IMG/VR virus record: IMGVR_UViG_3300020198_000053
Span: 1 to 33,625 of that record
Origin: a virus
DNA length: 33,625 nucleotides
Direction: 5' to 3' (one strand)
The notes under the pieces are model-generated. The model was not told the DNA's origin, did no database searches, and saw nothing but the letters and a program-made list of their open reading frames with translations. Positions within the stretch are counted from its first letter, which is position 1, and every line of letters begins with the position of its first letter. This document shows, piece by piece, positions 1-33,625 of this stretch. Both the position numbers and the translations under genes were made by a program.

Positions 1-120
1 ACAAGCGGTACAAGCGCAACAAGTGGTAGCAATGGTACAAGTGGTACCAGTGGTGCTGCTGCTACAGGTGGTACAAGTACTGTAAGTTCTACCAGTGGTA
101 GTACTGGTAGCAGCGGTACC
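1..120 (+). repeat. 120-bp exact direct repeat, copy 1
   Basis: Bases 1-120 are identical to 307-426, a spacing of 306 bp (102 codons). The reading frame is therefore kept and the Gly-X-Y register is not disturbed. A shorter 54-bp copy of the first part lies at 232-285. Confidence 0.9.
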
Positions 121-1083
121 AGTGGTAATAATGGTACAAGCGGTACTGGTGCAAGAACAAGCGGTACAAGCGCAACAACTGGTAGCAGTGGTACAAGTGG
201 TGATAATGGTGTTAGTGGTACTGGTGCAAGAACAAGCGGTACAAGCGCAACAAGTGGTAGCAATGGTACAAGTGGTACCAGTGGTGTTAGTGGTACTGGT
301 GCAAGAACAAGCGGTACAAGCGCAACAAGTGGTAGCAATGGTACAAGTGGTACCAGTGGTGCTGCTGCTACAGGTGGTACAAGTACTGTAAGTTCTACCA
401 GTGGTAGTACTGGTAGCAGCGGTACCGGTGGTGCTGCTGCTACAGGTGGTACAAGTACTGCAAATGCTACGAGTGGTTCAACAGGTACGACAGGTACAAG
501 TGGTCTTGCTGCGCCAGCCGGTACTAGTGGTATAAGTGGTGGTTCATTTACAAACACTGATAGAGTCATTTATTCCACATCTTCTACAACTCTAAAAGAT
601 AGCACCTTTTTATTTCATGACACAGCTAATAGTCATTTAGGTGTAAATGATACATCAACGAGTACTAATCCTTTAACAGTTAAACGAGGAGCATCGCCTG
701 GGAGTTTCTCATTTGGAAGTAATGATATAGCATTTAGAAATTCTAATGGAGAATCTTACTTAAATAATGCGCCCACTGAAGCTTATTTTTATAATCAAAC
801 ATTACCAATTTCTATATATGCGGCTGCTACTAGGACATTTCAAGTTACTAATACAAATATAGGTGTGGGTGATGTACCCGATGCAAATGGTAGATTGTAT
901 GTATATGGAGCGGGTAATACTAGCAACTTTTTGTCTATTGCAAATTGTAATGGTATAGCTACAACAAGTAGTAGTGGTAGAACATTAGCCGGATATATTC
1001 GTATTTATATAGCGGCAAGTGTGTCGAATGGCGGTTCAAATGCTTTTACGGCTGGTACAAAATATATTGAGGTTTTTTCATAA
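1..1083 (+). CDS. collagen-like tail fibre / adhesin (5' partial)
   Basis: The reading frame is open from base 1 to the TAA at 1081-1083, so the start lies outside the window; 360 residues are visible. About the first 180 are Gly-X-Y-like triplets rich in Thr, Ser and Ala (GTSGTS, GSTGSS, GAAATGG units), typical of trimeric collagen-like phage fibre shafts. A non-repetitive, Asn/Ser/Thr-rich C-terminal domain of about 180 residues follows, which is probably the receptor-binding head. The repeats include an exact 120-bp direct repeat. A glycosyltransferase gene lies close downstream. Ascribing it to the tail fibre is an inference from the architecture and from the tail genes that follow; a capsid decoration or other virion adhesin is possible. 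Confidence 0.75.
   Translation, partial: TSGTSATSGSNGTSGTSGAAATGGTSTVSSTSGSTGSSGTSGNNGTSGTGARTSGTSATTGSSGTSGDNGVSGTGARTSGTSATSGSNGTSGTSGVSGTGARTSGTSATSGSNGTSGTSGAAATGGTSTVSSTSGSTGSSGTGGAAATGGTSTANATSGSTGTTGTSGLAAPAGTSGISGGSFTNTDRVIYSTSSTTLKDSTFLFHDTANSHLGVNDTSTSTNPLTVKRGASPGSFSFGSNDIAFRNSNGESYLNNAPTEAYFYNQTLPISIYAAATRTFQVTNTNIGVGDVPDANGRLYVYGAGNTSNFLSIANCNGIATTSSSGRTLAGYIRIYIAASVSNGGSNAFTAGTKYIEVFS
307..426 (+). repeat. 120-bp exact direct repeat, copy 2
   Basis: Identical to bases 1-120. The two copies diverge immediately afterwards (ggtggtgct against agtggtaat). This is a likely site of in-frame expansion or contraction of the fibre shaft. Confidence 0.9.
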
Positions 1084-1088
1084 CCTAC

Positions 1089-1097
1089 ATATTTATT
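1089..1097 (+). promoter_or_regulatory. ATATTTATT late-type motif
   Basis: This instance sits 5 nt before the ATG at 1103. It is a one-base variant of the ATATTTATA element found before many gene starts here. No Shine-Dalgarno sequence is present. Confidence 0.45.
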
Positions 1098-1102
1098 TGT
1101 AT

Positions 1103-1384
1103 ATGCAAGAAATAAGATATAGAATATCTCGATGTGATACGTTAAATAATGATAGGTATATACTTATTAGAAACATTTGTATTAGTGTGGAACGTGCTGA
1201 TAATACTGGAGATCAAATATCCCATTGTATTCAATTGACTGGTTCTCAATGTATCGGAAAGAGTAATGAAGAAAGCGTGGATTTAGCATTTAATTTGATG
1301 AGTAGTTCTATTGCTGAATCTTCTAATAAATTGTTACAGATGCCTACTAGCATTATTAACTCTTATTATATCCCTAATTTATAA
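1103..1384 (+). CDS. small uncharacterised protein
   Basis: A 93-residue protein starting at ATG 1103 (MQEIRYRI). The frame extends further upstream to 1019, but that part overlaps the fibre gene and ignores the ATATTTATT element just before 1103, so the shorter start is preferred. The protein is mixed polar with two or three Cys residues and no visible signal peptide, membrane segment or known motif. It lies between the fibre and the glycosyltransferase, with only 5 nt to the latter, so it is probably co-transcribed and perhaps concerned with the fibre (inference). Function unknown. Confidence 0.6.
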   Translation: MQEIRYRISRCDTLNNDRYILIRNICISVERADNTGDQISHCIQLTGSQCIGKSNEESVDLAFNLMSSSIAESSNKLLQMPTSIINSYYIPNL

Positions 1385-1389
1385 TATTG

Positions 1390-2418
1390 GTGAAACGTGT
1401 TACATTAAGTTCATATTATAATTTTAATTCTGGATATCGTGAAGTTTTAAACACGTTATTAGAAGAACTACCTAGTAAAGGTTATGATATTATTCCCAGA
1501 ACATATAGTACTATAAGTTCTGAATTTATTAATTATTTTAAGCATAAGAGAATAGACGCTAATTTAGTTGATCTATCATTGTTAAGTTTAACAAATGATA
1601 TTGGGTCTACGAATCCGTATCTCCATATGGATTTTTCGAGAGATCGTATATTATATACAATGTGGGAGAGTACCAGAATAAACGATCTTATGATTGAAGT
1701 ATTGAACAAGTACAAACATATATGCGTTCCCAATCATTATAATAAAATCAACTTTATAGAACAAGGATTGACTACTAAAATTGATGTGGTGCCTTTATTT
1801 TGCGACACAGAATTTTACACATATAAGGAACCTATAAGAGATAAAAAGTTTGTATTTGGTATATCGAATGAAGATCCACGGAAAAATTTAATGAAGGTTA
1901 CTAGGTGTTTTTTAAAATTATTTAAGGGTATAAATGATGTGGAGTTACATGTTAAAACCAATCAACCTATACAAAAGCATTTTGACAATAAGATAAGATA
2001 TGTGTCGCAGAAATTCAGCAAAGATGAATTAAAGAACTGGTATTACAACATAGATGTTTATTTGAGTGGGACTACATGTGAAGGATGGGGTATGATGCAA
2101 CAAGAAAGTATGTGTTGTGGAAGACCATTGATATACACAAATTATGGTGGATTATCTGAGTTTGTAAACTCGAAGAACAATTTTGAGATTGGATATGATG
2201 AAGTATTTAGTGAGAATTTCTGGGGTGATTATGGGGGTAAATGGAGTCAGTTTAAAGAGGATGAGTTTATCGAAATGATGTGGTTTTGTTATAAAAATAA
2301 AGAGGTTGTATATCAACGTGGTAAATATGCATCTATAGACGCATCGACTTATACTAAACAAATATTTATAAAAAATATATCAAATGTTATAAATCTATAT
2401 ATAAAGTATGCTGGATAA
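1390..2418 (+). CDS. GT-B fold (GT4-like) glycosyltransferase
   Basis: A protein of about 342 residues that probably transfers a sugar from a nucleotide-sugar donor in the cytoplasm. The C-terminal half carries the GT4 donor-site signature EGWGMMQQES, matching the E-x7-E pattern usually seen as EGFGLPxxEAMA, followed by GRPLIYTNYGGLSEFV. A second conserved stretch, EDPRKNLMKV, resembles the R-K/N-loop of GT4 enzymes. No ATG is available: TTG 1387 and GTG 1390 are adjacent, and GTG gives the more natural start (MKRVTLSS). The gene lies five genes before the tail tube and just after a Ser/Thr-rich collagen-like fibre, which suggests glycosylation of that fibre (inference). DNA or host-surface modification is also possible. 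Confidence 0.75.
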   Translation: MKRVTLSSYYNFNSGYREVLNTLLEELPSKGYDIIPRTYSTISSEFINYFKHKRIDANLVDLSLLSLTNDIGSTNPYLHMDFSRDRILYTMWESTRINDLMIEVLNKYKHICVPNHYNKINFIEQGLTTKIDVVPLFCDTEFYTYKEPIRDKKFVFGISNEDPRKNLMKVTRCFLKLFKGINDVELHVKTNQPIQKHFDNKIRYVSQKFSKDELKNWYYNIDVYLSGTTCEGWGMMQQESMCCGRPLIYTNYGGLSEFVNSKNNFEIGYDEVFSENFWGDYGGKWSQFKEDEFIEMMWFCYKNKEVVYQRGKYASIDASTYTKQIFIKNISNVINLYIKYAG

Positions 2419-2680
2419 TAAACCAATCTTTGAATATTCAGATTTAGAGCTAAAGGCCATGGGTTATGATATAATGGAACAAATGGAAATTTTGCAGAAA
2501 AATATATCCTTAATCCGTATTGAGATATCAAGAAGAAAATCTTCGAATATTTTATCATCAATAAATCAAGAAGATTTGCCAAAGATGTTTTCTGAAACTA
2601 GTCAAAATAATAACTCTACAATTGATGTTTCGTCTAGTAGCGATGATGAAGTAAATTTATTAACTCCTTTAAAAAAATAA
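2408..2680 (+). CDS. small coiled-coil protein
   Basis: 90 residues, starting at ATG 2408 and overlapping the end of the glycosyltransferase by 11 nt, which implies translational coupling. The first 50 residues are amphipathic helix (LELKAMGYDIMEQMEILQ). The second half is Ser/Asn/Asp-rich and probably disordered. No catalytic motif is visible. The order (glycosyltransferase, this gene, another small helical protein 3 nt later) suggests one operon of small phage accessory or assembly factors. Function not recognised. Confidence 0.6.
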   Translation: MLDNKPIFEYSDLELKAMGYDIMEQMEILQKNISLIRIEISRRKSSNILSSINQEDLPKMFSETSQNNNSTIDVSSSSDDEVNLLTPLKK

Positions 2681-2683
2681 TAT

Positions 2684-2965
2684 ATGGACAATACAACAAA
2701 ATTCACGGAACAAGAAATGCAACAAATTACAAACCTGCAAGAAGGTTACCAACAAAATATTTATTTGCTTGGTCAATTGCAGCTTGATGAAATTAATGCG
2801 CAAAATGTGCTTGATGATATTAAGAAAAATAGAGATGATATTTTAAAGAAATGGCAAGCTCTACAAGCAGAAGAGCAGGCGATTATTAATGCATTAGCTG
2901 AAAAATATGGGGATGGAAGTTTAAATTTAAAGGATGGTACATTTAAGCCAAATAAAAATACTTGA
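2684..2965 (+). CDS. small coiled-coil protein
   Basis: 93 residues starting at ATG 2684, 3 nt after the preceding gene. Residues 5-70 are a Gln/Glu/Lys-rich helix with heptad character. The protein ends in a short Gly/Asp-containing tail (EKYGDGSLNLKDG). It is hydrophilic, with no signal peptide or membrane segment. The tail pattern is reminiscent of small helical proteins common in marine T4-like phages, but no function can be assigned. A promoter begins at the very end of this gene (2962), so it closes this transcription unit. Confidence 0.6.
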   Translation: MDNTTKFTEQEMQQITNLQEGYQQNIYLLGQLQLDEINAQNVLDDIKKNRDDILKKWQALQAEEQAIINALAEKYGDGSLNLKDGTFKPNKNT

Positions 2966-2989
2966 CATCCTGTTTATATAAAGTATAAG
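2962..2989 (+). promoter_or_regulatory. sigma70-like promoter
   Basis: TTGACA at 2962-2967, 16-nt spacer, TATAAG at 2984-2989. Predicted start is near 2996, giving a leader of about 93 nt to the ATG at 3089. The -35 matches consensus exactly and the -10 in 5 of 6 positions. Confidence 0.6.
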
Positions 2990-3072
2990 CAAATGCAAGC
3001 ACTTTGTTAACTATCTTTTTAAGTATCTATAAATTAATAATCACAATAACCATAAAAGCGCAATGATTGCTA

Positions 3073-3081
3073 ATATTTATT
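3073..3081 (+). promoter_or_regulatory. ATATTTATT late-type motif
   Basis: Lies 7 nt before the ATG at 3089, in addition to the TTGACA promoter further upstream, so this gene may have both an early and a late start site. Confidence 0.4.
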
Positions 3082-3088
3082 ATTAAGA

Positions 3089-4249
3089 ATGATTAATAGT
3101 AAATATAAGATATATATTGACATGGACGGTGTGATTGCCGACTGGGAAAAGCAATTTAAAACTTATAGCGGGTTACCAGTTGATACCTATATTGCATCTC
3201 ATGGTAAACAAAATCAATATCAATTTGTAAAAAAGAATAGTCCTGGTTTTTATGCAAACATGGATTGGATGGATGATGGCAAGTTGTTATATGATTTTTT
3301 GAAAGATTTACCAATAGAAATATTAAGTCATGCAACTGATGAAAAGGCAGCTGATGGTAAAATAATGTGGCTTAAAAACCATGATATTAAAGCTAAGACA
3401 AATCTTGTAAAACATAGAGAGGATAAGGCTAAATTTGCATCGCCAACTGCTATATTGATAGACGATAGACCAGAAACGATTGAAGAGTTTAATAAAGCCG
3501 GTGGTATCGGTTTATTACACACAAATGCAATAGATACAATAAACAAACTCAAATATTTACTTGGTGTTAAACAAAGTTATAGAATATATAACAGCAGATT
3601 GGATCCTGAATTATGGGATAATGATGTATTAAAACAAGAGGTATTGGAAAAGTTACTTAAGATAGCAAATGCTTTCTATAAAGATACCGAATTAAATGCA
3701 CCTATAGAAGACATATATTTTATTGGTAGCACCGCAGGATATAATTGGACTCCATCTAGCGACATAGACTTACACTTATTGATTGATTTTAGCAAGATCG
3801 ATTCAAACAAAGAACTTGTTAAGAAATATGTAGATTCACTTAAAAATAAGTGGAATCAAGATCATGATATCAATATTGGTAACCATTCTGTAGAGGTCTA
3901 TTTACAAGATATTAATGATGTCAATAGAAGTCAAGCGATATATAGTATTCTTAATAATAAATGGATAAAGAAGCCAATTTACGGAAATGTACAGATTGAC
4001 AAAGATTCTATCAAGAAGAAGTATAATCAGTATGTAAAAATGATAGATGCATCAATTCAGAACGCGGATCTTGATATAATGAAAAATATTATCAAGAAGT
4101 TATATGATATGAGAGAAGTTGGGCTGAGCAGCGGAGGCGAGTATAGTACAGAAAACCTTGTTTTCAAACTATTGAGATCTACAGGTTATATATCAAAATT
4201 GAGAAAAAACGTTAAAGTTGTTTATGATGCAAATCTCAACAAAATATAA
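3089..4249 (+). CDS. HAD 5'(3')-nucleotidase-like / nucleotidyltransferase fusion
   Basis: 386 residues with two enzyme domains. Residues 1-155 are a HAD phosphatase of the 5'(3')-deoxyribonucleotidase type: motif I D11-M-D13-G with ADW, motif II around S80/T83 (ILSHAT), and motif III K114 with DDR at 125-127. Residues about 165-386 form a Pol-beta-superfamily nucleotidyltransferase: GS at 213-214, the metal pair D225-x-D227 (SSDIDLHLL) and a probable third acid in HSVEVYL near 269. The phosphatase may dephosphorylate nucleotides or nucleic-acid ends; the transferase substrate is unknown. It sits directly before the tail tube in a late-looking context, so it may be a virion or head/tail-associated enzyme (inference). 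Both active sites look intact. Confidence 0.75.
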   Translation: MINSKYKIYIDMDGVIADWEKQFKTYSGLPVDTYIASHGKQNQYQFVKKNSPGFYANMDWMDDGKLLYDFLKDLPIEILSHATDEKAADGKIMWLKNHDIKAKTNLVKHREDKAKFASPTAILIDDRPETIEEFNKAGGIGLLHTNAIDTINKLKYLLGVKQSYRIYNSRLDPELWDNDVLKQEVLEKLLKIANAFYKDTELNAPIEDIYFIGSTAGYNWTPSSDIDLHLLIDFSKIDSNKELVKKYVDSLKNKWNQDHDINIGNHSVEVYLQDINDVNRSQAIYSILNNKWIKKPIYGNVQIDKDSIKKKYNQYVKMIDASIQNADLDIMKNIIKKLYDMREVGLSSGGEYSTENLVFKLLRSTGYISKLRKNVKVVYDANLNKI

Positions 4250-4277
4250 AAAAATAATTAAATAATAAAAGTCAACT

Positions 4278-4286
4278 ATATTTATA
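4278..4286 (+). promoter_or_regulatory. ATATTTATA late-type motif
   Basis: Exact copy 22 nt before the tail tube ATG. This is the longest motif-to-start gap in the window and leaves a leader of roughly 17 nt if it acts as a -10 element. Confidence 0.5.
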
Positions 4287-4308
4287 ATTAACAACAATTT
4301 TAAAACCT

Positions 4309-4800
4309 ATGGCCGAACTACTTAATCCATCTGAAATTTTTTATACAGCCTTTGAACCAAAGGTAAAAAACCGCTTTATTTTGTACGTTGATGGTATTCC
4401 ATCTTTTGTAATCAAGAAATGTGATCGTCCAAAAATTACACAAGCATCAAAAGAACTAGATCACATCAATATCAAGACTTATTATAAGGGTAAAACCACA
4501 TGGGGTACAATGACTCTAGAATTGTATGATCCAATCGTACCAAGTGGCGCTCAAGCAGTAATGGAATGGGTGCGTTTGCACCATGAATCTGTAACTGGGC
4601 GTGATGGTTATCAAGATTTCTATAAAAAAGATCTAACAATCAATGTACTAGGTCCAGTTGGTGATAAGGTAGAGGAATGGACTCTAAAGGGCGCGTTCAT
4701 CACCGAAGCAACTTTTAATGAAATGGATTGGTCAAATGATGGTGAAGCTATGTTAATTAACTTGACTATCCAACCGGACTATTGTATTCTTCAATATTGA
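4309..4800 (+). CDS. tail tube protein, gp19-like
   Basis: 163 residues, the same length as T4 gp19. It has the gp19-type layout: an N-terminal segment (KNRFILYVDG), a central region (WGTMTLELYDP, VMEWVRLHHE) and a C-terminal strand set (EWTLKGAFITEATFNEMDWS, INLTIQPDY) in which a residue run near WS.DG precedes the last strand. Such subunits stack as hexamers to form the inner tube of the contractile tail. The gene has its own upstream ATATTTATA and is followed 21 nt later by a strong terminator, fitting a very abundant late protein expressed as a nearly separate unit. No sheath gene is visible in the window. Confidence 0.85.
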   Translation: MAELLNPSEIFYTAFEPKVKNRFILYVDGIPSFVIKKCDRPKITQASKELDHINIKTYYKGKTTWGTMTLELYDPIVPSGAQAVMEWVRLHHESVTGRDGYQDFYKKDLTINVLGPVGDKVEEWTLKGAFITEATFNEMDWSNDGEAMLINLTIQPDYCILQY

Positions 4801-4821
4801 TTTCATTAAAATCATATATTT

Positions 4822-4850
4822 AAACCCTACATTTATTTGTGGGGTTTTTT
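4822..4850 (+). terminator. Rho-independent terminator after tail tube gene
   Basis: A 10-bp stem, AAACCCTACA (4822-4831) with TGTGGGGTTT (4838-4847), containing one G-T pair and a 6-nt loop, runs into a T6 tract at 4845-4850. Confidence 0.8.
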
Positions 4851-4859
4851 ATTTTACCA

Positions 4860-4868
4860 ATATTTATA
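4860..4868 (+). promoter_or_regulatory. ATATTTATA late-type motif
   Basis: Exact copy lying between the tube terminator (ending 4850) and the ATG at 4872, with only 3 nt to the ATG. It is the only recognisable signal in the 21 nt between terminator and gene, so it is the best candidate for driving the next gene. Confidence 0.5.
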
Positions 4869-4871
4869 TAT

Positions 4872-5645
4872 ATGGATAAGGTGACGGTATTATTACCAGG
4901 CGGATTTAAACCACCACATGTTGGTCATTTAGGACTAGCTAACAAGTTTGCTAGCAGACCAAATGTTGGTAAAGTTATTGTTATGGTTGGACCAACCGAA
5001 CGTGATGGTATCAATAGACAACAAAGTTTAGCTATTTGGAATTTGTTATCAAATAACCCAAAAATAGAAATTGTTGCGGTACAAGATGATAATCCTATGA
5101 ATGCAGCTTTTGGTTATGTATTCAGTTTACCAAAGGATAGTACTGATACAATTGCGTTGGGAGCTAGTGCAAAAAGTCCAGAAGACGCAAAACGTAGCGG
5201 AATCTTTTCGTCAGCTATAGAAAGATATAAAGTCAAACCCACAAAAGATGGTTTGGCTGCACCAAAGGGTGTAACTAGTATTAATATGACAGATGATGCA
5301 CCTACAAATTATTTCGGTAGAACAGATGATAAAAACGGAAAGAGTATCAGTGCTAGTACACTAAGACTAGATTTGTCAAATAACGATTTTAAAAATTTCA
5401 AGACAAACTATCCTGGTATAAAACCAGACATAGTAAAGAGTATTTATAACATTTTAAAACCTATGAATAAAGCAAAAAAACAAAGATTGAAAGAACTTAT
5501 CAAGAAACTGATTAAAGAAGAGGGTTTTATGGATGCTTTGGTTGGATCAGAATCAGATTTCCAGAAAGCTGTAGCTGATGTTAACAAACGTGCGCGTGTA
5601 CTTGCACAAACTGCACAAGATGCTCAAAAGGCTTTGAAAAAATAA
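4872..5645 (+). CDS. HIGH-superfamily nucleotidylyltransferase with LIKKLIKEE tail
   Basis: 257 residues, start chosen at ATG 4872; an upstream in-frame ATG at 4839 lies inside the terminator hairpin. The N-terminus GGFKPPHVGHLGL has the catalytic HxGH motif (H16, H19), and ISASTLR matches the second signature (ISSTxxR) of cytidylyl/adenylyltransferases such as NMN adenylyltransferase. The enzyme should join a nucleotide from NTP to a small phosphorylated substrate; which one cannot be told. After about residue 195 comes a Lys-rich helix (RLKELIKKLIKEE) and an Ala/Gln-rich helical tail. The helix resembles the N-terminus of the protein at 27498. Position between tube and tail chaperone suggests a late, possibly packaged enzyme (inference). 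Confidence 0.75.
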   Translation: MDKVTVLLPGGFKPPHVGHLGLANKFASRPNVGKVIVMVGPTERDGINRQQSLAIWNLLSNNPKIEIVAVQDDNPMNAAFGYVFSLPKDSTDTIALGASAKSPEDAKRSGIFSSAIERYKVKPTKDGLAAPKGVTSINMTDDAPTNYFGRTDDKNGKSISASTLRLDLSNNDFKNFKTNYPGIKPDIVKSIYNILKPMNKAKKQRLKELIKKLIKEEGFMDALVGSESDFQKAVADVNKRARVLAQTAQDAQKALKK

Positions 5646-5694
5646 ATAAAATAACACAAAAAGTTATATAAAGTTCTATATATTGTTATAAGTT

Positions 5695-6507
5695 ATGAGT
5701 GAAGAAATTTCTATTACTAGACAAAACGTTGTTAGTCAAAAACCAGCTGCTCCAACATTTCCAACAGAAATAATTGATTTGCCAAGTCAAGGTCATTTTT
5801 ATGACCCAAAGAGCAAATTATCCTCTGGGCAAATCGAAGTGAAGTTGATGACTGCTAGAGAAGAAGATATTCTATCTAGTCCAAATTTACTTAAAAAGGG
5901 ATTGGCTATTGAAAAGTTGTTAGAAAGTCTTGTTGTAGATAGAGATATTAATTTGGATGAATTATTGATCGGGGATAAAAATGCGTTGATTTATTCCGTC
6001 AGACGATTGGCATATGGTGATAGTTATGGACCACTCGAAATTACATGTCCAAAGTGCAGTAATTCATCAAAACAAAATATAGATTTATCAGAAATCAAGT
6101 ATAAAGAGATTGAATTTGATAAATATCCACGGGGTTTAAACGAATTTGAATATGTGTTGCCCAAGTCGAAGATTACCGTCAAATTTAAATTATTGACCGC
6201 CGGAGATGAAAAACAAATTGAACGTGATATTGAAGGATTTGCTAAATTAAAGAAAGACTCTTCTAGCGAAATTACCACACGATTAAAGTACATGATAATT
6301 TCTATTAATGGAGAAACCGATAAGGCAAAGATCAAATCATTTATTGACAACCAACTATTAGCAATGGATAGCAGTGCATTTCGACAATATGCAAAGGCTT
6401 TTTCACCAGATGTGGATAGTAGATTTGAATATAGTTGTACAGAATGTTCTCACCAAGAAAGGGTAGCCGTACCTATGACGGTTAGCTTTTTTTGGCCTAA
6501 CACCTGA
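5695..6507 (+). CDS. gp26/gp51-type baseplate hub / tail assembly chaperone (short form)
   Basis: 270 residues resembling the T4 gp26-type baseplate family. It contains two CxxC pairs, C118/C121 (CPKC) and C248/C251 (CTEC), consistent with a zinc knuckle. The N-terminal IDLPSQGHFYDP segment is typical of the family. The gene lies immediately before the tape measure, where tailed phages encode tail-assembly chaperones. The frame stops at 6505-6507, just after a T7 run (6487-6493). The +1 frame continues for 71 more codons without a usable start of its own, so this is probably the short product of a G/GT-like frameshift pair. No Shine-Dalgarno precedes the ATG. Confidence 0.75.
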   Translation: MSEEISITRQNVVSQKPAAPTFPTEIIDLPSQGHFYDPKSKLSSGQIEVKLMTAREEDILSSPNLLKKGLAIEKLLESLVVDRDINLDELLIGDKNALIYSVRRLAYGDSYGPLEITCPKCSNSSKQNIDLSEIKYKEIEFDKYPRGLNEFEYVLPKSKITVKFKLLTAGDEKQIERDIEGFAKLKKDSSSEITTRLKYMIISINGETDKAKIKSFIDNQLLAMDSSAFRQYAKAFSPDVDSRFEYSCTECSHQERVAVPMTVSFFWPNT

Positions 6508-6709
6508 GTATAAAGTATATCTTCAAAACGTAATATTTGATTTGTGTTATTACGGAAACGGATTTACACCATCCGAAGTTTATTTATTACCTATACATTT
6601 GCGCAATTTTTATTACAAAAAATTGGTGGAATCAAAAGAACGTGAAAATAAACAAAGCGAGTCAAAACCTCAACCTAAAGGTAAAATAGACCGTCCAACT
6701 TTTAGATAA
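6479..6709 (+). CDS. frameshift extension of the tail chaperone
   Basis: This frame is open from 6479 to TAA 6707-6709 in the +1 frame relative to the gp26-like gene. A TGA at 6476-6478 closes it upstream and there is no ATG. From GGC 6494 it encodes 71 residues, including GFTPSEVYLLPIHLRNFYYKKL, followed by a Lys/Gln/Pro-rich tail. This is plausible protein, not noise, and it ends 24 nt before the tape measure. It would be made by ribosomes slipping +1 (or -2) on TTT-TTT-T, giving a fusion of about 337 residues. A true single-base error in the T run would give the same picture. Confidence 0.65.
   Translation, partial: RLAFFGLTPEYKVYLQNVIFDLCYYGNGFTPSEVYLLPIHLRNFYYKKLVESKERENKQSESKPQPKGKIDRPTFR
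6487..6493 (+). promoter_or_regulatory. T7 slippery site, candidate programmed frameshift
   Basis: Zero-frame codons are TTT TTT TGG CCT AAC ACC TGA. tRNA-Phe can re-pair perfectly on UUU after either a +1 or a -2 slip, entering GGC CTA ACA. The zero-frame stop lies only four codons after the run. Confidence 0.55.
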
Positions 6710-6713
6710 TCAT

Positions 6714-6722
6714 ATATTTATT
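6714..6722 (+). promoter_or_regulatory. ATATTTATT late-type motif
   Basis: One-base variant, 11 nt before the tape measure ATG. The ATG has no Shine-Dalgarno sequence. Confidence 0.4.
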
Positions 6723-6733
6723 ATATATAATAT

Positions 6734-9229
6734 ATGGCAACCACAACCGAAGCAGAAAAATCACTTCAAGCACTTTTGTCTCAACTTGAAAAAGCTAGAG
6801 AACAAAACAAGGAGTTTGTTGAGTCGTGGAATGATGTAAGTCGAAAAATAAAAGATTCATTGAATCCATTAAAAGGTATTAATGATCAAATTCAAACTTC
6901 CATTAATAAAATGGCTGAACTTCAAACACAAAAAGCCGAAGAAATACAACGACAAAAACAAACCGGAGTCGTAAATCAAGCGATAATAGACTATCTCAAT
7001 CAACAAATAGCTCAACAAGCAGAATTGCAAAAATCTCTAAATATACTACAACAATTAATGTCGAAGTATTTAGGTTATATAACATTAGCTTATGAAACAT
7101 TTAAAATGTTAGTTGAGTTGGGAGATAATTATGATGCTTTATTAGCTTCAAATGCTCAAAAACAAGGTATAGGTAAGAAACAATCCGAAGCTCAAGTTGC
7201 ATTAATACAAAAATCGGTTGCATTAAATAACGAAGTCGGAAAAGCATTTTCTAAATATGCGGTTACACTAAAAGAGGCTGTAGAGTCGGTACAGGCAATT
7301 AATGAAGATTTGGGGGTGATGGCGGGTGAATATATGCCACAGCTCGCAATTCGTTCATCAGAATTAGCCGCATCAACTGGATTATCAGCGGTTGAAAGTA
7401 GTAAATTTTTTACAACATTGGGTGAAATTGGAAACACTAGTTTTCAAACACAAGAAAATATGGCTGGGGTTGCAGATGCTGCTGCAAAAGCTGCTGGTGT
7501 TCCACTTGGTAAAGTCATTAAAGATGTAAGTGGTGCAAGTGCAAATGTACGTACTGTATTTAGAGGCAACACAATCGAATTGATTAAACAAGCCGCTGAA
7601 TTGAGAAAGATAGGTAGTAGTCTTGAACAAGCGGCAAAGTCTGCTGATTCACTATTAAACTTTGAAACATCAATTGGTAATGAATTAAAAGCTAGTGCAT
7701 TGCTTGGTAAAAATATTAATTTTAATCAATCTCGCAGATTATTTTTTGAAGGAAAAATCGCTGATGCTGAAAAGGCTTTACAAGCAGAATTGGAACGCGT
7801 TGGAGACATTGATAAATTAAATTATTTCCAACGTAAGGCTTTATCTGATCTAACCGGCAAAGATATCAATGAACTACAAAGAATTGCTTCATTGAAAAAG
7901 ACTCAACAAAAAATCGACCAAGACAATCCAGAATTAGCTGCGGAACGATTAAAATTTGAAAAAGAACTATCGAAAATTTCAGGATCAAAACTTGAACAAG
8001 AAAAACGTGCAAATGAAATAGCAGCATTAGAAAATGTTGCAAAGGAGAGAACCAAGGTACTAGATGCAGCTAAAGAACAAGCTGCTTTAGCACTCGGCAA
8101 GGCTTTATATCCAGTTGTAAGTTTCTTGAGAGACATTCAAATTGGAATATTGCAGGTAGTTACAAAATTAGCATCATTTACTAATGGGTGGGTGATAGCA
8201 GGTGTAGGAATAGGTGTAGCACTTGGTGCCGCTTATGTAGTTTGGAAATTATTTTTATTGGGTGTAGAAAAAGGAGCAGAAAAAATTGGCGCTGGATTTG
8301 CAAAAATAGCAGAAAAAGCAGGCGAGGGTGTAGCTAAAAGTCTCAATGCTGTAGGCAAAGGATTTCGAAATTTTGGTAGATCTGTACGTTTTTTAAAAAT
8401 ACCAGGACAAGCTATAGTTGCTATACTTGTGGTTACAGCCGCTGTAATAGGATTGGGATACGCATTTAAATTGATGGGACAAGGATTAGGCGCTGCGGCT
8501 CCTGGTCTAAAAGTAATAGGCGACACATTTTTAGGATTAGCAACAATATTAGCAGATGTATTCTTAAAAACTTTAGATAAAGTACCAACCCTACTAGATA
8601 GTGTTACTGCAAATATAGTTAAATTATCAGTAGCAGGGCCTTTGTTGATAGTTGCTGGTATTGGGGTGGCATCATTAGGTGCATCTCTAGCCATGTTAAT
8701 ACCAACATTGGTAATTTTTCCAACAAGTTACCTTACAGAGATAACTACACAATTAGTTGCAATGGGTAGGTCAGCCACGGATATTGAATTGGCGGTTAAT
8801 GCGTTAAATAAACTGGGTGGTATAGAAACTCCATCATTAGCATCATTAAGTACATCTCTAGCTCTCTTAACAGCAACATTAATATTATTTCCAACAAGTG
8901 AACTTACAAAGATAACTACACAATTAGTTGCAATGGGTGGTGCTGCCGCCGGTGTTGCATTGGCGGTTGCTGCGTTAAAAGAACTGGATGGTATAGAACT
9001 TCCTAAAGTTGACATTGGTGGATTAGCTGCTGTAAATGTAGCAGGTAATTCAAAAAATGAAGAAATCAAACAAGGACTGCAAGCTGTTGCTCAAAAACTA
9101 GATGTATTGACTGGCATGATGGCTGCTGGAAAGATTGCTGTTTATATGGACAGAGTCAAGGTAAGTAAAGAATTGGCCGAAGGCACACTTAAATTTGGAG
9201 TTTCTGGTCAAGCAACTAACTTAGTCTAA
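6734..9229 (+). CDS. tail tape measure protein
   Basis: 831 residues. The N-terminal part (about 10-115) is charged coiled coil. A long Ala/Lys/Glu-rich helical middle follows, then at least three hydrophobic segments near residues 485-510, 560-580 and 635-660 (for example VIAGVGIGVALGAAYVVW and AIVAILVVTAAVIGLGYAF). That combination, plus position directly after the chaperone frameshift pair, marks a tape measure, which sets tail length and is ejected with the DNA. At about 1.5 angstrom per residue the tail would be near 125 nm (inference). The C-terminal third holds a 57-residue tandem duplication. The strong hydrophobicity could alternatively reflect a channel-forming injection protein, a role tape measures often share. 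Confidence 0.8.
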   Translation: MATTTEAEKSLQALLSQLEKAREQNKEFVESWNDVSRKIKDSLNPLKGINDQIQTSINKMAELQTQKAEEIQRQKQTGVVNQAIIDYLNQQIAQQAELQKSLNILQQLMSKYLGYITLAYETFKMLVELGDNYDALLASNAQKQGIGKKQSEAQVALIQKSVALNNEVGKAFSKYAVTLKEAVESVQAINEDLGVMAGEYMPQLAIRSSELAASTGLSAVESSKFFTTLGEIGNTSFQTQENMAGVADAAAKAAGVPLGKVIKDVSGASANVRTVFRGNTIELIKQAAELRKIGSSLEQAAKSADSLLNFETSIGNELKASALLGKNINFNQSRRLFFEGKIADAEKALQAELERVGDIDKLNYFQRKALSDLTGKDINELQRIASLKKTQQKIDQDNPELAAERLKFEKELSKISGSKLEQEKRANEIAALENVAKERTKVLDAAKEQAALALGKALYPVVSFLRDIQIGILQVVTKLASFTNGWVIAGVGIGVALGAAYVVWKLFLLGVEKGAEKIGAGFAKIAEKAGEGVAKSLNAVGKGFRNFGRSVRFLKIPGQAIVAILVVTAAVIGLGYAFKLMGQGLGAAAPGLKVIGDTFLGLATILADVFLKTLDKVPTLLDSVTANIVKLSVAGPLLIVAGIGVASLGASLAMLIPTLVIFPTSYLTEITTQLVAMGRSATDIELAVNALNKLGGIETPSLASLSTSLALLTATLILFPTSELTKITTQLVAMGGAAAGVALAVAALKELDGIELPKVDIGGLAAVNVAGNSKNEEIKQGLQAVAQKLDVLTGMMAAGKIAVYMDRVKVSKELAEGTLKFGVSGQATNLV
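8669..8839 (+). repeat. 171-bp imperfect tandem repeat, unit 1 (tape measure)
   Basis: Unit 1 (57 codons) aligns without gaps to 8840-9010. Both contain FPTSxLTxITTQLVAMG; the core around 8739-8767 is nearly identical to 8910-8938 at DNA level. Confidence 0.8.
8840..9010 (+). repeat. 171-bp imperfect tandem repeat, unit 2 (tape measure)
   Basis: Second unit, directly abutting the first. Amino-acid differences are concentrated after LVAMG (RSATDIELAVNAL against GAAAGVALAVAAL), so the duplication is not brand new. Confidence 0.8.
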
Positions 9230-9237
9230 TATTTATA
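9229..9237 (+). promoter_or_regulatory. ATATTTATA late-type motif
   Basis: Exact copy overlapping the tape measure stop codon and ending 4 nt before the ATG at 9242. As a -10 element it would place the transcript start at or beside the A of the ATG. Confidence 0.5.
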
Positions 9238-9241
9238 ATTA

Positions 9242-11839
9242 ATGGCAAATAGTCAAACATTCGTAGAGGGATTTGGCGGAAGTACTGGTCAAGTAACAAC
9301 TTTGTCTCAAATACAAGCCACTGGACTCAGATTACCACCAAACGCTGAGTCATTTATCAATATAAGACGTGGTGGTAAGTTAGAAACATTGTTTACAACA
9401 AATGGTAATGATAGTGTATTATATACTAAAAACAAACCTCAAGATCTATATCTAAAAGGTTTGGTTCGTTCTCAACAATACATCTATAAGAACCCAAATG
9501 AAGGTCAACGCACTAAAATTGGTGGTAATAGGTCATTACCTGTAAGTGCTGCAGTACAAGACACAACTCGTATTAGAAGATTTTTAGGATCGAATGCGGG
9601 TGTAAAGTTTATAGGTAAACAACTAATTTTACAAGGATTTCAACCATTTGACGAAACTAAGGTCTATAACCCAGCTTCGCCGTTGATTGCCGCTATACGT
9701 TCCGCTTCTTTCGGATTATTAGAGCGTCCAACCAGACACATTGATACAAGCAATATATTAACAGGATTATTAGGTGGTACAGGTCTTAGCAATGCCGTAA
9801 GTGCTGTCGGACAATTATTGGGTAGTGCACCTCCACAACCATCGCCACCACGCAGTAGTGTTGCAAGTGCGGCTAGTGGTGGTTTAGGACTATCCACATT
9901 GACATCGTTGGTAGGTGGTGGAGATAATTCAAATAAAGTAGTTACTTCGATTGCTAGAGATGGTGTAAAAGACTTATTGAGAGGTAATACCGCAACAAAT
10001 GCTTATAATACGGCTAGATATCAACGATTGGTATCAAATGCGGGAGGTGGTTTTTTCAGCAGATTATTGTCTGGAGTAGGTAGATTTTTTCAAAACAACA
10101 CTTTAATTGGTGGTATATTGCCACCAAAACAACCATGGCCAGCAAGATATCGTGCGGATGAACAAACATATGATTATATGTTGAATGCTGGCAAGTTGTT
10201 CAATCCAGAACAAACCGGTATTGCTGGTGGCGGTATATTGAGTGGATTATTAAACTCAATAGGATTTGGCAAAAAAGCTAATTATTCACAAGCTGTTGGT
10301 CAACGTTTTTATAACGTGTCAAAGAACAAGACTAATTTAAGCAGATTAATTATTGTTAGAAACATTACACAACAATACGTTGATTACACCAAAGAGGTTG
10401 GTATACTATCCAAAGATAAGAATAATTTGTTAAGTACTAAACTAACAAAAAAGGCTATATCACCAACTGGAGATAGCAACAAATACACAGATGTAATTAA
10501 GGTTGATGATAACAATGAATATTCGGATCAAATCTTAAATTACAAGACATATCTTGATGATCAACGTGGATTCAAAACTACATTTAGTGATGAAACAAAC
10601 AATAAGGTTAAGGATATAATTGAAAATTTTGATCGTGCTGTAAATGATATTAGTGGAAACGAAAGCAAATATACCGTTAACCGAAAGAGTCTAAAACCAC
10701 TTCAATTTGCTAAATGGAGTGGCGAGGCTAAACGTATCGGAACAAACTATCTAAATGAATTGGATGCCAGAGATCTTAACAGTCCATCCGTTAAAAATGA
10801 TACATATCAAGGACGGGTTCGTACTGATCGAACAACAGGCAATAAGGTACCAACACGTTTGGGTGAAGGGCCAAATGATCGATATATCTATCCGACCAAC
10901 AATGTTGATTATGTAAACTCTCTACAAGTGTTGAGTCAAGAAGAATTTGACAAACAATATATCAAAACCGATAAATATGGAGTGTATGGGCCTGATATCA
11001 TAAAGTTTTATTTCTATGATATTGTTAACCAAAAGTATATTCCATTTAACGCTACCGTCAAAGGAATCACGGACAACAACAATTGTTCTTGGGAACCGGT
11101 AGAATATTTAGGTCGTCCCGACAAACTCTATTATTACAAAGGATTTGAAAGACAATTAAGTTTTAACTTTACTGTCAATGCACATAGTGTGAAAGAATTG
11201 ATGCCTATGTGGCAACGTATCAATTATCTTGTCGGATTAACAAGACCAGCAAATTATACATTACAACAAGAAGGTGGATACATGATACCACCTATGGTTC
11301 AATTGACACTTGGTGATTTTTATAAGAATCATTTTGTTTTATTGACCAGCTGTAATGTTGTAATACCAGATGATGCTAGTTGGGAAACAATACCAGAAGA
11401 AGGTCAAGAAAATGGACGAAGTTGGTATTATGGATCAAATAAAGCAATTGAATGGATGGACTCATCCACAATCATCAATCCTAGAGGGGACAAGGCTAGA
11501 TCACGAGGAAGATTTGCGCAATTTCCAAGAACAGCGGATATAAATATTCAAATGAATGTTCTTGAAAAAGATCGTCCATACACAGGTAAAGCTATTTGGG
11601 GAGACGCTCCAGTATCAATTATTAATTATTTGGAAAGCTTTGATGCTGCTAATGCTAGAGTTCAGAACACCGATTCAAATTTTATAGGGCCTATTAACAC
11701 AGAACTTCAACCTGATAAAAAGTCTCCACTTGTAGAGTACTATAACAGAGACCCAGATGTTGCTAAAAATAATTTTTCAAAGAATATTAGATACGATAAC
11801 AACTGGATTAATCAACGTAATGCATTTGACGCATTATAA
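9242..11839 (+). CDS. large baseplate / tail-tube junction protein
   Basis: 865 residues. The N-terminal half is Gly/Ser/Asn-rich with low-complexity stretches (PPQPSPPRSS near 200). The structured part is at about residues 580-720, with FYFYDIVNQKYIPFNATVKGI, GFERQLSFNFTVNA, LMPMWQRINYLVGLTRPANY, MVQLTLGDFYKNHFVLLTSCNVVIPDD and WETIPEE. This is the tube-like beta domain pattern of proteins that join the tail tube to the baseplate (functionally like T4 gp48/gp54). Position between the tape measure and a LysM protein supports this. It is much larger than gp48 or gp54, so a direct homology claim is not made. An abundant-sounding ATATTTATA precedes it and no Shine-Dalgarno is seen. Confidence 0.6.
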   Translation: MANSQTFVEGFGGSTGQVTTLSQIQATGLRLPPNAESFINIRRGGKLETLFTTNGNDSVLYTKNKPQDLYLKGLVRSQQYIYKNPNEGQRTKIGGNRSLPVSAAVQDTTRIRRFLGSNAGVKFIGKQLILQGFQPFDETKVYNPASPLIAAIRSASFGLLERPTRHIDTSNILTGLLGGTGLSNAVSAVGQLLGSAPPQPSPPRSSVASAASGGLGLSTLTSLVGGGDNSNKVVTSIARDGVKDLLRGNTATNAYNTARYQRLVSNAGGGFFSRLLSGVGRFFQNNTLIGGILPPKQPWPARYRADEQTYDYMLNAGKLFNPEQTGIAGGGILSGLLNSIGFGKKANYSQAVGQRFYNVSKNKTNLSRLIIVRNITQQYVDYTKEVGILSKDKNNLLSTKLTKKAISPTGDSNKYTDVIKVDDNNEYSDQILNYKTYLDDQRGFKTTFSDETNNKVKDIIENFDRAVNDISGNESKYTVNRKSLKPLQFAKWSGEAKRIGTNYLNELDARDLNSPSVKNDTYQGRVRTDRTTGNKVPTRLGEGPNDRYIYPTNNVDYVNSLQVLSQEEFDKQYIKTDKYGVYGPDIIKFYFYDIVNQKYIPFNATVKGITDNNNCSWEPVEYLGRPDKLYYYKGFERQLSFNFTVNAHSVKELMPMWQRINYLVGLTRPANYTLQQEGGYMIPPMVQLTLGDFYKNHFVLLTSCNVVIPDDASWETIPEEGQENGRSWYYGSNKAIEWMDSSTIINPRGDKARSRGRFAQFPRTADINIQMNVLEKDRPYTGKAIWGDAPVSIINYLESFDAANARVQNTDSNFIGPINTELQPDKKSPLVEYYNRDPDVAKNNFSKNIRYDNNWINQRNAFDAL

Positions 11840-11851
11840 TTATATACTAAT

Positions 11852-12142
11852 ATGAGATATCAATTTACACCAGTTTATAAAAGATATGATGGTAAGAATG
11901 TATACAGAACAACTTATTATCCTATTATTCCAGAATCAATAAATGATACCTATATTATAGCCAGCGAGGCTGATTATTTGGATAGTTTGGCTAAGAAGTA
12001 TTATGGAGACGAAAGTTACTGGTGGGTCATAGCACAAGCAAATAACTTGGGTAAAGGTAAATTATCTATACCTCAAGGAAAACAACTAAGAATACCTGAT
12101 AATGTATCTCAAATACTGAACAATTTAAAAAACGTAAATTAA
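11852..12142 (+). CDS. LysM-domain baseplate protein (gp53-like)
   Basis: 96 residues. Residues about 33-85 form a LysM-type module (EADYLDSLAKKYYGDESYWWVIAQANN, then a P-Q-G-K-Q-L-R-I-P ending). Small LysM proteins at this place in myovirus genomes (T4 gp53 contains one; P2 gpX is another) bind between tube, spike and wedge during baseplate assembly instead of cell wall. It lies 12 nt after the large baseplate gene and 3 nt before the hub-like gene, so it is in one tail operon. The family-level role is well established; the exact T4 equivalence is inference. Confidence 0.8.
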   Translation: MRYQFTPVYKRYDGKNVYRTTYYPIIPESINDTYIIASEADYLDSLAKKYYGDESYWWVIAQANNLGKGKLSIPQGKQLRIPDNVSQILNNLKNVN

Positions 12143-12145
12143 GTT

Positions 12146-15100
12146 ATGCAGACGGAGATTATAGATACAGCGCCAACATGGTGGGAAATACAAAACATTC
12201 CAACGGAAATGGTTAGAGAATTACGTCGCCGTAGCAATTCAAATAACATTGGAATGAACATCCCAAATCCATTTGTAAATGCTACATTTGATTTTCAAAA
12301 TAATCATAGCAAATATAAAGGCCCTGTCACACCTTGGATACGTGTATTTTCAAATGGTACGGGTCAAATTGCAAACGGATATATTCCAAGAAGTGGATAT
12401 TTGAATAAATCTGGATATAGTGATCCAAACAATACCAAACCATATGATGGTTATATATTAAAAGGCGGTGATGGTTTTTATGACGCATTTGGTTATAATA
12501 ATACAACTCCATTAACTCAAAAAGGAGCCATCATTGGTTATGAAGCAAATGGTGAACCACACTTTATTGATCCATCACTTAGATCGTTAACAAACTATCA
12601 ATCTAAATTAGAAAAAGGATTTCCACAGGATAACGTTGTATCATCAATATTACCACCTCCTGGCATAATATCTGCACAACTTAAACAAAGTAAGGAATTT
12701 TTGACGTTTGCATCATTTAAGTTTAATTGCTATACCTTAGCTCAACTTGAATATATGATGCCATTCTTTTTGACTCCTGGTATAAATATATTTATAGAAT
12801 TTGGTTGGAATTTATTTAATCAAAAATCAATTCTTAATTTGAAAGAAAAAGATGAGTGTTGGGACATTGTGTCCAATCCTCAAACGGCACTGGATAGAGC
12901 CAACTTGTCATATGGAAATTATGGATGTGTGACGGGTATCATAACCAAATACAATTTTACCACACAAAACGGATTTGTTTACGAATGTAATGTGGAATGT
13001 ACATCAAGACAAGGACTGTTTGCTGGGTTTAGAACCGATAATAATGCTACTAAAAATCAAGGTGGTATTAATAGTACAGAATATATCAACCTCAAAGATT
13101 TTATCAAAATTTATTTACCATCTATAACTGATGTGGTTAAATCCAGAAGTAACTTTGTTGATTATGTGGTTGCCAATAAAACAGAGATTGCGAACAAATA
13201 TGCAGAGAAAAGTAAAGAAGATGCGGATGCTGATGCAAATGACCAACAAACCCGAAAGAAGAAAGAGGATGCTATACGACTTGCAATAAGTGTTGCTGCT
13301 AAACCTCAATCGGTTGGAAAATCATCTTTTTATGGTGGTAAAGCTGAAGATAGAGTTTTCATGGGAAGAAGAGAAGACTTGTATAGAGCTAAAAAAGAAC
13401 CTAGTAAAAATACGTTTGTCATGTCTAGAGCCGACGCAGCTTCTAGAGGAAGAGGTACTCCAAATATTCCAGCAAACCCTACAAGACCAGGTACAAGAGC
13501 AGCAGCTGCTCTTCAGGCTGGACCTAGAGTTACAACGCCATTAGACTCAAACAATCCAACACCTCCATCAAGAGCAGCTGCGGCCGCAGCTGCTGGTTTA
13601 CAAGGAAACCCAAAATATCCATCATCACCACTACCAATTCAGTATGGATCTATTACATTTACAAATGGAGTAAACGCCCAACAAATGTCTTTTGCTGATA
13701 AAAATACTGATTTTGATGCTAAGGATACTAATGATGAAGTATGGATGCAGCTGGATTTTGTGTTTGAATTAATAAATTTATTTTGCTCAAATCCAATAAA
13801 CAACTTGTACGTTATTGATAACGCTGATGTTATTGTTAATGCACACCCAAACTTAATATCATGTGACAAAAATGTTTTGATACCAAACCCAGTTGCGCCA
13901 AAAGTTAATAGAGGCGGTCGATTTCTAACAGCTGATCAAAAAAATCCCGTCAAGAATCCGTTCTGTGATATTAACAAAAATGTAGCGGATTTAGAATTAC
14001 CTCAATCAAAAATTACAGCGGCTGATAGAAAAGACAAGAATATCAGCGCGGATAAATCACTTGTTCTAGCAGCTATAGCTACAGCAAAAACATTTGGTAC
14101 ATCAGGATTACTTCGTGATGATTTGGATAGAGTAATAAATTGGTTTTATTATTATTTAAACAACCCCGTCAAGCAGCCTGGAAAATCTGCAGCATTTCCA
14201 TTTGATCAAGATAAGGAGTTCTTAGATAACAAGGGTGTAAGTGTGGTTAAAAGATACAAGAAATACTATTATGGCTATTTAAAGAATCTTTATATATCAA
14301 AGTTTAGATTGATAGAAATTGCAAATGATGAAAAGGTAAAAACACTCAAGGAGTTTTTGTTAGCGATATTGAGCACAATAAACAATTCAGTCGATAATTT
14401 TTGGGAGTTTGATATCGTAGATGGTTTAAATGGTAAACTTTCAATTATTGATAAAAACACCATCAACACTGATATCTTGAAGAAGATATACATGTTTGAT
14501 TTAGCAAAAACAAACAATGTTGTAAAGAGTATAAACTTTGATGTTAGCTTAACCAATGAACAAGCAAACAACGTTTTGTTTGGTGGATCCAATTCACCAA
14601 GCCTGACTGAGGTTATAGAAGATAAAATTGCAAAGGCTAATTCACAACAAGAGTTGGATATTTTGATGACGGAGACAGTAAGGATACCATCAATCAAATT
14701 TAGAGACAGATTGGATATTTATCAATTAAAACAAATTTCTGAACTAAAGGGTCAAGAGTTAGCTAAGGCTCAACAAGCTGGTAATATTCCTGGTACAAAC
14801 GAAGATTTTAAAAATGAAAACAGAGATATAGCAAACATACAAGTGTATGGTAATGTTGCTCGTAATGACATCCTTTGTATGAGAGTTTACAACGTTACAG
14901 AACAAGATAAAGCTATATTAAAAACGGGCGCTGAGTTAGAAGATCCAAAATACAACTGGAAGTATTTGTGTTTGCCACCAAACATGAAGGCCAAATTGAG
15001 AAGAATGTTGGACGATAATGATATATCAGGCAATATAGCAAAATACACAGGTGTAGCTGATAACTTTCAAATTACTTTAACCTTGGATGGTATTTATGGA

Positions 15101-15277
15101 TTCAGAAATCTCCAAGTGTTCGCTATAAGTAATCTACCAAAACCATATGTACCTGGTAACGTGATATTTCAAATACTTGAAGTGGAACACAATATATCAG
15201 CTGGTAAGTGGGAAACAACCATTACCGCATTATTGAGATGTATTGCTGGTAGTGAATTGGAGTATATAAATATATGA
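12146..15277 (+). CDS. large baseplate hub-like structural protein
   Basis: 1043 residues. An N-terminal beta-rich region contains FLTPGINIFIEFGWNLF near residue 210-230 and a segment with paired Cys (VYECNVECTSRQG). A low-complexity linker rich in Pro, Ala and Arg occupies about 410-490 (TRPGTRAAAALQ, PPSRAAAAAAAG). The C-terminal 130 residues (ITLTLDGIYGFRNLQVFAISNLP, FQILEVEHNISAGKWETTITALLR) resemble the closing domain of hub proteins of the gp27/gpD type. Starts at ATG 12146, 3 nt after the LysM gene, and overlaps the next gene by 4 nt (ATGA). Probably forms the central baseplate hub around the spike; no lysozyme or spike motif was found. Confidence 0.65.
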   Translation: MQTEIIDTAPTWWEIQNIPTEMVRELRRRSNSNNIGMNIPNPFVNATFDFQNNHSKYKGPVTPWIRVFSNGTGQIANGYIPRSGYLNKSGYSDPNNTKPYDGYILKGGDGFYDAFGYNNTTPLTQKGAIIGYEANGEPHFIDPSLRSLTNYQSKLEKGFPQDNVVSSILPPPGIISAQLKQSKEFLTFASFKFNCYTLAQLEYMMPFFLTPGINIFIEFGWNLFNQKSILNLKEKDECWDIVSNPQTALDRANLSYGNYGCVTGIITKYNFTTQNGFVYECNVECTSRQGLFAGFRTDNNATKNQGGINSTEYINLKDFIKIYLPSITDVVKSRSNFVDYVVANKTEIANKYAEKSKEDADADANDQQTRKKKEDAIRLAISVAAKPQSVGKSSFYGGKAEDRVFMGRREDLYRAKKEPSKNTFVMSRADAASRGRGTPNIPANPTRPGTRAAAALQAGPRVTTPLDSNNPTPPSRAAAAAAAGLQGNPKYPSSPLPIQYGSITFTNGVNAQQMSFADKNTDFDAKDTNDEVWMQLDFVFELINLFCSNPINNLYVIDNADVIVNAHPNLISCDKNVLIPNPVAPKVNRGGRFLTADQKNPVKNPFCDINKNVADLELPQSKITAADRKDKNISADKSLVLAAIATAKTFGTSGLLRDDLDRVINWFYYYLNNPVKQPGKSAAFPFDQDKEFLDNKGVSVVKRYKKYYYGYLKNLYISKFRLIEIANDEKVKTLKEFLLAILSTINNSVDNFWEFDIVDGLNGKLSIIDKNTINTDILKKIYMFDLAKTNNVVKSINFDVSLTNEQANNVLFGGSNSPSLTEVIEDKIAKANSQQELDILMTETVRIPSIKFRDRLDIYQLKQISELKGQELAKAQQAGNIPGTNEDFKNENRDIANIQVYGNVARNDILCMRVYNVTEQDKAILKTGAELEDPKYNWKYLCLPPNMKAKLRRMLDDNDISGNIAKYTGVADNFQITLTLDGIYGFRNLQVFAISNLPKPYVPGNVIFQILEVEHNISAGKWETTITALLRCIAGSELEYINI

Positions 15278-15660
15278 TAACAGATACACCAGATTCTACA
15301 AAAAATAAGCTTGGGTTGGATATCTACAACTATTTTGAACCATCCAATTATATACCTATAGTTAAACCATCCGATTATGAATATGGTTATATAACCAGAT
15401 ATTTTGTGGGTAAAATCAACTATCCAAACGTATACGAGACGAATGCAAAAGATTATAACATTGTAAATAATGCTTATTACAAAAATATTAAAATAACATG
15501 GAAAGTATCTGGACCAGAATTCAATCAATACAAGGGTAAGATGCTACTTACAACTGGTGTGGTAGATTATAATATATTGAGAATACAACAATCGTATCTA
15601 GTATTTCCACAGATACAAAATGTTTTGAATAACCCAAGACAATTCTGGAGAGGGTTTTGA
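15274..15660 (+). CDS. small tail/baseplate protein
   Basis: 128 residues starting in an ATGA overlap with the hub-like gene, so translation is coupled. Aromatic-rich, with SDYEYGYITRYFVGKINYPN and the ITWKVSGPEFNQYKGKML segment. There is no signal peptide or membrane segment. Close coupling to the hub gene and late context imply a minor virion protein of the baseplate. It is the last gene of the tail module: a new promoter and the polymerase-like gene follow at once. No family named with confidence. Confidence 0.65.
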   Translation: MITDTPDSTKNKLGLDIYNYFEPSNYIPIVKPSDYEYGYITRYFVGKINYPNVYETNAKDYNIVNNAYYKNIKITWKVSGPEFNQYKGKMLLTTGVVDYNILRIQQSYLVFPQIQNVLNNPRQFWRGF

Positions 15661-15661
15661 G

Positions 15662-15689
15662 TTGACATAGGCGCCAATTGGTGTATATG
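15662..15689 (+). promoter_or_regulatory. TTGACA-N11-TGGTGTA promoter (polymerase-like gene)
   Basis: TTGACA 15662-15667, 16-nt spacer ending in TGGTG, -10 TATATG at 15684-15689. Shares TTGRCW-N11-TGGTGTA with the promoters at 19288 and 22520. The predicted start (about 15696) falls at the GTG start codon, so the mRNA would be leaderless. A palindrome CCAATTGG lies in the spacer. Confidence 0.55.
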
Positions 15690-15696
15690 TTATAGT

Positions 15697-16995
15697 GTGC
15701 ATCTCTCAAATCAAATATATCTAAAGTTTATCACTCGAAATGTAAATAAACACATATCGTATGACAAAGTTATTGTTGCGTTTGTGTATGATTATTTTAC
15801 TAAGGATAAACACTATTTTAACTTTTGTCATCCAGATGTAGACGTTAACGATACTCTCAAGAGTTTCATAAAATACATCAAGTCAGAAGACCGAGATATT
15901 TATGTAAACAACAAAAAACGATATAAGTATATCTTAAAGAATTGTAACCTAATTGATGTAAATTTATTTGGTTTTCTCAAAGATAACAAAATTATTGAAG
16001 AACAAGACTCAGAAACATATCTGAGTATAAAAATTCGTGTTGGTGATATTAATGATATGAATATGATATATCCATACGTTAATCATCAAAAAGACTTTGA
16101 CCAAGAGGTACTTCAAATTGAAACACTAAACGAAGAAAAGAAGGATTCATATTGTTTCAAGTTTTTCAACAACGTTATATCAGATACTCTGTATGAGGTT
16201 GAGAAGAATGGTATAAAGATTGACGAATCTATATTCAAAGAACATTTTAAGGCTAAAACAAATGATGGTTATGTGTATACTCAGTATAACATTTATAATC
16301 CAACTGGTAGACCCAGCAATAAGTTTGATAGTGTAAACTACGTAGCTCTAAACAAAGAGGATGGTTGTAGAAAAAGTTTTGTATCCAGATACGATGGTGG
16401 TCATTTGATGATGATAGACTTTACAGGTTTTCATCCATATATTGTAAGCAATTTAATTGATTATAAAGTGCCTGATAATGAAACTATATATGAACATTTG
16501 GCTAAACAATACTATAATGTAGACATTGTTGATGCAGAAACCATGAGTAAATCCAAGAAATTGACTATGGTAAATCTATATGGACATATTAAAGATCAAT
16601 ATCTATCCATACCATATTTTGCTAAAACAGACCAGTTAAAGAACAAATATTGGGAAATGTTTGAAAAGAAGGGTTATGTCACAACGCCAATCTATAAGAG
16701 GAAAATAACCAGTAATCACATTAAGGATCCTAATAAAAACAAACTATTTGCTTATATTATTCAGGCGGCTGAAACTGAGTATGGTTTGAATAGTTTGGGT
16801 AATGTTATCAAGTATTTGAGTGATAAACCCATGTTACCCATACTTTATGTCTATGATAGTATATTGTTTGATGTCAGTAAGGATGTAACACAACAGACTT
16901 TAAACGATGTTATTGACATAGTTAAGAACAAAAAGTTCAAAGTTAAAGTTTATACTGGAAATAATTACCATGATTTGAAATTACAACAAACTTAA
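15697..16995 (+). CDS. minimal, divergent family-A DNA polymerase
   Basis: 432 residues; GTG start, the only good option after the stop at 15658. The C-terminal 250 residues follow Pol I: NPTGRPSNKFDSVNYVAL (TGRLSSxxPNLQN region), motif A MIDFTGFHPYI with catalytic D241, motif B SKSKKLTMVNLYG (K287, Y295-G296) and motif C YVYDSILF with D387. Deviations are motif A Glu to His, O-helix Phe to Met, and HDE to YDS. The N-terminal about 150 residues may be a collapsed 3'-5' exonuclease domain without its DxE metal ligands. Pol I itself is over 900 residues. Could be a replicative, repair or specialised polymerase; no other polymerase is in the window. Confidence 0.75.
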   Translation: MHLSNQIYLKFITRNVNKHISYDKVIVAFVYDYFTKDKHYFNFCHPDVDVNDTLKSFIKYIKSEDRDIYVNNKKRYKYILKNCNLIDVNLFGFLKDNKIIEEQDSETYLSIKIRVGDINDMNMIYPYVNHQKDFDQEVLQIETLNEEKKDSYCFKFFNNVISDTLYEVEKNGIKIDESIFKEHFKAKTNDGYVYTQYNIYNPTGRPSNKFDSVNYVALNKEDGCRKSFVSRYDGGHLMMIDFTGFHPYIVSNLIDYKVPDNETIYEHLAKQYYNVDIVDAETMSKSKKLTMVNLYGHIKDQYLSIPYFAKTDQLKNKYWEMFEKKGYVTTPIYKRKITSNHIKDPNKNKLFAYIIQAAETEYGLNSLGNVIKYLSDKPMLPILYVYDSILFDVSKDVTQQTLNDVIDIVKNKKFKVKVYTGNNYHDLKLQQT

Positions 16996-16997
16996 TT

Positions 16998-17006
16998 ATA
17001 TTTATA
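16998..17006 (+). promoter_or_regulatory. ATATTTATA late-type motif
   Basis: Exact copy ending 4 nt before the ATG at 17011. Confidence 0.5.
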
Positions 17007-17010
17007 ATTG

Positions 17011-18870
17011 ATGAATTTTAAGTCAATTATAAATGATGTTTGTTGCGATTCTCGTATAAAGAATGGTGTTCTTGATATTAATAATCCGGAACATGTGTTA
17101 ATATTACAAGAGTACCTAGAAAAAAATGGTTATGGTATTGATGAGATTGTAGACAGAACCGCTACACTTTTTGAAGCGGGTCGATTCCCAGAACGACAGG
17201 CTTATAATAAAGATGGTATACTTGTAACCTTTCCAAGCAAAGAATATCGTAATCGAGCTGTAAATAAAGGAACGCATTTTGTCGAAAATCCAAAAAAAGT
17301 ACAAGCTAATATATTTAATGTACCTGGAGATTTATCGGCTGTAAGAGCTACTGAAAAACAACCAGATGAAGAAAAGTCAGATGAAGAAAAGAAGGATATT
17401 GTATCGATAGATAAAGAAGTTCAAACAGACATAGAAGCGGATGATAAAGACGAAAGATCTACTGGAGCTATAAAACAAGACGCTGTTGCGAATGTTGCCA
17501 TATTGACTGGCGAAACACCATTGATAAATTATAGTGTAGATGAAGCTGTTAAGTATGGTTTCTACAGAAAAGGAATGAGTTGGTATAATTCAGAGGGTGA
17601 TTTAATTGGCGAACAAGTATATGATGAAAAAATAGGTGTAATTATTTCAATCAATGAATCATTACTAAGCAAAATTACAGGATTTTTTAAAAAAACATGG
17701 GAAAAAGTTAAGTCCTATTTTAGGTCAGTTATAAATATACTAATCACAAATAGTATGAGTGATTTGGAGCCTGGAGAAGAAACTGAAATTACCATTCCTT
17801 CTTCTATTAATAAAGACAAGAGTGGTATAGAATCACCAAATCCAGTTAGTGAGGGTGCTTTAGAAGCTATACGTGGTAATTATAATGAAGCTCTGACTGT
17901 AAAATATGTAATTCAGAAAAACGAAACTCCAATTGATATTGTTCTGACCGAAGATATCAATGAAAACTATGTAACCAAAGTTGTACAATTGAATGATGAG
18001 GGTAAACGATATATACCAGAAGTGGAAAGTGTAGTGAATATTTGGGATAAAAAATTAAGAGACGTCGCCGGCACTAAATATGAAGAAATCAGATCGGTGA
18101 TATCATTAGCAAGTAATGACATGTCGTCATACATAATTAACTCGGTCGGCAAAAACAGAGGTAATATATTACAAATATTTCTCGATAATAAATCGTTTTT
18201 ACAAGGCGCTGAATTCAAGGCAGATATTAGATTAAAAGTAAAAAAGTCGTCGGGTGAAGAAGTTCTAGATGCATATAGTCTTAAGATGTATCAGACAAAA
18301 AATGTTAATTTGTCAAATAGCACAAAGGCTAGTTTAATAAGAAATTTATGCGGCGAAGAAGAATCTGTCAAGTTTACCAGTGAATTAAAATCGGATAAAA
18401 AATTTAAAGATCTTGATGCAGCTGCAAAAGAAGCAGAACAGGGAGTCAAATATGCAAAAGATAATGACGAAGATGAAGAATTTATAAATCAATTGAGAAA
18501 AGAAAGAACTGCCGCAAGATATCCACTAAATCAATATCTAGCAGATAGGGTAGCTAATAAACTCAATTCTTTTTATAAATCATCTCCAGAAAATAAAGAA
18601 TTATTCCTTAAAAATCTATTAAAGATCATGGGTTATGAGGATAAAGAAACAAAGTTCTTAATGGCACTAGTTGGACCAAAACAGGTCAAAGCAGGCAAAT
18701 CACAAATAATTGACAAACATCCTGCGTTAGATTTCTCTGACATTGATATTATACATGAGCCAGGCAGAGTTAGTATCAAGATAATTAATAAAAAGACAAA
18801 TAAAACACTAGTTAATTTTGCAGCAAAAGAAGGCGGCACATTTGCTGGATTTGTGGATGTATTATCATAA
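17011..18870 (+). CDS. large uncharacterised phage protein, probably virion-associated
   Basis: 619 residues, start at ATG 17011 (a TTG immediately before it is also in frame). The N-terminal 100 residues contain GRFPERQAYNKDGILVTFPS and a KGTHF motif, a pattern I associate with conserved proteins of uncultured T4-like phages. Residues about 110-160 are an acidic, Lys/Glu-rich linker. A helical stretch follows (KITGFFKKTWEKVKSYFRSV). The C-terminal half has the segment KADIRLKVKKSSGEEVL with SLKMYQ, which might be a PD-(D/E)xK-like core, but this is weak. ATATTTATA 4 nt upstream suggests late expression despite its place among replication genes. Function unknown. Confidence 0.6.
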   Translation: MNFKSIINDVCCDSRIKNGVLDINNPEHVLILQEYLEKNGYGIDEIVDRTATLFEAGRFPERQAYNKDGILVTFPSKEYRNRAVNKGTHFVENPKKVQANIFNVPGDLSAVRATEKQPDEEKSDEEKKDIVSIDKEVQTDIEADDKDERSTGAIKQDAVANVAILTGETPLINYSVDEAVKYGFYRKGMSWYNSEGDLIGEQVYDEKIGVIISINESLLSKITGFFKKTWEKVKSYFRSVINILITNSMSDLEPGEETEITIPSSINKDKSGIESPNPVSEGALEAIRGNYNEALTVKYVIQKNETPIDIVLTEDINENYVTKVVQLNDEGKRYIPEVESVVNIWDKKLRDVAGTKYEEIRSVISLASNDMSSYIINSVGKNRGNILQIFLDNKSFLQGAEFKADIRLKVKKSSGEEVLDAYSLKMYQTKNVNLSNSTKASLIRNLCGEEESVKFTSELKSDKKFKDLDAAAKEAEQGVKYAKDNDEDEEFINQLRKERTAARYPLNQYLADRVANKLNSFYKSSPENKELFLKNLLKIMGYEDKETKFLMALVGPKQVKAGKSQIIDKHPALDFSDIDIIHEPGRVSIKIINKKTNKTLVNFAAKEGGTFAGFVDVLS

Positions 18871-18871
18871 T

Positions 18872-19270
18872 ATGAACATTCAAAAACAACTTCTTTGTAC
18901 ATTCACAAATAGTCAAAAATATCCAATAGTCATACAAGAAATATTAGATATATATAAATTCACGGATAGTCGTATTTTTATATTTGCAAATCAAAATAAT
19001 CTACGAGAAATTTATTTAACGTTCAATATTTTTAAAGACAAAAATCAAAATATAAAATATCCCGCCACTATAGGTGTTCATCGTAAAAAGCAAACAAATA
19101 CTTTATATACGCTTAATGCAATGAATAAGTTGATAGAAGACGAGAACAATGGTATATTTGATAAAAACTTCCAACTTAATTGGGATTTATATAAAAATAG
19201 TATTATTTTAACCAATGAAATTGGAGTGAAAATAGTTTCTTTAAAATTATTTTCGATTCACGAAATTTGA
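18872..19270 (+). CDS. uncharacterised 132-residue protein
   Basis: Starts at ATG 18872, 1 nt after the preceding stop; a longer frame upstream (18818) overlaps the previous gene and is not needed. Contains NTLYTLNAMNKLIEDENNG followed by LNWDLYKNSIILTNEIGVKIVSL, which looks like a small alpha/beta domain. Very basic and hydrophilic, with no signal or membrane segment. It forms a two-gene unit with the preceding protein and ends just before the SSB promoter. It is not the T4 RegA sequence. Function unknown. Confidence 0.6.
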   Translation: MNIQKQLLCTFTNSQKYPIVIQEILDIYKFTDSRIFIFANQNNLREIYLTFNIFKDKNQNIKYPATIGVHRKKQTNTLYTLNAMNKLIEDENNGIFDKNFQLNWDLYKNSIILTNEIGVKIVSLKLFSIHEI

Positions 19271-19287
19271 TATATATCTTGTGACGC

Positions 19288-19315
19288 TTGACATCGCTCA
19301 AATCTGGTGTAGCAT
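19288..19315 (+). promoter_or_regulatory. TTGACA-N11-TGGTGTA promoter (SSB)
   Basis: TTGACA 19288-19293, N11, TGGTGTA 19305-19311, -10 TAGCAT 19310-19315 (16-nt spacer). Predicted start near 19322, giving a leader of about 77 nt. The promoter is bracketed by a 9-bp inverted repeat, 19287-19295 with 19316-19324 (one G-T pair), which could be an operator. Confidence 0.6.
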
Positions 19316-19333
19316 GGTGTCAAGTTAGTTACA

Positions 19334-19396
19334 TACTTAGTTTAAGTAAATTAAGAATTAACTAATTAACAATTAAACAATTAACAAATTAAATAA
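19334..19396 (+). promoter_or_regulatory. candidate autogenous translational operator of SSB
   Basis: The leader has a 6-bp hairpin, TACTTA (19334-19339) with TAAGTA (19343-19348), followed by an unstructured AT-only stretch with six TTAA units (TTAAG, TTAAC, TTAAC, TTAAA, TTAAC, TTAAA) up to the ATG at 19399. T4 gene 32 mRNA has a 5' structure followed by UUAAA-type repeats on which gp32 binds cooperatively and represses its own translation. The parallel is inferred. Confidence 0.5.
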
Positions 19397-19398
19397 TT

Positions 19399-20241
19399 AT
19401 GGCATTAGACATTAGTAAGTTAAAGAGCCGTTTGAACTCTCTTTCAAATACAAATCAAAAGACTAACTTAATTTGGAAACCAAAGCCTGGCAAGCAGGTA
19501 GTTCGTATCGTTCCTTATAAGTACGCTCCTGATAATCCATTTATTGAACTTAAGTTTCACTATAATCTAAACGGCAAAAGTTATCTATCTCCAGATAGTT
19601 TTGGTCGTCCAGATCCTATTGTTGAATTTTCAAATCGTTTGAAGAAGACTGGCGATAAGGAAGAGTGGAAGATGGGTAAGAAAATGGAACCCAAGATGCG
19701 TACATTTGCACCTATCTTTGTTCGTGGTGAAGAAAATGAAGGTGTAAAATTTTGGGGATTTGGTAAGCAAGTTTATCAAGAAATTCTTTCGATAATCAGT
19801 GATCCTGATTTTGGTGATATTACCGATCTAACCACAGGTCGTGATATCGTTGTAGAGTTCAAGACTGGTGATGAATCAGGCAAGAGCTTTCCAGAAACCA
19901 ACATTCGTGTTAAGCCAAATACAAATGTTGCTATTGACCCAAATAACTCAAGTCTACTAGAGGCTCTCAAGTCTCAGGTAAATATTCTGGATCTATTCCC
20001 AGAACTATCCTACGATGAACTCAAGGATATTATGGATAGGTGGTTGAACCCAGAAACATCCGATTCATCCGTTGATCCAGCAATTTCTGCTGTAAACTCA
20101 TCAAATGATGACGACGTTGTAACACCAACTCCAAAAGTAGCTACCAAGCCATCATCGGCAGTTTCACCCACTGCTGCTAAGGCAAAAGCGGGTGCGTCAG
20201 ACGATGTTTCAAAAGCATTCGATGACTTGTTTAACTCCTAA
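19399..20241 (+). CDS. single-stranded DNA-binding protein, gp32-like
   Basis: 280 residues. N-terminal basic segment (MALDISKLKSRLNSL), then an OB-fold core with WKPKPGKQVVRIVPYKY, FHYNLNGKSYLSPDSFGRPDPI, MRTFAPIFVRGEE and KFWGFGKQVYQEIL, the order seen in T4-type gp32. The core contains no Cys residues, so the zinc site of T4 gp32 appears to be absent. The tail is disordered and acidic, ending DDVSKAFDDLFNS, the usual partner-docking tip. T4 gp32 is 301 residues. Coats ssDNA during replication and recombination and loads UvsX. It has its own promoter, an operator-like leader and a hairpin terminator 10 nt after the stop, as expected for a protein needed in bulk. Arg is mostly CGT here. Confidence 0.85.
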   Translation: MALDISKLKSRLNSLSNTNQKTNLIWKPKPGKQVVRIVPYKYAPDNPFIELKFHYNLNGKSYLSPDSFGRPDPIVEFSNRLKKTGDKEEWKMGKKMEPKMRTFAPIFVRGEENEGVKFWGFGKQVYQEILSIISDPDFGDITDLTTGRDIVVEFKTGDESGKSFPETNIRVKPNTNVAIDPNNSSLLEALKSQVNILDLFPELSYDELKDIMDRWLNPETSDSSVDPAISAVNSSNDDDVVTPTPKVATKPSSAVSPTAAKAKAGASDDVSKAFDDLFNS

Positions 20242-20251
20242 ACAATAAAAT

Positions 20252-20285
20252 AAAGCCGGTAGAGTTTTTATACTCTGCCGGCTTT
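20252..20285 (+). terminator. hairpin terminator between SSB and uvsX-like gene
   Basis: A 14-bp stem, 20252-20265 with 20272-20285, one G-T pair, 6-nt loop of T and A. The 3' arm ends in CTTT with no longer T tract, so it may be a partial terminator or mRNA 3'-end stabiliser. The recombinase gene starts 16 nt later without an obvious promoter. Confidence 0.65.
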
Positions 20286-20300
20286 CTAGTTATATACGTT

Positions 20301-21434
20301 ATGGCAAAAAAGACAACAGAAAAAGACGATCTGCTAGAAAGATTGGCAGACGAACTCAACAAATCTAATAAAGAAGGCGGCAAAGTTGCATTCTTTTTGG
20401 ATGAACAAGAGGATCCATCATCTATTAGTGATTGGATAAGCACAGGTTCATCAATGCTAGATTTAGCGATCAGTAATCGTCCACATGGCGGTTTGCCAGT
20501 AGGACGTATCGTTGAACTAACAGGCCTTGAAGGTACTGGAAAAAGTTTGGTTTGCGCACACATTGTTGCAGAAACACAAAGAAAAGGTGGTAAAGCACTT
20601 TTCATTGATACAGAAAATTCTGAATCCAGAGAATTCTGGAAGAGTCTTGGAGTTGATTTAGCTAAAAATAAATTGATGTATTCTCAGGCTGAAACCGTTG
20701 AGGATATCTTCTCGCTCATGGAAAGAGCAATTACCTTTATTCGTAAGGATCATCCAGATTTATTATTAACAATCATTGTTGATTCTGTAGCAGCTGCGTC
20801 AACAAAAGCAGAATTAGAGAGTGATCATGGTAAAGATGGTTATGCTACTGGTAAGAGTATTATTATTAGCAAAGCAATGCGTAAGATTACTAATATGATT
20901 GGTCGTCAAAAGGTATTGTTAATCTTTACTAACCAACTACGTCAGAATCTAAACGCTATGGCATTTGGTGACAAGTACGTAGTAAGTGGTGGTAAGGCTT
21001 TGGCATATCATTGTAGTGTACGTGTTCGATTGAACAACACTGGCAAACTAAAGAAGGGTGAAGTAGTTATTGGTAATGAATGTAAAGCAGTTGTTATCAA
21101 AAATCGTATGGGACCACCACAACGTCAAGCAGCATTTGACATTTACTTTGATAGTGGTATTGCTGATTTCAGCAGCTGGATCAAAGTAATAAAAGATCAT
21201 GGAATTATAAAACAAGGCGGTGCTTATTACACATATAAAAAAGACGATGGTACTGAATGGAAGTTTCAATCCAAAGACTTCATTTCAACATTACAATCTG
21301 ATGCAAAACTAAAAGAAGAAATTTACTTGAAGATTTGCGATGCCGTAGTAATGAAATATAAAGACCCAAATAGTCAAATTGTCGAAGATATTCAGATATC
21401 TACAAATGAAGGTGAAGCTGGCGAAGAAGAATGA
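20301..21434 (+). CDS. uvsX: UvsX/RecA-type recombinase
   Basis: 377 residues (T4 UvsX is 391). Walker A GLEGTGKS at 75-82, Walker B LTIIVD ending at D161, and the RecA-like core (FIDTENSESREFW, LIFTNQLRQN, VVSGGKALAYHCSVRVRL). The protein ends with an acidic tail (EGEAGEEE). It forms filaments on ssDNA and drives strand exchange and recombination-dependent replication, working with the SSB upstream. The stop overlaps the next start by 4 nt (ATGA at 21431). Start ATG 20301 is 16 nt after the terminator hairpin and has no Shine-Dalgarno, so supply probably depends on read-through. Confidence 0.9.
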   Translation: MAKKTTEKDDLLERLADELNKSNKEGGKVAFFLDEQEDPSSISDWISTGSSMLDLAISNRPHGGLPVGRIVELTGLEGTGKSLVCAHIVAETQRKGGKALFIDTENSESREFWKSLGVDLAKNKLMYSQAETVEDIFSLMERAITFIRKDHPDLLLTIIVDSVAAASTKAELESDHGKDGYATGKSIIISKAMRKITNMIGRQKVLLIFTNQLRQNLNAMAFGDKYVVSGGKALAYHCSVRVRLNNTGKLKKGEVVIGNECKAVVIKNRMGPPQRQAAFDIYFDSGIADFSSWIKVIKDHGIIKQGGAYYTYKKDDGTEWKFQSKDFISTLQSDAKLKEEIYLKICDAVVMKYKDPNSQIVEDIQISTNEGEAGEEE

Positions 21435-22498
21435 GTGGATTTACTTCCAATGAAAAACGCAGGTTGTTCTCCCTTTTTGAGAACATAAAGGAGGGTGTTG
21501 GAGATAGTGGTATTCAGAAAACCACAAACTCCGACATCCTCCTTGTCGATGGATTGAATACATTTATTCGTTCATTTATGGCAATGCCATCTATGAATGA
21601 TGATGGAATGCATACCGGAGGAATTGCTGGGTTTCTTAAAAGCGTTGGGTATGCTATTAAACTAATCAATCCAACTAGAGTTATTATTGTATTTGATGGT
21701 AATGGTGGATCACAAAAGCGGCGTAAGATATATCCAGAATACAAAAAAGGTCGCAAAACAAAAATAAAGTTCAATAGAACATATGAAGATTTAAGTTCTT
21801 CGGAATTGGAACAGAAAAACCTTCGATTAGAACTAATGCGATTAGTGAATTATCTGAACGTATTGCCTGTGACTATAATGGCTATAGACAATATTGAAGC
21901 GGATGATACGATTGCATATTTATCCGAAGAAACATTCAAGGATAGTAATATTACTATCATGTCTACAGACAAAGACTTTTTACAACTAGCTAGTGATAGA
22001 GTAAAAATTTGGAGTCCTGTAAAGAAGAAAATATTTGGATGCAAAGAGATTGTAGACGAATATGGTATTACATGTAATAATTTTATATATTACAGAATTC
22101 TAGAAGGGGATGTTAGCGATAATATTACTGGCATAGATGGTGTTGGTATAAAGAGAGTATTACAGTCATATCCGTTTCTTGGTGAAAATAAACAAGTAAC
22201 ACTACAAGAAATTTATAACTATTCTGAAAACTATAAGGGTAAGTATAAAATTTATGAACGGGTATTGGATAACAAACTTTTAATTGAACGTAATTATGAA
22301 TTGATGCAGTTAAAATCTAGCAGTATTCAATCGTTTACACAATTAAGAATTGAAGAGATTATCAAAAAGCAGGTGCCTAAGATTGATAAAATGACATTCA
22401 GCAAACTTATTACAGAAGATAAGATGTGGAACAATATTCCTAATTATATGGTGTGGCTGAATGAAACGTGGGGTAAGCTAAATAGCTTCGTATTATAA
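21431..22498 (+). CDS. 5'-3' exonuclease / flap nuclease (T4 RNase H-like)
   Basis: 355 residues, translationally coupled to the recombinase (4-nt overlap). After about 30 extra residues comes the FEN/PIN core: DILLVDGLNTFIRSF with the first metal Asp, VIIVFDGNGGSQKRRKIYPEYK, then IEADDTIAYL near 157 and STDKDFLQL near 180. The helix-3-turn-helix DNA clamp (EGDVSDNITGIDGVGIKRVL) is near 226. T4 Rnh is 305 residues. Removes RNA primers and flaps from lagging-strand fragments. All acidic clusters expected of the family appear present. It could equally be called a Pol I-type 5' nuclease, which would complement the exonuclease-poor polymerase at 15697. Confidence 0.85.
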   Translation: MSGFTSNEKRRLFSLFENIKEGVGDSGIQKTTNSDILLVDGLNTFIRSFMAMPSMNDDGMHTGGIAGFLKSVGYAIKLINPTRVIIVFDGNGGSQKRRKIYPEYKKGRKTKIKFNRTYEDLSSSELEQKNLRLELMRLVNYLNVLPVTIMAIDNIEADDTIAYLSEETFKDSNITIMSTDKDFLQLASDRVKIWSPVKKKIFGCKEIVDEYGITCNNFIYYRILEGDVSDNITGIDGVGIKRVLQSYPFLGENKQVTLQEIYNYSENYKGKYKIYERVLDNKLLIERNYELMQLKSSSIQSFTQLRIEEIIKKQVPKIDKMTFSKLITEDKMWNNIPNYMVWLNETWGKLNSFVL

Positions 22499-22505
22499 AA
22501 ATAGA

Positions 22506-22523
22506 CCAAGTAAAATAACTTGG
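22506..22523 (+). terminator. weak hairpin after nuclease gene
   Basis: CCAAGT (22506-22511) pairs with ACTTGG (22518-22523) around a 6-nt loop. There is no T tract, so it may be an operator or processing site; its right arm overlaps the -35 of the next promoter. Confidence 0.3.
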
Positions 22524-22547
22524 CTTCTGTACACTATGGTGTACGAT
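22520..22547 (+). promoter_or_regulatory. TTGGCT-N11-TGGTGTA promoter (helicase)
   Basis: TTGGCT 22520-22525, N11, TGGTGTA 22537-22543, -10 TACGAT 22542-22547. A perfect inverted repeat GTACAC-TATG-GTGTAC (22529-22544) covers the spacer and the start of the -10. Leader about 26 nt. Confidence 0.5.
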
Positions 22548-22579
22548 AAATGTCGTATTAACAAAAGAAAGAAACAAAA

Positions 22580-23968
22580 ATGAGCGAGAAACATATTATT
22601 GACAATCTAAAGAAGTTTGGAAGTGAATTTCAAGTAAAGTGTATATCTGGACTTGTGTCAGATAGACCTTTTATTGAACGTATTAACGATATCGTGGAAG
22701 CAGACTTTTTTGAAAGTGATGCACATAAGTGGATTGTCAAGGAGAGTATAAAATACTTTAATGAATATCATGATCTACCCACACTTAATGTATTTAAGGT
22801 TAAGCTAGAAGTAGTTACAAACGAACTTCTTAAAAAAAGTATTGTAGATAACCTTAAGATGGTATATCAAAAGATGAACGATGGTGATCTTAAGTTCATT
22901 AAGGAAGAATTTCTTGAGTTCTGTGTCAATCAAAAGTTGAAGAACGCAATCATGGAAAGTGTTGACTACCTTAAGGTTGGTCAGTATGAGGCTATCAAAC
23001 ACAAGTTTGATGAAGCGTTGAAGGCTGGTATGGAACGTAATATAGGTCATACCTATGAACAAGACGTAGAAAAGCGTATGACTATCATGTCACGTAACGC
23101 AATTAAAACTAATTGGGAAGTTGTGGATGGTTTAATGGATGGGGGTCTTGGACCTGGCGAACTTGGTATTATTACTGCTTGTGCTGGTAGTGGTAAGAGT
23201 TGGGTACTAAGTAAGTTGGGCGCTGAGGCGATGAAACAAGGTAAAAATGTTCTTCACTTCACACTTGAATTGAATGAAAACTATGTTGGATTAAGATATG
23301 ATAGTTGTTTTACTGGAATTGATTTCCAAAATATTCGTAATAATGTTGATGTTGTAAGACAGAAGATTGCTGATGTAGCAGGCAAATTGATTATTAAATA
23401 CTTTCCAATCAAGACAGTATCAGCTATGAGTTTAAAGGCACACGCTGAAAGATTGGCTATGTTGGGTACCAAGCCTGATATGATTATCGTAGACTATGCT
23501 GATATTTTACGTCCAATCAATAGTGACCGGAATAGTAATAGTTACCAAGAGGCTGGTGGTATTTATGAAGAGCTTCGTGGTGTAGCTGGAGAATTGCAAG
23601 TGCCTATTTGGAGTGCTTCACAGAGTAACCGAAGTGCTATGGATGCAGATATTATTGAAGCTAATAGTATTGCTGATAGTTATCGTAAAATTATGACCGC
23701 CGATTTTGTTATGTCATTAAGTCGTAAAGTTAATGATAAAGTTTGTAAGACTGCTCGATTCCATATTATTAAAAATCGATTTGGTCCAGATGGTTTGACA
23801 TTTCCAGCTAAAATGAATGCTGGCTGTGGTCAAATTGAAATTTATTCAGAGAACTCAAGAGAAGGTCTAGCTCTTCAAAATGAGATGATGAATGGTGAAA
23901 ATCAAGTCAAAAAGATTTTAAAGAATAAATGGAACGCTCACAATAGTGATGATGATGATGATGAATAA
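22580..23968 (+). CDS. replicative DNA helicase, DnaB/gp41-like
   Basis: 462 residues (T4 gp41 is 475). The N-terminal 150 residues form the helical DnaB-N-like part. The RecA-like motor follows: Walker A ACAGSGKS (200-207) preceded by LGPGELGIIT, Walker B MIIVDYADIL, IWSASQSNRSA (H3-type glutamine motif) and FHIIKNRFGPDG near the end. The tail is acidic (NSDDDDDE). Forms a hexamer that unwinds DNA 5' to 3' at the fork, normally with a primase; no primase gene is seen in this window. A weak purine-rich site (AAAGAAAGAAA) lies 6 nt before the ATG, and the gene has its own TGGTGTA-class promoter. Confidence 0.9.
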   Translation: MSEKHIIDNLKKFGSEFQVKCISGLVSDRPFIERINDIVEADFFESDAHKWIVKESIKYFNEYHDLPTLNVFKVKLEVVTNELLKKSIVDNLKMVYQKMNDGDLKFIKEEFLEFCVNQKLKNAIMESVDYLKVGQYEAIKHKFDEALKAGMERNIGHTYEQDVEKRMTIMSRNAIKTNWEVVDGLMDGGLGPGELGIITACAGSGKSWVLSKLGAEAMKQGKNVLHFTLELNENYVGLRYDSCFTGIDFQNIRNNVDVVRQKIADVAGKLIIKYFPIKTVSAMSLKAHAERLAMLGTKPDMIIVDYADILRPINSDRNSNSYQEAGGIYEELRGVAGELQVPIWSASQSNRSAMDADIIEANSIADSYRKIMTADFVMSLSRKVNDKVCKTARFHIIKNRFGPDGLTFPAKMNAGCGQIEIYSENSREGLALQNEMMNGENQVKKILKNKWNAHNSDDDDDE

Positions 23969-24028
23969 TTCATAGTGATAAAGTTTAAAAAAGTGTCAAA
24001 AAAATTTTAAAAAAGTTATTGAAAACGT

Positions 24029-24041
24029 ATGTTTCAAACAT
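24029..24041 (+). promoter_or_regulatory. inverted repeat upstream of nrdA
   Basis: ATGTTT-C-AAACAT, a perfect 6+6 inverted repeat 38 nt before the nrdA start. A poor promoter (TTGAAA 24019-24024, TTAATT 24043-24048) brackets it. It does not look like an NrdR box. Possibly an operator. Confidence 0.3.
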
Positions 24042-24079
24042 GTTAATTGGATAGTTATTTTTTACCATTATATTTTTTT

Positions 24080-26371
24080 ATGAACAAGGAAATTTTTATT
24101 AAAAAGAGAAGCGGAAAAACTGAAAAGTTTAGTGCGGATAAAATTAATAAGGTTTTACAATGGGCTACTGCTGATATAAAAGGTGTGGGTTTTGAAGAAG
24201 TTGCAATGAATGCACATCTATCTTTCTTCGATGGAATGAATTCGAAAGATATTCATAAGATGTTGATTGAAGCGTCTGCAAATCTAATAAGTGAAGAAAA
24301 ACCCAATTATCAATTCGTAGCTTCACGTTTATTGAACTATCAACTACGTAAAGAAGTTTGGGGTGGTAAAAATCCTCCAAAGTTATATGATATTGTTAAA
24401 CAAAATATTGTTAACTTAGTCTATGATGATGCCATCTTGGAATGGTATAACAAACAAGAGTTCGACAAGTTGGATGAATATCTAAAACACGATCGTGATT
24501 TCAATTTCACATATGCTGGTATTAAACAATTGTGTGATAAGTACTTGGTACAAAATAGATCAACCAAACAAATATATGAGACTCCTCAGTTTGCTTATAT
24601 GTTGATCGCTATGACATTTTTTAAAGACTATAAGGAACATCGACTTGATTATGTAAAGAAGGCCTATAATTATTTCAGCAAACATAAGATTAACCTACCT
24701 ACACCAATTATGGCTGGTGTCAGAACGGTAATGAAGAGTTATGCTAGTTGTTCACTATTCACGATAGATGATAATCTACGTAGTATCTTTAGCAACAATA
24801 GTGCAGTTGGATTTGCTACAGCTAGTCGTTATGGTATTGGATTGAATCTATCCAGACTACGTGCTACTAACGCACCAATTCGTAATGGTGAAGTGATACA
24901 CACTGGACCCATTCCATTTAGTAAAACATTTGAATCAACGGTAAAGAGTTGTCATCAAAATGGAATTAGAGGAGGTAGTGCCACCGTTAATTTCGCTTGG
25001 TTCCATTATGATATTATGGACATCTTAGTACTAAAGAATAATCAGGGTACTGATGATAATCGGGTGCGCAAGTTGGACTATTGTATTGGATTAGATAAGT
25101 TAATCTTTGAACGATTCCTCAAGAACCAAGAAATAACACTATTTAGCTATCATGAATGTGCTTCATTGTGGAATAAGTTTGGTATGGAAGGCTTCAGAGA
25201 AGCTTACGAAAAGGCTGAAGCTAATAAGAATATCAAGTTTAAGAAAAAGATACCCGCTCGTGAATTGATGAGTTTACTCGCTAAAGAACGTCTTGAAACA
25301 GGTCGTATCTATACAATGTTCGTAGATCATGCTAATGAACATGGTAGCTGGCTAGAACAAGTTGATACAAGTAATTTATGTCTTGAAGTAAATCATCCAT
25401 TGATTCCAATTTATGATGTAAATGATACAAATGGTGAAATTGGTGTTTGTGTGTTGGCAGCTCTAAATTGGTTGGAGATTAAAGATGATGATGAAATGGA
25501 AAGTGTATGTGATATCATTGTTAGAATGTTGGATGCACTAATTGAACATCAAAACTATTTCGTACCTGCTGCGGAAAATTTTGCAAAGAAACGTCGCAGT
25601 CTGGGTGTAGGTGTAAGTAATTTGGCTGCTCTATTGGCTAAAGAAGGATTGAAGTATTGGGATACTAATGCTCCGAACTTTGTAGCCAAATGGATGGAAA
25701 AGACCAGTTATTATTTAATTAAGGCTAGTATACAAATGGCTAAAGAAGTGGGTAAATGTGAAAAGTTTGACAAAACTAAATTTAGTCAGGGAGTATTGCC
25801 AATCGATACTTACAAGAAAGACGTAGATGAATTTATCACACAACCCCTACAATGTGATTGGAAAAGTTTACGTGAGGAAATCAAGAAGTATGGTATGAGA
25901 CATAGTACCCTTACAGCTTGTATGCCCGTTGAATCAAGCAGTGTGATTCAAAGCAGTACTAATGGTATTGAACCACCACGTAGTGTTATTAGCTTCAAAG
26001 GTAGTAAGAGCAACATTTTACCAGTAGTAGTTCCTAACATTGACAAGTACAAGGATAACTATACACTTGCTTTTGATATGCCAAATAACGAAGGTTATCT
26101 AAAGGTAGCAGCTGCTATACAGAAGTTTACAGATATGAGTATCAGCACAAACACATATTACGTACCTTCAAGATATCCAAGCAACAAAGTACCAATTCAA
26201 GAGGTAATTAAAGACATTTTGACAGCGTATAAGTATGGTATTAAGAATTTATACTATGCTAATACAGATGATGGTGATAGACAAACTGTGATGAACAAGG
26301 ACCAAGCAACATCGGTTAAATCACAAGTTCAAGAAGAAAGTGGTTGTGCTAGTGGAGCTTGTGCTTTATAA
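24080..26371 (+). CDS. nrdA: ribonucleotide reductase class Ia, large subunit
   Basis: 763 residues from ATG 24080; an in-frame ATG at 24047 would add 11 hydrophobic residues that fit the family poorly. N-terminal ATP-cone-like domain (FIKKRSGKTEKFSADKI). Catalytic residues are all present: C224 and C457 (redox pair), N432, C434 (thiyl radical) and E436 in NLCLE, and the phosphate-binding MPVESSSVIQSSTNGIEPPRS loop. The C-terminus ends in a C-x4-C pair (ESGCASGACAL) for re-reduction by thioredoxin or glutaredoxin. Converts NDPs to dNDPs for phage DNA synthesis together with NrdB, whose gene begins 13 nt downstream. Confidence 0.95.
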   Translation: MNKEIFIKKRSGKTEKFSADKINKVLQWATADIKGVGFEEVAMNAHLSFFDGMNSKDIHKMLIEASANLISEEKPNYQFVASRLLNYQLRKEVWGGKNPPKLYDIVKQNIVNLVYDDAILEWYNKQEFDKLDEYLKHDRDFNFTYAGIKQLCDKYLVQNRSTKQIYETPQFAYMLIAMTFFKDYKEHRLDYVKKAYNYFSKHKINLPTPIMAGVRTVMKSYASCSLFTIDDNLRSIFSNNSAVGFATASRYGIGLNLSRLRATNAPIRNGEVIHTGPIPFSKTFESTVKSCHQNGIRGGSATVNFAWFHYDIMDILVLKNNQGTDDNRVRKLDYCIGLDKLIFERFLKNQEITLFSYHECASLWNKFGMEGFREAYEKAEANKNIKFKKKIPARELMSLLAKERLETGRIYTMFVDHANEHGSWLEQVDTSNLCLEVNHPLIPIYDVNDTNGEIGVCVLAALNWLEIKDDDEMESVCDIIVRMLDALIEHQNYFVPAAENFAKKRRSLGVGVSNLAALLAKEGLKYWDTNAPNFVAKWMEKTSYYLIKASIQMAKEVGKCEKFDKTKFSQGVLPIDTYKKDVDEFITQPLQCDWKSLREEIKKYGMRHSTLTACMPVESSSVIQSSTNGIEPPRSVISFKGSKSNILPVVVPNIDKYKDNYTLAFDMPNNEGYLKVAAAIQKFTDMSISTNTYYVPSRYPSNKVPIQEVIKDILTAYKYGIKNLYYANTDDGDRQTVMNKDQATSVKSQVQEESGCASGACAL

Positions 26372-26372
26372 T

Positions 26373-26378
26373 AGGAGG
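26373..26378 (+). promoter_or_regulatory. strong Shine-Dalgarno of nrdB
   Basis: AGGAGG at 26373-26378, 5 nt before the ATG at 26384. It is by far the best ribosome binding site in the window, where most genes have none. Confidence 0.8.
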
Positions 26379-26383
26379 ATTAT

Positions 26384-27445
26384 ATGAAGAGTGTACTAAA
26401 TAAAACGAATATCGATTCAATTAAAAACCCAATATTTCTTGGAGAGGATTTATCTTTACAGCGATACGATTTACAAAAATATCCAAAGTTTTATGAACTA
26501 TACGATCAACAGTTGAACTTTTTCTGGAGACCACAAGAGGTTTCTTTGGTAAAAGATATTGCTGACTACAAAAATTTATCGGATGAAGAACGATTCGTTT
26601 TTGATAGTAATCTTAAGTTTCAAACTATGACTGACAGCATGTTAAGTCGTAGTATTCATCAAATGATGAAATATGTAACAAATCCAGAGTTGGAAATTTG
26701 TATGAATACTTGGAGTTTCTTTGAAACCATTCATAGCAATAGTTACACATATATTTTACAAAACGTATATCCTGATGCTACCAGATTCTTTGATAGTATT
26801 CTGCAAGATAAAGAAATTGTCAGAAGAGCTAAAGCTATTAGTGAAAAATATGATGGTCTCCTGGCAAATGATAAAGATGATATTCGTCAACAAATCTTTG
26901 ATACAGTTCTCGCTACGCAAATTACTGAGGGGCTTGTATTCTATGTAAGTTTCGCTTGCAGTTTCTACTTCGGATATCGTGGCAAGATGGAAGGTAATGC
27001 TAAAATTATTAAGTTTATTAGCAGAGATGAAAATCTACATGTAGCTATTACCCAAAATATTCTTCGTTATTTGAGTTCTAACCCAGACGAAGGGTTCCAA
27101 GAAATCATCAAGAAGAGTGAAGATAAGGTATATGAAGCTTACAAGATTGCTGTAGAAGCTGAAAAAGATTGGGCAGATTATCTATTTAGTAAAGGTAATT
27201 TGGTTGGATTAACTAATGAGAGCTTAAAATCTTATATAGAGTGGTTGGCTAATAATAGATTACAAAGTATTGGATATAAGAAATTATATCCAAATGCCAA
27301 GACAAATTCTCTATCCGGATGGTTAGATAGCTATTATGACAGTAAAAAACTACAGGTAGCACCACAGGAGACAGAGTTGAGTAGCTATGTAAAGGGTGTA
27401 GATAACACCATTAGTGAAAACGCTTTTGATGACTTTAAACTATAA
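26384..27445 (+). CDS. nrdB: ribonucleotide reductase class Ia, small subunit
   Basis: 353 residues. The di-iron and radical residues match E. coli NrdB one for one: D84 (TMTDSM), E114-xx-H117 with tyrosyl radical Y121 (FFETIHSNSY), E182 (TEGLVFY), and E216-xx-H219 (RDENLHVA). A normal iron (or manganese-iron) ferritin-like subunit is therefore expected, requiring oxygen. The C-terminus (NAFDDFKL) provides the short peptide that docks into NrdA. Operon with nrdA. Phage nrdAB raises the dNTP pool during infection. Confidence 0.95.
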   Translation: MKSVLNKTNIDSIKNPIFLGEDLSLQRYDLQKYPKFYELYDQQLNFFWRPQEVSLVKDIADYKNLSDEERFVFDSNLKFQTMTDSMLSRSIHQMMKYVTNPELEICMNTWSFFETIHSNSYTYILQNVYPDATRFFDSILQDKEIVRRAKAISEKYDGLLANDKDDIRQQIFDTVLATQITEGLVFYVSFACSFYFGYRGKMEGNAKIIKFISRDENLHVAITQNILRYLSSNPDEGFQEIIKKSEDKVYEAYKIAVEAEKDWADYLFSKGNLVGLTNESLKSYIEWLANNRLQSIGYKKLYPNAKTNSLSGWLDSYYDSKKLQVAPQETELSSYVKGVDNTISENAFDDFKL

Positions 27446-27473
27446 TTAATTTATTATTTTATTGACCATTCCT

Positions 27474-27482
27474 ATATTTATA
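27474..27482 (+). promoter_or_regulatory. ATATTTATA late-type motif
   Basis: Exact copy 15 nt before the ATG at 27498. Confidence 0.45.
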
Positions 27483-27497
27483 TGTTAGGCGTGCTAT

Positions 27498-28133
27498 ATG
27501 AATGATAAACTAATAAAATCTTTAAAGAAACTGATTCGTGAAACAATTAACGAAAAGTTTACGGACGTACAAAAGTCTTGGACTGAAATGATGGCTAACC
27601 TAGAAAAAGAAATCAAGAAACCGGTGGTTAAAGATGATGACGGAAATTATAATATTTGTGAATGTGATCCTCATTATTTTAGTATCCGACCAGTAGCACA
27701 AGACATTTATAACATAGAATACTTTAAAGATAGGTCAGATAGAGAAAAGAAACTATACGTACATTATGAAGATTTAAAAAAGTTTATTAAAGAAAAGTTA
27801 AGTTCAAAAGCTTTAAATTACGTGGATGCAGCATATAGCAAAAATATAGATAATAGTAAGGATAAAGAAGGTGGTAAGAAAGCTGATAAACAATCTGTAG
27901 AACAAAATCTGGTTCAGCCGGAAAAAGATTATAAGGTTATAAAGTCACCTAAGATGGATTCAATGAATAAAGAAGTGGACGATCCAACCCAACCTATGCG
28001 TGAAGTTGGTAAGTTTGAAAAACAAGTGGACTATAAAAGTCCAAAGCCAAATTATAAGCCACCTACTCTACCAAAGAATCTTCAAAAGTTGATTGTTAAA
28101 TATAAAAAGAGTGGTAAGATTAAGAAAAAGTAA
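27498..28133 (+). CDS. basic uncharacterised protein, possibly virion-packaged
   Basis: 211 residues. The N-terminus KLIKSLKKLIRETINEKF is an amphipathic helix like RLKELIKKLIKEE in the nucleotidylyltransferase at 4872. A small structured part (about 45-110, with NICECDPHYFSIRP) follows, then a long Lys/Asp/Pro-rich disordered region, ending in a strongly basic tail (KYKKSGKIKKK). Basic, partly disordered proteins with a short helical N-terminus are common among phage internal proteins, and the ATATTTATA element suggests late expression. That role is inference; no enzymatic motif is visible. Confidence 0.55.
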   Translation: MNDKLIKSLKKLIRETINEKFTDVQKSWTEMMANLEKEIKKPVVKDDDGNYNICECDPHYFSIRPVAQDIYNIEYFKDRSDREKKLYVHYEDLKKFIKEKLSSKALNYVDAAYSKNIDNSKDKEGGKKADKQSVEQNLVQPEKDYKVIKSPKMDSMNKEVDDPTQPMREVGKFEKQVDYKSPKPNYKPPTLPKNLQKLIVKYKKSGKIKKK

Positions 28134-28139
28134 AAAGTT

Positions 28140-28364
28140 ATGAATCCAAAATATAATCCTAACGATTACAACGCTCTTATTTCACGAATTGATGCAAATT
28201 TAAATACTATTAATGCACGATTAACAACAATTGAAACAGGAGTAACTAATAATGTAGTTAATGTTGAACGCAGAATTACAAAGCTAGAACAATTTAAATG
28301 GCACTTTTTGGGTGCGATAGCTGGAGTTAGTTTCTTCGTTAACTACTTTTACAAAAAACTTTGA
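28140..28364 (+). CDS. coiled-coil protein with C-terminal membrane anchor (holin-associated candidate)
   Basis: 74 residues. Residues 10-50 form a heptad-like coiled coil (ISRIDANLNTINARLTTIE, NVERRITKLEQF). A single hydrophobic segment follows (WHFLGAIAGVSFFVNYFY) with a KKL end. This architecture, a short coiled coil followed by one C-terminal membrane helix, resembles XhlA-type proteins that act beside holins. No endolysin was found in this window, so a lysis role is only a suggestion. It lies 6 nt after the basic protein and just before the promoter at 28361, which overlaps its stop codon. Confidence 0.55.
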   Translation: MNPKYNPNDYNALISRIDANLNTINARLTTIETGVTNNVVNVERRITKLEQFKWHFLGAIAGVSFFVNYFYKKL

Positions 28365-28389
28365 CATTTTATCAGTTTTGATATATCAT
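28361..28389 (+). promoter_or_regulatory. near-consensus sigma70 promoter
   Basis: TTGACA 28361-28366, 17-nt spacer, TATCAT 28384-28389. Best canonical promoter in the window. Predicted start near 28396, with an AAGGA ribosome binding site before the ATG at 28416. It lacks the TGGTG element of the replication promoters. Confidence 0.75.
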
Positions 28390-28415
28390 TAGGTATATCT
28401 AAAAAAAGGATACAT

Positions 28416-28742
28416 ATGAATAAATTAATTATTATTGCATCTTTGAGTGCAACATTAACCGCACAAACATTTGCAGGCGATAGAGAGTGGGCTACGGTAG
28501 GTAAAGTATTAACCGGCGTAGCAGTGGTTCAAGCCATAGATAGAATTGTTAACCCACCAACACAAGTTGTATACGTTCAATCAGCTCCCGTTGTACAACC
28601 AGTATTAGTCCAGCAACCAGTCATTGTACAACCACAACCTGTAGTATACATTCAACCAGCACCTGTAGTTTATTATACAAGTCCTAGTGTGATTGTTTAT
28701 CCGGGTTGTCCTACACCAATCTATCATTATCATCGTAGATGA
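28416..28742 (+). CDS. secreted Pro/Val/Gln-rich protein (moron candidate)
   Basis: 108 residues with a classic Sec signal peptide (MNKLIIIASLSATLTAQTFA, cleavage probably before GDREW). The mature part begins with a short helix (VGKVLTGVAVVQAIDRIV), then repeats of a VVxxQPAPVV type, ending PTPIYHYHRR. Such PVV/QP repeat proteins are seen in bacterial envelopes. It is the only clearly exported protein in the window and stands alone between its own sigma70 promoter and a strong terminator, the layout of a moron expressed independently of the lytic programme. It could alter the host surface, but no function can be assigned. Confidence 0.7.
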   Translation: MNKLIIIASLSATLTAQTFAGDREWATVGKVLTGVAVVQAIDRIVNPPTQVVYVQSAPVVQPVLVQQPVIVQPQPVVYIQPAPVVYYTSPSVIVYPGCPTPIYHYHRR

Positions 28743-28766
28743 TAAATTTATTAAACATAGTTAATC

Positions 28767-28796
28767 AACCACCAGAAATGGTGGTTTTCTTTTTTT
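28767..28796 (+). terminator. Rho-independent terminator
   Basis: AACCACCA (28767-28774) pairs with TGGTGGTT (28779-28786) around a GAAA tetraloop, followed by TTCTTTTTTT up to 28796. Strong. Confidence 0.9.
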
Positions 28797-28807
28797 AACC
28801 GAGACGG

Positions 28808-28838
28808 TTGACTTTAGAAAAACCTCTGGTAGTATGAT
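28808..28838 (+). promoter_or_regulatory. possible promoter of the AAA+ gene
   Basis: TTGACT 28808-28813 and TATGAT 28833-28838 with a 19-nt spacer containing CTGGTA. The spacer is long, so this is weak, but the gene follows a strong terminator and needs a promoter. Confidence 0.4.
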
Positions 28839-28865
28839 TGTACGTTCAATAAAAAACTACAATAT

Positions 28866-29837
28866 ATGAAAAAGACAAACGCCGCTAATCTAACCACCGC
28901 AAAGAATTTCGACATGAAGAAGTATCTTTCTACATGTATTGATCTTCGTCCATCTTCACTTATTATTGATGATATTAAGTGGAAGTATATGGTACGTAGT
29001 GCTATTCGTGGTAAGAATATTCTACTTCTTGGTCCCACTGGATGCGGTAAGACCCTAGCCGCTCAGACTATCGCTAATGTTCTAAATAAGAATGATAAGT
29101 TTTTTTATTTCAATCTGGGTGCTACGCAGGATGCTCGTTCATTCCTAATTGGTAATACCCATTTTGATAAGAATACTGGCACTCTTTTCCGTGAATCAAC
29201 CTTCATTAAGGCTATTCGTACTCCAAATGCTATTATTCTTCTTGATGAAATTTCTCGTAGTCATCACGATGGTGTAAATATTCTAATGACCGTTCTAGAT
29301 GATCTACAACGTTATCTACGTTTGGATGAAAAAGAAGACAACGAGGTTGTTAAGGTTGCTGAGGGTGTCACTTTCGTTGCTACCGCAAACATTGGTAATG
29401 AATATACTGCTACTAGGGTTATGGATCGAGCTTTGCTTAGTCGTTTTCCAGTAAAGATTGAGATGACTCCCCTCGACAAGGATAGCGAGTATAATCTACT
29501 CAAGAGTCGATTTGATATTATTGATAATAATCAGTTGGAAATTCTAAAGGCGGTTTGTGAAATTGCTGATCACACTCGTAAGCAGGTCAAGCAAGAAGAT
29601 AGCAAGTTGACCAATTTTATTCCAACTCGTAGCACGGTTGAAATTGCAGAACTTATTGTTGATGGATTTAATTTGCTTGAAATCGCAGACACTACGATCT
29701 ATCCTAACTTCACCGATGATGGTGGCGTTGACAGTGAACGGACCTACATCAAGCAGTTGGTACAGAAGTATGTAAAGGTAGAGACTAAGGAGAATCTATT
29801 TGCTGATCCGCTAAAGTCAGATCAGCCTCCTTTCTAA
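28866..29837 (+). CDS. MoxR/CobS-like AAA+ ATPase
   Basis: 323 residues. Walker A GPTGCGKT (56-63), Walker B IILLDE (ending D127-E128) with ISRSHHDGVN, sensor-1 FVATANIGNEY, and MDRALLSRF with the arginine-finger region. These are hallmarks of MoxR-type AAA+ ATPases (CobS, RavA, NorQ, CbbQ). Such ATPases act as hexamers that, with a VWA-domain partner, remodel proteins or insert metals. The next gene, 28 nt on, encodes exactly such a VWA protein. A CGT/CTA-rich codon pattern like that of SSB suggests high expression. The substrate is unknown, and genuine cobaltochelatase function is unlikely because no cobalamin genes are seen. Confidence 0.85.
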   Translation: MKKTNAANLTTAKNFDMKKYLSTCIDLRPSSLIIDDIKWKYMVRSAIRGKNILLLGPTGCGKTLAAQTIANVLNKNDKFFYFNLGATQDARSFLIGNTHFDKNTGTLFRESTFIKAIRTPNAIILLDEISRSHHDGVNILMTVLDDLQRYLRLDEKEDNEVVKVAEGVTFVATANIGNEYTATRVMDRALLSRFPVKIEMTPLDKDSEYNLLKSRFDIIDNNQLEILKAVCEIADHTRKQVKQEDSKLTNFIPTRSTVEIAELIVDGFNLLEIADTTIYPNFTDDGGVDSERTYIKQLVQKYVKVETKENLFADPLKSDQPPF

Positions 29838-29865
29838 TACTTAATAAGTATAAAGTATAACCTAT

Positions 29866-31971
29866 ATGAGCAATTATAGTGATTTTTGGTTGGAGGATTA
29901 TGACATTGATTGGGATTTTTCTGATGAGTCTGATTCGGTTGATGTATCCGCATCATCCACAGTGGAAACCGCTAGGCTCATTAGGTTGTCCGCAGCACGT
30001 CGTGCAATCTCAAATTATGTGACCATTCTTACTGGTAAGCAAGTTCCAGTAATGTTTAATGATAAAAACATGAGTTGCACCGATGGGGAAGTAGTTTATA
30101 TCGGTAGTGATGTAAACGAAAAGAATAAATTTGACGTAGCTGTAGGTCTAGCTCTACATGAAGCAAGTCATATTGTGTATAGCAATATGGATATGTATAA
30201 GAATTTATGGCAGAATGTTCCTAGAAGTATTTATGATCTTACTGAACCTTTGAATATTGATAAGACTCAGGTTGCTGAGTTTTGTAAGATGCTCTTCAAT
30301 TACATCGAAGATCGTTATATCGATTACATGGTGTATAGTGGTGCGCCTGGATATCGTGGCTATTATCAGTCTCTATATGACAATTACTTTAATAGCAAGG
30401 TTATTGATGATGGACTGAAGAGTCAACTATATCGTACACCTACAATTGAATCATATTCCTATAGAATTATTAATCTTACCAATATTAATACAGATCTACA
30501 GGCTTTGCCTGGTCTCTATGATATTGCTAAAGAACTAGATCTTAGTAATATTGCTCGTCTTGACAATCCAAGGTCTCGTTACGAGTTGGCATTCAAGATT
30601 GCGGATATTGCATTCAAGAACATTACAGATGGAACACCACAACCAAAGGTTGTGGCGATATCATCCACTAGTAGTGGTGATGGTGGAGAACCTGTATCTG
30701 GAGGTCAAGATGATAATAATAACGTGAGTGTTGCGACTCCAACATCATCTACTGATGTAAATCCGCGTGATAGTAGCCTTGACGATATTTTTGGAGGTAA
30801 TACTACATCGGTTCCTCGAGCTCAAGATCCAACAAAGAATATTGGTGAGGACAAGAATGTAAGCAAGACTAAGACCAACAAGATTGCTAAGGCTTTTGAT
30901 AAGCAGAAGGATTTCTTGGATGGTAAGATTATTAAGAAGAAGGTTTCTAAGAAAGAAAAGAAGATGCTTGATGTTCTTGAAAAGAGTCAAGTTCAAATCA
31001 ACGACGTTGCTGAGGATTATATCCGTAATTATGGAGGTACCGGCGCAGTTGAATGTATTGTGGTAAAAAATCTTACTATGGACTTAATTGAGTCTGATGA
31101 TTTTCATCTCAAGAGTCTTCAGTATGTTACTGGTAAAGTAAATGTTACTGCACCAGTAGCAAATGCTGATATGGTCAAATATATCAATAGTGGAATTATC
31201 ATGGGTGTTAAATTGGCCAAGAGAATTCAATTTCGTAATGAAATTAATATTGATAAGTTTACTCGTCGTCAACATGGTAAAATTGATAAGAGAATTATTC
31301 ATGAATTGGGATGTGATGTAGAAAACATTTTCTATAATACCGCTGTACACAAGTACAAAAGCATGAACTTCCACATTAGTCTAGATGCTAGTAGCAGTAT
31401 GGGTGGCATTAAGTGGCTTAATACAATTAAGTTATGTACCACTATTGCAAAGGCTGCTAGTATGCTTGAAAACATCAATGTTAGCATTAGTGTTCGTTCA
31501 AGTCTGGATAAGAATCCATATGTAGTCATGGCTTATGATTCTCGTAAGGATAAATTTTCTAAGATTAGAAATCTATTTCCATACTTGATGCCAAGTAGTA
31601 CTACACCAGAAGGATTGTGTTACGAAGCAATTATTAAACATTTGCCAAAGTGCAGTGTAGATGGTGATAATTACTTTATTAATATTAGTGATGGTGAACC
31701 ATGTTTCAGCATTTCAAATAATAATTTCTCTGTGTCTTATAGTGGTATTGCTGCTTGTCAACACACACGTAAACAAGTATCTAAGATTCGTGATAATGGA
31801 TATAGAATTATTTCATACTTTGTGACTGACATGTATGGACATAATCAACCTAGTTTGGTTGAGAATTTCAAGGTAATGTATGGCAGTGATAGTCACTTTA
31901 TTAACTTTGATAATCTCAATCAGATAGTTGGTACTATTAATAAAAAGATGCTAGAAAGTGTTGACGTATAA
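29866..31971 (+). CDS. HExxH metallopeptidase-like / VWA protein (CobT-like)
   Basis: 701 residues, partner of the upstream MoxR ATPase. The N-terminus is acidic. Residues 98-102 are HEASH (zincin HExxH, in VGLALHEASHIVY) and N145-x-x-E148-D149-R150 supplies the probable third zinc ligand. The centre (about 260-350) is Ser/Asp/Gly-rich linker. The C-terminal VWA domain has a complete MIDAS: D507-A-S-S-S511, the TTPEG threonine near 580, and ISDGEP with the acidic residue near 605. CobT, NorD and CbbO partners of MoxR proteins share the VWA, and some CobT-like proteins keep the HExxH-EDxR core. It may be an ATPase-controlled protease or metal-dependent chaperone acting on a phage or host protein (inference). 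Confidence 0.8.
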   Translation: MSNYSDFWLEDYDIDWDFSDESDSVDVSASSTVETARLIRLSAARRAISNYVTILTGKQVPVMFNDKNMSCTDGEVVYIGSDVNEKNKFDVAVGLALHEASHIVYSNMDMYKNLWQNVPRSIYDLTEPLNIDKTQVAEFCKMLFNYIEDRYIDYMVYSGAPGYRGYYQSLYDNYFNSKVIDDGLKSQLYRTPTIESYSYRIINLTNINTDLQALPGLYDIAKELDLSNIARLDNPRSRYELAFKIADIAFKNITDGTPQPKVVAISSTSSGDGGEPVSGGQDDNNNVSVATPTSSTDVNPRDSSLDDIFGGNTTSVPRAQDPTKNIGEDKNVSKTKTNKIAKAFDKQKDFLDGKIIKKKVSKKEKKMLDVLEKSQVQINDVAEDYIRNYGGTGAVECIVVKNLTMDLIESDDFHLKSLQYVTGKVNVTAPVANADMVKYINSGIIMGVKLAKRIQFRNEINIDKFTRRQHGKIDKRIIHELGCDVENIFYNTAVHKYKSMNFHISLDASSSMGGIKWLNTIKLCTTIAKAASMLENINVSISVRSSLDKNPYVVMAYDSRKDKFSKIRNLFPYLMPSSTTPEGLCYEAIIKHLPKCSVDGDNYFINISDGEPCFSISNNNFSVSYSGIAACQHTRKQVSKIRDNGYRIISYFVTDMYGHNQPSLVENFKVMYGSDSHFINFDNLNQIVGTINKKMLESVDV

Positions 31972-31988
31972 TATATCGGTGATATAAT
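31961..31988 (+). promoter_or_regulatory. TTGACG-N16-TATAAT promoter
   Basis: TTGACG 31961-31966, 16-nt spacer ending GGTGA, perfect -10 TATAAT 31983-31988. The -35 lies inside the end of the VWA gene. Leader about 33 nt, then AAGGA before the ATG at 32028. Resembles the TGGTGTA class with one base changed and a one-base shift. Confidence 0.65.
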
Positions 31989-32027
31989 TTTGAAAGGTAG
32001 TATAACAATTAAACAAAAGGATAAAAA

Positions 32028-32387
32028 ATGAAAAAGACAGATCGTAAGAATAAGACAAACCTAGTAGTACTTTGGCCAACCAATATATTTACTATTGAAG
32101 AACTAAATAATGCAAATCCAGATTTCGTAAATATTACTTTACGAGTTCGACTAAAGAAGGCCATTGACAATGGTGAAGTTGGTGAAGTTGGTTATTTGCA
32201 TAATGGTAAGGGTCGTCCCCGTGTTGTATTGGCATGTACGCCAATTACTCAAAATCATATTACCGAAGCTAAGAATCGTGGGTGTGTACTAAAGGATGGA
32301 CTAAATGTAAACGTTGTTAATATCGACAATGCTTCTGTAGAAACACCAGTTGCTGAGGAAGTCAAATCAGAAAAGGTAATGGCTTAA
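32028..32387 (+). CDS. small winged-helix-like DNA-binding protein
   Basis: 119 residues. FTIEELNNANPDFVNITLRVRLKKAIDNGEVGEVG followed by the GKGRPRVVL wing-like hairpin matches a small helix-turn-helix or winged-helix layout; the basic N-terminus (KKTDRKNKTN) fits nucleic-acid binding. The acidic tail (ETPVAEEVKSEKVMA) is probably disordered. It has its own promoter, an AAGGA ribosome site and a terminator 25 nt after the stop, so it is an independently controlled gene, perhaps a transcription factor of the phage. Assignment rests on pattern only. Confidence 0.6.
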   Translation: MKKTDRKNKTNLVVLWPTNIFTIEELNNANPDFVNITLRVRLKKAIDNGEVGEVGYLHNGKGRPRVVLACTPITQNHITEAKNRGCVLKDGLNVNVVNIDNASVETPVAEEVKSEKVMA

Positions 32388-32630
32388 TCAATTACCTTTA
32401 TGTGACCAAAGCGGACTCAATAACAAGGGTCCGTTTTTGTCTTTTGTATAATACAAAATATCGGCTTTTTTAGAATGTGATTTAATATTTTTAATAATAC
32501 CTTCAACCATGTTCCAATTGCCATGATAGATTGGTTCATCTAGTTCGCTATCGTATATCGCATATTTGATAGTTGAAACTTCAAATATATAAAACGTTGT
32601 CTCTTTTGGGTTGATTTTTTTGTACTTCAT
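32388..32630 (-). CDS. small minus-strand protein
   Basis: 80 residues, the only minus-strand gene supported. The composition looks like real protein (YAIYDSELDEPIYHGNWNMVEGIIKNI), there is no competing + frame in 32440-32640, and the ATG at 32630 is preceded 11 nt upstream, on the minus strand, by ATATTTATA (32642-32650), the same element that precedes + strand genes. It converges on the winged-helix gene, sharing the base next to its stop, and contains that gene's terminator in its 3' end. No known domain recognised. Confidence 0.55.
   Translation of the reverse strand: MKYKKINPKETTFYIFEVSTIKYAIYDSELDEPIYHGNWNMVEGIIKNIKSHSKKADILYYTKDKNGPLLLSPLWSHKGN
32412..32438 (+). terminator. Rho-independent terminator of winged-helix gene
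   Basis: CGGACTC (32412-32418) pairs with GGGTCCG (32427-32433, one G-T pair) around an 8-nt loop, followed by T5. It lies within the 3' coding part of the minus-strand gene. Confidence 0.7.
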
Positions 32631-32641
32631 GATAGACTACA

Positions 32642-32650
32642 TATAAATAT
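32642..32650 (-). promoter_or_regulatory. ATATTTATA late-type motif, minus strand
   Basis: Reads ATATTTATA on the minus strand, 11 nt before the ATG at 32630. Read on the + strand it is TATAAATA overlapping the start of the DruA-like gene. Confidence 0.45.
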
Positions 32651-33625
32651 GGATGCATTACAAGAATTCTTTGGGGTAGAGGCATTTGACTATGGACTTA
32701 ATAAATTTAAGTTTGTTGAAAATCTAGATTTTTTAAAGGCTATGTCTGTAGAAGAACAGACTTTTTATAAGAAATGGATTGAATTACAATCACTTAATAA
32801 TTATGCTAATAAAGCATGTCAAGCTAAAGCTAAAATTTGGAAGCCCACCGATCTAAATGATGAAGAATTGACAATAAAGGAGATTGAAAATCTTAGACCA
32901 AAAGTTGTACATGTAACCAATAATAAACTATTAGACAATGATTGGGTAATGTTGCGTACATTTGTACATACGATGGAGTATGCTCAGACGCCAGGTAGAT
33001 TCGTTAAGTTCTTAATTACAGATGGCAACGACGATGACCCCCGTTATTTAGGCGTCATTAGTATGTCTAGTGATGTAATTACAATTACAGATCGTGATAA
33101 TTATATTGGTTGGACGCCAGAGGATAAACTAAAAAATAAAAAACTAGCTCATAGTGCTATTGGTAGTTGTATTATGAGTACCCAACCTTTTGGATATAAT
33201 TTCTTGGGTGGTAAGTTAGTAGCGTCATTAGTGACTGCAGAGACGGTCAGGAACGCATGGCAGGCTCTCTATAACCAGCTTTTGGTTGGAATTACTACAA
33301 CTAGCCTCTACGGCAGTTATAGCATGTATAATAGCTTAAAATGGTGGCATAAGTGTGGTACAAGTGCTGGAAAAATGTCTATTAAACCAGATGATGCTAT
33401 TTATAAGGTGTGGCACGATTGGATTAAAAAGAATAAAGCGGAGAAATATAAAGATGCGATGACCCAACGTGAAGGTGTTAGTGGACCCGTAACTGGAGCT
33501 AAAACTCGGGTATTGAACATGATTTTTTCTGAGTTAGGGGTTAAATCTAGTGCTTATGTACATGGGTTTGAACGTGGTACATACTATGCTTGTCCATATA
33601 AGAATTCAAAAGACTTTTTTTGTAG
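32649..33625 (+). CDS. DruA / DUF4338-like protein (3' partial)
   Basis: 325 codons are visible from ATG 32649 with no stop before the window ends. The core resembles the DruA (DUF4338) family known from Druantia defence loci and from many phage and transposon proteins: VRxFVHTMEYAQTPGRFVKF-type start, RYLGVISMSSDV, DRDNYIGW, FGYNFLGGKLVASLV and ITTTSLYGSYSMYNSLKWW-HKCG. The first 90 residues are helical and distinct. DruA's biochemical activity is not settled. Diverges from the minus-strand gene with only 18 nt between starts. In a lytic phage it could be a nuclease-like or host-takeover factor, or superinfection exclusion; this is inference. The absent C-terminus limits the call. Confidence 0.65.
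   Translation, partial: MDALQEFFGVEAFDYGLNKFKFVENLDFLKAMSVEEQTFYKKWIELQSLNNYANKACQAKAKIWKPTDLNDEELTIKEIENLRPKVVHVTNNKLLDNDWVMLRTFVHTMEYAQTPGRFVKFLITDGNDDDPRYLGVISMSSDVITITDRDNYIGWTPEDKLKNKKLAHSAIGSCIMSTQPFGYNFLGGKLVASLVTAETVRNAWQALYNQLLVGITTTSLYGSYSMYNSLKWWHKCGTSAGKMSIKPDDAIYKVWHDWIKKNKAEKYKDAMTQREGVSGPVTGAKTRVLNMIFSELGVKSSAYVHGFERGTYYACPYKNSKDFFC

What the first reader, a model, noticed from the sequence alone, without database searches (positions are those of the whole stretch)
32649..33625. DruA/DUF4338-like gene carried by a lytic-type phage
The segments RYLGVISMSSDV, DRDNYIGW and FGYNFLGGKL match the DruA pattern known from Druantia anti-phage loci, but the gene sits in a T4-like genome, adjacent to the MoxR/VWA cluster. 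Its role in a phage is unclear: inter-phage competition, an anti-defence decoy, or a nuclease used in replication.
Basis: partly seen in the sequence, partly recalled or inferred. Interest (0 to 1): 0.6.

Follow-up and report, generated by a model that had tools for sequence, protein, structure and literature searches.

The report
Phage DruA-like acyltransferase-fold protein, Druantia-free
A large aquatic phage carries a genuine relative of DruA, a protein known from a bacterial anti-phage system, but it stands alone among DNA-replication genes, looks like an acyl-transferring enzyme rather than a nuclease, and is distantly related to the DNA-modifying Mom enzyme of phage Mu.

Summary
The ORF at 32649-33625 (+), cut by the contig end about 68 residues short, matches Pfam DruA (PF14236, 1.2e-23) and PADLOC DruA. 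It heads a family of 79 IMG/VR loci (59-95% identity) with fixed gene order MoxR / HExxH-vWA / ~120 aa / small minus-strand gene / DruA-like. Two further phage types exist, in Pelagibacter myophages and in cyanomyophages (inside the clamp-loader genes). Phage DruA-like proteins were already published (PMC12774648).

The 'nuclease' and 'Druantia' readings fail. Two AlphaFold models match almost only GNAT-fold acyltransferases in the PDB, though every match is weak. PMC10853773 also calls DUF4338 a GNAT. DruE and DruD are absent from 13 long phage records that all carry the gene. New here: DruA and Mu Mom are detectably related (profile-profile P 1.2e-4; the Mom HMM finds DruA ORFs).

Best guess: a stand-alone GNAT-type acyltransferase working during phage DNA replication, most likely on DNA bases as Mom does (about 0.4). 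CoA use, acyl transfer and DNA as substrate are inferred. SAR11 hosts nearly lack restriction systems, which weakens a purely anti-restriction purpose. Moderately interesting; not a new kind of system.

The parts
32649..33625 (+). DruA/DUF4338-like ORF (long form); first 325 of about 393 residues, cut by the contig end
33003..33113 (+). GNAT-like strands beta2-beta3 (residues 119-141) and the conserved S-S-D-V-I ... R-D-N-Y-I-G-W segment (to residue 155)
   Evidence: DSSP of model; alignment; coordinates from residue numbers
33183..33215 (+). QPFGYNFLGGK (residues 179-189): loop between beta4 and alpha3, where GNATs bind CoA pyrophosphate (consensus Q/RxxGxG/A). Q179, G182, G187, G188, K189 invariant across phage and MAG long forms; role inferred
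33294..33329 (+). T-T-T-S-L-Y-G-S-Y-S-M-Y (residues 216-227): beta5 and start of alpha4; Y227 sits where GNATs carry the general-acid Tyr (inferred)
32388..32630 (-). small 80-aa ORF on the opposite strand directly upstream, kept in many relatives; unknown function
32028..32387 (+). 119-aa neighbour of unknown function, conserved in order
29866..31971 (+). 701-aa protein with HExxH (LALHEASHIVY) and vWA/MIDAS (DASSSM): partner of MoxR; conserved neighbour, not shown to act with the DruA-like protein
   Evidence: motifs read by eye; PMC7824862
28866..29837 (+). MoxR-type AAA+ ATPase, conserved neighbour

Best explanation
The gene encodes the long form of the DUF4338/DruA family: a GNAT-fold protein of about 393 residues with an N-terminal helical part, a GNAT core (window residues about 85-240) and a C-terminal helical extension. 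It acts alone, without the Druantia helicase or accessory proteins, as part of the phage's replication programme. Most likely mechanism: the conserved QPFGYNFLGGK loop binds an acyl-CoA, Y227 serves as the general acid, and an acyl group is transferred to a nitrogen of a base in phage DNA, as the related Mom enzyme does to adenine, altering or protecting replicated genomes. Shown: family membership, recurrent gene order, purifying selection, absence of Druantia partners, sequence kinship of the DruA family with Mom. Supported but weak: the GNAT fold. Inferred: CoA binding, acyl transfer, DNA as substrate.
For: Pfam/PADLOC DruA matches. AF2 model pLDDT 87, pTM 0.84, with strand/helix order of a GNAT. 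Foldseek PDB top-50 lists are all (full model) or nearly all (core) GNAT-superfamily, including NAT10/Kre33 RNA cytidine acetyltransferases. DUF4338 named a GNAT in PMC10853773. Bacterial/short DruA vs Mom: P 1.2e-4, score 39.9 over 110 columns, against at most 24.5 in 30 unrelated control comparisons. The Pfam Mom HMM finds three ORFs that are DruA proteins, and a Mom HMM built here finds one at 2.3e-5. Replication-gene settings: between gp44 and gp62/regA in S-SSM7 and S-CAM9, between gp43 and uvsX in HTVC008M, near clamp genes in pelagiphages. No DruE/DruD in 13 phage records. dN/dS 0.06-0.13.
Against: No PDB match reaches E < 0.001 (best 0.006; TM-scores at most about 0.45). The long phage form alone vs Mom is not significant; the link runs through bacterial and short DruA. 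The H-Y pair shared by Mom and bacterial DruA is not conserved in long phage forms (S-T in L049 and Mosig-type). Many relatives carry a real Mom as well (21 of 79 loci), so the two are not interchangeable. SAR11 hosts almost lack restriction systems (PMC7029224), so anti-restriction protection is a weak motive there. No modified base has been measured.
Confidence: 0.4

Rival explanations
1. GNAT-fold acyltransferase whose substrate is a protein or RNA (host RNA polymerase, ribosome or tRNA, a replication or virion protein), used for host takeover or for assembly together with MoxR/vWA.
For: Most PDB matches are protein or RNA acetyltransferases; phage GNATs that acetylate RNA polymerase are known (PMC7824862); fixed neighbourhood with MoxR/vWA.
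Against: Profile kinship is with Mom, a DNA enzyme; cyanophage and HTVC008M copies lie away from MoxR/vWA, inside replication genes. No candidate substrate.
Confidence: 0.27
2. Catalytically inactive or DNA-reading GNAT-like protein, a binding or recognition module (perhaps DruA's role in Druantia too), or a decoy that disturbs host Druantia or other DruA-based defence.
For: Canonical Q/RxxGxG/A motif is only partly met (QPFGYN); Mom/bacterial-DruA H-Y pair lost in long forms. The long phage form branches with Druantia DruA rather than with the short form.
Against: Loop and core residues are invariant across highly diverged phage types, more typical of an active site. A decoy would be expected to evolve fast; dN/dS is 0.06-0.13 and DruA is more conserved than most neighbours.
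Confidence: 0.15
3. Phage-borne exclusion factor used against superinfecting phages, a one-gene derivative of Druantia.
For: DruA belongs to a known anti-phage system; long-form copies also sit in bacterial contigs beside integrase and resolvase genes.
Against: No DruE/DruD in 13 phage records; conserved place in replication and MoxR neighbourhoods. Single-gene DruA defence is unreported in the papers read.
Confidence: 0.1
4. Nuclease used in replication or recombination.
For: Lies near replication genes in relatives.
Against: GNAT-type matches, no nuclease family hit in Pfam, PHROGs or PADLOC; one RuvC structure at E 0.37 and TM 0.17 is noise.
Confidence: 0.03

Closest known systems
DruA of Druantia type I (PF14236; Nitrosococcus watsonii plasmid pNWAT01, L288)
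   Same: Same Pfam family; same LGGKL-x-A-x-L and TTxS..G..S.Y..L motifs; joins the phage long forms apart from the short branch in the tree.
   Different: The phage gene has no DruE or DruD anywhere in 13 long phage records; it carries its own N- and C-terminal extensions conserved in phages.
DruA-like proteins of Synechococcus phages (S-PRM1 etc., PMC12774648; PHROG 19197)
   Same: Same family, stand-alone in T4-type phages; published by structure comparison.
   Different: About 25-30% identical; a separate clade, placed between gp44 and gp62 rather than beside MoxR/vWA.
DUF4338 of Pelagibacter phages HTVC008M and Mosig
   Same: Full-length homologues at 32-33% identity, also near the peptidase/CobS(MoxR) pair.
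   Different: HTVC008M has a second, cyanophage-type copy between gp43 and uvsX.
Mom of phage Mu (PF25680), GNAT-fold adenine-modifying enzyme
   Same: DruA family and Mom are distantly related: shared N..S after beta4 and Y.A.N/G-W/F motifs.
   Different: Window protein itself does not match the Mom profile; Mom co-occurs as a separate gene in many relatives.

Membership tests
DUF4338/DruA protein family (PF14236) | match above the curated cut-off over most of the model | tested here: met
   84 bits against cut-off 27, model 25-290 of 297
Druantia defence system (type I) | DruE helicase encoded with DruA | tested here: not met
   0 of 13 long phage records; positive control plasmid rings. The window itself ends inside DruA, but in relatives the downstream genes are not DruE
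Druantia defence system (type I) | DruD accessory gene | tested here: not met
   DruD 0 of 13, control rings
Druantia defence system (type I) | DruB and DruC accessory genes | not tested
   no profile accession was at hand for a search
Druantia defence system (type I) | protects a host against phages | not testable with these tools
   needs plaque assays
GNAT superfamily | beta2-beta3-beta4-alpha3-beta5-alpha4-beta6 fold | tested here: inconclusive
   predicted element order fits and PDB matches are nearly all GNATs, but best E is 0.006 and TM is at most about 0.45; PMC10853773 assigns DUF4338 to GNAT
GNAT superfamily | Q/RxxGxG/A acyl-CoA loop | tested here: inconclusive
   QPFGYN: Q and first G conserved, last position N
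GNAT superfamily | binds CoA and transfers an acyl group | not testable with these tools
   needs biochemistry
Mom family (PF25680) | match to the Mom profile | tested here: not met
   window protein's only Pfam hit is DruA; long form vs Mom not significant; kinship runs through bacterial/short DruA
Mom family (PF25680) | modified adenine in phage DNA | not testable with these tools
   no base data

The most novel reading that the evidence does not exclude
The whole DruA/DUF4338 family descends from the same GNAT branch as Mom and consists of nucleic-acid acyltransferases. The phage long form would be a second, unrecognised base-modification enzyme built into the replication module of T4-type phages, and Druantia's DruA would be a modification or modification-reading component rather than a nuclease.
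Probability: 0.3. Interest if true: 0.7.

Novelty: new member of a known kind. Interest (0 to 1): 0.4.

Why it matters
Druantia type I's DruA has no established biochemical role in the papers read here. Finding that the family is kin to Mom, and that abundant aquatic phages keep stand-alone copies inside their replication genes, gives a concrete test (look for acylated bases, CoA binding) and warns that a DruA hit in a phage is not evidence of a Druantia system.

Tried and rejected
Nuclease: no family or fold support. Complete Druantia: DruE/DruD absent. Direct long-form vs Mom profile comparison: not significant. Direct sequence search of the PDB: nothing. NCBIfam: no hit. T4 late-promoter motif TATAAATA overlapping the DruA start (32642-32649): 15 copies in the window, reached by 2 of 100 shuffles, and this copy overlaps the ATG, so not used as evidence. 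Search for other contigs with the window's exact DruA allele: none in IMG/VR. A paper on the Mu Mom fold (doi 10.1093/nar/gkaa319) was not held, so Mom active-site residues were not compared with published mutants.

Full report
What is there. The window is a complete virus record of 33,625 bases, itself probably a fragment of a larger genome. Pfam DruA PF14236 matches with E 1.2e-23, PADLOC DruA with 3.6e-16, and PHROG 19197 (unknown function) with 1e-24. Full-length relatives are 390-397 aa; L003, 95% identical, is 393 aa, so about 68 residues are missing here.

The family. A scan of IMG/VR gave 79 loci at 59-95% identity. Wherever the flank is long enough they show the order MoxR, HExxH/vWA protein, ~120-aa protein, often the small minus-strand ORF, then the DruA-like gene, followed in most by a UvdE-like ORF (named by eye) and a nucleotide-kinase-like ORF (named by eye). 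A Mom-family gene lies nearby in 21 of these loci. A second, short DruA paralogue of about 250 aa lies downstream in about 15. The loci were fetched through the DruA-like gene, so this shows order, not how often such phages carry it. More distant relatives are Pelagibacter phages HTVC008M and Mosig (32-33%) and cyanomyophages (about 25-30%). In cyanophages the gene lies between gp44 and gp62/regA. HTVC008M has two copies, one next to the peptidase/CobS pair and one between gp43 and uvsX. The closest named isolate by UvsX and MoxR, Microcystis phage Mel-JY01, lacks the gene, so it is not needed by every such phage.

Constraint. dN/dS between the window gene and relatives is 0.06-0.13, at or below most neighbours. 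The protein is more conserved than the vWA, p119 and p211 neighbours in most comparisons. This suits a steady phage function better than a decoy under an arms race, though it does not exclude one.

Fold. The AlphaFold2 model of L003 has pLDDT 87 and pTM 0.84, with strand and helix order beta-beta-(helices)-beta-alpha-beta-alpha-beta as in GNATs. Its first 50 PDB matches are all p300/CBP, MYST or other GNAT acyltransferases, E 0.006-0.05. A separately modelled core (pLDDT 76) gives again almost only GNAT-superfamily proteins, including GNA1, HAT1 and the RNA cytidine acetyltransferases Kre33/NAT10. No match reaches 0.001 and TM-scores are low, so this is consistent rather than proven. PMC10853773 independently calls DUF4338 a GNAT domain. 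Invariant residues across phage and MAG long forms cluster in QPFGYNFLGGK (beta4-alpha3 loop) and TTSLYG..S.Y (beta5-alpha4). The first resembles the GNAT CoA loop without fitting it exactly; Y227 stands where GNATs carry the general-acid tyrosine. Both roles are inferred.

Kinship with Mom. Pfam's Mom profile, searched in 398 Pseudomonadota genomes, returned three ORFs that the DruA profile had found on its own in the same places. A Mom HMM built here found one of them at 2.3e-5. Profile-profile comparison of bacterial plus short DruA with Mom gave P 1.2e-4 over 110 columns; ten unrelated phage families compared with DruA, Mom and the long form never scored above 24.5, against 39.9 here. The long phage form is clearly homologous to bacterial DruA (P 1.2e-25) but not directly to Mom. 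One pair of residues shared by Mom and bacterial DruA (H-Y) is not kept in the long form, so the chemistry need not be the same.

Not Druantia. DruE and DruD profiles find nothing in 13 phage records of 119-251 kb that all carry the DruA-like gene, while the Nitrosococcus Druantia plasmid rings. In the tree the phage long forms and Druantia DruA share a branch apart from the short forms, but Druantia DruA is a separate set and branches are long. Long-form copies also occur in bacterial contigs, one beside a tyrosine integrase and a serine recombinase.

Mechanism and doubts. The best reading is a stand-alone GNAT-type acyltransferase of the replication phase, with DNA bases as the most likely target because of the Mom kinship and the replication setting. 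Against it: no base data, weak fold statistics, co-occurrence with a real Mom in many relatives, and the near absence of restriction systems in SAR11 hosts of some relatives (PMC7029224). A protein or RNA substrate is the main rival.

Known or new. Phage DruA-like proteins were published for Synechococcus phages (PMC12774648), and the GNAT assignment is published. The window-type clade, its fixed neighbourhood, the systematic absence of Druantia partners and the DruA-Mom profile link were worked out here; I did not find them in the papers searched, which is not an exhaustive search.

Noticed in passing
window 32424-33625 vs L002/L003: Over 26649-32423 the window differs from L002 at 2 sites in 5.8 kb, then from 32424 on at about 7% of sites through the DruA-like gene: a sharp breakpoint, either recombination swapping the DruA allele or an assembly chimera near the contig end.
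   Followed up: partly
BFVD hits A0A3G4ZXG3 (Faunusvirus), A0A5K0UAJ3 (Yasminevirus), A0A3G4ZRA1 (Dasosvirus): Predicted proteins of giant viruses resemble the long form in structure (E 2e-18 to 2e-8, 14-22% identity), suggesting the long DruA form also occurs in giant viruses.
   Followed up: no
L060:337-1110 and 20 further loci: Bona fide Mom genes (PF25680) near MoxR in phages that also carry the long DruA-like gene; one record (L072's) has four Mom matches.
   Followed up: partly
L060:10032-10784, L062, L063, L074, L076: Second, short (about 250 aa) DruA paralogue in the same phages, closer to bacterial short DruA than to the long form.
   Followed up: partly
window 32388-32630 (-): 80-aa minus-strand ORF squeezed between p119 and the DruA-like gene, kept in many relatives; unknown function.
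   Followed up: no
L277:6912-9113: Verrucomicrobium contig with the long DruA-like domain fused behind an about 360-aa unknown N-terminal region.
   Followed up: no
L273:7056-9233 and L272:223-2299: Long DruA-like gene directly downstream of a conserved 277-311-aa unknown partner in two bacterial MAGs, beside integrase and/or resolvase genes: a possible mobile two-gene cassette.
   Followed up: partly
window gene starts, e.g. 6734, 9242, 19399: Most genes lack a Shine-Dalgarno sequence and have A/T-rich leaders, hinting at a host that does not rely on it (for example Bacteroidota or some cyanobacteria); the closest named phage by UvsX and MoxR infects Microcystis.
   Followed up: no
window 3089-4249: 386-aa protein combining a 5'-3' deoxyribonucleotidase-like N-terminus with a C-terminal part matching an unknown PHROG.
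   Followed up: no
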